Positions 1 through 64,000 of a DNA stretch of 64,000 nt are shown here, piece after piece (within the stretch, counting starts at the first letter, position 1; the number at the start of each line of letters is the position of its first letter). Source of the DNA: Alicyclobacillus sacchari (lineage in GTDB: Bacteria > Bacillota > Bacilli > Alicyclobacillales > Alicyclobacillaceae); assembly GCF_004366795.1 (NCBI RefSeq), contig NZ_SORF01000001.1, forward strand, positions 186,001 to 250,000, written 5' to 3'. Made by a program: the position numbers and the translations under genes. The notes under the pieces were generated by a model that had not been told where the DNA came from, did not search any database, and saw only the letters and a program-made list of their open reading frames with translations.

Positions 1-1029
1 GCACACCAAGCAGGGATCACGCCACAGGCTTTGGGCCTTATTGAACAAGGCCGCGTGAGTCCCCTGACCCATGTCGCACTGAGACTGGCAGAAGCCCTAG
101 GAACGACGGTTGAATCGCTGTTTCAACCGCCAGAAGCGGAATCGGCGACGTGGCGCTTATTTGCTCCCGACGTGAATTCCACGGTTGTGGGTGATCAAAT
201 GCGGGCAGTCGTCGCGCATGTCGATGGAGAACCCATTGTCCGCTCCCTGCGGCGCGCGGCGTTTGGTACCCCAGCGTTCGCCATTGCCTCACCAGCGGCC
301 GTTGACAAGGCGCGTGTCGAGTGGCTCGGTGATCCCACACAAAGCTTTACCACCTTGTTCATATCCGGATGCGATCCGGCACTATCCCTCGTAGCAGGGT
401 GGATGAAGCAAGATGCGCCCGGGTGCCAAGCGGTGCACTTTCACGCGACCAATCGCCAATCGTTGGCGGAACTTGCGGCAGGCGTGACACACGTTGCCGC
501 CGTTCACGGCGCAGAGGACGAGGTGCCGGAACTATTGGCACTATGCTCGGAATCGGTGCTTGTGATGGAACTTGCACGGGCGCGCATGGGCTGGGTCGTC
601 AACCAAGGAAACCCAAAGCGTTGGCTTGTCACCAGGGATTTTCACGACGGCGGCATTCGCCTCGTCAATCGTCCAGAGGGTGCTGGCGCGCGTGCACTTA
701 TCGATGCGGAAATGGCGCGCCAACGAGTAAGACCAGACCATGTGGCGGGATACGATCGCGAGGCAGCCGATCACTGGCAGGTCGCACAAGCGGTCGCACT
801 CGGCGCAGCGGACCTGGGCGTAGCCCACGAATGTGTTTGCACCGTACACGACGTCTCTTTTGTACCTATCCGGGACGAAATCACGATGCTCCTCATTCCT
901 CGGTCGTATCTGCGGCATCCGGCGGTACAACGTCTGTGCGAGATGCTGCAGTCGGATCGATTCCGCCGGGACTTGAGTACGGCTGGTCCTTACGACACCG
1001 AACACACTGGCAAAGTTATCACTTATTGA
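1..1029 (+). CDS. HTH (XRE-type) regulator with periplasmic-binding-protein-like domain, 5' end outside the window
   Basis: The reading frame is open from base 1, so the gene starts upstream of the window; 342 residues are visible. The first 45 residues read as the second half of an XRE/Cro helix-turn-helix (AGITPQALGLIEQGRVSP, then AEALGTTVESLF). The rest resembles the binding-protein-like domain found in one-component regulators of molybdate or sulfur metabolism: LFISGCDPALSL near the start of the fold and RLVNRPEGAGARALID near its end, matching the usual FVNRQxGSGTR pattern. It probably binds DNA with the N-terminus and a small oxyanion or cofactor with the C-terminus. It lies 53 bp upstream of a molybdate/tungstate-type binding protein gene, which is a natural target. 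The ligand is inference. Confidence 0.8.
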   Translation, partial: AHQAGITPQALGLIEQGRVSPLTHVALRLAEALGTTVESLFQPPEAESATWRLFAPDVNSTVVGDQMRAVVAHVDGEPIVRSLRRAAFGTPAFAIASPAAVDKARVEWLGDPTQSFTTLFISGCDPALSLVAGWMKQDAPGCQAVHFHATNRQSLAELAAGVTHVAAVHGAEDEVPELLALCSESVLVMELARARMGWVVNQGNPKRWLVTRDFHDGGIRLVNRPEGAGARALIDAEMARQRVRPDHVAGYDREAADHWQVAQAVALGAADLGVAHECVCTVHDVSFVPIRDEITMLLIPRSYLRHPAVQRLCEMLQSDRFRRDLSTAGPYDTEHTGKVITY

Positions 1030-1082
1030 CAGACAATCTTTGAACACCAACGTCCCTCTTCAATTTCAATCTGGATAAGGAA

Positions 1083-2132
1083 GTGAATCATTTGTATACG
1101 CCACAAACCAAGTTCCGTGCCTACATCGCATTTCTTATCTCGACGCTATCGATTGCCGGGATGGCAACGGGGTGTGGAGCGCCTCAAGAAACCAAAGCTG
1201 CAGCAAGTACGACAATGAATGTAACGCACGGTGAAACACCGTTGTCGGTGCTGTATGCGGGCTCTATGACGCATGTGATGGAGAACGACATTCGCCCGGC
1301 GGTCAACACGACACTGCATATCAACTTACAAGGCGAAGGGGCAGGGTCTGCCGAATTAGCTCACATGATCACGGGCAAAGTGGCGGATCCCGACGTCTTC
1401 ATCAGCGCCTCGCCGAGCGTAGATACGAACGATTTGATGGGCAATGCAAACGGGAACGCGATCCGCTGGTACCTCACGTTGGCCTCCGACCAGTTGGTCA
1501 TCGCGTATTCTCCACATAGCCGATTCCGATCCAAATTCCAAGAAGCTGCACAAAACAAGCTCCCGTGGTACCAAGTCCTTGCAACCCCAGGCTTACGGCT
1601 TGGTCGCACAGACCCGAATCTCGATCCGAAGGGCGCCGACACGATTGTCATGATGAAACTGGCAGAGAAATTGTATCATCAGCCAAACCTGGAACAAACT
1701 TTACTTGGAAATGACGAGAATCCAAAGCAGGTCTACCCGGAGGAAGACTTGATTGCGCAACTGACAAGCGGACAAATGGACGCCGTGATCGCGTACAAAC
1801 ACGAAGCCATTGAATGGCACGTGCCATACATCTCGCTGCCAAGCGCCATCAACTTGGGCGATCCGGCGGATGCCCAAGCATATGCCAAGGTAGCGTGGCA
1901 GCCGAAACACGGGAAGCCAATCATCGGTGCGCCTATTCTGTTCACCATCACGATACCAAATCGAGCCCCGCATCCGGCGGCGGCAGCAACTTTTGTCCGC
2001 TATATGATTCATGGCCAGGGACATACGATGCTCATGCGCGATGGATTTACGGCGACCAAGATCGAAGTCGGTGGAGATGAGGCTGCCGTGCCGCAGAGTC
2101 TTCTGTCAACCATTCAGGGGAAGCTATCGTGA
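1083..2132 (+). CDS. Molybdate/tungstate-type ABC transporter substrate-binding lipoprotein
   Basis: Up to 349 residues. A hydrophobic leader is followed by a lipobox-like ATGC (Cys at about residue 31), so the protein is probably lipid-anchored outside the membrane. The mature part begins LSVLYAGSMTHVMENDIRP and contains GEGAGSAELAHMI, a pattern typical of WtpA/ModA-like oxyanion-binding proteins that present molybdate or tungstate to a permease. The start is uncertain. The GTG at 1083 is only one base after AAGGA, whereas the in-frame TTG at 1092 is about 10 bases from it and may be the real start. The stop overlaps the permease start by four bases (GTGA), so the two genes are translationally coupled. 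Metal specificity cannot be read from sequence alone. Confidence 0.85.
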   Translation: MNHLYTPQTKFRAYIAFLISTLSIAGMATGCGAPQETKAAASTTMNVTHGETPLSVLYAGSMTHVMENDIRPAVNTTLHINLQGEGAGSAELAHMITGKVADPDVFISASPSVDTNDLMGNANGNAIRWYLTLASDQLVIAYSPHSRFRSKFQEAAQNKLPWYQVLATPGLRLGRTDPNLDPKGADTIVMMKLAEKLYHQPNLEQTLLGNDENPKQVYPEEDLIAQLTSGQMDAVIAYKHEAIEWHVPYISLPSAINLGDPADAQAYAKVAWQPKHGKPIIGAPILFTITIPNRAPHPAAAATFVRYMIHGQGHTMLMRDGFTATKIEVGGDEAAVPQSLLSTIQGKLS

Positions 2133-2944
2133 AGTCGATCTCGCTGCGTCTCACGCTGCTGATTGCGTGCGCTATCGTGCCCATACTGTACATCCTGCTC
2201 CCGATAGCGCATCTGTTCGTCGATACGTCTCCAGCTTCGATGCTGAAATCCTGGATCGATCCTGAACTGCTGACTGCCGTCGCAACGTCGCTCCTTAGCG
2301 CAGCGACGGCAACCATCCTGTCGCTTTGCTTCGGTTTGCCGGCAGCATTTTTGATTTCAATCGCTCGGTTTCCGGGAAAGTGGCTGCTTGAAACGCTTCT
2401 TCTCCTGCCGCTGATCCTTCCACCAATTGTAGGTGGCGTGGCGTTAGTCGACCTGTTTGGCCCTTACGCGTTTATTGGCCAATGGACGGCTGCGCGCGGC
2501 GTGATGTTGACAAACTCAATATGGGGAATCGTACTTGCACAATGGTACATCACTGGGCCGTTTTTGATTGTCACCGCGGAGGCAGGATTTCGTGCGGTAC
2601 CAAGCGAATTTCGCGAGGCGGCCATATTGGATGGAGCAGATTTATTGACACAGTTTCGAAAAATTTATACCCCTTTATCGCAAAAGGCGATTGTAGCAGG
2701 CACTGCATTAACATTTGCCAGAGCAGTGGGCGAGTTTGGAGCCACCATGTTGATGGCGTATCACCCTTATACGCTTCCTGTCGACATCTGGGTGCAATTT
2801 ACTGCCAATGGCGTTTCCGGTATGATCCCCATTGCGTGCGGAGCCATCTTGGTAATGGCCATCTGTCTTGGCATCGGACGCTGGGTTGTACGTGTTCGAC
2901 AGGGTCATCAGCGAGAGCCATCCTCATCTGCCTCGCCTTGGTGA
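2129..2944 (+). CDS. Molybdate/tungstate-type ABC transporter permease
   Basis: 271 residues with about six hydrophobic membrane segments. The cytoplasmic EAA loop is clear (EFREAAILDGADLLTQF, then FRKIYTPL); this loop docks onto the ATPase. The sequence belongs to the ModB/WtpB/CysT-like permease group. It starts on the GTGA overlap with the binding-protein gene. No ATP-binding subunit follows: the next genes run on the opposite strand, so the ATPase must be encoded elsewhere or shared with another transporter. Confidence 0.88.
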   Translation: MKSISLRLTLLIACAIVPILYILLPIAHLFVDTSPASMLKSWIDPELLTAVATSLLSAATATILSLCFGLPAAFLISIARFPGKWLLETLLLLPLILPPIVGGVALVDLFGPYAFIGQWTAARGVMLTNSIWGIVLAQWYITGPFLIVTAEAGFRAVPSEFREAAILDGADLLTQFRKIYTPLSQKAIVAGTALTFARAVGEFGATMLMAYHPYTLPVDIWVQFTANGVSGMIPIACGAILVMAICLGIGRWVVRVRQGHQREPSSSASPW

Positions 2945-3093
2945 AGTGAGCAGACTCCAAACCGGTACATCCCTGATGGCATGAGCCGAAAGCAGGTATG
3001 CATTTCAGACGCGGCCTGTTTGCTGTCGCGAAGTTGGTGGCAGATTACGCACCAAATCATGTCATCTCGCAGTGACCAATCCTCATTGTGCAC
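2908..3093 (-). CDS. Small cysteine-rich protein, hypothetical
   Basis: 61 residues in the otherwise empty interval between the permease and nsrR. It would start at a GTG with GGGGGG eight bases upstream. It carries WCVICHQ (CxxCH) and two later cysteines (HTC and GVCSLHQ), an arrangement that could bind one zinc ion. Its 3' end overlaps the convergent permease gene by 37 bp. I do not recognise a family. A chance reading frame is a real alternative. Confidence 0.35.
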   Translation of the reverse strand: MHNEDWSLRDDMIWCVICHQLRDSKQAASEMHTCFRLMPSGMYRFGVCSLHQGEADEDGSR

Positions 3094-3243
3094 GACAGGC
3101 GCCCCCCAAAAGATTGGTGTAGGCCTACGATATCACAGCGAAGATGCAGAATCTGACGAAAGCTGTCGAAGTCGCGAAAATCCTTTGACGGCTTTGGCGA
3201 ATCGCGTGTCAATTTGTCGAATGACATCAACTTTGCAACCTTC

Positions 3244-3690
3244 TCAGGAAGTTCGGTGCTGTGTAAAAAGCACTCGCAACAGAACCGGATCGCCAACCAC
3301 ATCAGCCAAGGTATATTCGTCCAAAACAGACAGGAAGGCCTCCATCGCCTTCTGTAAAACGCGTTTCAATCTGCACGTTGGATTCAAAATACATAAACCG
3401 GTCTCACCTTGAAAACACTCGACAACGTGCAGGTTCTCTTCCATTTGGCGGACCACCTCGCCAATGGGAATGTCTACGGCAGGTTTGGCGAGCCGGAAGC
3501 CTCCATTACGGCCCCGAATCGTTTGAATGTAACCCAGTTGTCCAAGCCTATGCACGGCCTTCGTCAAATGATTTCGCGATATCCCGTACACTTTCGCGAT
3601 TTCATCAATATTGGCAAGTTCTTCGGGCGGAAGCGAAGCAACGTACATGAGTGTCCGTAACGAGTAATCCGTGAACAACGTCAAGTTCAC
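3244..3690 (-). CDS. nsrR: Rrf2-family nitric oxide sensor/repressor NsrR
   Basis: 148 residues. The N-terminal winged helix begins MNLTLFTDYSLRTLMYVA and includes ISRNHLTKAVHRLGQLGYI. Three cysteines in VECFQGETGLCILNPTC match the iron-sulfur cluster ligands of NsrR, whose cluster reacts with NO and releases the protein from DNA. It is transcribed divergently from hmp, the classical NsrR target, with an NsrR-like operator between them. The cysteine spacing plus this neighbour separates it from IscR and CymR in the same family. Confidence 0.9.
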   Translation of the reverse strand: MNLTLFTDYSLRTLMYVASLPPEELANIDEIAKVYGISRNHLTKAVHRLGQLGYIQTIRGRNGGFRLAKPAVDIPIGEVVRQMEENLHVVECFQGETGLCILNPTCRLKRVLQKAMEAFLSVLDEYTLADVVGDPVLLRVLFTQHRTS

Positions 3691-3726
3691 GCTTTGGATC
3701 CCCTTTCGTCATACATCCGTCAAATA

Positions 3727-3749
3727 AAGATGTATTTTGGATATATATT
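3727..3749 (+). promoter_or_regulatory. NsrR-like operator in the hmp promoter
   Basis: The left arm AAGATGTATTT equals the well-known NsrR half site (AAGATGYATTT). After one base, the right arm GGATATATATT matches the inverted half site at 7 of 11 positions. It ends 17 bp before a perfect -10 box, so a bound repressor would cover the -35 region of hmp. Confidence 0.7.
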
Positions 3750-3766
3750 TGTGTCGCCGCGCCCCT

Positions 3767-3772
3767 TATAAT
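3767..3772 (+). promoter_or_regulatory. -10 box of the hmp promoter
   Basis: TATAAT, a perfect sigma-A -10 box, 36 bp before the hmp start codon. The -35 position (about 3744-3749) falls in the operator and is poor (TATATT). Confidence 0.65.
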
Positions 3773-3808
3773 GACATCGTCAACGAGAACGACACAGGAG
3801 GAATCAGC

Positions 3809-5023
3809 ATGCTAAGCACGGAGACGAAATCCATCATCCTGTCAACGGTGCCCGTTTTAGAACAACATGGCGAGGCCATTACTGGCCGATTTTATCACAT
3901 TTTGTTCAGTGAACATCCGGAACTGCTCAACTTGTTTAACCAAACAAATCAGCGCAAAGGGAACCAACAAACGGCGCTTGCCAATGCAGTGTACGCTGCC
4001 GCGGCACATATCGACAACCTTTCCGTCATTCTTCCCGTCGTTCAGCGTATCTCGGAAAAACATAGGGCTCTTGGGGTCAAGCCGGATCAATACGCCATTG
4101 TCGGCGAAACCTTATTGAAGGCCATTCAGGAAGTCTTGGGCGACGCGGCAACGCCAGAAATCATAGACGCCTGGGCGCAGGCGTACAACGTCATTGCCGA
4201 TGTGTTCATCTCGGTGGAACATGAACTCTACCGCGAAGCCGCCGAGCAACCAGGCGGATGGCGAGGCTTTCGAGAATTCGTCGTGCGCGATAAAGTGAAA
4301 GAAAGCGAAGCCATCACGTCGTTTTACCTTGAACCAGCGGATGGTAAAGCCATCGCCAGCTATATCCCGGGGCAATATCTTACGTTACTCGTTCAGGTAC
4401 CTGGGCAACCATATCTGCAACGACGCCATTACAGCTTGTCCGATGCACCTGGTAAACCCTATTATCGGATCAGCGTGAAGCGAGAAGCTGGAGTGAATGG
4501 TCTGCCGGATGGCATCGTTTCAACCTATTTACACGACACGGTGCAAGTCGGAGATCGACTTCAGGCCAGTGCCCCTGCAGGCGATTTCAAATTGGATACA
4601 ACGAACGAGAGGCCCATCGTGCTTTTGAGCGGCGGTGTTGGTATGACACCGCTGGTCAGCATGGCTCAGACGCTGGCGGAGCACGGAGACACACGTCCCA
4701 TCGTCTACATCCACGCGGCCATCGAGGGCAGTGTGCACGCATTCGATCGACGGTTGCGCGAGCTGGCCAAACAACCGAACTTCTCATACCACGTGGTGTA
4801 CGAGCGACCACAAGGCGAGGACGAGCGGCATCCGCACTTCACCAAGTCCGGATTTGTCGATCGCGATTTAATTGAACGCTTGGCGCCAGCAGATGCTACA
4901 TTCTACTTCTGCGGACCGACTCCCTACATGCGCGCCATCTACAAGACATTGCATGCCATGGGCATCCAAGAAGACCGTATTCGCTTCGAGTTCTTTGGCC
5001 CGACCTCACAATTGGTCGATTGA
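3809..5023 (+). CDS. hmp: Flavohemoglobin, nitric oxide dioxygenase
   Basis: 404 residues from the ATG preceded by AGGAGG; an upstream in-frame GTG/ATG extension is rejected because it would cover the promoter. Converts NO plus O2 to nitrate with NAD(P)H in the cytoplasm. The N-terminal globin domain (about residues 1-140) has the proximal histidine in ISEKHRALG. It is followed by an FAD domain with RRHYSLSD and an NAD domain with GGVGMTPLVSMAQ and FCGPTPYM. All key Hmp motifs are present and the length is normal. Control by the divergent NsrR is expected from the operator. Confidence 0.96.
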   Translation: MLSTETKSIILSTVPVLEQHGEAITGRFYHILFSEHPELLNLFNQTNQRKGNQQTALANAVYAAAAHIDNLSVILPVVQRISEKHRALGVKPDQYAIVGETLLKAIQEVLGDAATPEIIDAWAQAYNVIADVFISVEHELYREAAEQPGGWRGFREFVVRDKVKESEAITSFYLEPADGKAIASYIPGQYLTLLVQVPGQPYLQRRHYSLSDAPGKPYYRISVKREAGVNGLPDGIVSTYLHDTVQVGDRLQASAPAGDFKLDTTNERPIVLLSGGVGMTPLVSMAQTLAEHGDTRPIVYIHAAIEGSVHAFDRRLRELAKQPNFSYHVVYERPQGEDERHPHFTKSGFVDRDLIERLAPADATFYFCGPTPYMRAIYKTLHAMGIQEDRIRFEFFGPTSQLVD

Positions 5024-5034
5024 CCTCATGGCTA

Positions 5035-5071
5035 CAGCAACGCCCCCGGTTATCCAACTGGGGCGTTGCTG
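5035..5071. terminator. Hairpin between hmp and the GH18 3' fragment
   Basis: Perfect 12-bp stem (CAGCAACGCCCC with GGGGCGTTGCTG, 13-base loop) between two convergent genes. There is no long T-run on either side, but the position suggests a bidirectional terminator. Confidence 0.65.
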
Positions 5072-5079
5072 ACTCCGTG

Positions 5080-5508
5080 TCAATATTTTCGAATGGTATA
5101 GCCGTCCTTCAACAGATACCAAAGCTGCGGAAATTCATTGCCAAGCACCCACATGGAAACGCCACGCAACTGATATTCGTCCACTAACGCCAACTTAATG
5201 GCGGCGCTTTGGGCGTCATCAAACCACACGCGATGCTGCACCCCGGCAACTGTGTATTCAAAATATGGAGACGCCGATTTGATGTCCCAGAGGATGGGCG
5301 CCCTCTCCGCAATAGCCAAATTTTGCGCTGTATTGTTTGACACGCCACTGGCCCTCGTGCGCCCTTTCTCGTAAGGCAGCGGCCAATCATACCCGTACAA
5401 GGACATGCCCATGAGAATCTTGCCTGGCTCGATCACGCTGGTGGCGTACGTCAACACTTCCCTCACCTGATCGATAGGGGCGATGGCCATCGGTGGTCCG
5501 CTTGCCAT
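5080..5508 (-). CDS. C-terminal fragment of an interrupted SleL/YaaH-type spore peptidoglycan hydrolase (GH18)
   Basis: This is the second half of a GH18 domain and is not a protein on its own. From GPPMAIAPIDQVREVLTYA it follows the SleL/YaaH family to its normal C-terminus (MGMSLYGYDWPLPYEKG, RVWFDDAQSAAIKLALVDE, GVSMWVLGNEFPQLWYLL). The catalytic DFE motif and the LysM repeats are missing and lie 9.1 kb away in the same orientation, at 14542-15498. The only native part is up to position 5501; the few residues before GPPMA are encoded by the inserted element. Joined at the shared core, the two parts give a 429-residue protein. See the mobile element entry. Confidence 0.9.
   Translation of the reverse strand: MASGPPMAIAPIDQVREVLTYATSVIEPGKILMGMSLYGYDWPLPYEKGRTRASGVSNNTAQNLAIAERAPILWDIKSASPYFEYTVAGVQHRVWFDDAQSAAIKLALVDEYQLRGVSMWVLGNEFPQLWYLLKDGYTIRKY
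5485..5501. repeat. Attachment-site core, left junction of the skin-like element
   Basis: GGCCATCGGTGGTCCGC on the plus strand. The copy at 14614-14630 differs only at the tenth base (T here, A there). On the coding (minus) strand it reads GGA CCA CCG ATG GCC (Gly-Pro-Pro-Met-Ala) in the GH18 frame. Identity stops abruptly on both sides. Confidence 0.88.
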
Positions 5509-5515
5509 GATCAAA

Positions 5516-5521
5516 CTACAT
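5516..5521. repeat. Inverted arm near the left end of the element
   Basis: CTACAT on the plus strand, 14 bp inside the left core. Its inverse ATGTAG lies at 14599-14604, 9 bp inside the right core. In the circular form the two would face each other at equal distance (20 bp) from a central CC dinucleotide, as expected for a serine recombinase attP. The arms are short, so the support is moderate. Confidence 0.45.
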
Positions 5522-5536
5522 ATGGACCGATCCCTG

Positions 5537-7072
5537 TTATACCTCTGCAAACCTGTAACGGATGACCGCTGAGATGTCGGGATTGAACGAAATGAGCCTC
5601 ACCTCTTGTACCAGCGTCGTTAGGATACGCCGCTGGATGGAGGCGGATTCCAAGTCGAATGAGCGAACCGCTAACCAAGGGAGAATCCAATCGGCAAGCC
5701 GGACCTCCTCGTGACCATGGTCTTCCTGTCCTCCTGACGCCCCCTCTAATGCGGCCAACCGTTCGCGCAATTGACCGTTGAGATGATCAAACTGCGCCAG
5801 TGAAAGTGCACCACACGCATAAGCGGCAAACAACTTCTCGAATTGGGCGACAAGGCGCGATCGCTCAACATCTATCGCTTGCCGACGCAGCGGTCTGCCT
5901 GTCACGACACGATCGCGCAGGGGCAAATGCGTGACAACATCTTCCCTGATCCGCTGTAAGACCGCCTGTTCTAGGTCATCCGCACGCACATATGGAGCCG
6001 TACAGGCGACCCGTCCAAACTCCGCCTGGCGAGCGCAGCGATAATAGAGCGTGTGATGCCCATTCTCCTTCGTCACAAGCCTCCCTCCGCACGTGCAGCG
6101 CGCCACCCCCACCAGCAGGTGCACACTTCCATCACGCCCGCGCTGCAAACGGCGCTCCTGCAAGCGATGCGCAACCGCTGCAAACATGTCGCGATCGACC
6201 AAAGCCGGATGTGCTTCGGGCACATGCACAATTTCGGCGTCATCGTGCACCCAATCCGTACGGCGTTCGACGATGCCCGACTCCCCCTGCCGAAAGCGCA
6301 TCCGCTTGGTTCGCCTGCCATACACGATCTCGCCGCAATAGACCGGGTTTTGCAAGATACGTGCAATCCGACGCTGGCTCCATAGCTTCCCATTCGCCGT
6401 GACAATGCCTTGCTGATTGAGTCGTTCCGCGATGGCCCGACATCCGAACCCAGCCAGATACATCGCAAAGATCTGACGGATCACCAGGGCTTGTTCATCG
6501 TCGATTTCAAGCCGTTGTGTCTCGCGATTCAACCGATAGCCGTCGGGTGGTCGGCCATTCCACCTGCCGCTGCGAGCCTTTTGCATCGCTCCAAGTCGCA
6601 CTCGAACCGATGTCTTCTCCGATTCAGCCTGGGCTAAAGCGCTGTGAATCGTAAACACAAACTCGGCCCGATCGCGATGACTATCAAAGTTTTCCTCAAT
6701 TGATATAACCTGAACACCACAAGCGATTAACGAACGCAGCATCGTCAAAGCATCCACCGTATCGCGCGCAAAACGGGATATGCCTTTACAGAGCAGGACG
6801 TCAAAGCGGCCATGCCTGGCATCTTCCAAGAGCCGCAGTACGGCGGGCCGCTTGACCATACTCAAACCGGTGATCCCTTCGTCGACATACACGAGCTCGT
6901 CTGGGACCACCCATACCTCTTCCGCATCACTTGCTCGCCTGCGCGCATATTCGCGCGCATACGCAATCTGATGGTCAAGTGAATCACCGTGCACCTGTGA
7001 CTCGTCGGACACGCGAGCGTAGATGGCGCAGACGCGGGCAGCGCCATTGTCAGGGCTTCGCCTCTGGATCAT
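5537..7072 (-). CDS. Large serine recombinase (resolvase/integrase family)
   Basis: 511 residues from the ATG with AAGGAG seven bases upstream. The N-terminal resolvase domain has the catalytic serine in YARVSDESQ (Ser22) and the usual GISRFARD and IEENFDS motifs. The recombinase domain follows (GRWNGRPPDGYRLN, then a second HTH-like part SQRRIARILQNPVYCG). Next is a zinc ribbon (CTCGGRLV, then YYRCARQAEFGRVAC) and a C-terminal coiled-coil-like stretch. The architecture and length match phage integrases and SpoIVCA-type developmental recombinases. It lies just inside the left junction and its start overlaps a 47-aa reading frame by four bases. It is the obvious enzyme for insertion and excision of the element. 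Confidence 0.95.
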   Translation of the reverse strand: MIQRRSPDNGAARVCAIYARVSDESQVHGDSLDHQIAYAREYARRRASDAEEVWVVPDELVYVDEGITGLSMVKRPAVLRLLEDARHGRFDVLLCKGISRFARDTVDALTMLRSLIACGVQVISIEENFDSHRDRAEFVFTIHSALAQAESEKTSVRVRLGAMQKARSGRWNGRPPDGYRLNRETQRLEIDDEQALVIRQIFAMYLAGFGCRAIAERLNQQGIVTANGKLWSQRRIARILQNPVYCGEIVYGRRTKRMRFRQGESGIVERRTDWVHDDAEIVHVPEAHPALVDRDMFAAVAHRLQERRLQRGRDGSVHLLVGVARCTCGGRLVTKENGHHTLYYRCARQAEFGRVACTAPYVRADDLEQAVLQRIREDVVTHLPLRDRVVTGRPLRRQAIDVERSRLVAQFEKLFAAYACGALSLAQFDHLNGQLRERLAALEGASGGQEDHGHEEVRLADWILPWLAVRSFDLESASIQRRILTTLVQEVRLISFNPDISAVIRYRFAEV

Positions 7073-7212
7073 GGCTGGTTCTCCTTGCACGACACCCCTG
7101 AACTAACCACAGATCGCATCAACTCCAGGAGTCGATCCGCGATGACGGCTGGATCGACCGTTCCAAACTCGACGCGCGATACTTTCACGAGTTTCCGCTT
7201 TGGCATCGGCAT
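7069..7212 (-). CDS. 47-aa basic protein translationally coupled to the recombinase
   Basis: Begins MPMPKRKLVKVSRVEF; a helical stretch VIADRLLELMRSVV follows. The stop shares the sequence ATGA with the recombinase start, so the two are coupled. A G-rich ribosome binding site directly precedes the first ATG, and a second ATG two codons on is also possible. The N-terminus is basic and the size suits a small DNA-binding accessory protein, such as a recombination directionality factor, but I recognise no family. It could also be a leader that couples translation. Confidence 0.5.
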   Translation of the reverse strand: MPMPKRKLVKVSRVEFGTVDPAVIADRLLELMRSVVSSGVSCKENQP

Positions 7213-7374
7213 CCCCCCGCCTAACCGTATGCCGTAACCCCCCGTCCATTTGCCCGTTGCCGACGGCTATCGAAAAAAGTTTTGAAACCCGGACTCGTTT
7301 AAGTTTGTTTCAAGGATCATTGGGTAGAATGAGAAAGTGTAGATGAAATACGATGTGATGGGCAGGTGCGAAGG

Positions 7375-7491
7375 ATGTTCGGAACAATTGCGGCCATCGT
7401 CCTCATCACGGCCGGCATGATTTCATTGAATCGTTATGTGAAGAAGCAAACCGAACGACTGGAACAAAAAATTCAGTCGATGAAAGCTTGA
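7375..7491 (+). CDS. 38-aa single-span membrane peptide, hypothetical
   Basis: Begins MFGTIAAIVLITAGMISLN, one membrane span, followed by a charged amphipathic helix (VKKQTERLEQKIQSMKA). A -10-like TAGAAT lies about 45 bp upstream and AGGTG about eight bases before the ATG. The tidy hydrophobic-then-charged layout suggests a real peptide, perhaps a membrane anchor or partner. No family recognised. Confidence 0.45.
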   Translation: MFGTIAAIVLITAGMISLNRYVKKQTERLEQKIQSMKA

Positions 7492-7523
7492 TATCGGTTT
7501 TTACATCTCCCCTTCTTTGCTTG

Positions 7524-7554
7524 AAAAAGGCCGCAGGAGTACATACCTGCGGCC
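7524..7554 (-). terminator. Intrinsic terminator of the amino-acid permease gene
   Basis: On the minus strand a perfect 9-bp stem GGCCGCAGG/CCTGCGGCC with an 8-base loop is followed by TTTTT. It lies 27 bp after the permease stop and could also stop plus-strand transcription of the 38-aa gene. Confidence 0.85.
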
Positions 7555-7580
7555 TTCTCTACATCGGTGACGATTGATGC

Positions 7581-9068
7581 TCAATCGAGATCGAAATCGA
7601 CTTCCGAAAGCGGAATAAGCTTTGTCCGTTTGATCCACTTGTAGCCGAACCACAAGGCCAAAAACAACGGAATCCCGATGTACGTCGCAATGACCCCTGT
7701 CCAATCGACTTTACCGCCCGTAAAGGCGCTGATATCTTGCCCAACGATGACAACGGCACACAACACCGTTGCAAGCAGCGGCCCGAACGGATACCACTTC
7801 GCGCGGTACGCCAGCTTGTTCAAGTCGCGTCCCTGTGCGAGATAAGCCTTGCGGAACCGATAATGACTGACGGCCACCCCGAGCCAAGCTAGGAAACCCG
7901 TCAAACTGGCTGCGTTCATCATCCACGTATAGACAGCGCCATTGCCGACAAACGATGAGAGAAATGCAACAAATCCTATGATGGTATTGACATAGAGCGC
8001 GTTCATGGGCACACCGCGGCGATTGACCTGCGCAAATACGCGCGGCGCTTTCCCTTCACAAGCAAGTGCCCAAAGCATGCGACTCGATGCGTACAAAGAA
8101 GAATTCCCTGCTGACAGCACAGCCGTCAAGATCACAGCATTCATCACCGCTGCTGCAAGCGCAAACCCTGCCCTGCGGAACACAAGAGTGAAGGGACTGA
8201 TGGCCACATTGTTCACGCTGGCATTCAGTAAGTTTGGATCCGTATAGGGAATCAGCATACCAATGAGGAAAATGGCCAACACATAAAACAACAAAATGCG
8301 CCAAAACACTTGACGGATCGCCCGCGGCACAGCCCGCTCCGGATTATCACTTTCGCCAGCAGCCAGGCCTACCAATTCCGTCCCCTGAAAAGCGAACCCT
8401 GCGACCATCACGGTGCCAAGAAAGCCCAGCCAACCACCGTGAAAGGGCGTCCCCCCTGTCATAAACGTGTGCCAGCCAACAGAATGCCCGCCCAAGATTC
8501 CGAAAATCATGGCTAAACCAATGACAATAAAGACGATAATGGTCAATACCTTAATTCCAGCAAACCAATACTCGCCCTCCCCGTATCCTCGCACGGACAC
8601 GACGTTTAGCAAAAACAACACTGCGAGAAACACGGCACTCCAAACCACGGAAGGCGTGTGTGGAAACCAGTACTTCATCACAATCGCGCCCGCCGATAAT
8701 TCTGCTGGCAATGTAACGGTCCATGTGTACCAATAATTCCATCCAAGCGCAAAACCAAACGCCGGATCGACAAAACGTGTGGCGTACTGTTCAAATGACC
8801 CCGCAATGGGCATGAATGTGGCCATCTCACCGAGGCTGGTCATAATGAAATAGACCATGATGCCGACAATGATATATGCCAACAGCGCGCCGCCAGGCCC
8901 CGCCGTGGAAATGGACGATCCACTCGCCACAAAAAGTCCCGTCCCGATGGCTCCACCCAGAGCGATCATCGACAGGTGGCGAGATCGAAGTTCACGATGC
9001 AGGCCAACCTCTGCGTTTTTGCGCACGGGTTGCTCTGAGAATGGTGTACTTGCTGGCCTCTGACTCAC
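7581..9068 (-). CDS. Amino-acid permease of the APC family, LysP-like
   Basis: 495 residues, about 12 membrane segments. Starts at a GTG with AAGGAG eight bases upstream. HRELRSRHLSMIALGGAIGT at the N-terminus and FQGTELVGLAAGESDNPERA in the middle are hallmarks of the APC amino-acid permeases. The segment IRQVFWRILLFYVLAIFLIG and PYTDPNLL closely resembles lysine permease LysP. It imports a cationic or other amino acid with protons at the cell membrane; lysine is my best guess. It sits alone within the skin-like element with its own terminator. Confidence 0.88.
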   Translation of the reverse strand: MSQRPASTPFSEQPVRKNAEVGLHRELRSRHLSMIALGGAIGTGLFVASGSSISTAGPGGALLAYIIVGIMVYFIMTSLGEMATFMPIAGSFEQYATRFVDPAFGFALGWNYWYTWTVTLPAELSAGAIVMKYWFPHTPSVVWSAVFLAVLFLLNVVSVRGYGEGEYWFAGIKVLTIIVFIVIGLAMIFGILGGHSVGWHTFMTGGTPFHGGWLGFLGTVMVAGFAFQGTELVGLAAGESDNPERAVPRAIRQVFWRILLFYVLAIFLIGMLIPYTDPNLLNASVNNVAISPFTLVFRRAGFALAAAVMNAVILTAVLSAGNSSLYASSRMLWALACEGKAPRVFAQVNRRGVPMNALYVNTIIGFVAFLSSFVGNGAVYTWMMNAASLTGFLAWLGVAVSHYRFRKAYLAQGRDLNKLAYRAKWYPFGPLLATVLCAVVIVGQDISAFTGGKVDWTGVIATYIGIPLFLALWFGYKWIKRTKLIPLSEVDFDLD

Positions 9069-9238
9069 CTTGTTAACTCCTTTCTTGTCCCGAAAATCAT
9101 CCTATAGCGTGCAAATGCAGATCGCAATGAGAAATGCTTTCCTTCGATAAAGAAATAGTGAGATAAAGTGATATCACATAATCAAACGCAGCTTGGACAC
9201 CCTCAATAGCAGTTACATTTGTAAGGAGGAGGCATTTC

Positions 9239-9784
9239 ATGAAACGGTTTGCTGGCTGCCTTTCTATGTCGGCTCTGCTGTTTTGCCTATTGGCTCCAAC
9301 CGGTGCAAGTGCTCTTGTGGTCGATTCTGGCCACAAAGGGGACATCGAGTTTCGGGTTGGGTCCTCGACCTCGACCGTGGTTGCCAATGCTCGCGTGATC
9401 GTCATTAATCACGAGGGGAGCATCGTCGCCACCGGTCTAACCAATGCGCAAGGTACATGGGACGCCAAGGTCCCCATGTACAAGGCGGACTGGAACAAAA
9501 AATTTGAGGCTAAGGGCGTGGTCAGTGCCATCGTCGTGGCAGACGGCTTCAATGAACAGGCTGTATACATCATCCCGATCACGGAACACACGGTGCAACC
9601 GGTCATCCTGCAGCCGATACAAGCCAACCGCCGTAACGCTCCGTCGACCTCCCTTGGTAACTTTAGTACACACGACTTAAAACGCTACATCGACCGTTAC
9701 GCGTCCGAGCTCAAGCTCAAGCGGCAGGCGCCCATTCCAGGCGACCCCGAATACGCCCCGTGGAGTCCACAGCAACAGCAATAA
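9239..9784 (+). CDS. Secreted protein with a carboxypeptidase-regulatory-like beta-sandwich, hypothetical
   Basis: 181 residues with a strong AAGGAGGAGG ribosome binding site. Residues 1-25 are a signal peptide (MKRFAGCLSMSALLFCLLAP, then TGASA). The mature part (EFRVGSSTSTVVANARVIV, GLTNAQGTWDAKVP) resembles the CNA-B or carboxypeptidase-regulatory fold. The C-terminus is polar and ends in a Gln run. The SpoIID-domain gene follows 15 bp later with its own ribosome binding site, so the two probably act together outside the membrane. Exact role unknown. Confidence 0.65.
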   Translation: MKRFAGCLSMSALLFCLLAPTGASALVVDSGHKGDIEFRVGSSTSTVVANARVIVINHEGSIVATGLTNAQGTWDAKVPMYKADWNKKFEAKGVVSAIVVADGFNEQAVYIIPITEHTVQPVILQPIQANRRNAPSTSLGNFSTHDLKRYIDRYASELKLKRQAPIPGDPEYAPWSPQQQQ

Positions 9785-9799
9785 GGAGTGTGCCTGCCC

Positions 9800-10411
9800 A
9801 TGCGTGCTTTGAGGTCTCTGCAATTGGCACTAGCGTCTGCTACGCTTGTATTCGCACTGGAACAGGCTCCGGTGGCAAGTGCCCAGACGATTTATAACAC
9901 ACCTTATCCTTCCGTCATTCGGGTTGCCATCCGCGCCAACAACAACCCGACCAGCCCAATTTTGTACGTGCAAACGGTAGGTTTTGAAGAGTATTGCGAA
10001 GACGTATTACCGAACGAATGGGTGCCGAGTTGGAACCCCGAAGCTTTGAAGGCTGGCGCGATTGCGGTGAAGATGTTCGCATGGTATTGGTCGCTCCACC
10101 CAACAACTGAAGGTGGCTTTACATACGATGTGGACAACACAACCAATTTTCAGACCTTCAAGTATCTAAGCGGCCAAGTTGCCACCGATCTGGCGGTTCA
10201 GGAGACGTGGAACATGGTGTTCGTGCCGGGCGACGGCTCCATTCGACCACTCGACTTTCGCGCTGGCACTCCAGACGGCAGCAATTCGGGATATGTTGGA
10301 ACCTTCATCATGTCACAATGGGGATCGCAATATTGGGCTCAAACGGGAAAGCTCCCATTCACGACGATCCTTAGCCTCTTTTACCCTGGGTATCAACTGC
10401 GATTTGTATAA
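9800..10411 (+). CDS. SpoIID/LytB-domain secreted protein
   Basis: 203 residues from the ATG 11 bases after AAGGAG; a GTG four codons earlier would overlap that site. A signal peptide ends near ASAQT. The SpoIID signature is clear: VGFEEYCEDVLPNEWVPSWN followed by EALKAGAIAVKMFAWY, and at the C-terminus MSQWGSQYWAQTGK. SpoIID is a lytic transglycosylase acting on denuded glycan strands during engulfment; LytB-type relatives stimulate amidases. This copy is short (SpoIID itself is about 340 residues). It is not the housekeeping spoIID by context, being cargo of the skin-like element. Confidence 0.8.
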   Translation: MRALRSLQLALASATLVFALEQAPVASAQTIYNTPYPSVIRVAIRANNNPTSPILYVQTVGFEEYCEDVLPNEWVPSWNPEALKAGAIAVKMFAWYWSLHPTTEGGFTYDVDNTTNFQTFKYLSGQVATDLAVQETWNMVFVPGDGSIRPLDFRAGTPDGSNSGYVGTFIMSQWGSQYWAQTGKLPFTTILSLFYPGYQLRFV

Positions 10412-10430
10412 CACCACGGTATTACCAGAG

Positions 10431-10450
10431 GCCGAGCCAAGGCGCTCGGC
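10431..10450 (+). terminator. Possible weak terminator after the SpoIID-domain gene
   Basis: Six-base stem GCCGAG/CTCGGC with an 8-base loop, followed by TCCCCTCTT. Weak, but it separates the SpoIID gene from the sigma factor gene. Confidence 0.35.
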
Positions 10451-10541
10451 TCCCCTCTTGACTCATCCCCTGCCGCCTGCGATCTTTTCCGTTTTGGTAC
10501 GTCTAAGTAGATGTACAGAGATTGCGAGGTGCCATGGTCTC

Positions 10542-11060
10542 ATGGAAGCTTACCCACCAGCGGTCCGCGAAGAGGTTTCAAGGCTATACGAGCGCTATGC
10601 GGACGATGTCTATCGCTATGCCAGATTTGCTCTTGGCGGTGAAGACGATGCATACGACGTGGTACAGGAGGTGTTTTTACGCGCTCTTCGGGGCTGGTCG
10701 AGATTTCGCGGAGAAGCAAGCGAGCGCACCTGGCTGCTGCAGATCGCACGAAATGTCATGTGCGACAAGTTTCGTAGACGACGATCAGAACAGGCTGCGC
10801 TGCGATGTGCACCAGTCCCTGATTCCAAGTGGCAACATACGGTAGAAGCTTCCGTCGTGATTGAAAGTGCCATCAGGCGTCTTCGCGATTCCTACCAACA
10901 AGTTGTCATTCTGCGTCATATTGAAGGTCTCACCGTAGAAGAAACCGCACAAGTACTCGGTTGGAACGAGAACAAAGTACGTTCGACAACGCATCGAGCG
11001 CTCGTCAAGCTACGAGATATGCTCTCCGACGATGACGAAACGGAGGTTGGGGGACATTGA
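10542..11060 (+). CDS. ECF-type RNA polymerase sigma factor
   Basis: 172 residues from the ATG encoding MEAYPPAVREEV; GAGGT lies about 11 bases upstream. A much longer upstream frame is rejected because it runs through the SpoIID gene. Region 2 is LYERYADDVYRYARFAL then DDAYDVVQEVFLRALRGW and RTWLLQIARNVMCDKFRRRR. Region 4 is QQVVILRHIEGLTVEETAQV then GWNENKVRSTTHRALVKLRD. Length and layout match ECF (group 4) sigma factors. The stop overlaps the next gene by four bases (TTGA), which fits a sigma/anti-sigma pair. Target promoters unknown. Confidence 0.92.
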   Translation: MEAYPPAVREEVSRLYERYADDVYRYARFALGGEDDAYDVVQEVFLRALRGWSRFRGEASERTWLLQIARNVMCDKFRRRRSEQAALRCAPVPDSKWQHTVEASVVIESAIRRLRDSYQQVVILRHIEGLTVEETAQVLGWNENKVRSTTHRALVKLRDMLSDDDETEVGGH

Positions 11061-12157
11061 GCAACTTGCACAATATCGAGCAAGAGTTGGCAAACATGAG
11101 GTCCGTCCGTATGTCACAAACACAGCGACAGCGCATCTGGCAAAACATCGAGGCCGACATGCGCAGCACACGCAAGCGAGCATTCGTCAATACCCGGGGC
11201 AGATGGGCATCGATAGCCGGTTTGGCGGCAGCCATCGCTCTCGTCGCAGGCGGCTATGGTATTCAGGAAAAGTCGCAAGCCTCGAGAACGGTTGTCAATT
11301 CGCCAGCCAAAGCGATCCCTGCGATTTCAGATATCCTGTACCATTTGACCGACTACGCAGTACAGGCGAATCAATTGACAGTTCCGTTCTACGAAGACGG
11401 CAACGTGATTCGCGAACGGATTCCGGAGCAGCAGAGCTTGGCAGCAGCCAAGGCGCATAGCCCATGGCGGACAGATCCGGTTCAGTCAGCACAGGTCTAT
11501 ACAGGCAATCTACTGCCTGCGGGTTTTGCTCATACAGGCTGGACTACCACAAAACACGATGCACTGACAACCAGCCTAAACGGCGTGATCGTCTCCTATC
11601 AATTGTTGAGCAGGAACGATTCTGTTTCTCCACCCATAGCCAAGGTGCGACTGTCGATCACGGGCGAAGGACATGCATCGTACTATCTGATTTCCCTTTT
11701 TGAATTGCAGCACAGGTATGTATGGGACATTGCGCAAATCGCCCGTTCAGCAGCCCCGCCTGTTGCACTGCCGACACGGATCAAGTCACTGTCGATTGCC
11801 AGCGGTCCCGCCGGTGCCGGTTACGATCCCAATGATCTACATGCCGTTTCACGACAAGTGACAGCGTGGTTGCAGCAGGCTACTCGCACAACATGGGAGC
11901 TTCCAACGCCTTCGCCGAATCTGGTGTTTAACGCATACGTGGGTCCAGACATGCTATTTTTCACCGCAGCGGATAACACGCCGATTTCCATCACGCCGGC
12001 ATACACGATCATAAAGACCAAGAGCGGGTATCAGATACAAACTCAGCGAGATACCATCGAATACAGGACTCCTACAGAAGTGGCGTATCTCCATTGCCCA
12101 GCCCTCTACAAATGGCTCGACGATCACGCTTGGCGGCTTTCGTTTCACATTGCGTGA
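11057..12157 (+). CDS. Putative membrane-anchored anti-sigma factor
   Basis: 366 residues, starting at a TTG that overlaps the sigma factor stop (TTGA). Residues 1-45 are polar (RMSQTQRQRIWQNIEADM) and would face the cytoplasm; one membrane span follows (WASIAGLAAAIALVAGGYGI); the remaining 290 residues lie outside. This is the usual plan of an anti-sigma factor with an extracytoplasmic sensor. No zinc-binding HxxxCxxC motif is present, so it is not a ZAS-type anti-sigma. The function is inferred mainly from the overlap with the sigma gene. Confidence 0.65.
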   Translation: MSNLHNIEQELANMRSVRMSQTQRQRIWQNIEADMRSTRKRAFVNTRGRWASIAGLAAAIALVAGGYGIQEKSQASRTVVNSPAKAIPAISDILYHLTDYAVQANQLTVPFYEDGNVIRERIPEQQSLAAAKAHSPWRTDPVQSAQVYTGNLLPAGFAHTGWTTTKHDALTTSLNGVIVSYQLLSRNDSVSPPIAKVRLSITGEGHASYYLISLFELQHRYVWDIAQIARSAAPPVALPTRIKSLSIASGPAGAGYDPNDLHAVSRQVTAWLQQATRTTWELPTPSPNLVFNAYVGPDMLFFTAADNTPISITPAYTIIKTKSGYQIQTQRDTIEYRTPTEVAYLHCPALYKWLDDHAWRLSFHIA

Positions 12158-12390
12158 TCGTCCGTGTGCACATGCACATCCATGCGATACCTCATATCCA
12201 CCGTGTTGCTTGAGCCATGTCGTCAAATTGCCCAAGCAACACGAGCCTTGTGGGTTGTTCACATCACAACCGCAGCGCGCTGCAACAACGATTTCAGCGT
12301 CATGAAAGGCACGGATTTAGCAAGTGTCTGCAAGCAATCCAAACCTCATCAGGCTTTGTGGATTGGGGCATGGATGCACGCGAACAGCAA

Positions 12391-12843
12391 TCAGCCATTT
12401 GTATGATCTCCGCTCGGGTATTCACCTAACACGTCCGTAATCAACGTTTTCACGCGATCGCGAATCTCATCTCGAACTTCTCGGAAATGCGCCATGATCT
12501 CCTCCTGCGTGCCGGAGGCCTTCGCGGGGTCTTGACATCCCCAGTGCAAATGCCGCACGTGAGCCGGGGTTGCCGGACACTTGTCGCGTGCATCCCCACA
12601 AAGTGTAATGACGATGTCCGCGCGGTTCAGCATATCTCGATCGATCAGATCCGAAGTGTGGTGAGAGATGTCAACACCGGCTTCACACATGACGGCTACA
12701 GCCCGCGGATTCAGACCATGCCGCTCAACGCCCGCGCTCTGCACTTCAATATGATCCCCCGCAAAGTGCCGCGCCCAACCTTCTGCCATCTGGCTGCGGC
12801 AGGAATTGCCGGTGCAAAGAAAATAGATAAATGGTTTTTTCAC
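12391..12843 (-). CDS. arsC: Arsenate reductase, thioredoxin-coupled type
   Basis: 150 residues from a GTG with GAGGAGGG upstream. The low-molecular-weight phosphatase-like P-loop [18 protein letters not shown] supplies the first catalytic cysteine, and [11 protein letters not shown] supplies the second and third, as in the B. subtilis/S. aureus ArsC family. Reduces arsenate to arsenite in the cytoplasm, for export by ArsB. Last gene of the arsRBC operon. Confidence 0.95.
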
Positions 12844-12860
12844 CGAAATCCCTCCTCACA

Positions 12861-14165
12861 TCAATGCACAACGAGCATCCAGACATACAAACCAGATAGA
12901 GTGATAAACAACGTGGGAAGCGTGAGAATCACACCTGTCTTGAAGTATTGCGCCCAGCCGATACGAACGCCTTTTTGTGCCAAGACGTGCAACCAAAGCA
13001 ACGTCGCAAGGGAACCAATGGGGGTGATTTTCGGCCCCAAATCGCAACCGATGACATTGGCATATACCATCGCTTCACGCATCAGACCCGTTACAGCCGC
13101 GGAATGTATGGCAAGTGCACCAACCATGACTGTCGGCAAATTGTTCATGATGCTCGACAGGATGGCAGCAGCGAAGCCTGTGAACAAGGTCCCGCCGTAC
13201 AACCCTCCGTGCGTCGACCACTGCATGAGACGTCCCAGGAGGTTGGTGAGCCCCGCATTGCGCAGTCCATAAACGACGACATACATACCTATAGAAAAGA
13301 CAACAATTGACCAAGGCGCCGATCGAACGGTTCGCCACGGCGCAACGGTCTTCGTACGCGCTCCGGCTATCAAAAAAGCAAGCGCAACCGCGAGTGTGAT
13401 GAAACTCACGGGGATATGTAGCAACTCGGTTAAAACGTAGCCGACGAGCAGTATGACGAGGATAATCCAGGATGCTCGAAACATGCCTCGATGCCGGATG
13501 GCACTTGCCGCGTCCGGCAAATCACTCGGACGGTACTCCCTTGGAATATCTTTTCGAAAGAACAGGTATAACATCAAAAAACTAGCACCAAATGCAACCA
13601 AGTCAGGTACAACCATGTGCAGGGCGTAGCTGATAAACCCAACGCCAAAGTAATCGGCAGACACGATGTTCACAAGATTGCTCACAATGAACGGAAGTGA
13701 CGTGGTATCGGCGATAAACCCGCTCGCAAGAACGAATGGCAACATCCTCTTCGTGTCGAATTTGAGCAATTTCACTTTTTCGAGAACAATGGGCGTCAAA
13801 ATGAGCGCAGCTCCGTCGTTGGCAAAAAACGCCGAGACAACGGCCCCTAGAGTAATGACAAACAAAAAAACTTTTCTTCCATTCCCTTTGGCTGCGTGCG
13901 CCATTTTGAGCGCAGCCCATTCGAAAAAACCGATTTTGTCCAGGATCATGGAGTTCATGATGATGCCTACAAAAGCCAGCGTCGCATCCCAGACAATTTT
14001 CGTCACCGACCATACATCCGCGACATGCACAACATGCAATAACAGCGCAAGCACTGCACCACTTACGGCGCTCCATCCAATCGACAAACCTTTGGGTTGC
14101 CATATCACAAACACCAACGTCACGACAAATACAGCCATGGCTAACCATGCGGTAGACGCCATCAT
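12861..14165 (-). CDS. arsB: Arsenite efflux pump
   Basis: 434 residues, 10-12 membrane segments. Typical ArsB features: LAFVGIIMNSMILDKIGFFE, GAVVSAFFANDGAALILTP and IMNNLPTVMVGALAIHSA. Exports arsenite across the cell membrane, driven by the proton gradient. Its ATG overlaps the arsR stop (ATGA), so the operon is tightly coupled. Confidence 0.95.
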   Translation of the reverse strand: MMASTAWLAMAVFVVTLVFVIWQPKGLSIGWSAVSGAVLALLLHVVHVADVWSVTKIVWDATLAFVGIIMNSMILDKIGFFEWAALKMAHAAKGNGRKVFLFVITLGAVVSAFFANDGAALILTPIVLEKVKLLKFDTKRMLPFVLASGFIADTTSLPFIVSNLVNIVSADYFGVGFISYALHMVVPDLVAFGASFLMLYLFFRKDIPREYRPSDLPDAASAIRHRGMFRASWIILVILLVGYVLTELLHIPVSFITLAVALAFLIAGARTKTVAPWRTVRSAPWSIVVFSIGMYVVVYGLRNAGLTNLLGRLMQWSTHGGLYGGTLFTGFAAAILSSIMNNLPTVMVGALAIHSAAVTGLMREAMVYANVIGCDLGPKITPIGSLATLLWLHVLAQKGVRIGWAQYFKTGVILTLPTLFITLSGLYVWMLVVH

Positions 14166-14497
14166 GTGGCCACACCCTCACAGTCGACCGAAAATCGCGG
14201 ATGGGGGAGATCATCCAATTCTCTCGTCATCTCCGACAACTGGTGGAGCGATATGCCTACTTCCACGAGCCGTGCCTTGTTCAGCGAGTAAAATACCCAC
14301 ATACCTCTGCGTGTTTCCTGCACAAGGCCCACTGCCTTCAGCCGGCTGAGATGTTTTGAAATCGCAGGCTGTGAAATACCAAACAAAGGTACCAACTCGC
14401 ATACGCACCGCTCACGAACGTTCAACAGCGCAATCATGCGAAGGCGCGTTGGATCTGCCAAGGCCTTCAACGTGTTCGCGAAACTGTCAAAGTCCAA
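14162..14497 (-). CDS. arsR: Arsenical resistance operon repressor
   Basis: 111 residues. ArsR/SmtB winged helix with ALADPTRLRMIALL, the metalloid-binding motif ERCVCEL (CVC pair in the third helix) and the recognition helix ISQPAISKHLSRLKAVGLV. First gene of arsR-arsB-arsC, with a palindromic operator in its promoter. Releases DNA on binding arsenite. Confidence 0.95.
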   Translation of the reverse strand: MDFDSFANTLKALADPTRLRMIALLNVRERCVCELVPLFGISQPAISKHLSRLKAVGLVQETRRGMWVFYSLNKARLVEVGISLHQLSEMTRELDDLPHPRFSVDCEGVAT

Positions 14498-14515
14498 TCT
14501 CGATCACCTCGATAC

Positions 14516-14545
14516 ATTATAACTATATCGTTATAAACTCATCAA
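14516..14545 (-). promoter_or_regulatory. ars promoter with ArsR operator
   Basis: The perfect inverted repeat TTATAAC-TATATC-GTTATAA (14517-14536) overlaps a minus-strand promoter: -10 TATAAT at 14516-14521 and -35 TTGATG at 14540-14545, 18 bp apart. A repressor bound to the palindrome would block the -10 box. The promoter lies 69 bp inside the right end of the element. Confidence 0.8.
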
Positions 14546-15498
14546 ATGGATAGCTGTATATCACCCACTTCAGGAATCAGTCTCGCTCGGCCGTGCACAT
14601 GTAGCATCTTGCAGGCCATCGGAGGTCCGCCGACCCATCCCCACTCGTACGTCATCAGCATCACAAAATCGACTTCCTGGCCCAGCGTTCGATAATCGAA
14701 CGCGCCCATCCAAGGCTGGTTTGGGTTGTCCCCTGTCTTCGGGCCCATGGCGATGGAAATGCTGAGATTGCGGCCCCTGAGAACATTCCCCAACTCACGG
14801 ATAAATTCATTGTACAATGGCCGATCCGGTGGATCCATATGCTCAAAATCGACGTTGACCCCCGCGTACCCTTTTGTCGTGCAGATAGACAAAACCTGGT
14901 CGATGACCGTCTGGCGCAGTGAACGGTTGGCCAAAATGGAATGCGCAAGCTGCGTGTTGAAATTGTTACCATCAAAATTCGTGATCGTCACGAGTGGACG
15001 AATGTTGTACCGTTTTGCCGTGGAGAGCACGATGTCGTCTTTCGGAGCTTCGAAGTGGCCATCGGCGCGAACCTGGTAAGAGAACGTACATACGTATGTC
15101 AGATCGGAAACGTCCCCAAGTATCTCTTCATCGCTCCGTTCGCCTGTCGGTACAATGTACCCGTTCACCTCGATGGTTCTTCGCGACGTGCGGCGCACGG
15201 GCAGATAAATCTGCGAACCGACAGAAAGTGAGGAACCTGTCACAAAACCGGTCCAGCTGGCGAAGACTGCTGGTGAAATGCCGAAACGCTGCGCAATCGA
15301 CTCTGGTGTATCACCAGCCTGAATGGTGTAGGGCTGAACAGCGAGCGGATCGCCCTTCGGAATCAACAGTGCAAGACCCGATACGGTTTCGGAGCGCGAA
15401 GGCAGCTCATTGTAGCGCAGGATATCGCGCACCGACACGCCATAGGTAGCGGCAATTTGCCTGAGCGTCTCTCCAGAACGGACGCGATGAATTCGCAT
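14542..15498 (-). CDS. N-terminal fragment of an interrupted SleL/YaaH-type spore peptidoglycan hydrolase (LysM-LysM-GH18)
   Basis: 318 residues as it stands, from the ATG (MRIHRVRSGETLRQI) with GGAGG seven bases upstream; a longer start is possible but lacks this site. Two LysM repeats (about residues 1-48 and 55-100) bind peptidoglycan. The GH18 barrel begins near residue 110 and contains the catalytic DFE motif (GYAGVNVDFEHMDPP). The family sequence continues to LMTYEWGWVGGPPMA and then stops: the last 23 residues (CKMLHVHG onwards) come from the element. The missing C-terminal 134 residues lie at 5080-5484. SleL/YaaH enzymes are N-acetylglucosaminidases acting on spore cortex muramic-lactam peptidoglycan in germination. 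As encoded here the enzyme is incomplete and probably inactive until rejoined. Confidence 0.92.
   Translation of the reverse strand: MRIHRVRSGETLRQIAATYGVSVRDILRYNELPSRSETVSGLALLIPKGDPLAVQPYTIQAGDTPESIAQRFGISPAVFASWTGFVTGSSLSVGSQIYLPVRRTSRRTIEVNGYIVPTGERSDEEILGDVSDLTYVCTFSYQVRADGHFEAPKDDIVLSTAKRYNIRPLVTITNFDGNNFNTQLAHSILANRSLRQTVIDQVLSICTTKGYAGVNVDFEHMDPPDRPLYNEFIRELGNVLRGRNLSISIAMGPKTGDNPNQPWMGAFDYRTLGQEVDFVMLMTYEWGWVGGPPMACKMLHVHGRARLIPEVGDIQLSI
14599..14604. repeat. Inverted arm near the right end of the element
   Basis: ATGTAG on the plus strand, 9 bp inside the right core; inverse of CTACAT at 5516-5521. Confidence 0.45.
14614..14630. repeat. Attachment-site core, right junction of the skin-like element
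   Basis: GGCCATCGGAGGTCCGC, matching the left core at 16 of 17 bases. On the minus strand it encodes Gly-Pro-Pro-Met-Ala in the GH18 frame (GGA CCT CCG ATG GCC). Beyond its lower-coordinate edge the sequence leaves the GH18 family. Confidence 0.88.
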
Positions 15499-15577
15499 GG
15501 TATAGCCTCCCTGGTGCCAAACAGTCACTCCAGCCTATGCTGGGCAATCGTTCGCTGCGCATCCGGGATCTCGATAT

Positions 15578-17047
15578 TTATGCGGAAGTCGTTGAGGCGT
15601 TCTTCACAAAGATATCTGCGTTTCCGTCTGAATAGATCAACGTCCAATTCGGGTTGTTGGAAAGATAGACGGTCAGCGCGTAGCCTGGGGGCAACAGGGC
15701 CGACTGGAAATTGTACTTGGCCAGCAATTGTGGAGCGTCCCACGCTAAATTTTGCAAATCCATGTAGTCGGCGAAAACGCTACTGCGCAAAAAGATATCG
15801 GTGCGACCGTCGACGAATGTCGGCACGCCGCGATAGATCAAATATCCGCCGTAGTCATACGCATTCAAGAGCGGTCCTGGAACGTGATGTTTGAGCAAGT
15901 AGTTGACAGCAGCAACGGGATAAGCGCCGGAATCCAAATGCGACTCCACCGATCCTCGAATGGAGGGCATTTTAAATCCAAACTCGGCTACCTCCGCTAT
16001 GAGCGCAATCAAACACACGTATCGGAAAAATCGCGATGGCGTGGCGAGGACCCGGGCCCAATCATATGTCACAAACCCAATCAGCGGCGCTCCCGCAATT
16101 GCCAGATAGGGCATGAAACGCTGGTATACAAGTGTCAATGCGAAACAGCCGCCAAAGTAGAGAACGTATTTTAGCGGGATGTCCCGGCGGCGGGCGATCA
16201 CGACCACGAGCACGCCAGCGAGAAACGGAATCACGCCATATTTATAATACGTACTATGAAAATTTGGCGAATGCCATTCGTTAATCGAACTGGTCATCAG
16301 CGCGTTATTCGACAACAGTGCGTATGTAAATTCGTGATATCCGTTGGGATTGAGTAATCCAAAGCCGATGGATACCACAGCGGTCACCAGCAGCGAAAGA
16401 CGGGTTCGATTGGGCAGTCGTTGTCCCTGTAGGCGGCCGATGGTCGGCAGAAAGGAAACGACCACTTCAAACACCAGCATCAGGATGCCAATTGAGACCG
16501 ATGCGTGAGCGTTAGCCCAAACGAGAACAAGTGGAGGAACGAAGAGCAACATCCAAACACGGCCGGATCGAACGCGCTCGAGAACGAGCAAAAAAACGGC
16601 AAACATCGTGTAGGAAACCAGTTGCGGACGCACGACCCAAAAAGCGATACCAGCCGCCACCGCGATCAGTGCGGCGATGGCAGCAAACACGCGGTTGTCT
16701 TGTGAGAGAGTGGACACCAGACGATACACAGCAAGCACCGTGACCGTGTGCAGAAAGACCACAAGCCCCCATACACCGGCAAATCCAAAGTGATTTGCGA
16801 GCCATGCGAGCACAACCTCAAACAACCACTCTTGCGTCACCCATGGTTGTCCATGCATGGACCACGAAAAGGGATCCGTCGTCGGAATCTTGTGATGCGC
16901 CAGGATATAGTCGCCCGTGGCGAGGTGCCAAGGGGTGTCTGGATCTGACAGCGGAAGGGCAGCGTGTACGGCAAAGTACAGAAACCATCCGAGCAAAATC
17001 ACGTATTCGAGTCGAGCCCACGGCCTTGGCCGCTTCACTTCGATCAC
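15578..17047 (-). CDS. Polytopic membrane protein, GT-C-glycosyltransferase-like
   Basis: 489 residues, roughly 10-12 membrane segments. The first extracellular loop contains DPDTPWHLATGDYILAHHKI and PTTDPFSWSMHGQPWVTQEW, an acidic and His-rich loop typical of GT-C-fold sugar transferases and related lipid-sugar proteins. The C-terminal soluble part includes LLNAYDYGGYLIYRGVPTFV and DGRTDI. No close family is recalled. It ends 79 bp from the start of the interrupted GH18 gene and starts 11 bp after the next gene upstream, so the two membrane protein genes probably form an operon. Confidence 0.6.
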   Translation of the reverse strand: MIEVKRPRPWARLEYVILLGWFLYFAVHAALPLSDPDTPWHLATGDYILAHHKIPTTDPFSWSMHGQPWVTQEWLFEVVLAWLANHFGFAGVWGLVVFLHTVTVLAVYRLVSTLSQDNRVFAAIAALIAVAAGIAFWVVRPQLVSYTMFAVFLLVLERVRSGRVWMLLFVPPLVLVWANAHASVSIGILMLVFEVVVSFLPTIGRLQGQRLPNRTRLSLLVTAVVSIGFGLLNPNGYHEFTYALLSNNALMTSSINEWHSPNFHSTYYKYGVIPFLAGVLVVVIARRRDIPLKYVLYFGGCFALTLVYQRFMPYLAIAGAPLIGFVTYDWARVLATPSRFFRYVCLIALIAEVAEFGFKMPSIRGSVESHLDSGAYPVAAVNYLLKHHVPGPLLNAYDYGGYLIYRGVPTFVDGRTDIFLRSSVFADYMDLQNLAWDAPQLLAKYNFQSALLPPGYALTVYLSNNPNWTLIYSDGNADIFVKNASTTSA

Positions 17048-17058
17048 GCCGCCTCACC

Positions 17059-17931
17059 TCATATGTGCTTTCGCGTTCTCATGTCGAGATACATGACGGA
17101 AATCGCGACGTAGACAAACGGTGTCGTCAACAACGAAACGAGCAGCGAGACCAGCAAGGAACCTCCGCTCGTGGGAAACAATAAATCCCCAAAGAGGGTC
17201 AGCACGCCTTGAGCGATGGAGCAAATGACGAACAGCAGGACAAAAAAGCCAACCAGACGCCCCAGATCTCCCCGGGCGATGATAAAACAACGGCGAATGG
17301 CCCGGAAGAAACCCACGCCTTCCTCCGCCACAACGACTGGCAAGAACAAAACATGCAGGAAGAACCATAGGCTCGCAACCATGTACGCCAGGCTGCCCAG
17401 TACAGTTAGGACGTACGCCAGAACCTGGGATATACTCGCGACGACCGAGGCCAGAAGGCTGACGCCAAACGTCCAAACACCGCTGCCGACGGCGTACAGG
17501 ACAATGGTCATCACAATCGTCAGAACGCCAAGCGGCAGCCTGCGAAAGGCGTCATTGCCCGCATCTGCCGTGGGCACATCCATCCCCCTTGCAATCATGC
17601 CAACGACGACGCGACTCACCATCGCGAGCATGAGCGGAAAGACGAGCAGCACGTAGACGAGTGTCAATAGCGGGATCCACGTCACGTAAGCCGCGGGAAT
17701 TGCATGCACCATTTGTCCAATGGTGCGGGCAGACTGCAAACGCACAATCCAATTCGTCGAATCGGTGGTACTCACGTCACTCAAAAAGCGAACTTGCACA
17801 TAGGCATTTAAGATTTGGAATGGTAGTAAGACGAGCACTGAGGCCGCCATCATCGTGCGAAACCGGCGGCGATAGACCGCGAGCGACACCTGGAACACAT
17901 CGCGGAGTGTAAACGATGTATGAGAAGGCAA
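17059..17931 (-). CDS. Polytopic membrane protein of unknown function
   Basis: 290 residues from a TTG with AGGAGG seven bases upstream (longer frames lack a site). The N-terminus (TLRDVFQVSLAVYRRRFRTM) followed by about six membrane spans resembles the membrane domain of the glycerophosphodiesterase-associated/DUF family often called YciC-like. EEGVGFFRAIRRCFIIARGD is a conserved-looking cytoplasmic helix. No catalytic motif seen. Co-oriented with and 11 bp upstream of the GT-C-like gene. Confidence 0.6.
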   Translation of the reverse strand: MPSHTSFTLRDVFQVSLAVYRRRFRTMMAASVLVLLPFQILNAYVQVRFLSDVSTTDSTNWIVRLQSARTIGQMVHAIPAAYVTWIPLLTLVYVLLVFPLMLAMVSRVVVGMIARGMDVPTADAGNDAFRRLPLGVLTIVMTIVLYAVGSGVWTFGVSLLASVVASISQVLAYVLTVLGSLAYMVASLWFFLHVLFLPVVVAEEGVGFFRAIRRCFIIARGDLGRLVGFFVLLFVICSIAQGVLTLFGDLLFPTSGGSLLVSLLVSLLTTPFVYVAISVMYLDMRTRKHI

Positions 17932-18039
17932 ACCGATTCCTCCTGCGAGGCTGTGGAATCGCAACCGGCGCAAACCGTGGAAGCGTCCCTATCATCATAG
18001 CACACCATGGGAACCCCGCGCGCCAAACTGACGGTGAGA

Positions 18040-19833
18040 TTACACGGAGAAGCTCGATTCGATCCCGCTCTGCGCATGCAATCGCGCGTATAGTCCCGCT
18101 TGTCGTAGCAAGGCCTCGTGCGTCCCCATTTCGACGATCCGCCCATGCTCGAGCACCAGAATGGCATCGGCATGCCGAATGGTCGACAGGCGATGCGCAA
18201 TCACAAGCGTTGTCCTTCCTTCTGTAACCGCCCCCAACCCCCGTTGCACGAGCCGCTCCGTCTGGCTGTCGAGACTTGCCGTTGCCTCATCCAGGATAAG
18301 AATGCGCGGATTTAAGGCCACGATGCGGGCGAATGAAATCAATTGCCGCTCGCCCATCGACAGATTGGCCCCTTTGCCATACAGAAACGTATCGTACCCT
18401 TCCGGCAATCGCGCGATCACGCTATCCGCCCCCACCGCCCGCGCAGCCCGCTCGACTTCTTCATCGCTGATCTCAGGGCGAAACAGACGAATATTGTCCC
18501 GCACCGTACCGGTAAACAGGCTGACATCCTGTTGCACAATCCCCACCATCGCGTGTACATCGCGCTGACGCATGGCAGCGATCGGCACGCCATCAATTTC
18601 AATGGTACCCGCCTGCGGTTCGTAAAAACGCGTGAGCAGACTCATCAGCGAGCTTTTCCCAGCACCGGTCGGGCCTACGACGCCAATCAACTGTCCAGGC
18701 TCGACGACAAAGGAGATGTCGCGCAACACCGGCCGCTCAGGCTGATACCCAAACGTGACGTCCCGGAATTCAATGCGCCCCACAACCTGTTTCGGATCGA
18801 TCCGAACCGGGTGCTCGGCATCCACAATCTCTGGCTCGATGCGTAGCACCTGCCCAATTCGATCTGCCGCCACCATCGCCGACTGCAAGGTATTCCACTG
18901 TTGCGTCATGGCGTTAATGGGTTGAAAAAACTGCTGGATGTAGCGAATAAACGCGTACAGCGTACCGAAGGCGATCGCCCGGTGCAACACGGCTTCTCCG
19001 CCAACAAAGGCGACAGCACTCACGGCCACATTTCCCAGCAGCTCAAATGTGCGATTGAACCACACCGATGTGGTGTATTCGCGCACATTGGCATCGCGAT
19101 GCCGTTCGTCCAGTTCCTGAAGGGCCCGCCGTTGGCGCGCCTCCTGATGGAACATTTGTGTAATCCGCATCCCCGCCAGGTTCTCCGCCAAAAATGCGAT
19201 CATCGCCGACAACAGCGATCGCGTTTGTTGATATCGCCTGCGCAATCTGCCGCGAAACGCGATTGCGACGGCAAAGATGATGGGGATCAACACCATCGAA
19301 TAGCATGCAATCCGGGCATTCAGGCGAAACATGGCGAACAAAATCATCAAAATGGACAGTCCGTCGCGAATCAAGCTCAAGAAGAAATTCGTAAAAAACT
19401 GACTGACAGTTTCGGTATCGCTCGAAACATTCGTAACAAGCGTGCCAATCGCCCGCGAGTCAAAAAAGCGCATGGCTTGACGTTCAATGTGTTCAAACAG
19501 CGACAGCCGAATATTTTGAATGACGCTCTGACCCGCGCGCTGCAACAGCGTGACTTGAAAGTAGTTTGCCGCAACCCCGGCGATCACGACACCGATATAA
19601 ACCAGTGCAATCACCAAGAGAGCGTGTCCATTCGGATGCGCACTCGCGATATCGCTGTCGATGGCGATCTTTACGAGGTACGGCTGTAATACGCTCGAGG
19701 CGTTGAACACAATGACCAAGGCAATGACCAGCACGAATTGCCACAGGAAAGGGCGTGCAAAAGGAAGCAAGCGACGAAGAGACGCAATCCCAGGCTTTTG
19801 TTTTGGCGTAAGTTGGTTGGCACGCTCGTTCAC
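18040..19833 (-). CDS. ABC exporter half-transporter, catalytically complete subunit of a heterodimer
   Basis: 597 residues: a six-span membrane domain (about 1-330) and an ATPase domain with Walker A GPTGAGKSS, signature LSMGERQLISFARI, and Walker B LILDEATASLDSQTE with the catalytic Glu present. Starts on a GTGA overlap with the gene upstream. Partner and layout match BmrC/BmrD-type heterodimeric multidrug exporters, this one being the BmrD-like subunit. The signature LSMGE differs from the canonical LSGGQ, as in other such subunits. Probably exports drugs or lipids; substrate unknown. Confidence 0.88.
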   Translation of the reverse strand: MNERANQLTPKQKPGIASLRRLLPFARPFLWQFVLVIALVIVFNASSVLQPYLVKIAIDSDIASAHPNGHALLVIALVYIGVVIAGVAANYFQVTLLQRAGQSVIQNIRLSLFEHIERQAMRFFDSRAIGTLVTNVSSDTETVSQFFTNFFLSLIRDGLSILMILFAMFRLNARIACYSMVLIPIIFAVAIAFRGRLRRRYQQTRSLLSAMIAFLAENLAGMRITQMFHQEARQRRALQELDERHRDANVREYTTSVWFNRTFELLGNVAVSAVAFVGGEAVLHRAIAFGTLYAFIRYIQQFFQPINAMTQQWNTLQSAMVAADRIGQVLRIEPEIVDAEHPVRIDPKQVVGRIEFRDVTFGYQPERPVLRDISFVVEPGQLIGVVGPTGAGKSSLMSLLTRFYEPQAGTIEIDGVPIAAMRQRDVHAMVGIVQQDVSLFTGTVRDNIRLFRPEISDEEVERAARAVGADSVIARLPEGYDTFLYGKGANLSMGERQLISFARIVALNPRILILDEATASLDSQTERLVQRGLGAVTEGRTTLVIAHRLSTIRHADAILVLEHGRIVEMGTHEALLRQAGLYARLHAQSGIESSFSV

Positions 19834-21575
19834 GACCGGATCGCCTCCCCTTCTTCCTGCAATGCGTACGTCTGCGCGTAGATACCCCCAAGTGCAAGCA
19901 GTTGTTCATGCGTGCCTTGCTCGGCAATCCTACCTTCTTCAAGCACAATGATCCAATCTGCGCTACGCACAGCCGACAAACGGTGTGCAATGACAATGGT
20001 TGTCCGATTTTGGCGCACGCCTTGTAAAGCGCGCAGGATGCGCTTTTCGGTGTCCATATCGACGGCAGATAAGCTGTCGTCAAGAATCAGAATGGGCGCG
20101 TCCTTCAGCCATGCGCGTGCGATTGCGGTGCGCTGACGTTGACCTCCCGACAACGTGACGCCGCGCTCACCGATGATGGTGTCGAAACCGTCCGGGAAAC
20201 GAACGATGTCGTCGTAAATACAAGCGGCCTGGGCCGCACGTTCGATCTCGCTTTGCGTCGCATCCGAACGCCCAAACGAGATGTTGTCGCGAATCGTCGT
20301 CGAAAACAAGAAGCCGTCCTGTGGCACGTACGCGATAGCCTCCCGCAGTTGCTGCAAACGCAATTGCCGTATGTCGCAACCGTCGAGGAACACGGAATTT
20401 GCTGGCGGATCGAACATCCGCGGCAATAGATTGACGAGTGTCGTCTTACCGCTGCCGGTGCGCCCCACGATACCAAGCGTCTGACCTGATTTCAGATGCA
20501 GTTGGATGTCGCGCAGAACGGGCTCGTTGCCGTCTGGATACGTGAAGAGCGCAAGATCAATCCGAATGTCCCCTTGGATAACCGGCAATTCCACGGGATG
20601 TTCGGGGTCCGCAATGCTCGGCCGTTCATCCAGAAGTACCTGCAAACGCGTGAGCGACGCAGAAGCTCGTTGAAACTGATTAATCACCTGTCCAATCTGT
20701 TGCAAGGGCACGACCAACTGCCCAAGGTACAGCGTAAACGCCACAAAAGCGCCGAGCTGAATGGCATGGGTCACCGTGAGCCAACCGCCATAGAGCAAGG
20801 CAATGCCGAAGGCAACGGAACTCGTCGTCGGAATCACGGCCTGGAATGCCGCAGTCTTCCGAACAAGCGACATCTGCTCAGCGACGATGTCATGTACACG
20901 ATCCCGAAAGCGGTTTGCCTCAATCGGCTCATTGGCAGTCGCTTTGACGAGGCGGATCGAAGAAAAACTCTCTTCCGCGAATTCCGACATGGCAGACAGA
21001 GCTTCTTGCACACGCCGTGACGACACTCTGACCTGGGGGCCAATCCAGACGATGAAAAATGGAATTGCGATGAGTGGAACCATGCTGGCCAACGTCAATT
21101 TCCAGCTGACAGTGCTAAACGTCATGATCAATGTCGCGATCATCAGGAAAATGGAGTTCGTTAAGATGTTGAAGCCACCCGATAGCGCTTCACGAACCTG
21201 GCGGACATCGTTCATCGCATGATTGAGCAAATCGCCAATACTTCGTTTTCGGAAATATTCGGTGGATAAAATCTCCCAGTGCTCGAATAAACGCAATCGC
21301 AGGAGGTACTCAAACCCGCGCGCCGCTCGTCCATTTTGCGACTGTCCGATACCATAGAACAGGACATAAACACAACCGACAATGAGCAAGAGCAAGGCGT
21401 ACACCAAAACACCACGGCCGCTTAACCGATGCTTGGCAATGGCGTCGGTAAAGCGGCCGAGAATATGCGGAAATTGAACGAAAATAAATTCGGACACAAT
21501 GATGGACAATGTCGAACCGACGTAACCCCATTTATGGCGTAAGAGATAATCCCGTAAAAGCGACTGGGGGCTCAT
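19830..21575 (-). CDS. ABC exporter half-transporter, degenerate-site subunit of a heterodimer
   Basis: 581 residues from the ATG after GGAAGGTGG; ten residues upstream of it are rejected as untranslated. Membrane domain then ATPase: Walker A GRTGSGKTT, signature LSGGQRQRTAIARA, Walker B LILDDSLSAVD with Asp in place of the catalytic Glu. This substitution marks the non-hydrolysing site of BmrC/TM287-type subunits. First gene of the pair, overlapping the second by four bases. Confidence 0.88.
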   Translation of the reverse strand: MSPQSLLRDYLLRHKWGYVGSTLSIIVSEFIFVQFPHILGRFTDAIAKHRLSGRGVLVYALLLLIVGCVYVLFYGIGQSQNGRAARGFEYLLRLRLFEHWEILSTEYFRKRSIGDLLNHAMNDVRQVREALSGGFNILTNSIFLMIATLIMTFSTVSWKLTLASMVPLIAIPFFIVWIGPQVRVSSRRVQEALSAMSEFAEESFSSIRLVKATANEPIEANRFRDRVHDIVAEQMSLVRKTAAFQAVIPTTSSVAFGIALLYGGWLTVTHAIQLGAFVAFTLYLGQLVVPLQQIGQVINQFQRASASLTRLQVLLDERPSIADPEHPVELPVIQGDIRIDLALFTYPDGNEPVLRDIQLHLKSGQTLGIVGRTGSGKTTLVNLLPRMFDPPANSVFLDGCDIRQLRLQQLREAIAYVPQDGFLFSTTIRDNISFGRSDATQSEIERAAQAACIYDDIVRFPDGFDTIIGERGVTLSGGQRQRTAIARAWLKDAPILILDDSLSAVDMDTEKRILRALQGVRQNRTTIVIAHRLSAVRSADWIIVLEEGRIAEQGTHEQLLALGGIYAQTYALQEEGEAIRS

Positions 21576-21620
21576 GGCAACCACCTTCCATTGCAAACGC
21601 GTCAACTCTCTTACCTTACC

Positions 21621-23171
21621 TCAGTGCCCGACCGGCAAGCAAGCGGCCGCGATCCAATATCCGAACGCGCACACGACTGCAGTTGCGGCCGCACTTTTGA
21701 GCTTGTAATTGGCGTACTGCATGACAGGTAATTTCATCACGGTTGCCATCGCGATCGTGTTGTCGCTAAGGGGCGATGCGAAGCCGCCGAAGGTGCCGCT
21801 TGCAAACACGGCGCCGGCGACGACTGGCAGACTCTCGGCGCCGCCTGCCGCGAGTGAAAAGGCGAGCGGCATCAGCATGCCCCAGGTGCCAAATGAACTG
21901 CCAAGCACGTAGGAAATGGCGCAGCCAAACAGGAACAAGGCAGGTACGATGAGATGTGCCGGAACATAGCGGACAATTTCGCGCTGGCAAAACGCTGAGA
22001 AACCGAGATCGGCGGCGACCGCGGAGACGGCCCAGATGAGAACGAGGAGCACAATCACCGGCATCATCTCGTTTCCGCCTTGCAAAAAACCGACCATCAG
22101 CCGTTGGAGAGGCAATCGCCGAACACTATAGAGGACGAACATGGCGATAACGGTGATCACCAACGCCTCCAACATCGCGCGCGCCGCATTAGCTTTGGCA
22201 AATGCCGTCAAAAGAGACGCGCCTGGTGAACGGCCTGAAAGGTAAGTGAACATGACCGTGGCGCCCAGCAGCAGCATGAGCGGTAAAATGAGATGGATTT
22301 GACTGGGACGCGCACGCTCCGCCAATACTTCCACCGGATCGGGAACCGATTCCTCAGGGCCATTTGACTGGGTCCGACGCAGGGGGCGTTGCACCGCCCC
22401 GTCTGCCGGCATCCCGATCACGCCTGTTTCGACGGCAAACGCGTGGCTACGAACTCCAGCTGAGTGCTTCCAACCGGAAGCGTCGCGTGGGACGTCGACA
22501 GAGTGGTGAGTCGGCGCTGTCGTACGCGCGTGTCGGAAGAAGGTCAGGCCGAATCCGACAGCGAGCATAGCCCAGGCGAAAAAGTTGAACGGTATGCTTT
22601 CGAGAAACAGACGATACGGTGACACGGCCGCAGCGGCGTGATCGGCTGACGTATGCATGAGGCCTACCATATATGCGACGAATGCCGTACCAAGCGGAAC
22701 CAAGGCACACAGAGGCGTCGAGGTGACGTCGATAGCGAATGCCACCCGCTCTGGGCGAACGCCGAAGCGCTGAAAGGCGCGGCTGACGATGGGTGCGATG
22801 GTCATAATCCGAAAATCCGGTGCCATGAATGTAAACAGGCTCGACAGCCACGTAAATGCAAACGCCCCACGCGGCGAGTGAATGCGTTGTTCCATCCAAT
22901 TGGCAAAGCCCTTCACACCGCCACTGACGCGAAGTAAGCCGACGAAGGAACCAAACAAGTACAGGAACAACATAAGGCTTACGTTGCCTGGTACAGCCAT
23001 TTCATTGCCCAAATACGTGAGGGCTGAAGACAGTCCGGCAACCGGTTGCGGATGCATCATGTACGCCCCTGCGAATAGGCCCAGGGCGAGGCCGAGGATG
23101 ACCTGCTTGGTCAAGAGCGCGATCGGAATGACGACCAAAAACGGAACCAGTGATAGGACAGAACCGTGCAT
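21621..23171 (-). CDS. Na+/H+ antiporter of the NhaC family
   Basis: 516 residues from the ATG (MHGSVLSLVPFLVVIPIALL) with AAGGGGGAG about ten bases upstream. About 12 membrane spans. Internal motifs SLFTFMAPDFRIMTIAPIVS, DVTSTPLCALVPLGTAFVAY, VLGSSFGTWGMLMPLAFSLA and FGGFASPLSDNTIAMATVM are typical of NhaC/MleN antiporters. Probably moves Na+ or an organic anion against H+. It ends 46 bp from the ABC exporter start and may be cotranscribed with it. Confidence 0.88.
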   Translation of the reverse strand: MHGSVLSLVPFLVVIPIALLTKQVILGLALGLFAGAYMMHPQPVAGLSSALTYLGNEMAVPGNVSLMLFLYLFGSFVGLLRVSGGVKGFANWMEQRIHSPRGAFAFTWLSSLFTFMAPDFRIMTIAPIVSRAFQRFGVRPERVAFAIDVTSTPLCALVPLGTAFVAYMVGLMHTSADHAAAAVSPYRLFLESIPFNFFAWAMLAVGFGLTFFRHARTTAPTHHSVDVPRDASGWKHSAGVRSHAFAVETGVIGMPADGAVQRPLRRTQSNGPEESVPDPVEVLAERARPSQIHLILPLMLLLGATVMFTYLSGRSPGASLLTAFAKANAARAMLEALVITVIAMFVLYSVRRLPLQRLMVGFLQGGNEMMPVIVLLVLIWAVSAVAADLGFSAFCQREIVRYVPAHLIVPALFLFGCAISYVLGSSFGTWGMLMPLAFSLAAGGAESLPVVAGAVFASGTFGGFASPLSDNTIAMATVMKLPVMQYANYKLKSAAATAVVCAFGYWIAAACLPVGH

Positions 23172-23344
23172 CGTTTGACAACTCCCCCTTGGCACTTCCA
23201 AGCGTTAACGTGCGCAAGGGAAATGGGTCTCATGCGAAGATGACGAGGCGATTCAATCCTGAAAGGATGTGGAATACTGCTGGACGAGTCCATGGAGGGT
23301 CGGTTCGTGTTGCAGCTGGAAGAGGTCACAAAGGGGGCGGTTAC

Positions 23345-23812
23345 ATGGCGTGGCCCCTATCGCTCGACATTGTGGAACTCGCGAGCGTTTTGTCGTCGGC
23401 CGGGACACTTGCCATTGCGGTGACGTCGTGGTACCAGATTCACCGCGCAAACCAAGAGACGTTCTATCCTATTGTAGCCATTGATGATATCGCACAGACG
23501 GCTTCTGGAGTATGGGAGATAGCCATGAAAAACTACGGAACGGGACCTGCCTTGGAGCTCAAGCTCACTATCCAAAGCGACGGCGGATTCACGGCCATAC
23601 CGCCCATCGTCAGCGGCACTCGCGTGACAGGGCTACATCTGGCGCCAAACGAACAAAAAGTTGTCCAAATTTCGATGGACGAAGATCACAAGGCTCGTCG
23701 GATGGAGCACCAACACGGCGAGCGCCGCGCGCTCAGCGTCTCCTATCGGTGCATTCGGGGTCGAAAGCATGAATTGTTGGCTGAACTGCCAGAGGAATTC
23801 GAGCAAACATAA
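23345..23812 (+). CDS. Membrane-anchored protein of unknown function
   Basis: 155 residues from the ATG preceded by AAAGGGGGC. One N-terminal membrane span (VELASVLSSAGTLAIAVTSW), then a soluble domain of about 115 residues with a beta-rich look (EIAMKNYGTGPALELKLTI, LHLAPNEQKVVQISMDED). Similar small anchored proteins occur widely with no known role. A longer frame from 23150 is rejected as it overlaps the antiporter start and lacks a binding site. Confidence 0.6.
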   Translation: MAWPLSLDIVELASVLSSAGTLAIAVTSWYQIHRANQETFYPIVAIDDIAQTASGVWEIAMKNYGTGPALELKLTIQSDGGFTAIPPIVSGTRVTGLHLAPNEQKVVQISMDEDHKARRMEHQHGERRALSVSYRCIRGRKHELLAELPEEFEQT

Positions 23813-23817
23813 CAGAG

Positions 23818-23841
23818 GCGCAGGCCGCATGGGACCTGCGC
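23818..23841. terminator. Hairpin between convergent genes
   Basis: Seven-base stem GCGCAGG/CCTGCGC with a 10-base loop in the 44-bp gap between two convergent genes. No T-run; bidirectional terminator by position. Confidence 0.4.
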
Positions 23842-23856
23842 ACGCCGTTGGATCGA

Positions 23857-25623
23857 TTATTTCGAAATCCAGATGTAGTTGAGGAGCGGATATCCGGTCG
23901 TCGGATTCATGTACTGCGAAGTGGCGTTGTGTACATTCGGGGCCACAACACCTAGAGAAGCCCAGGTGTTGTTCCACAAGACCGGAACCTGTTCTGACAC
24001 GAATTCCTCGTACTTGAAGAAGTTTTGCTGTGACTGTGCCGCGGACGCAGCAGGCTCATTCGTCTTCTGAATCAATCGATCAAGAGTCGGATTGTCATAC
24101 CCAAAGTTGTCCAAGCCACCTGGTTCAAACAACTGTTCTCCCGAGGGATACGATCCGCCATAGGTGATACCCGTGCCTGCCGCGGCAGCCCAATTACCCG
24201 GTTGCTTCGAGTTGCTCATGATGCCAATTTCTTGCGCGAATTCTTCAGGCTTGAGATTCGCAATCACACCAATGCTCTTCCAGTCCTGCTGAATGAGCTC
24301 CACCATCTGCGTGGTCGATGGGGAACCTGACGGATACATCAGATCAAACTCGAGCTTTTGACCGTTTTTCGTCATGACTCCATTCTGCAGGGTCCATCCG
24401 TCAGACTCCAGCAACTGCTTCGCCTTGCTTAAACTGAACGGGAACAACGGCTTTTGCAGTTTGGGATCCAAGAACACGGTCTTTGGCGTCGCTGGAATCG
24501 GCCCGTACTGCGGCGGAGCGTAACCGTGGTAAATCTCCTTGTCAATCGTGTTCTGGTCAATGGCGTATTCAAGGGCCTGCCGCACTTTCAGATCGGTGAA
24601 TGCTGAGTATAACGGCGAACCCTTCAGCTGATTCAACTCAACAAAGTAGTATCCAAAGTTGTAGCCAGGAACGATGGAGTCGCCCACCGACGTCAAAGCC
24701 TGGCGCGACCCCCACTGTGCGGGATCCAAGTAACCAAGATTGATGGCACCCGTTTTCAATGCCGAAAATTCAGAGTCAGCCGATGCTTCATACTGGAAAA
24801 TCACTTTGTCCAAGGTGCTCTTGTGTCCGCCGAATGTCGGGTTCGGAACAAGCACCCAAGCTTGGCTGCTTTTCGCACTTTGAAGCTGGAACGGCCCATC
24901 GACAACCTTAAAGAATGTCGGGTTGGTCGCCTCTTTTCCTAGGTAGGTGATTTCTTGATTCATGTTAGATGGATACTTGTTCCACGCATGCTCTGGCAAC
25001 GGGGTCAATTGACCGATACCATTGTAAATGAACCATTGCTGGTTCACCGGCTTTTTCAGCGTGATGGTGACTGTGTATTTGCCTGTAGCGACGACACTTT
25101 TTACATTATCGGGTACACCACCGGATCCAGCGTTGTAATTGGGCCACGGGGCAGGCGCTTTCGGATTGTCGGTTGCCTGGATCAACTTGTAATCCCAAAC
25201 CACATCCTGAGCCGTAACCGGTTGTCCGTCAGACCACTTCCAATTTTGCTTCAGTTGAATGGTAAATACGGTACCCGTGGCGTTATACGTGATTTGATTG
25301 GCAAAACTGTCCGCGTAGTCGATCCCATATTGGTCATCGATATAAATGACACCCGGATACATTTGTGTGAACAGTTGGGCATTATACAGACTTGCATTTT
25401 GCGAGTTTTCAATCGGCAAGTACCACGTAATGTTGGTCGCAGGCGGCAATGCATAAACAAGCGTACCACCCTTTTGCGGTGCAACCGCGGCAGCAGCACC
25501 GACCGAACCTGAAGCGTTTGCCGATGAACTGCTATGGGCAGGTACAGACGCGCAACCAGCGACAACACCAGCGGCCATAACGGCTGACATCCCAAATACC
25601 CCTACAAGACGACGCCTTTTCAT
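23857..25623 (-). CDS. Oligopeptide ABC transporter substrate-binding lipoprotein (second copy, outside the importer operon)
   Basis: 588 residues. Lipoprotein signal with lipobox VAGC (Cys at about residue 24), a Ser/Ala-rich linker, then a family 5 (OppA/DppA) binding domain: GGTLVYALPPATNITWYLPI, WKWSDGQPVTAQDVVWDYKL and LKVRQALEYAIDQNTI. Binds peptides outside the cell and delivers them to the permeases encoded next door. Very similar along its whole length to the product of 28032-29807, so a tandem-type duplication. It lies after the operon terminator (25966-26007) and so has its own promoter region. Confidence 0.9.
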   Translation of the reverse strand: MKRRRLVGVFGMSAVMAAGVVAGCASVPAHSSSSANASGSVGAAAAVAPQKGGTLVYALPPATNITWYLPIENSQNASLYNAQLFTQMYPGVIYIDDQYGIDYADSFANQITYNATGTVFTIQLKQNWKWSDGQPVTAQDVVWDYKLIQATDNPKAPAPWPNYNAGSGGVPDNVKSVVATGKYTVTITLKKPVNQQWFIYNGIGQLTPLPEHAWNKYPSNMNQEITYLGKEATNPTFFKVVDGPFQLQSAKSSQAWVLVPNPTFGGHKSTLDKVIFQYEASADSEFSALKTGAINLGYLDPAQWGSRQALTSVGDSIVPGYNFGYYFVELNQLKGSPLYSAFTDLKVRQALEYAIDQNTIDKEIYHGYAPPQYGPIPATPKTVFLDPKLQKPLFPFSLSKAKQLLESDGWTLQNGVMTKNGQKLEFDLMYPSGSPSTTQMVELIQQDWKSIGVIANLKPEEFAQEIGIMSNSKQPGNWAAAAGTGITYGGSYPSGEQLFEPGGLDNFGYDNPTLDRLIQKTNEPAASAAQSQQNFFKYEEFVSEQVPVLWNNTWASLGVVAPNVHNATSQYMNPTTGYPLLNYIWISK

Positions 25624-25843
25624 TCTCTGCTACCCCCTTGATGTTTCTATACCGAAAAGTAAAGCGTGCAACACGTCTGAATCGATTGGTTCCCTATCCC
25701 CTCCATTCTGGGTAACGGTACACCTCACGGCTGAACCGTTCGAATTCACTGATTATTTCTTGTATATCGAAATCATACGTATCTTTGATAAGTTTGTAAA
25801 GATGTTCACATCCCGCTGCAAGCGGTCAAGATTGCGCCAACAC

Positions 25844-25875
25844 GCCGTCAAATACCGATTTGGCGGCTTTTTTTT
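25844..25875 (+). terminator. Plus-strand intrinsic terminator with no gene upstream
   Basis: Ten-pair stem GCCGTCAAAT/ATTTGGCGGC (one G-U pair), four-base loop, then eight T. The strand is opposite to the flanking genes, so it may end a small antisense RNA. Confidence 0.65.
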
Positions 25876-25903
25876 GCGATTGGGGCAAACGTAAACGGAA
25901 CTT

Positions 25904-25917
25904 TAAGAATTCTCTTA
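25904..25917. promoter_or_regulatory. Shared 14-mer, possible response-regulator site (copy 1)
   Basis: TAAGAATTCTCTTA, an inverted repeat (TAAGA-ATTC-TCTTA), identical to 32108-32121 in front of the response regulator gene. Likely a binding site of that regulator; inference. Confidence 0.45.
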
Positions 25918-25965
25918 CCCTATACAGTGGAATTTCCATCTGGGAGATTAGATAACAAGCCCAAC

Positions 25966-26007
25966 AAAAAAACGGCGAACGGACACGATGCACCCTGTCC
26001 ATTCGCC
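25966..26007 (-). terminator. Intrinsic terminator of the oligopeptide importer operon
   Basis: On the minus strand a 12-position stem with one mismatch (GGCGAATGGACA paired with TGTCCGTTCGCC) is followed by seven T. It lies 31 bp after the stop of the last permease gene. Confidence 0.8.
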
Positions 26008-26037
26008 AAAGATGTGACTTGCTTTGTGAGAATGTAT

Positions 26038-26997
26038 TTACATGTTGTCAAAGCTGATGCGCGGATCGACCAAGCTATACAAAATATCCGCCAACAAATT
26101 ACCCACAATCGTGAGAACGCCCAAGAACATGGTCACACCGAGCAGTACAGGATAGTCAAGGGTTCCCGTAGCGTTCCAGTATAACAAGCCCATACCTGGA
26201 TAGTTGAAAATCTCCTCAATGAAGAGCGCACCAGCGAACAGCCCCGGAAACGAAAGGCCAAACAGTGTGATCTGCGGCAAAATGGAGTTGCGCAACACGT
26301 GACGGAACATCACTTGCGACTCCCGCAAACCCTTCGCCCGAGCAGTGCGGACATAGTCCAAAAGCAGCGTTTCACGAACAGATGATCGCATGTAGCGCGA
26401 ATACCCTGCCAAGGTAATCAGCGTCAAGGTTGCCGCAGGCAACACGAGGTGATGCAACCAGTCCGCGAAACCAGGATTTGGGTCCTGCGGATTCACCACG
26501 CCGCCTGAAGGGAACCAGTGCAATTCAATGGCAAAGAAGATGACGAGCAGAATGCCAAGCCAGAACGAAGGCATCGAGTAGAAGAAATAATTGAGAACCG
26601 AGACAATGTGATCAGCAATCGAGTTCTCAAAATACGCTTGAATCGTACCGATGGCCATCGCAAATAACTGTGCGAAAATCGTGGAAATAAGCACCAATGA
26701 CAGCGTGGTTGGCAAAGCATGCACAATGAGCGAAGTAACCGGTTGACTGTAATTGTATGAATAACCCAGATTCCCGCGAACGATATTGCCAAGCCAAATT
26801 AAATATTGCATGTAAAGCGGCTTATTCAGGCCGAGCGATGCGGACAGTGCGGCCGCGCGCTGCGCCGTATAGTGCTGACCCAGCATGATACGCACCGGAT
26901 CGCCTGGTACGATGTGAAGCAAGATAAATGAGATAATGGAGATACCCAGCAACGCCGGAATGGCCTCCATAATACGGCGGACAATATAACTCAGCAA
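26038..26997 (-). CDS. Oligopeptide ABC transporter permease (OppB/DppB type)
   Basis: 319 residues, six membrane spans. The N-terminus MLSYIVRRIMEAIPALLGIS and the cytoplasmic loop YVRTARAKGLRESQVMFRHV (EAA-like) with LRNSILPQITLFGLSFPGLF are standard for this family. Pairs with the product of the gene 64 bp upstream to form the peptide channel. Last gene before the operon terminator. Confidence 0.93.
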   Translation of the reverse strand: MLSYIVRRIMEAIPALLGISIISFILLHIVPGDPVRIMLGQHYTAQRAAALSASLGLNKPLYMQYLIWLGNIVRGNLGYSYNYSQPVTSLIVHALPTTLSLVLISTIFAQLFAMAIGTIQAYFENSIADHIVSVLNYFFYSMPSFWLGILLVIFFAIELHWFPSGGVVNPQDPNPGFADWLHHLVLPAATLTLITLAGYSRYMRSSVRETLLLDYVRTARAKGLRESQVMFRHVLRNSILPQITLFGLSFPGLFAGALFIEEIFNYPGMGLLYWNATGTLDYPVLLGVTMFLGVLTIVGNLLADILYSLVDPRISFDNM

Positions 26998-27061
26998 CGC
27001 GATTCACCTCGATTCTTCGAGCCTGGCCATATGCACATGGCTCGGCCAGGCAAATTTACGT

Positions 27062-27949
27062 TCAATCGGTACGCGTATCCAACGCGTGGCGGAGACCATC
27101 ACCGACAAAGTTCACGCAAAGTTCCGCAATGAGAATCAGAATTCCAGGCGGATATGTGAGCCACCAGGCGTTTTGGAAGATGTAGTTCATGGACGCCGAC
27201 AAATCTGCACCCCAGTTCGGAGCCGGTGGTGGCAAACCTAGTCCTAAGAATGATAGACCCGCAATGTTCAGAATGGAGTCAGCAACTGCAAAAGTCGTGG
27301 TGACCAAAACGGTGCCAATGAAGTTGGGCACCAAATACTTCAACATTAAACGCCAGGTGCGCACACCTGAGAGTAAAGCCGCTTCGACGTACGTTTCATT
27401 TTTGATCTTGAGCACTTCGCCGCGGACAATACGGCTGACCCCGAGCCAACTGGTCGCCGCGAGGACAAAAATCATCAGTCCTACGTTCGGTTTGAACGTC
27501 GCGTTCAAAAAGAGCAGGATGAAGATACTTGGGATTGACAGTAGAATATCGACAATCCGCATCAGTACCATGTCAATCCAACCGCCGACAAGTCCGCTGA
27601 CCATCCCGTATAGGGTACCAAACGCCATCGCCACAAAGGCAGATAAGAAGCCGACTTCGAGCGATGCCTGTCCGCCAACCATCATTCGTGCCAGCACGTC
27701 GTGACCAGCGTCGTCCGTACCTAATGGGTGAGCCCAACTTGGCGGTTGCAACAAGGCTGTAAAGTCGCCGTGCAGTGGATCCACATGGTAAATCATTGGC
27801 CCAATGAACGAGAATGCGAACAAAAGCACAATACCGATGAGACCGATCGCACTCATTGGGTAGCGCCAGAACCGCTTCCATGCACGCCAACGGTTTGATT
27901 CCGCCTTGGGTGCGACAGAGGCTTTGTTCACCTCGGTTTGTGTTACCAC
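27062..27949 (-). CDS. Oligopeptide ABC transporter permease (OppC/DppC type)
   Basis: 295 residues. Family features: N-terminal extension and first span, HPLGTDDAGHDVLARMMVGG, an EAA-like loop (ETYVEAALLSGVRTWRLMLK, then YLVPN) and LSFLGLGLPPPAPNWGADLS. Forms the membrane channel with the OppB-like subunit. Lies between the oppA-like gene and the OppB-like gene. Confidence 0.93.
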   Translation of the reverse strand: MVTQTEVNKASVAPKAESNRWRAWKRFWRYPMSAIGLIGIVLLFAFSFIGPMIYHVDPLHGDFTALLQPPSWAHPLGTDDAGHDVLARMMVGGQASLEVGFLSAFVAMAFGTLYGMVSGLVGGWIDMVLMRIVDILLSIPSIFILLFLNATFKPNVGLMIFVLAATSWLGVSRIVRGEVLKIKNETYVEAALLSGVRTWRLMLKYLVPNFIGTVLVTTTFAVADSILNIAGLSFLGLGLPPPAPNWGADLSASMNYIFQNAWWLTYPPGILILIAELCVNFVGDGLRHALDTRTD

Positions 27950-28031
27950 GGCTGCCCCTCCTTCCTCATTCGGCGATCCGCCTCACTGCGGATCGCCATC
28001 GTCATGTTGCGTCCTGTCTCAGACGCGGTTA

Positions 28032-29807
28032 TCACTTCGACATCCAAATATAGTTAAGCAAAGGGTACTCAGTCGTCGGATTGAGATATTCCGGCGTCGC
28101 ATTGTGCACATTGGGCGCCGCCACCGACAGGCTTGCCACGGCGTTGTTCCACAACACCGGCACCTGTTTGGAAACGTACTCTTCATACGCGAAGAATGCC
28201 TGTTGCGACGCTGCCTGCGAAGCCGCTGGTTCGGTCGTCTTTGCAATCAACTTGTCAAGCGTCGGATCATTGTATCCGAAGTTGTCAAGGCCGCCTGGCT
28301 CAAACAACTGTTCACCGGATGGGTACGATCCGCCATAGGTAATGCCGGTACCAGCTGCTGCAGCCCACTTGCCGGGTTGGCTGCTGTTATTCATGATGCC
28401 AAATTCCTCAGCCAGTTGTACAGGCTTCAATGTAACCACAACGCCAATTTGCTTCCAATCTTGTTGGATCAGCTCCATCATTTGCGTCGTGGACTCTCCG
28501 CCTGTCGGATACATCAGCTCAAATTCCAATGCCTGACCATTCTTCGTCATGACGCCGTTTTGCAGCTTCCAACCATCGGACTCGAGCAATTGCTTCGCCT
28601 TATTCAAATTAAACGGGAACAACGGCTTAGCCAGCTTCGGATCCAAGAACACGGTCTTCGGCGTCGCCGGAATCGGACCATACTGCGCCGGTGCATAGCC
28701 ATGGTAAATCTCATTATTGATGGTATTTTGATCAATCGCGTACTCCAGCGCTTGACGGACCTTCACATCGCTGAACGCAGCGTACATCGGCGATCCCTTT
28801 TGCTGGTTCAACTCGATGAAGTAATATCCGAAATTATACGCAGGAGTAATCACATCACCCGCTGATGTCAAGGCAGCCTTTGAACCGTATTGGGAAAGAT
28901 CCAAATAACCCAAATTGACATTGCCTGTCTTCAGCGCGGAGAACTCTGCATCCGAAGATGCTTCATACTGGAAGATCAACTTGTCGAGCGTACTCTTGTG
29001 ACCGCCGAAGGTCGGATTCGGCACAAGAGTCCAAGATTGACTGCTCTTGGCACTCACAAGTTTGAACGGACCATCGACAACCGTGAAAAACGACGGATTT
29101 GTCGCTTGTCTGCCCAGGTAGGCAATCTCTTGATTGATGTCGTTCGGATACTTATTCCAAGCGTGCTCAGGCAGAGCCGTCAATTGGCCAATGCCATTGT
29201 AGATAAACCATTGCTGGTTCACAGGCTTATTGAGCGTAATGGTAACGGTATATGGATTCGTCGCCACGACACTCTTCACATTGGACGGCACACCGCCCGA
29301 TCCGGCGTTATAATTCGGCCAAGGCGCCGGCGCACTCTTGCTATCCGTTGCCTTGATCAAATTGTAGTCCCAGACAACATCATTTGCAGTCACCGGCTTA
29401 CCATCGGACCACTTCCAGTTCTTTTTCAGGGAAATGGTGTACACGGTTCCTGCGGGATTGTACGTGATCTTGTCGGCAAAGCTGTTGTTGTAATCAACTT
29501 GATATTGGTTATTGATGTAGATCACGTTCGGATACATCTGTGTAACAAGCTGAGCATTGTAGATGCTGGCGTTACCTGCATTCTCAATGGGCAAATACCA
29601 CGTGATGTTGGTCGACGGCGGCAATGCGACCACCAGGGTCCCACCCTTTTGGACGTTGGCCGATCCGGTCGTTGTATTGCCTGCTCCGTTCCCGGTTGCT
29701 GGGGCAACGGGAGACGAGTTGTTCGCGGCCGCGCCGCACCCTGTGAGTGCACCAACAGACAGTGCGGTTGATAAACCTAATAGCGCAGCAACGTTCTGTT
29801 TCTTCAC
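28032..29807 (-). CDS. Oligopeptide ABC transporter substrate-binding lipoprotein (operon copy)
   Basis: 591 residues. Lipobox LTGC (Cys at about residue 24), an Asn/Thr/Gly-rich linker, then a family 5 binding domain with GGTLVVALPPSTNITWYLPI, WKWSDGKPVTANDVVWDYNL and VKVRQALEYAIDQNTI. Close paralogue of the product of 23857-25623. Sits in the operon between the ATPase genes and the permease genes. Confidence 0.92.
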   Translation of the reverse strand: MKKQNVAALLGLSTALSVGALTGCGAAANNSSPVAPATGNGAGNTTTGSANVQKGGTLVVALPPSTNITWYLPIENAGNASIYNAQLVTQMYPNVIYINNQYQVDYNNSFADKITYNPAGTVYTISLKKNWKWSDGKPVTANDVVWDYNLIKATDSKSAPAPWPNYNAGSGGVPSNVKSVVATNPYTVTITLNKPVNQQWFIYNGIGQLTALPEHAWNKYPNDINQEIAYLGRQATNPSFFTVVDGPFKLVSAKSSQSWTLVPNPTFGGHKSTLDKLIFQYEASSDAEFSALKTGNVNLGYLDLSQYGSKAALTSAGDVITPAYNFGYYFIELNQQKGSPMYAAFSDVKVRQALEYAIDQNTINNEIYHGYAPAQYGPIPATPKTVFLDPKLAKPLFPFNLNKAKQLLESDGWKLQNGVMTKNGQALEFELMYPTGGESTTQMMELIQQDWKQIGVVVTLKPVQLAEEFGIMNNSSQPGKWAAAAGTGITYGGSYPSGEQLFEPGGLDNFGYNDPTLDKLIAKTTEPAASQAASQQAFFAYEEYVSKQVPVLWNNAVASLSVAAPNVHNATPEYLNPTTEYPLLNYIWMSK

Positions 29808-29909
29808 TGAAGTTCCCCCTCTGATGTCAAACCCTTACCATGTATGATCCCAAAATTTGAACCTGTTCATGCACTGGCAACTACGAATTAGCATTCGCAA
29901 GACATTGCC

Positions 29910-30878
29910 TCAGCCATGCAAGTGACAAGCTACCCAATGTTCGGGATGTACCATAACAGGTTTGGGCATTTGCGAGCGACACACGTCCATCACGCGCGGA
30001 CAACGCGTGTGGAACGGACAGCCGGTCGGCGGATTCGCCGGGCTCGGTACGTCCCCTTGCAAAATGATGCGCTCGCGTCGTTTCACGCGCCGCGGCTCTG
30101 GGGCAGCCGACAGCAGCGCTTGTGTATACGGGTGCAGCGGATCGGCGTAAAGCGAAGACTTTGGCCCGTTTTCGACCATGTGGCCGAGGTACATCACGCC
30201 GACGCGATCACTGATGTGCCGCACGACCGCCAAGTTGTGCGAAATAAATAGGTAAGCGAGATTGAATTCGTGCTTCAAATCCATGAGCAGATTCAAAATC
30301 TGCGACTGAATCGACACGTCGAGAGCTGAAACGGCCTCGTCAGCGACGATGAGCTTTGGATTCAGGGCAAGCGCCCGAGCGATCCCGATGCGCTGGCGTT
30401 GCCCACCCGAAAACTCGTGCGGAAAACGCGTGATGTCCGTCCGCCTTAGACCGACCGTGTCAAGGAGCTGCGCAGCACGTTCAAACGCGTCGTCGCGCGA
30501 CAGCACCTTGTTGACGATAAGCGGCTCAGCAATGCTCTCACCGACGCTCATCTTCGGATTGAGTGAAGCGTACGGGTCCTGAAAGACCATTTGCGCATGC
30601 CGACGGCTCTCGCGCAACGCCGCGCCCTTCGCATGCGTGATGTCCTTCCCGTCGATCAAAATCTTGCCGTCAGTTGGCGTCGTCAGCCGCATGATCATGC
30701 GTCCCGTCGTCGACTTGCCGCAACCGGATTCACCGACGATCCCGAGCGTTTCGCCAGGCTTGACGTCGAAGGAGACCCCGTCCACCGCTCGCACGTGGCC
30801 CACTGTTCGCTTAAAAACGCCTGAGCGGATTGGAAAGTACTTTTTTAAATCTTTCACTTCCAACACATACTGGCTCAT
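29910..30878 (-). CDS. Oligopeptide ABC transporter ATPase (OppF/DppF type)
   Basis: 322 residues from the ATG after AAAGGAGGG; a 61-residue upstream extension overlaps the preceding gene and is rejected. Walker [12 protein letters not shown], signature FSGGQRQRIGIARALALNP, Walker B LIVADEAVSALD. The C-terminal oligopeptide-transporter extension has the cysteine cluster GCPFHTRCPRVMDVC that can hold an iron-sulfur cluster in relatives. Energises peptide uptake together with the OppD-type subunit encoded just upstream. Confidence 0.95.
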   Translation of the reverse strand: MSQYVLEVKDLKKYFPIRSGVFKRTVGHVRAVDGVSFDVKPGETLGIVGESGCGKSTTGRMIMRLTTPTDGKILIDGKDITHAKGAALRESRRHAQMVFQDPYASLNPKMSVGESIAEPLIVNKVLSRDDAFERAAQLLDTVGLRRTDITRFPHEFSGGQRQRIGIARALALNPKLIVADEAVSALDVSIQSQILNLLMDLKHEFNLAYLFISHNLAVVRHISDRVGVMYLGHMVENGPKSSLYADPLHPYTQALLSAAPEPRRVKRRERIILQGDVPSPANPPTGCPFHTRCPRVMDVCRSQMPKPVMVHPEHWVACHLHG

Positions 30879-30894
30879 GGTACCCCTCCTTTCT

Positions 30895-31869
30895 TCATGA
30901 AACGAGATCGCAACGAACCAGGTGGCCCGGTGCCACTTCGCGCAACTCTGGTGCCTTGTCGAAGCACGACGGCTGCGCCAATGGACAGCGCTCCGCGAAC
31001 CGGCAACCCTTCGGGAAGTTCGCCGCACTTGGAACCGTGCCCGGAATCGAATACAGGACATCTTTGTCCTCTTCGAGCGATGGAATGGAGTCCATCAATG
31101 CCCGCGTGTAGGGATGCTTCGGCTGTTCGAACACCGTATCGGCAGCGACACTTTCAACCACCTGACCGGCATACATGACGACGACGTGATCCGCCATATC
31201 AGCGACGACGCCGAGATCGTGTGTGATCATGATGATGGCCGTACCGGTCTCGTCACGCATTTTTTTCATGAGTTCAAGCACCTGTGCCTGAATGGTCACA
31301 TCGAGCGCCGTAGTTGGTTCGTCCGCGATCAGGAGCTTTGGCTCACAGATCATGGCCATCGCAATCATCACACGCTGGCGCAAACCACCCGACAACTGAT
31401 GCGGGAACTCGTGAATAATCTCATTAGCTCGCGGCACGCCGACAAATTTCAGCATTTCGACAGCCTTGTCCAAAGCCTGGCGTTTGTTCATCCCGCGGTG
31501 ACGCACCAAAATCTCGCTGATCTGCGTCCCAATCGTGAGGACGGGATTGAGTGCGGTCATCGGCTCCTGGAAAATCATCGAGATTTCACTGCCACGCATA
31601 TCGGACATCTGACGATCGCTAAGCTTCAAAAGATCCTTTCCGTTGAATAAGATCTCGCCGTTAACAATCTTGCCGCGTGGCTTCGGCACAAGGCGCATGA
31701 TAGAGAGTGATGTCATGCTCTTGCCGCAGCCCGACTCGCCGACGATGCAGACGATCTGTCCCTTCTGGACGTCGATGTCGATCCCGTCGACGGCGCGCAC
31801 CTCTGCGTGTTTGCTTACGAAATACGTTTTTAAATCGCGAATCGCGAGGAGCGGTTCCGCCATTGTCAT
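30895..31869 (-). CDS. Oligopeptide ABC transporter ATPase (OppD/DppD type)
   Basis: 324 residues, start [17 protein letters not shown] after GGGAGGGG. Walker [12 protein letters not shown], signature [15 protein letters not shown], Walker [13 protein letters not shown], and the C-terminal cysteine motif [15 protein letters not shown]. First gene of the importer operon; 16 bp separate it from the OppF-type gene. Confidence 0.95.
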
Positions 31870-31975
31870 GCCCCTCCCATCTCTCTTCCGGCAATGTCAT
31901 GTCAAGTTTCGGAGTCCGTATGAAGAAACGTCGCAATTGCACGTCAGATTCCGAAAAATTGATTGAAGATTCGTT

Positions 31976-32005
31976 GGTATAGCGCAAATTTTAGCGGCGG
32001 CACAA
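31976..32005 (-). promoter_or_regulatory. Possible sigma-A promoter of the oligopeptide importer operon
   Basis: Minus strand: -35 TTGTGC (32000-32005), 18-bp spacer, -10 TATACC (31976-31981), about 107 bp before the OppD-type start codon. Confidence 0.4.
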
Positions 32006-32107
32006 GAGCTTGTAAAGGCGAGTGAAATCCACGCGAATCACGATTTTCCAGCGAATATGGACAAAAATCGCGCATTGACGCCCTTTTTGCACAGGTCCGA
32101 AGGAAGC

Positions 32108-32121
32108 TAAGAATTCTCTTA
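32108..32121. promoter_or_regulatory. Shared 14-mer, possible response-regulator site (copy 2)
   Basis: TAAGAATTCTCTTA, identical to 25904-25917, in the divergent region between the importer operon and the response regulator gene, 156 bp before the latter. The rest of this 408-bp region (31870-32277) holds the possible importer promoter and nothing else I can identify. Confidence 0.5.
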
Positions 32122-32277
32122 GTTTCACACGTTACGGCAGTAAATCTTACATACCTTGACGATACCAACCAGGTGCGTAGACCATGTTCATCCTGGCTTC
32201 GAGCGTCCTTCAAGCTAAGCGTGTACAATAAACATCATGAACGACCATCGCCTGCATATGGCGACAGGAGGGTACTC

Positions 32278-32967
32278 ATGCGCATCTTGCTCGTTGAAGA
32301 TGAAGCGCGGCTTGCGTCCGCACTCAAACAATTACTTAAAGAAAACCAGTACGCCGTGGACGCTGTGCACGATGGCGAATCAGGATATGACTTGGCACTC
32401 ACCGACAGTTACGACATTGTCATTCTCGACATCATGCTGCCAAAGATGAGCGGTATCGACATTCTTCGCGGCATGCGCGAAAACGGAGTACAAACCCCCG
32501 TCCTGCTCCTGACCGCGAAAGACACAGTCGAGGACCGGGTGACTGGACTCGATGCGGGTGCCGACGATTATCTGGTCAAACCGTTCGACAACAAAGAACT
32601 GCTCGCCCGCGTTCGCGCGCTTTCTCGCCGTACCGGTCAATTCAGCGGCTCGGATGCGATCGAGGCAGGTCCGTTTCGCCTTGATTTTAGCACCCGTACG
32701 GTAACTCGCAATGGGGAAGCATTGGCGCTGACAGCTAAGGAGTTCCAACTGCTCGAACTGTTCATGCGCAACCAGAACAAAGTGCTGTCAAAAGAGATCA
32801 TTCTCGACCGTGTGTGGGGACCTGATGCCGATGTGATTGGAAATGCGGTGGAGAATTACGTGCATTTCCTTCGCAAGAAAATCGACGAACCAGGTTCTGC
32901 ATCGTACATCGCCACCGTGCGCGGTGTAGGTTATCTGTTTCAACCCGATCCTTCCGATGCGCGCTGA
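32278..32967 (+). CDS. OmpR-family response regulator
   Basis: 229 residues, ATG after ACAGGAGGG. The receiver domain has the phosphorylated Asp51 (IVILDIMLP), acidic pair VEDE and Lys in DYLVKPFDNKE. The winged-helix DNA-binding domain starts near residue 125 (LTAKEFQLLELFMRNQNKVL, then IATVRGVGYLF). Paired with the histidine kinase that starts 30 bp later. The 14-mer upstream suggests autoregulation. Confidence 0.94.
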   Translation: MRILLVEDEARLASALKQLLKENQYAVDAVHDGESGYDLALTDSYDIVILDIMLPKMSGIDILRGMRENGVQTPVLLLTAKDTVEDRVTGLDAGADDYLVKPFDNKELLARVRALSRRTGQFSGSDAIEAGPFRLDFSTRTVTRNGEALALTAKEFQLLELFMRNQNKVLSKEIILDRVWGPDADVIGNAVENYVHFLRKKIDEPGSASYIATVRGVGYLFQPDPSDAR

Positions 32968-32997
32968 TGACTGCCGCAATGGGAAAGGAAGTGCCCT

Positions 32998-34293
32998 TTG
33001 TTTAGGCGACTTAGTCTTCGTTTGACGATGCTCTCCGTCGTGCTCTTGGTCGTACTCTACACCATCACCTCGGTCGCGGTGTATACGACCATTCGCAGTT
33101 TCGTCATGCGCAGTGTCGATTTCGGCCTGCGTGAAGCTGCCTACCGCGTGATGAACACAGCCGTGCTGACAGGCATCCCAAGCTTCGGATCGACCGGCTC
33201 ACCGCAAATCTACTTTTTACTTGTCGAAAACGGAAGCTTTAGCACGATACCCGACGCAACACTCGCCGCCCATATCAAACAGCGGCTCGACGCCGTCCAA
33301 AGCAATCAGGCGTTTTTCAACTACGCGTTCGAGGGTGAGCATTACCGCATATTTTACGTCCAACTGCCGACTCAAGGAGGCGGATCGCCGTATTTGGCAA
33401 CTTTGCTCGACGATTCGCAAACTGTTCATGTGCTGAGTGAGTTGCAGTCGGTGATTATTCTCGTCGGTGCCTTCGGCGTGTTCGGCGCGGCGCTTGTCGG
33501 ATTTATTCTGTCAGACAGGATGCTGCAACCGATTCGCCGTGCTTGGCAGCGACAGTTGGAGTTCGTGGCCGACGCCTCGCACGAGTTGCGCACACCGCTC
33601 GCAGTCATTCAATCCAATTTGGGTATCGTCATGGAACATACGGATCAAAGTGTGGAGGCGAATTTGGAATGGCTCAACAACGCGCATGGCGAAGCCAGAC
33701 GCCTGGCCAAATTGGTGCAAGATTTGCTCACATTGGCCCGATCCGACTCCGAACGCATGCCCATCGACCGCAAGCCGGTCAATTTGCGCGACCTGCTGCT
33801 GCACATCCAAGATCTTTACGAAACCATTGCCGAAATGAAAGGCATTCGTTTAACTGTGCAGGCAAATGAGCCGCTTGTCATTTTGGGAGATCGCGATCGA
33901 CTCCATCAGTTGCTCGTCATTCTGTTGGACAACGCCGTCAAGTTTACCGACGAGGGCGGCGAAATCGAATTGGCAGCGACGCGCAGCCGCAATCATGTGA
34001 CGCTCAGCGTCCGCGACACGGGGTTGGGGATTGCGAAAGAGCATTTGGAGCGGGTGTTCGACCGCTTCTTCACCGTCGATCCGTCGCGATCGCGCGAGCA
34101 GTCGAGCAAAGGCACAGGGCTTGGGCTGTCCATCGCAAGGTGGGTCGCAGAGGCGCACGGCGGACGCATTGGCATCTGGAGCGAAGGACTTGGCAAAGGG
34201 ACGACCGTGCGCGTCGAACTGCCCGTCAATTCGAGGCGCACGCCCACACTCACAGGGGCCGATCCGCGAGAGCCGTCTGGCAACGGACGATAA
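32998..34293 (+). CDS. Two-component sensor histidine kinase
   Basis: 431 residues from a TTG (GGAAAGGAAGTG upstream). Two membrane spans enclose a sensor loop of about 120 residues outside the cell. The dimerisation domain carries the phosphorylated His in FVADASHELRTPLAVIQ. The ATP-binding domain has VILLDNAVKFTDEGG, VRDTGLGIA and GTGLGLSIARWVAEAHGG. Its last 44 bp overlap the end of lipL on the other strand. Signal unknown; linked to the oligopeptide importer by position. Confidence 0.92.
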   Translation: MFRRLSLRLTMLSVVLLVVLYTITSVAVYTTIRSFVMRSVDFGLREAAYRVMNTAVLTGIPSFGSTGSPQIYFLLVENGSFSTIPDATLAAHIKQRLDAVQSNQAFFNYAFEGEHYRIFYVQLPTQGGGSPYLATLLDDSQTVHVLSELQSVIILVGAFGVFGAALVGFILSDRMLQPIRRAWQRQLEFVADASHELRTPLAVIQSNLGIVMEHTDQSVEANLEWLNNAHGEARRLAKLVQDLLTLARSDSERMPIDRKPVNLRDLLLHIQDLYETIAEMKGIRLTVQANEPLVILGDRDRLHQLLVILLDNAVKFTDEGGEIELAATRSRNHVTLSVRDTGLGIAKEHLERVFDRFFTVDPSRSREQSSKGTGLGLSIARWVAEAHGGRIGIWSEGLGKGTTVRVELPVNSRRTPTLTGADPREPSGNGR

Positions 34294-35053
34294 TGCCCTG
34301 TGCCGTGAAATACGGTTCGAGAAATTCGATCAGCGAACGCTTGGCCTGCGCACTGTCAAAGGGACGACGCATTCTTTCCTGCAACGTACTTGCTGCCTCG
34401 GGTTGGACGTCGACGGCGGCCCCGGTATAACCATAGAATCGATTGATGGCGGAAATGGCCTCAGTGATGTCGAGATCGATGGCGATGCAAGCATGGGCAA
34501 GGACGTATCCCGGATGGCGGGATGTGGTTCCAGCCAAACCGCCACGCCATGCTTGCGCAGTGCCGACGATTTTCTTGCCATCGATCTGAACGTTGTATCC
34601 ACCATCGCAGTAGCTCCCTGGCACCTCGCCTGTTGTGGCGGCTAGGCCAAGATGAACAAACCAGTCTATCAGCGGCTGACAGAGCAACCTGTAATACGCG
34701 TCTGTAGTGGCCTTCTCGTGCTGGCGCGGAAACATGACAGAGAAATTGAGCATGCCGATACCGTGCGGCACGGCAGTGCCGCCAGTGGATCGAACAAAGA
34801 TAGGCCAGCCTTCGTCTGCCATGGTGGCCATGGCGCGTTCCCCGTTTGCGCCGGCGATATCCCGCCGACTGACGACCAATCCCTGCACGGGCGCATGCCT
34901 CCATACACGAACGGTCGCTGCACGGGTGCCTTGCGCAACCTGCTTGGCAATTTCGTCGTCATGAAGAATATTGTTCAGTGGAGACTCAACCAGTTCGTCT
35001 GCAACAATTTCCAGTTCCATCGGCAACAAGGTTCGCCAGTCCGTGTTTCCCAT
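34250..35053 (-). CDS. lipL: Octanoyl-[GcvH]:protein N-octanoyltransferase / lipoate ligase family
   Basis: 267 residues from the ATG with CGAGGAG upstream; a longer frame would overlap the histidine kinase gene. Shows the biotin/lipoate protein ligase fold: VRSTGGTAVPHGIGMLNFS, then a Cys in SYCDGGYNVQIDGKKIVGTA where LipL/LipM enzymes have their acyl-accepting cysteine, and a conserved Lys in GKKIVG. It moves octanoyl groups between lipoyl domains in lipoate synthesis. LipM-like or plain ligase activity cannot be excluded. Confidence 0.78.
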   Translation of the reverse strand: MGNTDWRTLLPMELEIVADELVESPLNNILHDDEIAKQVAQGTRAATVRVWRHAPVQGLVVSRRDIAGANGERAMATMADEGWPIFVRSTGGTAVPHGIGMLNFSVMFPRQHEKATTDAYYRLLCQPLIDWFVHLGLAATTGEVPGSYCDGGYNVQIDGKKIVGTAQAWRGGLAGTTSRHPGYVLAHACIAIDLDITEAISAINRFYGYTGAAVDVQPEAASTLQERMRRPFDSAQAKRSLIEFLEPYFTAQGIIVRCQTALADRPL

Positions 35054-35057
35054 GAAG

Positions 35058-36518
35058 TCACTCCTCGCTTCTCTCGTCACGCATGTGCATTGGGCGCAAG
35101 GTTGGCAACAGAATAATGACCGTTGTGCCGCGGCCTTCGCGGCTGCGAACATAAATCTTCCCTTGATAGGCCTCAATCAGCTGTTTGCTGATGGCTAGTC
35201 CCAAGCCCGAGCCTTTACCGGTCGCCCGCGCCGCGTCCCCGCGATAAAACCGTTCAAAGATGTGCGGTAACACATCTGCGGGAATCCCTTCGCCGTTGTC
35301 ACTCACCGACACCCGCACCATCGGCCCTTCCTCGCGGGCCGCAAGCAGAAGCCAGCCGCCTTCGCGGGTATGGCGGATCGCGTTGTCGATCAGTCCCACC
35401 AAGACCTGACGAAGTCTATCCCGTTCGATCGCGACACGAGCGCCCGGCGTCAGGTGAACGTGTGCCTCCATGTCCAAGTCTGGGCGTAAAACCGCCGCGT
35501 CCTCGCTCAAACGAACAAACAGCTCTTCGAGCCCGCGTTGATCGATGCCTTCCGTGACCGGTGGCAACTTTTCCTCTTCGAGCCGCGACATGGTCAAAAG
35601 TTGATCGACCAACTTCTGAAGCCGCTCGACCTCAAGTACAATGTTACGAACCGCTGGCTCCCAAACGCGCGCATTCTTACTCCCCCAGCGCCGCAGCAAA
35701 TTGGCATGACCAGCGACAATCGCCAAGGGCGTCCGCAGTTCGTGTGAGGCATCAGCCATAAATCGGCGTTGCTCGTCGACCGCGTCATCAATGCGATCCA
35801 GCAGTTGATTGATGGACTGTTGCAAAGATGCGAGTTCTGGTGGCAATTGTTCAAACCGTAGGCGCCCAGCGCGCCGCCACTCGACTTGTTGGATCCCTGC
35901 CATCAGCCGTTGCAACGGCTGAAACCCCCTGCGCAGCAACACATACATACCACCGGCAAACAGAGCGACCACTGCCAGATCCATGACGACAAAGATGGTC
36001 AACATATGCAAGGTATCCTGACGCAAAGGGTCTGTCAGGCTATAAATCGCCAACACACCGCTTGCACCATTTTCAAAATGAACGCCCTCGGTTAGCGCGA
36101 TCACGCGATGAAACCCGCTGGCGTCGCGCCATTTGTACGGGTAGCTCCATTGCAGTTTGGAAAAGGCCTGTCCCTGTGGTTGGGGAGGGACGCGATTGGC
36201 GATTTGCTGTACAACATCGCTGTTGAAGACCGGGCTGTTGATTTGGAACAGCACGTTTCCCCCGTTATCTGTCAAGCGAATCACCGAGTCCGTTACGGCC
36301 ACATATCGATCCCAACTCGTGGTCACGGTCTGCGTGGCCAACTGGTCGACGCCTTGACCGAGGAGTGTCGCCATCTCGAGTTCCATGACGCGCTTATACG
36401 AGTTGAGGCTGGCCGTCGAGAAGGCTGCCATAAAGACGGTGGAGAACACGATGAAGACGATCGCGCACCAGCAAGTGCTCCAACGCAGCAAAGACGACTG
36501 CGTAGTACGACGACTCAT
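35058..36518 (-). CDS. Two-component sensor histidine kinase with HAMP domain
   Basis: 486 residues. Two membrane spans flank a large extracellular sensor (about residues 35-175). A HAMP linker follows (RRGFQPLQRLMAGIQQVEWR). Kinase motifs: FMADASHELRTPLAIVAGH, VGLIDNAIRHTREGG, VSDNGEGIPADVLPHIF, GSGLGLAISKQLIEAYQG. Start overlaps the response regulator stop by four bases. Partner: 36515-37177. Signal unknown. Confidence 0.93.
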   Translation of the reverse strand: MSRRTTQSSLLRWSTCWCAIVFIVFSTVFMAAFSTASLNSYKRVMELEMATLLGQGVDQLATQTVTTSWDRYVAVTDSVIRLTDNGGNVLFQINSPVFNSDVVQQIANRVPPQPQGQAFSKLQWSYPYKWRDASGFHRVIALTEGVHFENGASGVLAIYSLTDPLRQDTLHMLTIFVVMDLAVVALFAGGMYVLLRRGFQPLQRLMAGIQQVEWRRAGRLRFEQLPPELASLQQSINQLLDRIDDAVDEQRRFMADASHELRTPLAIVAGHANLLRRWGSKNARVWEPAVRNIVLEVERLQKLVDQLLTMSRLEEEKLPPVTEGIDQRGLEELFVRLSEDAAVLRPDLDMEAHVHLTPGARVAIERDRLRQVLVGLIDNAIRHTREGGWLLLAAREEGPMVRVSVSDNGEGIPADVLPHIFERFYRGDAARATGKGSGLGLAISKQLIEAYQGKIYVRSREGRGTTVIILLPTLRPMHMRDERSEE

Positions 36519-37177
36519 GTGTACACCTCAAGCCGATAACCTTGGCCGCGCACCGTTTTGATGTACTTTCGCTCCGGATCAAGCTTTTGGCGCAAATAGC
36601 CAATGTACACGTCGACCACATTGGTGTCTCCTGGCGTGTGAAATCCCCAAACTCGTTCGAGCAATTCGTTGCGAGAGCAGGTTTGATTGACATGTCGCAA
36701 GAGATAGACCAACAGGTCGTACTCGCGCGCGGTCAAGTCCACGTCCTTCCCGCGGTAAACGACGCGATGAAGGTCCATTTGGATGGTGGCATCGCCAAAC
36801 CGAAAGGTGGTGGACGCCGCCTCGTGCCGCCGTCGCAAGGCACGCATGCGCGCCCACAACTCTTCAATTGCAAACGGCTTCACGAGGTAGTCGTCGGCCC
36901 CGGCATTGAGCCCCTCGACGCGATCCGCAACCGATCCGCGTGCCGTCAGCATAATCAAAGGGACATTCGAGAACGCGCGGACCGCTTGACACAACTCGAT
37001 CCCGTTGATACCGGGCAACATAATGTCGACAAGCAACAAGTCATAGGATTGCTCGCGCGCGCGCGCAAGCCCTGCCTCCCCGTCGAGCGCCACATCGACT
37101 TCCACGCCTTGCAATTCCAACTCCAGCGTTACAAATTCGATCAATCCGGGCTCGTCTTCGACCAAGAGTACGCGCAT
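36515..37177 (-). CDS. OmpR-family response regulator
   Basis: 220 residues. Receiver with VEDE, phosphorylated Asp51 (LLLVDIMLPG) and DYLVKPFAIEE; winged helix from about residue 125 (LTAREYDLLVYLLRHVNQTC, IGYLRQKLD, YIKTVRGQGYRLE). Overlaps the following kinase gene by four bases. Confidence 0.94.
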   Translation of the reverse strand: MRVLLVEDEPGLIEFVTLELELQGVEVDVALDGEAGLARAREQSYDLLLVDIMLPGINGIELCQAVRAFSNVPLIMLTARGSVADRVEGLNAGADDYLVKPFAIEELWARMRALRRRHEAASTTFRFGDATIQMDLHRVVYRGKDVDLTAREYDLLVYLLRHVNQTCSRNELLERVWGFHTPGDTNVVDVYIGYLRQKLDPERKYIKTVRGQGYRLEVYT

Positions 37178-37199
37178 CGCCCATCACCCACTCCCCATC

Positions 37200-38111
37200 T
37201 TACCGCAAATCGCAATGAGGTGCCTCCGACTGCGCCGCGAGCCAAGTGACAAACGCCTGTACCGCTTGCGGCATCGTCGTCTGTTGGCGCACGACGAGCG
37301 TGACTGTGCGGGCACCGAGATCGACATCGGTCAACTCGACCGTGCACAGCCTCCCGGCGTGTACGTCGTCCGCAACCGCCGGCCAGGGAACGATAGCAAG
37401 ACCCATCCCTGCCTGGACAAATCGACTCATCGCTTCCAGACTGTCAGTCTCCATCAGAGGTAAAACTGGATCGGCGACACCCATGCGTGCAAACGTATCG
37501 TGCACCAACTGTCGCAAACCGGAGTCCGGATGCATCACCACCATCGGTTGTTGAGCGAGATCGGTCAGCATACAGGCGCGTCCGATGAGCGGATGGCCGG
37601 CAGGGGCAACGACGACCAAAGCATCGCACCAAAGCGGCGTCATCCACAAGTCGTCGCTCGCTGCGGGCGGCGTCGTCACAATGGCGGCATCGACCGTGCG
37701 TGCTTGTAGCCGCTCCATCGTCAATTTGGACGATCCAGTGATAACCTGAAAGCGCACGCGCGGATGTTGCCCTGCGTATTGCGCGAGAATCGATGGCAGT
37801 CTATACAGTGTGGGGGAGAGCCCTGCGCCGATTCGGATCAGCCCCGCGCTTGGATCCGCAAACTCGCGCAGTTCTTCGCGCAAACGCACTTCAAGCGCCT
37901 GCAGCTCACAGGCAAACGCGTACACACGCTCACCCGCGCCAGTCAGTGTCATGCGTTTGCCTGCGCGATCGAACAACGGTGCCCCGAGTTGACGTTCCAA
38001 CTGCTGCAACTGGCGAGTGACCGTCGGCTGTGTAGTGTGTAACACGCGCGCCGCCGCGGACAGCGTCTGGTGCTCGACCACGGCAAGCAACGTTCGATAC
38101 AAGACATCCAC
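37200..38111 (-). CDS. LysR-family transcriptional regulator
   Basis: 303 residues, GTG start (AGGTGATG upstream). N-terminal winged helix (LAVVEHQTLSAAARVLHTTQ, PTVTRQLQQLERQLGAPLF), then a substrate-binding-like effector domain (RIGAGLSPTLYRLPSILAQY). Divergent from purA, with a palindrome between them. Whether it controls purA or only itself is unknown. Confidence 0.9.
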   Translation of the reverse strand: MDVLYRTLLAVVEHQTLSAAARVLHTTQPTVTRQLQQLERQLGAPLFDRAGKRMTLTGAGERVYAFACELQALEVRLREELREFADPSAGLIRIGAGLSPTLYRLPSILAQYAGQHPRVRFQVITGSSKLTMERLQARTVDAAIVTTPPAASDDLWMTPLWCDALVVVAPAGHPLIGRACMLTDLAQQPMVVMHPDSGLRQLVHDTFARMGVADPVLPLMETDSLEAMSRFVQAGMGLAIVPWPAVADDVHAGRLCTVELTDVDLGARTVTLVVRQQTTMPQAVQAFVTWLAAQSEAPHCDLR

Positions 38112-38134
38112 CTTTTCATCACCTATACATCAGT

Positions 38135-38151
38135 TGTATCAAAATGATACA
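38135..38151. promoter_or_regulatory. Palindrome in the lysR-purA divergent promoter region
   Basis: TGTATCA-AAA-TGATACA, a perfect 7-bp inverted repeat with the T-N11-A core expected for LysR-type regulators, 24 bp before the lysR start and 74 bp before the purA start. Confidence 0.6.
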
Positions 38152-38224
38152 TATCATTCATTTTACACATAACAGAAAGAGACGTACACTGAAGCGTGTG
38201 AAAGCGATTCGAGGAGGTCATCCG

Positions 38225-39484
38225 ATGTTCCACGCGGTGATTGGAGCGCAATATGGCGACGAAGGCAAGGGCAAAATGGTCGACTATTTAGCCGAGTCTG
38301 CAGATATCGTCGTCCGCTATCAAGGCGGCGGCAATGCCGGCCATACCATTGTCAATGAGCACGGAAAATTCGCATTGCATTTGGTGCCCTCAGGCATTTT
38401 TCACAAGCATACGATCTCGGTACTGGGGGCAGGCGTCGTTCTCCACCCCGGTCAATTGGTGCAGGAACTGACGACGTTACAGGATGCAGGCATCGACACC
38501 AGCCGTTTCTTGATCTCGGAACGGGCGCACATGGTTCTGTCTTACCATCTTTGGCAAGACAGGTGGGAAGAAGAACAGCGCTCCAAGAAAGTCGGTACGA
38601 CACTGCAAGGTATCGGTCCTGCATACCAGGACAAAGTCGGTCGCTTTGGCCTTCAGGTGGGCGAACTTCGCGACGTAGAGCGCCTTCGCGAACGCTTGCA
38701 GGCTGCCTTTCAAGCAAAGTTGACGCGCATTCCGGCATTGGCGAACTATGGGACATGGGATGATGTGTGGTCGACTTTGATGGAAGCGCGTGATAAATTG
38801 GTGCCCTTTATCGCCGATACGACACCGCTCTTGTACGAAGCGTATCAACAAGACAAACATGTCGTGTTTGAAGGACAGCTTGGTATTATGCGCGATCTCG
38901 ACTGGGGAGTCTACCCGTTTGTCACCTCATCCAATCCTATCGCCGGTGGCATTGGCGCAGGCGCCGGTGTACCGCCCAGCGCGATTCGCAGAATTACTGG
39001 GATTTCCAAGGCGTACACCACCGCTGTCGGCGAAGGACCATTCCCAACTCGGTTGGACGACGACTATGGCCGATATTTGCAGGAAAAGGGACACGAATAC
39101 GGGGCCACGACTGGCCGACCACGCGCCTGCGGTTGGCTCGACATCCCGTCGCTCCGATATGGCGCATGGGTGAATGGCTATACCGAACTGGCCTTGATGA
39201 AACTCGACGTCCTCTCGGGGCTCGATGAGGTTCGCGTCGGCATCGCCTATGACAAGGGCGGATCGCGCTATGAATGGCCGCTGCCTGCTTATGAGATGGA
39301 ACAAGTCGTGCCGATCTACGAGTCTCTACCGGGCTGGCATGAAGATTTATCGACCTGTCGCCAGTTTGACGAGCTTCCTGCGAATGCCCGTGCATTTGTG
39401 GAGCAGATTGAGGCATGGGTAGGCATCCCGATCCGCTATATCAGCGTCGGCCCAGAAAGGGCGCAGACCATCGTACGAAGCTGA
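38225..39484 (+). CDS. purA: Adenylosuccinate synthetase, sequence-divergent form
   Basis: 419 residues from the ATG with GAGGAGG upstream; family length is about 430. Makes adenylosuccinate from IMP, aspartate and GTP (first step from IMP to AMP). Catalytic Asp and the GTP loop are in QYGDEGKGKMVDYL, catalytic His in GGGNAGHTIVNEHG, and GIGPAYQDKVGR and YPFVTSSN are intact. Two usually invariant stretches differ: FEGQLGIMRDLDWGVYP replaces the common FEGAQGxxLDxDxGTYP, and GRPRACGWLD replaces GRPRRCGW. It may therefore be a diverged paralogue or a lineage-specific form. Divergent LysR gene next door. Confidence 0.88.
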   Translation: MFHAVIGAQYGDEGKGKMVDYLAESADIVVRYQGGGNAGHTIVNEHGKFALHLVPSGIFHKHTISVLGAGVVLHPGQLVQELTTLQDAGIDTSRFLISERAHMVLSYHLWQDRWEEEQRSKKVGTTLQGIGPAYQDKVGRFGLQVGELRDVERLRERLQAAFQAKLTRIPALANYGTWDDVWSTLMEARDKLVPFIADTTPLLYEAYQQDKHVVFEGQLGIMRDLDWGVYPFVTSSNPIAGGIGAGAGVPPSAIRRITGISKAYTTAVGEGPFPTRLDDDYGRYLQEKGHEYGATTGRPRACGWLDIPSLRYGAWVNGYTELALMKLDVLSGLDEVRVGIAYDKGGSRYEWPLPAYEMEQVVPIYESLPGWHEDLSTCRQFDELPANARAFVEQIEAWVGIPIRYISVGPERAQTIVRS

Positions 39485-39511
39485 CGAATTGCGTTGTGAA
39501 TCCGAACGTCG

Positions 39512-39532
39512 GGCCAGCCTTCTGGGCTGGCC
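39512..39532 (+). terminator. Terminator hairpin after purA
   Basis: Eight-base stem GGCCAGCC/GGCTGGCC with a 5-base loop, followed by TCACTTCATT. It lies 27 bp after the purA stop. Confidence 0.6.
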
Positions 39533-39643
39533 TCACTTCATTCCCACCGAAATGGCAACTCCTCCGAAATTCTCTTGCAAATCCCTCGAAACTCAGGCTA
39601 TATATTTAATAGATCTGCTCACATAACGAGAGGGTTGGACAAC

Positions 39644-41062
39644 ATGAGAAAGCGTATTCACAGGGCGCTTTGGCCTGCTCTTGCGGCCGGCATTGCCCTC
39701 GCCGGCATCGCCTTTGGTTCCCGGTCAACTTCCCCAACATTTTCGGCATCCCTCATCCATAACCGCCCAGGGAGTATAGGTGCGGCCAATTTGGCGGATC
39801 GCAACCCAAACGCTTCGGCCCAAACGGCAGATTCCTCACGCGTTTCCTACGCGTATTCACCTGTACCTGCTGACTCCAGCATGGTGCGGTTCGAGGCTTT
39901 CGGTAGCGGCGTCACGAACGCGGACATCCAACGCGCAGAGGCCATTCTCAGTCGCGTGCACGCCGTCAGCCGCATCAGCAACTTTCTCGGCCTGCGGATG
40001 CATAAACCGGCGACGGTGTATCTCGTCAACAACGCGTCCTCCTACGCAAAATTGTTGAAACAAATTGGCGTTTCCGATGGTGATGCCAACAATCTGTCCC
40101 AGGATTCGAACGGGTTTACCTTGCGCAGCACGGTCATTATACCGTTATTTCAGAATACAAGTGATGACGATCTCGCCAATACATTGACACACGAACTGAC
40201 TCACGTCACCATCAATCAGAACATTGCGTCCCTGCCAAGTTGGATGAATGAAGGCATGGCTGTCTATATGGGATTCAATGGCCAAAAGGCGATCGAACCG
40301 CAGGCAGAATTCGAAGGCGATGAACGCGAATATGCCGAGGATATCCTTGACGTTGTTCAATCAGGATCACTTGTACCTTTGACAAACGATGAAGCCGCCA
40401 TTTTGTCGGGCTCGGAGACGTACGACTACGAGCTTCAAGACTGGCTCGCTGTCTGCGATCTCATCTCCAAGTTCGGCATTTCTTCGATAGCAAAGCTGGC
40501 CAACAACCTAACACACGAAAATCCTGATCAAGCATTTCAGTCGGCGTTCGGAGAAACAGTTCCGTCGTTTAATGCCAGCTTTACGAAACAGCTGCAAGCT
40601 GCTGTCAGGGCGAAAACAAATGGCGCATCGCTGAATATAACCATTCCCGCGGGATTTCAAGGTTCACTCCAGTTTTTGGCACCCAACCGCATCAAGTATG
40701 AAGCATTGAATGCGTCTCCAGGAAACTACAATATTAAGTGGAAAACAAATGGAGGACTGGCAAGTATTCTGCCAGCGGCAACTCCGCTTAAGAACGCACA
40801 ATCACCGGATCCATCCTCGGCGTACCTGTGGCTGACGTCGTCACACAAGCTGGTGTATCAAAATAAGACGGTGGCCGACTGTGGATTTCGCTTTGACTAC
40901 CAGTTTGGCTTATATGCCTTTGAAAGCGCATGGATCGATTTTACGAACGGCCAAGTCGCATATGTCACACAACCATCCCTCTTCGGTGTCACCATTCAAG
41001 ATGTCCAGGAGATAGGTCCGTCCAACCCGCTGTTGCCCATTCTGCGTGCGGAATGGGCGTGA
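39644..41062 (+). CDS. Secreted gluzincin-type metalloprotease (peptidase MA-like)
   Basis: 472 residues from the ATG (AGAGGG upstream). Signal peptide MRKRIHRALWPALAAGIALA; secreted. Zinc site LTHELTHVTINQN (HExxH) with the third ligand in WMNEGMAVYMG 24 residues on. About 200 further residues form a beta-rich C-terminal region of unknown role. Probably an extracellular or cell-surface protease. No neighbour suggests a substrate. Confidence 0.75.
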   Translation: MRKRIHRALWPALAAGIALAGIAFGSRSTSPTFSASLIHNRPGSIGAANLADRNPNASAQTADSSRVSYAYSPVPADSSMVRFEAFGSGVTNADIQRAEAILSRVHAVSRISNFLGLRMHKPATVYLVNNASSYAKLLKQIGVSDGDANNLSQDSNGFTLRSTVIIPLFQNTSDDDLANTLTHELTHVTINQNIASLPSWMNEGMAVYMGFNGQKAIEPQAEFEGDEREYAEDILDVVQSGSLVPLTNDEAAILSGSETYDYELQDWLAVCDLISKFGISSIAKLANNLTHENPDQAFQSAFGETVPSFNASFTKQLQAAVRAKTNGASLNITIPAGFQGSLQFLAPNRIKYEALNASPGNYNIKWKTNGGLASILPAATPLKNAQSPDPSSAYLWLTSSHKLVYQNKTVADCGFRFDYQFGLYAFESAWIDFTNGQVAYVTQPSLFGVTIQDVQEIGPSNPLLPILRAEWA

Positions 41063-41087
41063 CCCCGACTCTCTTCGATCCGCATTA

Positions 41088-41113
41088 GGGGCCGAGTCAA
41101 ACGTCTCGGCCCC
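41088..41113 (+). terminator. Terminator hairpin after the secreted protease gene
   Basis: Perfect 9-bp stem GGGGCCGAG/CTCGGCCCC with an 8-base loop, 25 bp after the stop. No T-run. The remaining bases up to 41347 are AT-rich and show nothing else I can name. Confidence 0.55.
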
Positions 41114-41347
41114 ACCCTGTATCCGGAAACACACACTGATCCCCATAAAACCCAACATTATTATCTACCATCCATTTCTTGCGTTCACATTTACAAAGTC
41201 TTCACAATCCGCATATGTCATCTTCACAATTGAGGCGTAACATTCACCTCGGAATACATCGATCACAATTGAAATGGTGCAAACTGTATCAGTGCTCATT
41301 GAAACGCTGACAGCGCAGACTCACTTATAGGCAAAGGAGCGACCAAC

Positions 41348-42736
41348 GTGTCCGTCAATTCCAGCGTTCTAGAGGCTTTTGACGAAAGTAAGCTCAATTC
41401 ATTTCATTGGAAAACCATTTTGACGGCAGGAATGGGCTTTTTCACAGATGCGTACGATCTCTTTATCATCGGTACGGTGACTGCGATTTTGACACCGATG
41501 TGGCACCTGACCACGACCCAGTTGTCGATACTCAACAGCACCTCATTGGCAGCAGCGGCGCTTGGTGCCTTGTTTTTCGGAAAGCTGATGGATTTGCTTG
41601 GCCGCAAGGCGATGTACGGAATCGAAGTGGCTATGCTCGCCGTGGGCGCCATTTTATCCGCATGTGCGCCATCCTTCATCTGGCTCGTCATCTTTCGATT
41701 TATTGTCGGCCTGGGCGTGGGCGGCGACTATCCAACCAGTTCCGTGATTATGACCGAGTATGCGAATCGCAAAAACCGCGGCTTTTTGGTGACGATGGTG
41801 TTTGCAATGCAGGGACTTGGCCTTCTGGCTGGTCCCTTGGTCGCTTCACTGTTGCTGTCCATCGGCATTCCGCATGCCATTGCCTGGCGCCTGATGCTCG
41901 GCCTAGGTGCAATCCCTGCCGCGTCCGTCATCTACTTGCGCCGAAAGATGCCTGAGACGCCGCGCTATCTGCTTGCCGTCAAACAGGATGCAAACCAGGC
42001 CGCAAGTGTCGCTTCGCACCTCACCGGCCAACGCGTCGGCGGCGGATCGTGGAATGGGAAGGTTGCGAAGCAAAGCATGTGGAGCCGCAAACATGTGGTT
42101 CGACTGATTGGTACGGCAGGTAGTTGGTTTTTAATCGATGTCGCGTTTTACGGCAACAGCGTCTCATCACAACTCATTTTAAAGGCTTTGCTCCCGCACG
42201 CAGCACTGGTGACAACAACGCTGGTGGCAACGGCCATCTTCCTCGTCGCCGCGGTTCCTGGTTATTTCGTGGCAGCGGGCTTGATGGACAAAATTGGACG
42301 CAAAACGATACAAAGCGTTGGCTTTGTTGTCATGGCCTGTGCGTATGCAGCCATTTTTCTCGTACCGTCCATTGCAAAATTGCCGCTTGTGTTTCTGATT
42401 GTCTACGCCATCAGTTACTTTTTCATCGAATTTGGGCCCAACACCACGACGTTCCTGGTTCCGTCGGAGGTGTTTCCAACTAACCTGCGCGGAACTGCGC
42501 ACGGAATGTCGGCAGCAGGCGGCAAGATTGGAGCATTTCTCGGCGCGTTCATCCTGCCTGGCATTCTCAAGGCCTCAGGGCTCAATGTCACGATGGGCAT
42601 GTTGGCGGGCGTTGCACTCTTAGGCGCCATATTGACTTTGGCTGCCGTCCCGGAGATGAAACAGCGTTCGCTCGAAGACAACGAGGAAATGCAACCGTCA
42701 GCAGCCTCAGCGTCGCCGCGGCACAGCGTGAGCTAA
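41348..42736 (+). CDS. MFS transporter, phosphate/sugar-type
   Basis: 462 residues, 12 membrane spans. AGMGFFTDAYDLFIIGTVTA resembles the N-terminus of phosphate:H+ symporters, followed by the MFS motif GKLMDLLGRKAMYGIEVAML and RFIVGLGVGGDYPTSSVIMT, and in the second half GLMDKIGRKTIQSVGF. The GTG start has AAAGGAG upstream. Substrate unknown. Inorganic phosphate is suggested only by the N-terminal likeness. Confidence 0.85.
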   Translation: MSVNSSVLEAFDESKLNSFHWKTILTAGMGFFTDAYDLFIIGTVTAILTPMWHLTTTQLSILNSTSLAAAALGALFFGKLMDLLGRKAMYGIEVAMLAVGAILSACAPSFIWLVIFRFIVGLGVGGDYPTSSVIMTEYANRKNRGFLVTMVFAMQGLGLLAGPLVASLLLSIGIPHAIAWRLMLGLGAIPAASVIYLRRKMPETPRYLLAVKQDANQAASVASHLTGQRVGGGSWNGKVAKQSMWSRKHVVRLIGTAGSWFLIDVAFYGNSVSSQLILKALLPHAALVTTTLVATAIFLVAAVPGYFVAAGLMDKIGRKTIQSVGFVVMACAYAAIFLVPSIAKLPLVFLIVYAISYFFIEFGPNTTTFLVPSEVFPTNLRGTAHGMSAAGGKIGAFLGAFILPGILKASGLNVTMGMLAGVALLGAILTLAAVPEMKQRSLEDNEEMQPSAASASPRHSVS

Positions 42737-42795
42737 CAACGCGGTTACCTTTGGGAGAGACATGCGGCATCGGATTATGATGGAGGGATTGTACG

Positions 42796-43146
42796 TTGAA
42801 TTCGACGGCGAAGGATACGTTACAAGGCACGGCTTGGGAAGGGCTGGCAGTTTTATGTGAACGGCAGAGACTGCGAATCGTGCAGGAGTTGGCGAACGGA
42901 GAGCGCTGTGCAGCAGAACTAAGTGCCACCTTAGGTATACGCCAGAACACCCTGTCACACCACATCAAAATGCTGCGCGATTATGATTTGATTCGCGTCC
43001 GCCGTGACGCGGATGACCAGCGATGGTTGTATTACCGCATTAACGATGCGAAGCTCAGACGACTGGGTCACACGCTGACGCGTCTGGCAGACAGCGCAAA
43101 GTCGGCAGACGAGGTAGGCGGGCAAAGCAAAGCCGAAGCGACATAA
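42796..43146 (+). CDS. ArsR-family transcriptional regulator
   Basis: 116 residues from a TTG with GGAGG nine bases upstream. Winged helix CERQRLRIVQELANGERCAA, LGIRQNTLSHHIKMLRDYDL, then DDQRWLYYRINDAKLRRLG. Lacks the CVC metal motif seen in the ArsR at 14162, so its ligand is unclear. It follows the MFS gene by 59 bp and may control it. Confidence 0.85.
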   Translation: MNSTAKDTLQGTAWEGLAVLCERQRLRIVQELANGERCAAELSATLGIRQNTLSHHIKMLRDYDLIRVRRDADDQRWLYYRINDAKLRRLGHTLTRLADSAKSADEVGGQSKAEAT

Positions 43147-43157
43147 GTCCTTATATC

Positions 43158-43191
43158 AAGGGCCTTGGCGAGACGAATCGCCAAGGCCCTT
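43158..43191. terminator. Bidirectional terminator hairpin between the ArsR-type gene and gapA
   Basis: Perfect 14-bp stem (AAGGGCCTTGGCGA with TCGCCAAGGCCCTT, 6-base loop), placed between convergent genes. Confidence 0.75.
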
Positions 43192-43250
43192 TCTCGATGT
43201 GTCGGTTCCATCGTTATCGACGAATCCGACTGTGTTTAATTCAAATTGAC

Positions 43251-45310
<2,060 letters not shown>

Positions 45311-45362
45311 AGCGCTTCTCCTCAACATGCCGCCCATGGTCCACGGGTCGGTACGTCGCTGG

Positions 45363-45398
45363 GACACCTTACGTCCCCGCGATCCAAATATCGTCCCA
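45363..45398 (-). promoter_or_regulatory. CggR operator
   Basis: Minus strand reads TGGGAC-N6-TGGA-N4-GGGGAC-N6-TGTC. The B. subtilis operator is CGGGAC-N6-TGTC-N4-CGGGAC-N6-TGTC, so spacing is exact with four base differences. Located directly downstream of the -10 box. Confidence 0.75.
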
Positions 45399-45406
45399 TC
45401 ACTTGT

Positions 45407-45435
45407 AGTGTAGCGTCTTTACCAGGGTTGCGCAA
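45407..45435 (-). promoter_or_regulatory. cggR-gapA promoter
   Basis: Minus strand: -35 TTGCGC (45430-45435), 17-bp spacer, -10 TACACT (45407-45412); the CggR operator begins 8 bp downstream of the -10 box. Confidence 0.65.
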
Positions 45436-45452
45436 TGCCTACCAAATCGCGT

Positions 45453-46415
45453 TTATATCTTGCGCAACTGCACCTCTTGTACCCGATGTCCCTCTCCTTT
45501 ATGTAAAATCAACTGCGCGCGCGGCTTGGTGGGCAATATGTTTTCCCGGAGATTTTTTGCATTAATATCTTCCCAAATACGCGACGCCGTCGCCTCGGCT
45601 TCCGCATCGGTCAGCGATGCGTAGCGATGGAAATAGGACTCAGGATTGCGAAACGCGGTTTGTCGCAATGTGAAGAAACGCGTGATGTACCATTGGCGAA
45701 TTAACCGCTCCGGAGCGTCGACGTAGATGGAGAAATCGAAGAAGTCGGACACAAATATGTTCATGCGTCGGGGCACGTGACCGACCGTTGTCTGCAGGAC
45801 ATTGAGTCCCTCTAAAATGACGATATCAGGCTGTCGCACGACGATTTTCTCGGACGAGACAATATCATACGCGAGATGGGAATACACCGGTGCTTCGACG
45901 ATCGGCTTTCCTGACTTGACGTCGGCCAAAAATTGAATGAGCCGCCGCGTGTCGTAACTCTCCGGAAACCCTTTACGATGCATGATTCCACGGCGCTCCA
46001 ACTCGGCATTTGGGAACAAAAACCCATCTGTTGTGACGAGATCGACCTTCGGATGATTGGGCCAGCGCGATAAGAGGGCTTGGATAATGCGTGCCGTCGT
46101 ACTTTTGCCGACGGCGACACTACCTGCGATCCCGATGATATAGGGAACTTTGGTGCCAGTGTGACCGAGGAACTCGTGGGTCGCTTCGTATAGGTTTTGC
46201 GTCGCGCCCACGTACAGGTTGAGCAGTCTGGATAAAGGAAGATAAACGTCCTCCACTTCGTCCAGCGACACTCGCTCGTTGATCCCGTGCAACCGCGCTA
46301 AGTCTTCTTCCTGTAATAAAAGCGGCGTGGACGCGCGCAGTTGTCGCCACTCCTTGCGTGAGAACGATATAAAAGGACTAAAGCGATTCGCGTTGGAGAC
46401 CTGTTCTTGTCCCAT
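45453..46415 (-). CDS. coaA: Pantothenate kinase, type I
   Basis: 320 residues from the ATG with GGAGG six bases upstream. P-loop [17 protein letters not shown], then [35 protein letters not shown] and [10 protein letters not shown], all typical of bacterial type I CoaA. Phosphorylates pantothenate in the first committed step of coenzyme A synthesis. Stands alone between cggR-gapA and an ABC exporter. Confidence 0.95.
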
Positions 46416-46532
46416 GATTCGCCTCCGATAGTACCGCTTACAATGTTTAAGCCCGGCCATGAAGCCGGGCCAGTGCAAAGTATACATGGTTCGACCGGTA
46501 AACAGAAGAGAGACGCTGTCCCTTCTTCGTCC

Positions 46533-48371
46533 TTAGGCAAGAAAACGGTACTGCGCAGCTACCAAATCGTAGTAATAGCCTCCCTGCGCCATGAGTTGTG
46601 CATGCGTCCCCCGTTCGACAATTCGCCCCCCGTCAAATACCAGAATTTGATGAGCGTCGCGAATCGTCGATAGCCGGTGTGCGACAACAAACGCCGTCCG
46701 CCCCTCCAGCAGAACACTGAGTCCCTTTTGAATCAGATGTTCGGTATATGTGTCAATACTCGCTGTCGCCTCATCAAGGATTAAGATGCGCGGATCGGCA
46801 AGAATGGCCCGTGCAAATGAAATGAGTTGACGCTGTCCCTGGGATAGGCGGCTGCCCCGTTCGCGCACCTCTGTGTAATATCCTTCTGGTAAGCTTTCGA
46901 TAAACTCGTGCGCGTAGACGGCCTGCGCAGCCGCCTTCACCTCTTCATCGGAAGCAGCTGGATTGCCATAGCGAATATTGTCCATTATGGTTCCCGAAAA
47001 GATGAAGGTATCTTGCAGCACAATGCCAATCTGACTACGCAGACTGTCGAGAGAAACCTGTGTAATGTCTTTGCCATCGACGAGAATGGAGCCTTCCGTC
47101 GGATCGTAAAAGCGAGCCAACAAATTGATGACCGTACTTTTCCCTGCGCCCGTATGACCGACCAACGCCACCGTTTGTCCCGGCAGTGCCTCAAAGGACA
47201 CATCGCTCAACGCCCGCCGGCCTTCCTCGTACGAAAAGCCAACCGAACGAAACTCAACCCTCCCTTTCAGGGGCGGCAATGCGATGGCATCATCGCAATC
47301 GACAACATTCGCTTTGGTGTCGAGATACTGAAAGATGCGCTCGGAAGATGCCATGGCGACGAGAATTTGATTGTACACTTGGCCGAGCTGTCCAATTGGC
47401 GTCCAGAAATTCCCCAAGTAGTTTGCAAACGAAACGAGCAACCCGACGGTAACGATGCCATTGTGTAACAAATGCACACCGTACCAGAAAAGCAAGGCGC
47501 TGCCGAGGGCACCCGTCAAGTCCACCAGCGGCCCGAACGGGATGGACCAACGCTGAGCCCGCAAAAACGTCGCCATGTAGTCGCGGTTCATCTTTTCAAA
47601 AAACTCTTGATTCTCATCTTGGCGCACGTACGATTCAGTGACGCGCATGCCTTGAATGCCTTCCGCGAGGTGCGCATTGATTCGACTCAAGCGAAGACGC
47701 ACCTGTTGCCACGCGCGGCGGATCTGGATTGTCAACCGCAGCGACAACATAAACATGAATGGAACGACAACCAATGTCACAATCGACAACTGCCAGTTTA
47801 GAGAGAACATAATCGCAATAATTCCAATCAGTGTAAACAGATTGGTAATGGAATTGATGACGCCATTTGTGAACAGATCTTGCAGTGAATTGACATCGTT
47901 CAAAATCCGAACCAAAATCGAACCCGCTGGTCGTGCATCGAAGAAATCACTCGACAATCCCTGTACGTGAATGAACAATTGTCTGCGCAACCCTTGAATG
48001 ACGCGCTGACCAAGCTGATTGGTCAGATAAATGCGAAACGACGAGGCTGCGAAGTTTAGCAAGTAGAGCCCAATCAGAACCCCGCCGTAGGCCATCAGCG
48101 CATGCAGGCGGTGGTGTGCAATGGCCGTATCAATGGTGCGACCAACCAGGTAGGGTGCTATGAGTGTGACCGCCAGGTTTCCGAGTGTTGCGCAAAACGC
48201 TGCCGCCATCAGTCCAGGATAAGGTCGCATGTACGATGCGAGCCGCTTCATCAGGGTAAATTGAAAGCTCTTTTCCAAAGCCTCGTCATCGCGATAAATG
48301 AAGGGTGCACGCAGCAACTCTTCGCGATTGGACGCTTCGGATCGCCCTTGTTCCTTTGCGTTCACACTCAT
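46533..48371 (-). CDS. ABC exporter half-transporter, catalytically complete subunit of a second heterodimer
   Basis: 612 residues: polar N-terminus, membrane domain, ATPase. Walker A GHTGAGKSTV, signature LSQGQRQLISFARAILADPR, Walker B LILDEATASIDTYTE with the catalytic Glu. Starts on an ATGA overlap with its partner gene. Similar to YfiC/YknV-type exporter subunits of Bacillus; substrate unknown. Confidence 0.88.
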   Translation of the reverse strand: MSVNAKEQGRSEASNREELLRAPFIYRDDEALEKSFQFTLMKRLASYMRPYPGLMAAAFCATLGNLAVTLIAPYLVGRTIDTAIAHHRLHALMAYGGVLIGLYLLNFAASSFRIYLTNQLGQRVIQGLRRQLFIHVQGLSSDFFDARPAGSILVRILNDVNSLQDLFTNGVINSITNLFTLIGIIAIMFSLNWQLSIVTLVVVPFMFMLSLRLTIQIRRAWQQVRLRLSRINAHLAEGIQGMRVTESYVRQDENQEFFEKMNRDYMATFLRAQRWSIPFGPLVDLTGALGSALLFWYGVHLLHNGIVTVGLLVSFANYLGNFWTPIGQLGQVYNQILVAMASSERIFQYLDTKANVVDCDDAIALPPLKGRVEFRSVGFSYEEGRRALSDVSFEALPGQTVALVGHTGAGKSTVINLLARFYDPTEGSILVDGKDITQVSLDSLRSQIGIVLQDTFIFSGTIMDNIRYGNPAASDEEVKAAAQAVYAHEFIESLPEGYYTEVRERGSRLSQGQRQLISFARAILADPRILILDEATASIDTYTEHLIQKGLSVLLEGRTAFVVAHRLSTIRDAHQILVFDGGRIVERGTHAQLMAQGGYYYDLVAAQYRFLA

Positions 48372-50146
48372 CCGATGTGCCCCTCCGTTCCCGTCTGTAC
48401 CGCTTCCCTGCCGTCGTTCATCGACGCGAAATCCTGAAACTGCATATCGAAGATATGGCGATACAAACCATTGCTTGCGAGCAATTCCTCATGTGTGCCG
48501 CGTTCGACGATCCGCCCGTCGTCGAGCACAAGAATTTGATCCGCGCGTTTGAGTGACGATATCCGGTGCGCGATGATAAACGTCGTCCGTCCCGCCATGA
48601 CCTTTTGCAAAGCCTGCTGAATTTCGTATTCTGTCTCCATATCGACAGCGCTCGTCGCATCGTCGAGAACCAGAATACTTGGATTGAGCAAGATTGCCCG
48701 CGCCAACGCTACACGTTGCTTTTGTCCGCCAGAAAGCCCCATTCCGCGTTCACCGACCAAAGTCATGTAACCCTCCGGAAGTTCGTCGATAAACTCCGCC
48801 GCGTCAGCCATCGCCGCGGCCCGTCGCACATCTTCGACGCTCGCCTGGGGACGACCGTACGCAATGTTGGCAAAGATGGTCGTCGAAAAGAGAAAAGGTT
48901 CCTGGAAAACGACACCGACCTGTGACCGCAAAGCGTGACGGTTCCAAGATCGAATATCGATCCCGTCGATCCGTATCTGTCCCTCCGTCACATCGCGAAA
49001 CCGCGCAATGAGCGACGTCAAGGTCGTTTTGCCAGCACCCGTCAAGCCAAGCAACGCGATGGTCTGCCCCGGCTCCGCAGTGAAGTTGATATCCGAGAGC
49101 ACCCACTTCTCGCCCATCTTGACCCCAACCTGGCAAAACTCCACCTTTCCTTGCATGGGTCTGGCGATCTGTTCTTGCGAGGCATCCAGGTCATCTGGAT
49201 ACTCGAGAATCTCGAGCAAACGCTCGCCCGCGGCCGTCGCTTGCGTCCAGTTATTGAGGAAGAACCCCAGCTGCGACATCGGCCAAATCATGTACCAGAC
49301 CACAGACAAAAATGCGATCAGATCACCTAGGTTCATATGGGAGGACATGACGAGCCAGCCGCCGACTAGCAGGATAAGGACGACGCCGATGTTGCCGACA
49401 AGTTCGATGAACGGAAAGAACTTGCGCCATAGTTTCGTCGCCTGCATGTTCGCACCGTAGTAGGCATCGTTGCGCTCGTTAAATTTGTCAATCTCAAACG
49501 ACTCTTTTGCAAACGATTTCACCGTGCGCATACCCATGAGATTTTCCTGAACGCCTGAATTCAGGCTACCAAGCGTACGCCGCACAGTCTGAAACACCGG
49601 ATGCAACTGCCGATCGAAACGGATGGCGGTCACAGCCAAAATCGGCATGAGCGCTGTGAGAACTAGCGCCAGCACCCAGTTCATCGTCAGCATCATGCTA
49701 ATGCCCAATACAACCGTAAGCCCCAGGCTCATCAGATTGTTGATGCCGAATGCAAAGAACATGCGAAACGCGTCCAAGTCTGCCGTCATCCGGGACATCA
49801 AATCCCCTGTATGAACGTTGTCATAATAGGAAAACGGTTGATGATTCAGTTTTTTGTACAGTGCATTACGCAAGTCAAACGCAGTTTTGCTGCCAAACAC
49901 CTGCGCCAAATACGCTTGCGAGAAGTTGAAAACGCCTTTGATCAGCGACGCTATCAAAATGGCAGCAGACAGCGGCAGCAGCTCTTGAAAATGATGTGCG
50001 ATCACGACCCGATTGACGATCATTTTCAGCAGGTACGGATAGGCGAGTTGAAGTGCTGTCGTTAAAACCAGCAAGCCTAAACTGACATACAGCAAACGCA
50101 AATAAGGACGGTAAAAGCGGCTTAAACGCCGGTACACGCCTTCCAC
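48368..50146 (-). CDS. ABC exporter half-transporter, degenerate-site subunit of the second heterodimer
   Basis: 592 residues from a GTG with AGAGGAGAG upstream; an ATG 18 codons earlier lacks such a site. Walker A GLTGAGKTT, signature LSGGQKQRVALARAILLNP, Walker B LVLDDATSAVDMETE with Asp instead of the catalytic Glu, the mark of the non-hydrolysing partner. The two genes overlap by four bases. Confidence 0.87.
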   Translation of the reverse strand: MEGVYRRLSRFYRPYLRLLYVSLGLLVLTTALQLAYPYLLKMIVNRVVIAHHFQELLPLSAAILIASLIKGVFNFSQAYLAQVFGSKTAFDLRNALYKKLNHQPFSYYDNVHTGDLMSRMTADLDAFRMFFAFGINNLMSLGLTVVLGISMMLTMNWVLALVLTALMPILAVTAIRFDRQLHPVFQTVRRTLGSLNSGVQENLMGMRTVKSFAKESFEIDKFNERNDAYYGANMQATKLWRKFFPFIELVGNIGVVLILLVGGWLVMSSHMNLGDLIAFLSVVWYMIWPMSQLGFFLNNWTQATAAGERLLEILEYPDDLDASQEQIARPMQGKVEFCQVGVKMGEKWVLSDINFTAEPGQTIALLGLTGAGKTTLTSLIARFRDVTEGQIRIDGIDIRSWNRHALRSQVGVVFQEPFLFSTTIFANIAYGRPQASVEDVRRAAAMADAAEFIDELPEGYMTLVGERGMGLSGGQKQRVALARAILLNPSILVLDDATSAVDMETEYEIQQALQKVMAGRTTFIIAHRISSLKRADQILVLDDGRIVERGTHEELLASNGLYRHIFDMQFQDFASMNDGREAVQTGTEGHIG

Positions 50147-50345
50147 AAACGTCTCTCCTCTCCCACTTTCCGACACCAGTTGGTGCGACACGAATGTCAT
50201 TTAACCACAAACGGGAGAGGCTGCATATTGTCGATTTGGTCATCTGATGACGAATTTGGCTGGCACCAAAACTGAGCCGATTTGACCTATCGTCTGGTAT
50301 TTTGAGGATATGAGGGACGAGGTCAGACCGCCGCGACTATGGCGG

Positions 50346-51215
50346 TCATTGTGCCCGTTGTCGAAATTCACTTGGGGAAACGCCGTACTTGGCCCGAAAG
50401 ACGCGGTAAAAGTAGGAATACGAATGAAATCCACAGAGGTCCGCAATTTGCTCCAAGTTCAGATTGCTAAACCGCATCCGATCACACGCCATTTGCAACC
50501 GTACATCCTGAAGGTATTGTACAATCGTCTGCCCATAAGCCTCTTTAAATACATGCACCGCCCGTGAGACGGAAAGCCCAATTTCCTCGGCGACATCGCG
50601 CAAACTGAACTCTTCCGGTGCGTGTTTCTCAATATACGAGCGAATGCGCTCTGCCGCCAACGGAATGGGTGAGGCTGCGGCGGGATCGTAACCATATTTA
50701 TCAATGGTGAGACACAGGGCCCGCAATAGATAGTCGCACAACTCCATATCCGGCTGCCCCGGACGCCGATGTTCTTCAATCAGTTGCCGCCAAAGATAAA
50801 CACAGTTCTCATGAAGAGCCAGCCGCAGGTGTGTCCTTCGCGGACGACCTTGCCACCATCGATCCAACCACGAACCTTCGCAAAACAAGTATAGGTCCGT
50901 CGATAGCACGTCGTTTGTCGTTGCCCGGTCGGTATCGTTCGCTTCGATCCGCAACTCGTACACCTGCCCGGGCGCAAACATGACGAGATCGCCAGCCTCG
51001 ACAACCAACAGGCGATTGCCAATTAAGACACGCGCTTGGCCGTCAGTTTGCAACCGGAATAAATAGGAGTCGAGTCCAGAGCGAATACTTTGAACATATG
51101 GCGCCTCGTGTTCGGCAAAGCCCGCACCACGCACCTTCGTCCCAAGCCCTGGTTGGCAATGGACGCATGCGTTGTCCATCAACACGGCACCATCACTCCA
51201 TTTGCGACAAATCAC
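50346..51215 (-). CDS. AraC-family transcriptional regulator with cupin-like sensor
   Basis: Up to 289 residues; the start is uncertain, with an in-frame GTG about ten codons later having a better binding site (GGAGTG). The N-terminal half has a cupin-like fold (VLIGNRLLVVEAGDLVMFAP, GQVYELRI). Two helix-turn-helix units at the C-terminus: FSLRDVAEEIGLSVSRAVHV and LEQIADLCGFHSYSYFYRVF. Likely senses a sugar or related compound. No obvious target gene is adjacent. Confidence 0.88.
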   Translation of the reverse strand: MICRKWSDGAVLMDNACVHCQPGLGTKVRGAGFAEHEAPYVQSIRSGLDSYLFRLQTDGQARVLIGNRLLVVEAGDLVMFAPGQVYELRIEANDTDRATTNDVLSTDLYLFCEGSWLDRWWQGRPRRTHLRLALHENCVYLWRQLIEEHRRPGQPDMELCDYLLRALCLTIDKYGYDPAAASPIPLAAERIRSYIEKHAPEEFSLRDVAEEIGLSVSRAVHVFKEAYGQTIVQYLQDVRLQMACDRMRFSNLNLEQIADLCGFHSYSYFYRVFRAKYGVSPSEFRQRAQ

Positions 51216-51400
51216 ACAATTCTTTTTGCTACACAGTCTGAATCATACAGGTGCAAGGGCATGTACGGCAATATCGAGGCAACATCTATTAGACATTGTC
51301 GCGCGCGTCCACTATACTGGGCAATGGAATGCAACGTCCCAGACAATCCTAGGATCGCACGCGGTTCCATCGGTGCAACGAAGGCAAGGAGGCACATTCA

Positions 51401-51889
51401 GTGAGTGAGGCAACGCAAACCCACGAAACCGTCGACGTCTCTGACGTCCTACTCGATCCCGCCGTACAAGTATCCCTCAACACCATCCTTGAGAAGCTTC
51501 CACAAATTGCACAAGTGATGACGGCTCTGACGAAGGATGAGGAGACCCTCGCGAGTTTGACCACCGTGATTGAAAACCTTCCCCGTCTTTCGAAGATCGT
51601 ATATCTGTTAGGACGTGTCTACCAAGCTGCAGAAGACGTTGTCACGGATGGGGATACCCTCGAAGGGTTCTCAAACATGTTCCAAAAGTTTACGCACCCG
51701 GCAGTCGATGTCGCCAAGAAGGGGCTGCGCGCTTACAACGCCGCGAAGGAACGTGCAGAACACGATACCACGGTGTACAGCGTCTTCAGCCTCTTGAAGT
51801 TGCTGAAAGATCCCAATGTGCAAAAGGGTATTCGCCTGGCTACCGCCATGCTCGACGAACTCGGCAAAGAGTCGTCCCATCACGAATAA
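51401..51889 (+). CDS. DUF1641 protein
   Basis: 162 residues from a GTG with AAGGAGG eight bases upstream. Helical protein with IENLPRLSKIVYLLGRVYQA and VYSVFSLLKLLKDPNVQKGI, both typical of the DUF1641 (YrhD-like) family found near formate dehydrogenase or oxidoreductase genes in Bacilli. No such gene is adjacent here. Function unknown. Confidence 0.8.
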   Translation: MSEATQTHETVDVSDVLLDPAVQVSLNTILEKLPQIAQVMTALTKDEETLASLTTVIENLPRLSKIVYLLGRVYQAAEDVVTDGDTLEGFSNMFQKFTHPAVDVAKKGLRAYNAAKERAEHDTTVYSVFSLLKLLKDPNVQKGIRLATAMLDELGKESSHHE

Positions 51890-51903
51890 GCATCATCCGA
51901 ACA

Positions 51904-51931
51904 AACCACGCCTACCCTGGCGTGGTTTTTT
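51904..51931 (+). terminator. Intrinsic terminator of the DUF1641 gene
   Basis: Nine-base stem AACCACGCC/GGCGTGGTT with a 6-base loop, then four more T. Fifteen bp after the stop. Confidence 0.85.
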
Positions 51932-51991
51932 GATGTGGTTTTTTCATACTGTCCCTTTGCGACACAAGCCCCTCTTTGCCATCACACATTC

Positions 51992-52020
51992 TCATAGGCC
52001 GACCCAACTGGGACATGCTA
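51992..52020 (+). promoter_or_regulatory. Possible sigma-G promoter of sspH
   Basis: -10 CATGCTA (52014-52020) fits the sigma-G pattern CATNNTA. TCATA lies 17 bp upstream, close to the -35 pattern GNATR. About 41 bp before the sspH start. Confidence 0.5.
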
Positions 52021-52061
52021 CATGTGTGTCAGCAAAAGGAAACTGGATAGGAGGAGCATGG

Positions 52062-52247
52062 ATGGACGTCCATCGCGCAAAAGACATCATCGCTTCCAAG
52101 GAGTTTATACCGGTCGAATACGAAGGGACACCGGTGTACATCAATCGCGTCTTTGAATCGAGCCCGTACGCGGAGGTTCGGTACGAGAATGGCGCCGTCA
52201 CGGAAGTGCCTGTTTCAAAGTTACAAGAAGTCGGAACATCTCATTGA
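52062..52247 (+). CDS. sspH: Small acid-soluble spore protein, H type
   Basis: 61 residues from the second of two close ATGs (MDVHRAKDIIASKEFIPVEY) after GGAGGAG. The family pattern is RAKxIxxSxxFIxVxYxGxxxYI followed by an acidic tail and VSxLxE, and all parts are present. SspH proteins are made in the forespore under sigma G. A likely sigma-G promoter is upstream. Confidence 0.88.
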   Translation: MDVHRAKDIIASKEFIPVEYEGTPVYINRVFESSPYAEVRYENGAVTEVPVSKLQEVGTSH

Positions 52248-52261
52248 CGCAAACACAAACG

Positions 52262-52290
52262 CTCAGCCCCAATCGACGATGGCGGCTGAG
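52262..52290 (+). terminator. Possible terminator after sspH
   Basis: Stem CTCAGCC/GGCTGAG with a 15-base loop, 14 bp after the stop. No T-run. Confidence 0.4.
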
Positions 52291-52347
52291 TCGGCCGTGG
52301 ATCTTTTACTCCAACGCAGAACCTTGCTACATTGAATAGAGGCAAGG

Positions 52348-52833
52348 ATGATCACGATGTACTCCGGCCACTTGACACACCATCGCGGGAGGATGATTTC
52401 CGATATGGATAAGGACGACCTAAAACAGCGACTGACACCACTTCAGTATCAGGTGACGCAGAACAACGCCACAGAGCCGCCGTTCCACAACGAGTACTGG
52501 AATCATCACGAGGAAGGTATTTATGTCGATATTGTCTCCGGCGAGCCGTTGTTCTCATCGCGCGACAAGTACGACGCTGGCTGTGGCTGGCCCAGCTTTA
52601 CGAAACCCATTCGATCCGACGTCCTGATCGAACGACCGGATTACAGCCACGGGATGATCCGGACTGAGGTGCGTAGCCAGGAAGCTGACTCCCACCTTGG
52701 CCATGTCTTTGAAGACGGCCCGCGCGCGACCGGCGGCTTGCGCTACTGCATCAACTCCGCCGCGCTGCGTTTCATTCCGAAAGCGGATCTCGAAAAAGAA
52801 GGCTATGGCGAGTACCTGAAGCTGTTCGACTGA
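52348..52833 (+). CDS. msrB: Peptide-methionine (R)-S-oxide reductase
   Basis: 161 residues from the first ATG; by comparison with other MsrB proteins the real start may be the ATG at 52405 ([19 protein letters not shown]). Repairs methionine-R-sulfoxide in proteins. [11 protein letters not shown] and the catalytic Cys in [16 protein letters not shown] are present. The paired CxxC zinc sites of some MsrBs are absent, as in Bacillus MsrB. Confidence 0.93.
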
Positions 52834-52870
52834 GACACAATCCCAACACCGGGGGTTCAGGAGGCATACG

Positions 52871-53638
52871 ATGTTTGTCGCCGTAAAAATCGCCGAAAGC
52901 TTGTTGATCCCGCCCGGCCTGTTCGTTTTGGCCCTCGTACTCGCCGGGCTCTTCGGCCTGCGCCGATATGCATGGCTGGCGCGGACAAACATCGCGATCG
53001 CGCTGATCATCGCCATCGTGTCGACCCAATGGTTCGCCAATCTGCTTTTACGACCGCTCGAATCCGCGTATCCCCAACCCAAACACCCGCACGCAGATGC
53101 CATCGTCGTGCTTGGCGGCGGTTTTACGACGGGGACGCCGGATGTCACTGGTCTGGGCAACCTCTACGGGGACTCGTCTGTCCGACTGCTGGCAGCGGCC
53201 ATGTTGTACCGCCGACTGCACGTCCCAATTCTCTTGTCCGGCGGGCCCAATACGAGGTCAGGCGGCCGATCATATTCGTTTGCCGCCATCGGTGCTCGCG
53301 ATCTCGCCGCCCTCGGCGTGCCCAACAACATGATCTGGCAAGAGCCGAATAGTCGCAACACAGAAGAAAACGCCTCGTTTTCTGCGATCATCCTGAGGGC
53401 GCACCACGCGCAAACACCCCTCATCATGACTTCTGCGTACCACATGCGGCGCGCCGTACTCGATTTCAACAAATTTGGTGTAACAGCCACACCCTATCCT
53501 GTTGGCTACTTGGTCAATCGCGCGGCGAGCAACGACGCATTTGGCTGGTTGCCATCCATCGCAGGGCTCTCCGATACGACCATTGCCGTGCGCGAATACC
53601 TCGGCATCGCCGCGACACAACTTGGTGTGCGCGGCTGA
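52871..53638 (+). CDS. YdcF/ElyC-like DUF218 membrane protein
   Basis: 255 residues. Two N-terminal membrane spans, then a DUF218 domain: ADAIVVLGGGFTTGTP, LLSGGPNTRSGG, NSRNTEENASFSAI and MTSAYHMRRAVLDFNKFGV. Relatives act in cell-envelope carrier-lipid or vancomycin-resistance processes. The role here is unknown. It follows msrB by 37 bp and may share its transcript. Confidence 0.85.
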   Translation: MFVAVKIAESLLIPPGLFVLALVLAGLFGLRRYAWLARTNIAIALIIAIVSTQWFANLLLRPLESAYPQPKHPHADAIVVLGGGFTTGTPDVTGLGNLYGDSSVRLLAAAMLYRRLHVPILLSGGPNTRSGGRSYSFAAIGARDLAALGVPNNMIWQEPNSRNTEENASFSAIILRAHHAQTPLIMTSAYHMRRAVLDFNKFGVTATPYPVGYLVNRAASNDAFGWLPSIAGLSDTTIAVREYLGIAATQLGVRG

Positions 53639-53652
53639 ACGAGGTACAACCG

Positions 53653-54429
53653 TCACTCGACGTGAAGCTGCTCCATCACATCCGCATACGCCTCAGCTGT
53701 CGCAGCCACAATGCCATTGACCAAAGTATGGCGCTGATTGAACACATAAGGCCTACCCGTCTTGTCGGTCACCCGGCCGCCAGCTGCTTCTACGATCGCG
53801 ACACCCGCCGCGATGTCCCACTCGTTTTTCGGCCCGAGGCTAAACGTGGCGTCGGCGTGGCCCGCCCCAATCAGGGCCAACTTGTACGCGATGGATCCCA
53901 CGGCTTCGACACTCATCGTTCGCTCGAATGGAACAAATTCTCCCCGCTTGATCTCCGAGCGACTACCCAATACCGTCAACCGTTCACCGCGCGCCCGTGA
54001 AGATCGAATCGGATTGCCATTGAGCCACGCTCCACTGCCGGCCAACCCGGCGAACAGGTCGCGCAAAGCCGGGTTACAAATGACCCCAAGCACCGCTTTG
54101 CCGCGTTCAGCCAATGCAACAGAGACAGCATATTGCGGAACGCCTTCGACAAATTCGCGCGTGCCGTCGATGGGATCGACAATCCAAACATATTCCATAT
54201 CCAGCCTTGATAGATCGTCGCGCGTCTCCTCCGAGAGCCAACCGGATCCAGGCAAAAGTGTGAGCAAGCGCTCTCGCAAAAACGTATCACACGCGAGATC
54301 AGCCGTGGTGACCGGATCCGAGGCCCCCTTGAATTGCGTGTCATAGCCCTTTTTCGCGATATCCTCAACAATATCGCCCGCATCGCGCACCAACTGTGCA
54401 ACGGCCTGTAACAGCGATGTATCGATCAC
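53653..54429 (-). CDS. Inositol monophosphatase family phosphatase
   Basis: 258 residues from a GTG with AAGGAAAGG upstream. Lithium-sensitive phosphatase motifs: metal site SEETRDD, WIVDPIDGTREFVEGVPQYA and KNEWDIAAGVAIVEAAGGRV. Could act on inositol phosphate, histidinol phosphate or 3'-phosphoadenosine-5'-phosphate; the sequence does not decide. It lies 97 bp behind uxuA on the same strand and may be the tail of that cluster. Confidence 0.85.
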   Translation of the reverse strand: MIDTSLLQAVAQLVRDAGDIVEDIAKKGYDTQFKGASDPVTTADLACDTFLRERLLTLLPGSGWLSEETRDDLSRLDMEYVWIVDPIDGTREFVEGVPQYAVSVALAERGKAVLGVICNPALRDLFAGLAGSGAWLNGNPIRSSRARGERLTVLGSRSEIKRGEFVPFERTMSVEAVGSIAYKLALIGAGHADATFSLGPKNEWDIAAGVAIVEAAGGRVTDKTGRPYVFNQRHTLVNGIVAATAEAYADVMEQLHVE

Positions 54430-54526
54430 GATGAACAAACCTTTCCTTGGCAAGTTGAGCCTGACGGACTCTCCATGCCCATTATACCGGGTATGTCCAA
54501 ACACGACCGCCATCTGCCGTTCAGGT

Positions 54527-55570
54527 TTACCCGATAGCCCGCGCGGCTTCCCATAGGCCGTTGAGGTAGGCGAGACCAAGAGCCCGATCGTACAAGCCGT
54601 ATCCTGGGTTGCCGTTCTCACCCCAGATCATGCGCCCGTGATCAGGGCGAACGGGGCCCGCATAGTCCATCTCGGCCAGTATCCGTATCAAGCCGAACAT
54701 GTCGATGGAACCGTTGGCGGAAAGGTGGCCAGACTCGTAAAAGGATCGCGGGCCAATGCGGCGCACATTGCGCAGATGCACGAAGTGAACCCGCTTCGCC
54801 TCGCCCAAGTCGCGCAGGATGAGTGGCAGATCGTTATCTGCCGAGGCACCGAGCGAGCCTGAGCAAAAGCAAACGCCATTTGCGGGCTTGTCACAGAGGC
54901 GAATGAGCCGCTGCAAGGCGGCGCGATCGACGATGATGCGCGGGATACCGACGACGGACCAGGGCGGATCATCAGGATGAATAGCCATGGCAATGCCTAC
55001 TTCTTCCGCGACCGGTATAACGGCCTGCAGAAAATACGCGAGATGATCCCACAAGGCGGCGGCGCCCATCTCGCGATACTGCGAAAGCATGTCGCGCAAA
55101 CGCTGACTATCCGTCTCCAAGTTCCATGCCGGTAAGCGCAGCCGCCCGGCAAGCAAGGCCTGTTCATCGACTTCTTCGTCGAAATACGCAAGCGTGGTCG
55201 ATCCGTCGGGCAATTCATACGTGAGCGACGTGCGCAGCCAATCGAACAATGGCATGAAGTTGTAGCAGACGGTGCGAACGCCAGCCGCAGCCAGGCGCCG
55301 CAACGTGGTCTGATAATTGGCAATGTACCTGTCGCGAGTTGGCCGCCCCAGTTTGATGTCCTCGTGCACGGGCACGCTTTCGATCACGGTCAATCGCAAT
55401 CCTGCAGCTTCCACGGTCCGCACGAGCGAGCGAATTTCATCCTCCGGCCAGGCTTCACCTGCGGACAAGTGATAAAGCGACGTGACAATGCCGACGACCC
55501 CTGGAATTTGGCGAATGTTGCGAAGTGTCACTGGATCGTCGGGGCCATACCATCGAAAAGACATTTGCAT
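54527..55570 (-). CDS. uxuA: Mannonate dehydratase
   Basis: 347 residues. Converts D-mannonate to 2-keto-3-deoxygluconate. Typical UxuA parts: FRWYGPDDPVTLRNIRQIPG, VCYNFMPLFDWLRT, AIHPDDPPWSVVGIPRII, CFCSGSLGA and RPDHGRMIWGE. Last sugar-acid gene of the cluster, 21 bp after eda. Confidence 0.95.
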   Translation of the reverse strand: MQMSFRWYGPDDPVTLRNIRQIPGVVGIVTSLYHLSAGEAWPEDEIRSLVRTVEAAGLRLTVIESVPVHEDIKLGRPTRDRYIANYQTTLRRLAAAGVRTVCYNFMPLFDWLRTSLTYELPDGSTTLAYFDEEVDEQALLAGRLRLPAWNLETDSQRLRDMLSQYREMGAAALWDHLAYFLQAVIPVAEEVGIAMAIHPDDPPWSVVGIPRIIVDRAALQRLIRLCDKPANGVCFCSGSLGASADNDLPLILRDLGEAKRVHFVHLRNVRRIGPRSFYESGHLSANGSIDMFGLIRILAEMDYAGPVRPDHGRMIWGENGNPGYGLYDRALGLAYLNGLWEAARAIG

Positions 55571-55591
55571 CGATGTGCGCCTCCTGCCGCG

Positions 55592-56221
55592 TTATCCTAA
55601 CAATGCCCGCAAGCGTTCTGCGCGGTGCGCGATGCTCGCGAAGTCGCGAGCGGCAATTTCCGCCTTCGGAAACAACGAGCTGCCCATGCCAACAGCTATG
55701 GCGCCTGCATCGATAAACTGGCGCGCGTTCGTCTCGTCGATGCCACCTGTGACCATGGCCTGCAGATCGCCAAACGGCCCGCGCAAATCGCGCACGTAGC
55801 CCGGTCCCATGGCCGCCGCCGGGAAAATCTTGACCGCTTCGGCTCCGGCCTGGCGCGCGGCACGCACCTCTGTCGGCGAGAGCACGCCTGGCACCATCGG
55901 CTTCGCAATGCTCGCAGCCAGACTTAGAAGTGCAGGATCGAAATGGGGGGAGACGAAAAATTCAGCGCCGCTGGCGTGCGCGTCCAACAGTTGCTGTTCA
56001 GTCAAAACGGTACCCGCGCCAATGCGCGCTTTCGCACCATGGCGCTCGCGCGTCTCCGCAATGAGGCGCGAACCGCCCTCTGCATCCATGGTCACCTCAA
56101 TGGCCGTGATGCCGCCTTCAACCAAGGCCGCGATCACGTCGTGAAACACCTCTTCTGGCAGCCTTCTTACCACCGCGACCACTCGCGCCTCTGCCAGCCA
56201 CGCCACAATATCGGATATCAC
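55592..56221 (-). CDS. eda: 2-keto-3-deoxy-6-phosphogluconate aldolase
   Basis: 209 residues. Class I aldolase with IGAGTVLTEQQLLDAHASGA, FFVSPHFD and the Schiff-base Lys in AEAVKIFPAAAMGPGYVRDL. Splits KDPG to pyruvate and glyceraldehyde-3-phosphate. Overlaps kdgK by four bases. Confidence 0.94.
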   Translation of the reverse strand: MISDIVAWLAEARVVAVVRRLPEEVFHDVIAALVEGGITAIEVTMDAEGGSRLIAETRERHGAKARIGAGTVLTEQQLLDAHASGAEFFVSPHFDPALLSLAASIAKPMVPGVLSPTEVRAARQAGAEAVKIFPAAAMGPGYVRDLRGPFGDLQAMVTGGIDETNARQFIDAGAIAVGMGSSLFPKAEIAARDFASIAHRAERLRALLG

Positions 56222-57207
56222 CGTTGCACAACTCCCTTTCCGTTCAGATGTGACTCCACTTCCGCCCAGGTCGGATACTGGCTAAAGTCGCCACTTCCTG
56301 TTACCGCATAAGCGCCAACGAGCGATCCGAGCTTCAAGCAACGCTCGAGTGGCAGCCTTCGCATCATCCCTGCGATAAATCCCGCGTTGAACCCGTCGCC
56401 CGCACCGACCGTATCCACCACGTTCTCAACTGGCCAGGCACCGACCTGTAACCGCACGTCGCTGGCCGCGAGCTCGGCGCCTTTCTCACCACATTTGACA
56501 ACGACGCCAGTCCCGGTGAATCCCATATCGCGAAGTCGTTTGAAAATCTCATCAGCATCACTCGTGCCATACAACTGATCCGCCTCGCCATCCCCCATAA
56601 AGATCCAGGCCGCATGCGGCAACACTTCGCGTACTAGCTCCCGCCACGCATCGATAGGCGCCAATTTCAGTCGAATGTTCACGTCGAACGACACCGGGAC
56701 GCCCGCCAACATAGCGGATTGGACGATCGCGAAACTCGACTGTCTTGCTTCGCTGCCAATCATCCAGGTGATACCCGTCGCGTGTACCCATGCAAATTCC
56801 TTGGCTTTGAGCTGCGAGATCGCACGATCGACGGCAAATCCCTCGCCCGCCATCGCCGAGAACGCACGGTAATAAAACACTTGCGTCTGTTTTTTGAGGC
56901 CATGCCATTGTTTGAAATACACCCCCGTCGGCCTCTCTACCGATACATCGACGAGTGTGTCATCGATGCCTTCCGCCCGCAGCTGTCTGCGAATCAATTC
57001 ACCAAACGGATCGTCGCCAACGCGCGCCAAATACGATGTGGGAACCTGTAGCCGAACCAACCCGATAGCGGTATTCATCTCCGCCCCAGCGCAGTCAGTT
57101 CGAAACTCCCGAACTTCCGTCAACTTCCCGGCCTCTTTGGGAACACACACGACCATCGGCTCGCCAAACGTGAGCACGCGGCCAAGCGATTGCATGACCT
57201 TTGACAA
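56218..57207 (-). CDS. kdgK: 2-keto-3-deoxygluconate kinase
   Basis: 329 residues from a TTG with AGAGGGGG eight bases upstream. PfkB/ribokinase fold: GEPMVVCVPKEAG, NTAIGLVRLQVPTSYLARVG, and the catalytic Asp in VVDTVGAGDGFNAGFIAGMM. Phosphorylates KDG to KDPG. Lies 21 bp after uxaC and overlaps eda. Confidence 0.93.
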   Translation of the reverse strand: MSKVMQSLGRVLTFGEPMVVCVPKEAGKLTEVREFRTDCAGAEMNTAIGLVRLQVPTSYLARVGDDPFGELIRRQLRAEGIDDTLVDVSVERPTGVYFKQWHGLKKQTQVFYYRAFSAMAGEGFAVDRAISQLKAKEFAWVHATGITWMIGSEARQSSFAIVQSAMLAGVPVSFDVNIRLKLAPIDAWRELVREVLPHAAWIFMGDGEADQLYGTSDADEIFKRLRDMGFTGTGVVVKCGEKGAELAASDVRLQVGAWPVENVVDTVGAGDGFNAGFIAGMMRRLPLERCLKLGSLVGAYAVTGSGDFSQYPTWAEVESHLNGKGVVQR

Positions 57208-57228
57208 TTCTGATGCCCCCTCTTACAA

Positions 57229-58467
57229 TCAGCGCTGCACAAAATCCCAGAAGTTTTGGGAGAATAACTGGTTGACGTCGCGATCGACATCTTCGCGTGT
57301 CAAATCCCATCCCGCTTCTTGCAACTGCTGATATTTGTTCGTCAAGACCGCCGTTGCAACCTTGCGCGCGCGGCGCCACTTGTAAATCACGTGTTCGAGT
57401 ACGCGCGCGTCGGAATGCTGGATGACGAATGTGGGGCCGATCAGTTCCAAGCGCATATTGGATATTTCCGAAACGAGCGTCTCCGTATTCAAAAACCACC
57501 AACACCCAAATGGCATGACATTGCCAAACTTGCGCGCCGTGACAGCCAATTCGTGTTGATCCTCGCGCGCCAAAAACGTCACCAGAAACTTATTTTCGGG
57601 ATAACGCCGCGCCAGCGCTTCAATCGGCAACATGGAGGCCTTGGCTGTGCTGTCGCCGGCAGAACGAAGGTGTGGATTGACCTGTCTGCGCACGCCAATC
57701 ATCAGTGCAAGCGGCAGCCGCTGTTCTCTGCACACCGGCAAAATCGCATCGGAAAGCAACCGCCCGCGCACGGTGTCCTCCGGGAACGCGAACGTATCAG
57801 GTGCCGAAAACGCGAAATAGACCGGTTTGATTTTCGCGACCCAGTCTTTTAGGAATCGACGCACCTCTGCCATGTCAACCTCGCCGAGCTCTGGCCCCAC
57901 ATGGTACCCAGTATTCGACAGGTACACTTGGGCCCTGGGCCAGTCGTTCAAGAGGACGTCGAGCCGCAACGCCGCATGAAAGCGTCGATTGCGCGGTGTT
58001 CCCTGCTCCCAGTAACGCCGCTCGATCTCGTCAAACGGATCGTTGGTCATGACCACACTGTCAACCCCGGCGAGATCCAGCACATGGTTGGCGTACGTGT
58101 CCGTCGCGGTTGGTTCAAGCTTTGCGCGCAGCCCTGCCAGTTTTTCTGTGCGCAGATTGACGCCAAAAGCCTGCGCAATCTGCACGACCCCCAATGCCGC
58201 CTCGCTCAGCGGCGTCGTTTTTTCAAACAACTGTTCCCAGATCCAGTCCGCCTGTGATGGCGCCGACAGGTCCCAAAAATCCGTCGAAGACAACTGCCCA
58301 ACGCGCATCGCCTCGGCGATCAAATAGTGATACGTGAGCACATGGTCAGCACCGCTCACCTGAAGTGCCGAGAATGAGGGCGGAAACAGGTGCGTGTGCA
58401 TGTCGGTGACCCTGACTGTCGCCACGGCTTCGCGCACCCACGCCGCGAGTTCAGTTTGCGTTGCCAT
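57229..58467 (-). CDS. uxaC: Uronate (glucuronate) isomerase, divergent
   Basis: 412 residues from the ATG after AAGGTGGGG; family members are usually about 470. Amidohydrolase fold with the metal motif DMHTHLFPPSF, then TNDPFDEIERRYWEQG, HAALRLDVLLNDWP and MLPIEALARRYPENKFLVTF. Converts glucuronate to fructuronate. Its place in a complete glucuronate cluster supports the assignment more than sequence alone. Confidence 0.82.
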   Translation of the reverse strand: MATQTELAAWVREAVATVRVTDMHTHLFPPSFSALQVSGADHVLTYHYLIAEAMRVGQLSSTDFWDLSAPSQADWIWEQLFEKTTPLSEAALGVVQIAQAFGVNLRTEKLAGLRAKLEPTATDTYANHVLDLAGVDSVVMTNDPFDEIERRYWEQGTPRNRRFHAALRLDVLLNDWPRAQVYLSNTGYHVGPELGEVDMAEVRRFLKDWVAKIKPVYFAFSAPDTFAFPEDTVRGRLLSDAILPVCREQRLPLALMIGVRRQVNPHLRSAGDSTAKASMLPIEALARRYPENKFLVTFLAREDQHELAVTARKFGNVMPFGCWWFLNTETLVSEISNMRLELIGPTFVIQHSDARVLEHVIYKWRRARKVATAVLTNKYQQLQEAGWDLTREDVDRDVNQLFSQNFWDFVQR

Positions 58468-58507
58468 GATGGAATCCCCACCTTCGCCTACAATCTTCAC
58501 ACCACAT

Positions 58508-59269
58508 TCAAATCGTCATGGCCGTAAAACCGCCGTCGACTGGAATCAACGCGCCAGTCACAAAACTAGAGGCTCGATCTGACGCCAACCAGACGGCTAT
58601 CCCCTTGAGTTCGTGGGGCTCCCCCAACCTGCCCAGCGGCGTATGGCGAACGATGTTGTCGATCCGCTCTTTCGTCAGGATTTTTCGATTTTGTTCCGCC
58701 GGGAAAAAGCCTGGGATGATTGCGTTGACACGCACATGAGGAGCCAGCTCGCGCGCCAGGTACTGCGTCATGTTGTTGACAGCCGCCTTCGATGCAGAGT
58801 ACGCGAAGACGCCGGAAAGAGGAGGATTCGAGGAAACCGATGAGATGTTGATGATGGAGCCACCGCCACGTTCAACCATGTGCCTGCCAACAACCTGGCA
58901 GGCCAGGAAGACAGCCTTGGCGTTTGTCCCGACGATGCGATCCCACTCGTTCTCCTCAATGTCGAAGAACGGCGTCTTGCTGTTGACACCCGCACAATTG
59001 ACCAAGACGTCGATGCGCCCGGCCCACGCCGCCACATCGCGCACCAAGTCCGCAATGGAAGTCCGATCTTGGACATCGACTGCAAAGACACGCGCGCTAC
59101 CGCCGACATCCTGCAGACGCTTCGCAACTTGGTCGCCCTTCGTTTGGTCCCGCCCGGCAATGGCGACATTTGCACCGTGTTCAGCGAGACCCTCCGCAAT
59201 ATAGCTACCCAACACGCCAGTGCCACCGATGACTAAGGCTGTACGACCACGCAAGTCAAACAGGCGCAA
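58508..59269 (-). CDS. uxuB: SDR-family D-mannonate oxidoreductase (fructuronate reductase)
   Basis: 253 residues from a TTG with GAAAGGGG eight bases upstream; longer frames lack a site. Short-chain dehydrogenase with VIGGTGVLGSYIAEGLAEHG (NAD site), NCAGVN, catalytic Ser in INISSVSSNPPLSG and AYSASKAAV. In Gram-positives the fructuronate reductase is an SDR (YjmF type) next to uxuA and uxaC. By context it reduces fructuronate to mannonate. Other sugar-acid substrates are possible. Confidence 0.78.
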   Translation of the reverse strand: MRLFDLRGRTALVIGGTGVLGSYIAEGLAEHGANVAIAGRDQTKGDQVAKRLQDVGGSARVFAVDVQDRTSIADLVRDVAAWAGRIDVLVNCAGVNSKTPFFDIEENEWDRIVGTNAKAVFLACQVVGRHMVERGGGSIINISSVSSNPPLSGVFAYSASKAAVNNMTQYLARELAPHVRVNAIIPGFFPAEQNRKILTKERIDNIVRHTPLGRLGEPHELKGIAVWLASDRASSFVTGALIPVDGGFTAMTI

Positions 59270-59298
59270 GGCGGACACCCCTTTCGTGGTTCCATGCT

Positions 59299-59312
59299 CG
59301 GAAGCGGTTACA
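59299..59312. promoter_or_regulatory. Possible catabolite-repression (cre) site
   Basis: CGGAAGCGGTTACA matches the cre consensus TGWNANCGNTNWCA at 12 of 14 positions, 29 bp before the SDR start codon. It would put the glucuronate genes under CcpA. Confidence 0.4.
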
Positions 59313-59398
59313 AAGGAATCGAAAAACTGGCTAATTTCGTCGTCTTCCGAAAGAACTGCGATCCATTGGGACACGTCAATTGTAGCACAATAAGGAAT

Positions 59399-60544
59399 TC
59401 ATCGTGCCTGCGTCCGCCGATGACCTGCCAGAAATGCTCGTACCGCCATCTCCGCAGCGTTGGCCGCCAATTCGAACGCGTAATCCATTGCATCCTGTGA
59501 TGAGATGGGACCGTTTGCAATCGAAAACATGGCACTGACACCGAGATCGTATAAGCCTTTAGCGCCCTCTTGAACGGCGCCGGAAATACAGATCACGGGT
59601 ACACCGGCGGTCTGTGCACGTTGAGCCACGCCCGCCACCGCCTTGCCAAAGCACGTTTGTTCGTCCGTACATCCCTCACCGGTCAGGACGAGATCCGCAG
59701 TTTGTACGTGTGTATCGAAGTTCATCGCGTCAAGCACAAGATCGACGCCGCGGGCGAAGCGCGCACCGAGAACCAACAGTGCAAAGCCAATCCCACCTGC
59801 CGCTCCTGCGCCAGACTGTTCTTGGCAACTCCGGCCAAACGCCCGTTCTACGGCGGCGGCGATGGAACCGAGCGCCGCATCGAGGCGCGGTACATCCTTA
59901 CCGGTGGCGCCTTTTTGCGGGCCGTACACATATGTCGCTCCGCGCTCGCCGCACAGTGGATTGGCGACGTCGCAGGCCGCCCAGATCTCGGCCGTTTGCA
60001 GGGCCGGATGTAAGTTGGCGAGATCGACACGCTTGACAGCCTGGCAAGCCGCTGGAGTCGGTTGCAACGAGCGATTGTTTGCGTCGTAAAAACGGGCACC
60101 CAGTGCATAAAGCAAGCCAATCCCCGCATCGTTGGTACCACTGCCGCCGAGTCCGACGACGATTCTGCGATGACCACGTGCGAGTGCATGAAGCAGCAAT
60201 TCGCCAAGACCAACACTGTTCGCCTGCCAAACATCGCGATCCGCCGGTTGCACCAAGTTCAAGCCCACCGCCGATGCCGCCTCGATGACCACTGTGCCGT
60301 CCGGCAAAACGCCATAGCCCGCCCGGATCGGCCGCGCAAGCGAATCATGAACATCGACCTCCACTCGCTCGCCGCCCGTCGCCCGAAGCAGACTGGCCAG
60401 CGTGCCCTCGCCGCCATCGGCGATCGGGAATTCTAGGATATCGGCTTCTGGACACGCACGTTGCACGCCTAGAGCCATGGCCTGGGCTGCCGCAACCGAG
60501 GTAAGTGAACCCTTGAACGAATCCGGAGCTACGAGGAAGCGCAT
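59399..60544 (-). CDS. glxK: Glycerate kinase (2-phosphoglycerate forming)
   Basis: 381 residues. MRFLVAPDSFKGSLTSVAAA at the N-terminus, FPIADGGEGTLASLL, GLGGSGTNDAGIGLLYALGA and VLTGEGCTDEQTCFGKA are standard for the GarK/GlxK family. Phosphorylates glycerate for glycolysis. First gene of the minus-strand sugar-acid cluster; 129 bp separate it from the SDR gene. Confidence 0.93.
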   Translation of the reverse strand: MRFLVAPDSFKGSLTSVAAAQAMALGVQRACPEADILEFPIADGGEGTLASLLRATGGERVEVDVHDSLARPIRAGYGVLPDGTVVIEAASAVGLNLVQPADRDVWQANSVGLGELLLHALARGHRRIVVGLGGSGTNDAGIGLLYALGARFYDANNRSLQPTPAACQAVKRVDLANLHPALQTAEIWAACDVANPLCGERGATYVYGPQKGATGKDVPRLDAALGSIAAAVERAFGRSCQEQSGAGAAGGIGFALLVLGARFARGVDLVLDAMNFDTHVQTADLVLTGEGCTDEQTCFGKAVAGVAQRAQTAGVPVICISGAVQEGAKGLYDLGVSAMFSIANGPISSQDAMDYAFELAANAAEMAVRAFLAGHRRTQAR

Positions 60545-60673
60545 ACAGACATCCTTTCACCTGATATGAACCTGTGCCCTTGCGAGTCTCACAGTTATAA
60601 TCATAACAGTCTTAGCGCGCAGAGTCGCCGCCATCGTAGAACAAGCACCTGCGCCACGAAAGGAAGGACCTTG

Positions 60674-61327
60674 GTGAGCAAGCATATCTACGTCGTCTTT
60701 GGAGACTACTACCACCCCTCCGCGCCCATTTCGCAAGCGTTTGCAGCCATGTTTGAACCAATGAGCGAGCAAGGCTACACCTATGCCGAAATCCATGAAT
60801 CGGAATTGGTGGATCGCCTCCTTGAGCAACCGGCTGCCGTCGTCATGTATAAAGAAGACCGCGTCGATCCGACGCTAAATCCACCGACGCGTTGGCAAGA
60901 TGCACATGCCGCACAAGCCATCGTGCGCTATGTCGAGGCAGGAGGCGGTTGGCTCGCGTGGCATGCCGGTATGTCCTGTTACCCTGTCCCCGGCCCGTAT
61001 ACATCTATGCTTCGCGGGCACTTTGTATCGCACCCAAAAGTGAACGCCCCCGTTACATACACGCCGGCAAGCCATCCAATCACGGACGGGATCGATCCCT
61101 TCACCATCGTGGACGAACATTACTTCGTCGAACTGCATTCGGGACCGACGGACATCCTTGTGTCGTCGACGTCGATCGACGGCGAATCCACGGCTGGTTG
61201 GGCGCATTCGTATGGCGACGGACGCGTGTGCTGCATCACGCCAGCCCATAAACCGGACGGACTGGCACATCCGAGCGTACAGCAACTAGTGACAAACGCG
61301 CTGTTCTGGGTAACCAAGCGATTGTGA
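60674..61327 (+). CDS. ThuA-like protein
   Basis: 217 residues from a GTG with AAGGAAGG upstream. Class I glutamine-amidotransferase-like fold of the ThuA family: VVFGDYYHPSAPISQAFAAM, VEAGGGWLAWHAGMSC, LRGHFVSHPKVNAPVTYTP, HPITDGIDPFTIVDEHYFVE and GDGRVCCITPAHKPDGLAHP. ThuA-type proteins go with sugar (trehalose and related) catabolism, with unclear chemistry. Divergent from glxK, so a role in sugar use is plausible. Confidence 0.88.
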   Translation: MSKHIYVVFGDYYHPSAPISQAFAAMFEPMSEQGYTYAEIHESELVDRLLEQPAAVVMYKEDRVDPTLNPPTRWQDAHAAQAIVRYVEAGGGWLAWHAGMSCYPVPGPYTSMLRGHFVSHPKVNAPVTYTPASHPITDGIDPFTIVDEHYFVELHSGPTDILVSSTSIDGESTAGWAHSYGDGRVCCITPAHKPDGLAHPSVQQLVTNALFWVTKRL

Positions 61328-61331
61328 TACC

Positions 61332-61499
61332 ATGGAATTGGTGGTTCCATTGAATCCAACGCGATGGCTTACTGTGCTTTCGATTGCCGTCCCTGTCGCG
61401 AGCCTCATCGTCTCGGCGGTGACGTCCCACTGGGGATTTCTGTTTCTTTGTATCACACCGGCATTTGTCAACTGGGGCTGGGGCAAAGAAGATAAGTGA
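61332..61499 (+). CDS. 55-aa two-span membrane protein, hypothetical
   Basis: Reads MELVVPLNPTRWLTVLSIAV, then a second hydrophobic segment (HWGFLFLCITPAFVNWGWG) and a charged end. No clear binding site before the ATG. A TTG six codons later, with GGTGG upstream, is an alternative start. It follows the ThuA gene by 4 bp and may be coupled to it. Confidence 0.5.
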   Translation: MELVVPLNPTRWLTVLSIAVPVASLIVSAVTSHWGFLFLCITPAFVNWGWGKEDK

Positions 61500-61504
61500 T
61501 TTCC

Positions 61505-61588
61505 TCAGCCTCCATGTCGCCGGTAACGCAGGATGAACCAAACCAATACAACCAAGCCGGCAATTTCAAATAATCCTTGCACCGTGAC
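61505..61588 (-). CDS. 27-aa membrane peptide, hypothetical
   Basis: Possible GTG-started peptide VTVQGLFEIAGLVVLVWFIL followed by RYRRHGG: one hydrophobic helix with a basic tail. It ends 5 bp from the convergent 55-aa gene. Support is weak. Confidence 0.25.
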   Translation of the reverse strand, partial: VTVQGLFEIAGLVVLVWFILRYRRHGG

Positions 61589-61765
61589 ACCGCCTGTCGA
61601 AGATTGTCGCTTTTGATCATAGCGCAAATTGTGCGGACGGCGGTCTGTCCGATGTGGCAAAATCGTGAGGGTTTCGCGCCACATTCGCATTGTGTATGGC
61701 ATGGCGCATATGGACACTCTACAGTTGCACCTTTGCTCATTCGCAACGAAAGGAGTGGCAAGCGC

Positions 61766-61948
61766 ATGCTGAACGCACATCGCGCCAAGGAGATTTCCGA
61801 ATCTCCAGTCATGGCCAATGTCACGCACAATGGACAGCGCATCTACATTCAACAGGTCGATCTCGAGAACGAGACCGCACGCGTCTACGCCTTGGAACGG
61901 CCGGAACAGGAATACGACGTGCACGTGTCCAACCTCGTCGAGCATTAA
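61766..61948 (+). CDS. sspH: Small acid-soluble spore protein, H type (second copy)
   Basis: 60 residues (MLNAHRAKEISESPVMANVT, then NGQRIYIQQVDLENETARVY). AAAGGAG lies ten bases upstream. The sequence follows SspH closely, including the VHVSNLVE end. Less like the copy at 52062 than like the general family, so not a recent duplication. Expected forespore expression. Confidence 0.9.
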   Translation: MLNAHRAKEISESPVMANVTHNGQRIYIQQVDLENETARVYALERPEQEYDVHVSNLVEH

Positions 61949-61958
61949 CGGCCAGTTT

Positions 61959-61998
61959 CGGCGAATCGGCTGGCAAACGCCCTACCGATTCGCCGTTT
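61959..61998 (+). terminator. Terminator after the second sspH
   Basis: Perfect 11-bp stem CGGCGAATCGG/CCGATTCGCCG with a 15-base loop, then TTT. Ten bp after the stop. Confidence 0.7.
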
Positions 61999-62072
61999 GG
62001 TGCGGTAGGATGGTGCTCGAGCCCATATCGGCGTTCTGCCCAGGGCACCTTAACGAAAAGAAGGCATCTTCT

Positions 62073-62858
62073 ATGTATCCGGAACGCATCGTTTGCCTCG
62101 CGGCGGAAATTCCAGAAATCCTGAATGAACTTGGGGCGCTCGACCGCGTGGTCGGCATTTCTGCTTATACCACACGTCCACTTGAAGCGTTGAGCATTCC
62201 CAAAGTCTCTGGCTTTCAAAACGGAAGTATCAAAAAGATTCTCGAGACAAAACCGGATGTTGCCATTCTGACGTCCGCCGTTCAGAACGGGTTGGCGGCC
62301 GCGCTCGGTCAGGCTGGCATCACCGTCATACACCTCTATCCCCAGCGATTGCAGGATCTGTTTTCGACCATTTCACTTCTCGGCAACGTCGTGGGTGCAT
62401 CCGACCGAGCCTCGGCTCTCAACGCACGGCTGCAACTGGCAATTGACGAGGTTCGCGTCAAAGCCGAGCGTTTTCCGCGCAGGCCGCGCGTATATTTCGA
62501 AGAGTGGATGGATCCGCTCATCACGGGCATTGGCTGGGTCAGCGACCTAATCGAATTGGCAGGGGGAGAAGACGTCTTTCGAGCCAAGGCCATTGAAGGA
62601 CTTTCGGCAGCGGATCGCGTCGTTAAGCCCGATGACGTGATCGCGGCAGACCCTGACCTTGTGTTTGCATCGTGGTGCGGCAAGCCGTTTCGGCATCCAG
62701 AGTTCTGTGAGCGACCAGGGTTTGCGCAAATCGCAGCCGTGCGCGAAGGGCACGTCTACGAGCTATCAGGGGAAGTGCTACAATGCGGCCCGATGCTGAT
62801 CGACACACTCTATTCCCTGCATCAAACCATCGCCAAGGTCGCACGGTCTGAACGTTGA
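62073..62858 (+). CDS. Cobalamin-binding-protein-like protein without signal peptide
   Basis: 261 residues from the ATG with AAGAAGG eight bases upstream. BtuF-type helical-backbone metal-receptor fold: RIVCLAAEIPEILNELGALD, VVGISAY, KKILETKPDVAILTSAVQNG, GLAAALGQAGITVIHLYPQR and PDLVFASWCGKPFRHP. No signal peptide or lipobox, so it should stay in the cytoplasm, unlike transport-linked BtuF. No permease or ATPase is adjacent. Ligand unproven. Confidence 0.78.
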   Translation: MYPERIVCLAAEIPEILNELGALDRVVGISAYTTRPLEALSIPKVSGFQNGSIKKILETKPDVAILTSAVQNGLAAALGQAGITVIHLYPQRLQDLFSTISLLGNVVGASDRASALNARLQLAIDEVRVKAERFPRRPRVYFEEWMDPLITGIGWVSDLIELAGGEDVFRAKAIEGLSAADRVVKPDDVIAADPDLVFASWCGKPFRHPEFCERPGFAQIAAVREGHVYELSGEVLQCGPMLIDTLYSLHQTIAKVARSER

Positions 62859-62900
62859 GCCGAAGTTGCCGTTAGCGGCACGGGCAAAGGGGGCAGCCAT

Positions 62901-64000
62901 ATGTCAAAGCGACTCTGGCTATTCTATTTTGTCACCATGTTGTATTGGTTTTCTACATATACCTACGTGCCTCTCTTGTCGCCGTATGTGCTCGCGATTG
63001 GCGGCACATTGAGCATGGCTGGGGTGATCGTCGGTTCGTACGGCTTTTCCCAAATGTTAATCCGAATTCCGCTGGGAATATGGTCGGATCGCATCGGTCG
63101 GCGCAAGCCGTTCGTCATTGGCGGGGTGGCCATGGGCGCGGTAAGCAGTTTGGGGTTGGCACTCACACACTCGGTCATCGCGACGTTGATCTTCCGCCTG
63201 CTTGCCGGAGTGGCAGCAGCAAGTTGGGTCGTGTTCACCGTCCTTTATGCCAGCTATCACACGCCCGATGAGGCTCCGAAGGCAATGGGCGTCATCAGCT
63301 TTTACACTTCGCTCGGTCAGCTTGCCGCGTCGACCCTGGGTGGGATGGTGGCAGAGCGGTTTGGCTGGCACGCGCCATTTTGGCTCGGTGCCCTTGGCGG
63401 CGCTATCGGGATCGCGTTGGCCTTTGGCATCCCGGATAACGCACCGTCGCAGGATCATGCGGGCATCGAGCCGCGGGAAATGCTTGCCGTCGGGCGCGAT
63501 CGAGTCGTACTTGGCGTATCGACGCTCGCGATTCTCGCGCAGATCGTCACGTTTACGACGATGTTTGGTTTCACGACAACGGCGGCAACGCTCTTGCACG
63601 CCAACAAAATGGATTTGAGTTGGTTGACCCTCGCATCGACACTGCCAAACGCCATCGCGTCGCTGTACAGCGGCGGCGCGTTCTCTCGCTGGTTGGGCGC
63701 ACGAAACGTGGTCGCGGCCGGTTTTGTGATCGCGGCGATGTTTACGGCGGCCATTCCGTTTGTCCACGATTTAGGGTTGCTTTACATCACGCAGGCGTGC
63801 AACGGTTTCGGACAGGGGCTGTGCATGCCGGTTCTCATGGGACTGGCGATCCGTCATGTGGAAGCGCGCAAACGTGCCACGGCGATGGGCTTTTACCAAG
63901 CCATTTACGCACTTGGTATGTTTGGCGGCCCAGCCATCGTCGGTTGGCTCGACGACGGCATCGGAATCGGGAGCGGCTTTCTTTGCGTAGCCGGCGTAAG
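62901..64000 (+). CDS. MFS transporter, 3' end outside the window
   Basis: Open from the ATG (MSKRLWLFYFVTMLYWFSTY; AAAGGGGGC upstream) to the window end, 366 codons. MFS features: GFSQMLIRIPLGIWSDRIGR, RLLAGVAAASWVVFTVLYAS, and PNAIASLYSGGAFSRWLGAR in the second half. Twelve-span exporter type, probably drug or sugar efflux; substrate unknown. 42 bp after the cobalamin-binding-like gene. Confidence 0.85.
   Translation, partial: MSKRLWLFYFVTMLYWFSTYTYVPLLSPYVLAIGGTLSMAGVIVGSYGFSQMLIRIPLGIWSDRIGRRKPFVIGGVAMGAVSSLGLALTHSVIATLIFRLLAGVAAASWVVFTVLYASYHTPDEAPKAMGVISFYTSLGQLAASTLGGMVAERFGWHAPFWLGALGGAIGIALAFGIPDNAPSQDHAGIEPREMLAVGRDRVVLGVSTLAILAQIVTFTTMFGFTTTAATLLHANKMDLSWLTLASTLPNAIASLYSGGAFSRWLGARNVVAAGFVIAAMFTAAIPFVHDLGLLYITQACNGFGQGLCMPVLMGLAIRHVEARKRATAMGFYQAIYALGMFGGPAIVGWLDDGIGIGSGFLCVAGV

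Follow-up and report, generated by a model that had tools for sequence, protein, structure and literature searches.

A recombinase-bearing element splits the spore gene sleL in Alicyclobacillus sacchari and its relatives and may be excised during sporulation

The stretch of Alicyclobacillus sacchari DNA analysed here (the window, 64,000 nucleotides) contains a gene of the SleL/YaaH family in two minus-strand pieces, with a 9.1-kb element between them (Table 1). Is such a gene dead, or can it be rebuilt when the element leaves? The initial annotation of this DNA favoured the second answer, and overall our analysis supports its reading, in which excision and the timing of excision in the mother cell are proposed by analogy with known elements.

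The N-terminal half aligns with residues 5-297 of the solved chain 4s3k (YaaH) and residues 5-295 of 4s3j (cortical-lytic enzyme), and the C-terminal half with residues 293-431 and 291-429, respectively. Because the same two chains match both halves, these together constitute one SleL/YaaH; an origin from two different genes, which the initial annotation had named as one outcome that would refute its reading, is not what we found. Combined, the halves are collinear with the solved proteins over the whole length, LysM repeats and GH18 domain included. The junctions are marked by a 17-bp repeat with one mismatch and lie in the GGPPMA codons, within the GH18 domain as delimited by Pfam. Joining the flanks at the repeat yields 429 codons, in frame and free of stops. 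The half-gene positions, the repeat, the 429-residue fusion and a recombinase 36 bp inside one junction (gene stop at 5537, repeat end at 5501) had all been described beforehand, and all were reproduced; the recombinase frame, in which disabling mutations would have weakened the case, is open along its entire length. The 2.95-Mb genome gives five GH18 matches, two of which are the sleL halves.

Table 1. Positions of the split gene and of the features of the intervening element in the window.
Feature	Position	Strand	Remarks
SleL/YaaH 3' half	5080..5501	-	Remainder of GH18 to natural C-terminus; Pfam GH18 positions 211-316
attR, core repeat	5485..5501	-	Word GGACC (GGTCC on + at 5495-5499)
Large serine recombinase (LSR), 511 aa	5537..7072	-	Resolvase, recombinase and zinc-ribbon domains; 36 bp from attR
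Small ORF, 45 aa, candidate recombination directionality factor (RDF, excisionase)	7069..7206	-	Stop overlaps LSR start by 4 bp
Leader block GGAC-N12-CATA, GGCAA before it	7228..7247	-	Upstream of small ORF; overlaps inverted repeat around its ribosome-binding site
Amino acid permease (cargo)	7581..9068	-	Pfam/NCBIfam; also in G003 and G006 elements
Function-unassigned protein (cargo)	9239..9784	+	Signal-peptide-like N-terminus by eye; no Pfam match
SpoIID/LytB-domain protein (cargo)	9788..10411	+	Pfam SpoIID 43.5 bits, cut-off 23; below NCBIfam cut-offs
ECF-type sigma factor	10488..11060	+	Its blastp cluster in 8/17 elements
Possible anti-sigma	11057..12157	+	Position only: overlaps ECF gene end; no domain match
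ArsC arsenate reductase, thioredoxin type	12391..12843	-	TIGR02691, 214 bits, cut-off 174
ArsB arsenite efflux pump	12861..14165	-	Single match to this ArsB in genome
ArsR-type repressor	14162..14497	-	Adjoins attL
attL, gene-side core repeat	14614..14630	-	Word GGACC (GGTCC on + at 14624-14628)
SleL/YaaH 5' half	14614..15498	-	295 codons as far as the core; pair of LysM repeats, then initial part of GH18
CATAGG word, context GCATAGGCTG	15534..15539	-	Precedes sleL; may be the -10 of a mother-cell promoter

From core to core the element spans 9129 bp, with an intact serine recombinase gene and att sites at both ends. Its proteins include no phage structural or replication family detectable with Pfam or NCBIfam, a PHROGs search of five of them matched the LSR alone, and the LSRs in phage records are all less than 60% identical to it; we therefore do not regard the element as a prophage. 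The plasmid and phage records together contained no LSR of 60% identity or more, and thus no close candidate for an excised form; IMG/VR viral contigs contained four relatives, each at 29%. Two further genomes, G003 and G006, the nearest of the relatives searched, carry a syntenic element whose LSR is 80% identical (G numbers denote genomes of the order, some of them drafts; G000 is that of the window).

The order-wide recurrence, the tandem arrays, the leader, the small overlapping ORF and the second target gene described below go beyond the initial annotation. We searched the 59 genomes of the order with each sleL half, retrieved the loci and re-aligned them. Seventeen of the 59 (17 of the 48 readable across the site) have the gene split at one and the same codon: 9 of the 15 in the window's own genus, G016, G031 and G061, then G018, G021, G025 and G029, and finally G041, which belongs to another family. 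A split recurring at one codon in this way means that the split in the window is not due to chance. As the initial annotation had expected of related genomes, both halves form a single uninterrupted frame at the same site in 29 of the 59, and the 5' half has counterparts in the 17 split and the 29 uninterrupted relatives alike. Two genomes are contiguous over the core and then broken or cut off, and 11 were left unscored, having a contig end or no clear ortholog. The first of the two, G010, was suggested as split by the frame table and is actually broken about 36 codons past the core, its far piece containing a stop codon; in the second, G019, the gene runs over the core to the contig end. Neither was counted as split, nor were G033, G019 and G017 on account of an extra 3' piece elsewhere, which in G017 includes part of the N-half.

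The elements found at the shared codon are mostly different from one another. Where the locus is contained on one contig (15 cases), their spans range from 3.7 to 41 kb; the loci of G031 and G021 are each spread over two. Each of the 17 joins keeps the frame and is free of stops, with products of 424-495 aa, so that sleL is in every case a spore gene interrupted within its coding sequence and restored in frame when the flanks are joined. All 34 junctions share no more than GG(A/T)CC-N-CC, and crossover therefore most likely takes place inside it. At attL, GGACC is found in 17/17 split genes as against 4/19 uninterrupted rows (Fisher p 7e-7, to be taken as a guide because the rows are related); in the other 15 rows the glycine codon GGA is replaced by the synonymous GGC, GGT or GGG, and hosts may escape through such silent changes of the core. 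Several LSRs of the family occur in four loci (three in G001, two each in G005, G008 and G031), and each of the five that are not last in their locus is trailed by a GGACC core within 60 bp, which indicates tandem arrays. On a sleL tree of 36 rows (the 17 split genes and 19 uninterrupted ones, namely 18 of the 29 and one G001 paralog), the split state requires at least six changes, gains or losses, with four split rows on long branches and of unsure placement.

LSR elements often insert into genes, and one ordinary explanation of these loci would be that such elements hit a conserved site and that sleL is dead in the species concerned. The other GH18 genes of the window's genome and the truly broken gene of G010 would be in keeping with this. 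The substitutions in the two halves bear on this. Between G000 and G003, dN/dS is 0.045 for the N-half and 0.046 for the C-half, and between G000 and G006 it is 0.038 and 0.031 (dS for the G000 pairs, 0.96-1.21); the corresponding values are 0.045 and 0.032 for G003-G006, 0.051 and 0.047 for G007-G012, and 0.093 and 0.073 for G004-G008. For G016-G061 the N-half gives 0.064 and the C-half a higher 0.161, the one value that leans towards a dead gene, and two split pairs with saturated synonymous sites (G031-G061 and G001-G005) were left unscored. Six pairs of uninterrupted orthologs range from 0.046 to 0.157. Six genes of the element, compared between G000 and G003 or G006, have dS values of 0.73-1.64, around that of sleL, so the element has probably been resident throughout the divergence of these three genomes. 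That both halves should keep a dN/dS of 0.03-0.05 over a dS of about 1, constrained like uninterrupted genes and with the element in both lineages, is a strong argument against a dead gene, as is the uniformly open frame of the 17 joins. Judged from these sequences, the 3' half could hardly be so conserved unless it were used; insertional inactivation is strongly disfavoured, and we consider it quite improbable.

The 3' half might also be used if the two halves were translated separately and the resulting polypeptides came together as a working enzyme. The N-half could be expressed from its own start and retains both LysM repeats; however, the cut lies inside the GH18 domain, and upstream of the C-half there are 0 open codons in G041 and 2 in G025, which makes its independent translation unlikely. 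We find assembly from two polypeptides barely credible, and prefer restoration of the gene by excision.

The means for excision would be provided by the element itself. Among solved structures, YokA of SPbeta is the nearest full-length relative of the window LSR, and the YARVSD motif is invariant in 11 aligned LSRs. Its best NCBIfam matches are CcrB and CcrC, far under the Ccr cut-offs (CcrB scores 136.9 bits where 900 would be required, and CcrC and CcrA score lower), which does not allow the element to be classed as SCC. The window LSR most likely begins at 7072, in an ATGA overlap with the small ORF, rather than at the longer GTG start given in the program-made ORF list. The LSR frames are open. 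The gap between the last LSR and the attR core is 9-59 bp in 10 of the 17 loci, and in three the LSR runs into the core; in G041 the LSR abuts attL, and in G005 (which has two short LSRs, of 407 and 428 aa), G021 and G025 it is kilobases away from attR.

A small ORF overlaps or adjoins the start of the LSR in 21 of 22 LSR genes, one LSR being without; for 9 of the 22 there is a 4-bp overlap between the stop of the small ORF and the start of the LSR. Sixteen of these ORFs were identified with an HMM (circularly for the eight from which the model was built), that of G000 was recovered weakly (E 0.05), and those of G003, G006 and G025 and one G001 copy were identified by inspection; the ORF of the window has clear homologs in G003 and G006. 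The ORF-picking rule chose the wrong frame in at least two cases (G031_16274 and G061), for which the true small ORFs were identified separately. The small ORF has no match in PHROGs or Pfam. AlphaFold, run on 16 rows, predicted a single helix (pLDDT 80.9, pTM 0.40), and a Foldseek search with this model returned two matches alone, with E near 8 and nothing known resembling it. Its dN/dS is about 0.4 for G000-G003/G006, 0.5 for G004-G008, 0.85 for G007-G012 and above 1 for G003-G006, a weakly constrained sequence. We regard it as a candidate RDF because elements of this kind can have an RDF of small size, such as GirX with 42 aa (accessible text of PMC5595907). A directionality factor made together with the integrase would, of course, hinder integration, unless its control is separate.

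Upstream of the small ORF is a leader with the pattern GGAC (or GTAC/AGAC)-N12-CATA, which was defined after the sequences had been inspected. It is found no more than 450 bp upstream of 22/22 LSRs, with a spacing of exactly 12, and in 66 of 2040 random 450-bp windows of the same elements, some of which overlap real sites. As a standard promoter it is equivocal, in that CATA resembles mother-cell -10 boxes yet we know of no sigma consensus that fits the fixed spacing. An inverted repeat with modest support flanks the ribosome-binding site of the small ORF. When the leader was considered as an RNA hairpin, RNAalifold predicted zero pairs on alignment A2. A hand-drawn stem paired 77.3% of cells against 71.4% in shuffled alignments (0/500 shuffles), with 27-47% for slid versions, and gave a covariation of 0.209 against 0.129 (0/500 shuffles). 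Two-sided changes occur in 3 of its 11 pairs, which is not above shuffles (421/500), and further pair types likewise show no excess (177/500 shuffles); an operator dyad is as likely as an RNA hairpin. We also considered an LSR half-site and set it aside, since GGCAANNGGAC, compared by eye, is like the element side of some attR sites and unlike most.

When would excision occur? SleL family members act in spores, and the solved chains matched by both halves carry the names cortical-lytic enzyme and spore germination protein. The -10 element recognized by the mother-cell factor sigma-K is CATAnnnTA. Ahead of sleL, CATAGG(C/G/T)T is present in 13/13 loci read within the genus, with an exact match in 1 of 20 loci read outside it. 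The partial fit of this word to the sigma-K -10 is suggestive of mother-cell timing, as a hint and not as proof. The joined gene could instead be kept under selection by occasional or constitutive excision in a subpopulation, with no developmental cue; yin of Clostridium botulinum has been reported as excised at all time points (accessible text of PMC10747680). The family's activity in spores and the conserved CATAGG word argue against this, as do the precedents of skin, SPbeta and gin, which the portions of PMC4191935 and PMC5595907 available to us describe as sporulation-specific, and we think excision of this kind, occasional or constitutive, unlikely.

Restoration in the mother cell remains, in our judgement, the probable explanation, and might proceed as follows. 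An integrative element without recognizable phage genes, which we name slin (sleL-intervening), occupies the GGPPMA codons at a GGACC core that would be recognized by its own LSR. In the cell that needs sleL, which on the analogy of skin and gin would be the sporulating mother cell, a single operon transcript would yield both the small protein and the LSR, the small protein would switch the LSR to excision, and recombination of attL with attR would restore sleL precisely. As the mother cell dies, the germ line would keep the element, together with the arsenic resistance that it carries here as cargo, and would pay little for it.

Sister recombinases split a second gene. In five loci (L112, L115, L116, L117 and L136), LSRs 46-58% identical to those of slin separate the two parts of a gene for an HtrA-like protease, cut at the AIG/NPLG codons. 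The join is clear in L115, L116 and L117; in L112 it is in frame and its exact core is unsure; in L136 both halves are present, and the core chosen by script was wrong. Both protease halves are conserved: for L115-L117, the N-half has a dN of 0.063 at a dS of 1.67 and the C-half a dN of 0.005 at a dS of 1.06. An order-wide search found the HtrA-like gene split in G022, G043, G047, G053 and G054, apparently the same five genomes. Their leaders match GGAC-N12-CATA in one of the five loci (L136), the gap being 11 bases in L115-L117 and the block of L112 ending in CATG; CATAGG is also found in three of these leaders (L116, L117 and L136). Of 64 LSR loci from one scan of a collection of genomes, 18 were at least 46% identical and the other 46 no more than 39%; 12 of the 18 are titled Alicyclobacillus or Alicyclobacillaceae, and six are Bacillota MAGs.

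Cargo varies among the sleL elements. By blastp clusters, ArsB is present in 4 of 17 (G000, G001, G003 and G006); a metal-sensitive repressor likewise occurs in 4 of 17 (G001, G005, G007 and G012). A domain scan, which for the elements other than that of the window covered ten proteins, the remaining contents being read from ORF starts, identified a heavy-metal P-type ATPase, the metal-sensitive repressor and a manganese-efflux family protein in G007 and a cation efflux protein in G005; the G007 element also has a gene for an ECF sigma factor and, after it, one for a zinc-finger (zf-HC2) protein. It may be that these are widespread non-phage 'developmental cassettes' of the Alicyclobacillales, with a common LSR family, leader and adjoining small excisionase gene, accumulating in tandem in one gene needed solely by a doomed cell, often carrying metal resistance at little cost, and having jumped to the HtrA-like protease gene. 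On this wider reading we are evenly divided.

The gene-intervening elements of spore formers have so far been known from scattered cases. The split genes named in the accessible text of PMC5595907, PMC10747680, PMC13141910 and PMC4191935 are sigK, spsM, spoVFB, spoVR, gerE and yabG; the words sleL and yaaH are absent from the main text of these four papers, and a literature search, outside which most subscription papers and bioRxiv preprints fell, yielded no sleL-intervening element. Here one gene is repeatedly cut at one codon across an order, by mostly different elements and with its halves under strong selection, and this comparison among natural genomes is evidence that regulated excision can persist as a stable mode of existence and is not a curiosity. 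The loci also supply candidate att sites, a candidate integrase/excisionase pair and a leader, and would represent a non-phage route for parking metal resistance in a germination gene.

From its sequence we read slin as an apparently new variant within the skin/gin class, and comparison with known systems sets out what it shares with each. SCC cassettes accrete in tandem at one conserved chromosomal site, the end of rlmH, which stays functional. Slin resembles them in this accretion and in the Ccr proteins being the best NCBIfam matches of its LSR, and differs in cutting the middle of sleL and in LSR scores far beneath the Ccr cut-offs.

For the remaining systems we draw on the accessible portions of the papers cited. 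The closest is gin, in gerE of Bacillus cereus ATCC10987, likewise a phage-gene-free element that splits a sporulation gene, with several serine recombinases, a short core of 9 bp and the small RDF GirX (42 aa), to which the small ORF of slin is a candidate counterpart (PMC5595907 for gin). It occupies another gene; its excision has been demonstrated (PMC5595907), whereas that of slin is proposed here; and slin has tandem arrays and order-wide spread, and may differ as well in its small ORF, which overlaps or adjoins the LSR start and has a conserved leader before it. Like slin, skin splits a mother-cell gene (sigK of Bacillus subtilis) and carries a serine recombinase and an ars operon, but it is a phage remnant of 42-48 kb with an Acr3-type pump (PMC12607644, PMC13141910), whereas the slin of the window has 9.1 kb, an ArsB-type pump and no recognizable phage gene. 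SPbeta in spsM is also an LSR element splitting a spore gene, but is an active prophage (PMC4191935), whose YokA, though the nearest full-length solved relative, is similar to the slin LSR at only 71.5 bits. Finally, within the same genus, the MMB025 prophage of Alicyclobacillus acidoterrestris is another recombinase-bearing element in a sporulation gene; it differs from slin in being a phage, in its target, sigK, and in its core, TCTC (PMC13141910).

An ECF-type sigma gene cluster is carried by eight of the 17 elements that split sleL (those of the window (G000), G001, G003, G005, G006, G007, G012 and G031), and these elements are otherwise mostly different from one another. The sigma gene of the G007 element is followed by a zf-HC2 protein.

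In Alicyclobacillus suci, the leader pattern of the recombinase genes and an inverted repeat occur together at L108:15254, past the sleL 3' half and external to the element. A 14-kb contig of A. tolerans (L106) encodes one more large serine recombinase (LSR) of the family. This gene has a GGACC core after it and, before it, a small ORF as well as a stretch resembling the leader, so the A. tolerans genome may hold a tandem array.

In genome G010, sleL is broken on contig C1 (L089, L090) about 36 codons past the core; the 3' piece sits 118 kb away and contains a stop. This is apparently a real disruption with another cause. Genomes G033, G019 and G017 have sleL unbroken over the core, plus an additional 3' piece elsewhere, which in G017 includes part of the N-half. 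These additional pieces may be paralogs or remnants of earlier insertions.

The sister LSRs split an HtrA-like protease gene in the same way as sleL is split (L112, L115, L116, L117 and L136), in five genomes of the order.

In the A. sacchari genome itself, contig C5 carries an intact sigK-like gene, and a second one on C4 is in two pieces, separated by a serine recombinase gene. A join of these pieces, tried at a provisional core, was out of frame. We regard the locus as a candidate 2.4-kb skin-like element.

Coordinates of the sigma-factor genes in A. sacchari
Feature	Location	Profile residues
ECF-type sigma gene	window 10488-11060	
Second sigK-like gene, two pieces (L176)	G000:C4:81292-84452	4-66 and 65-225
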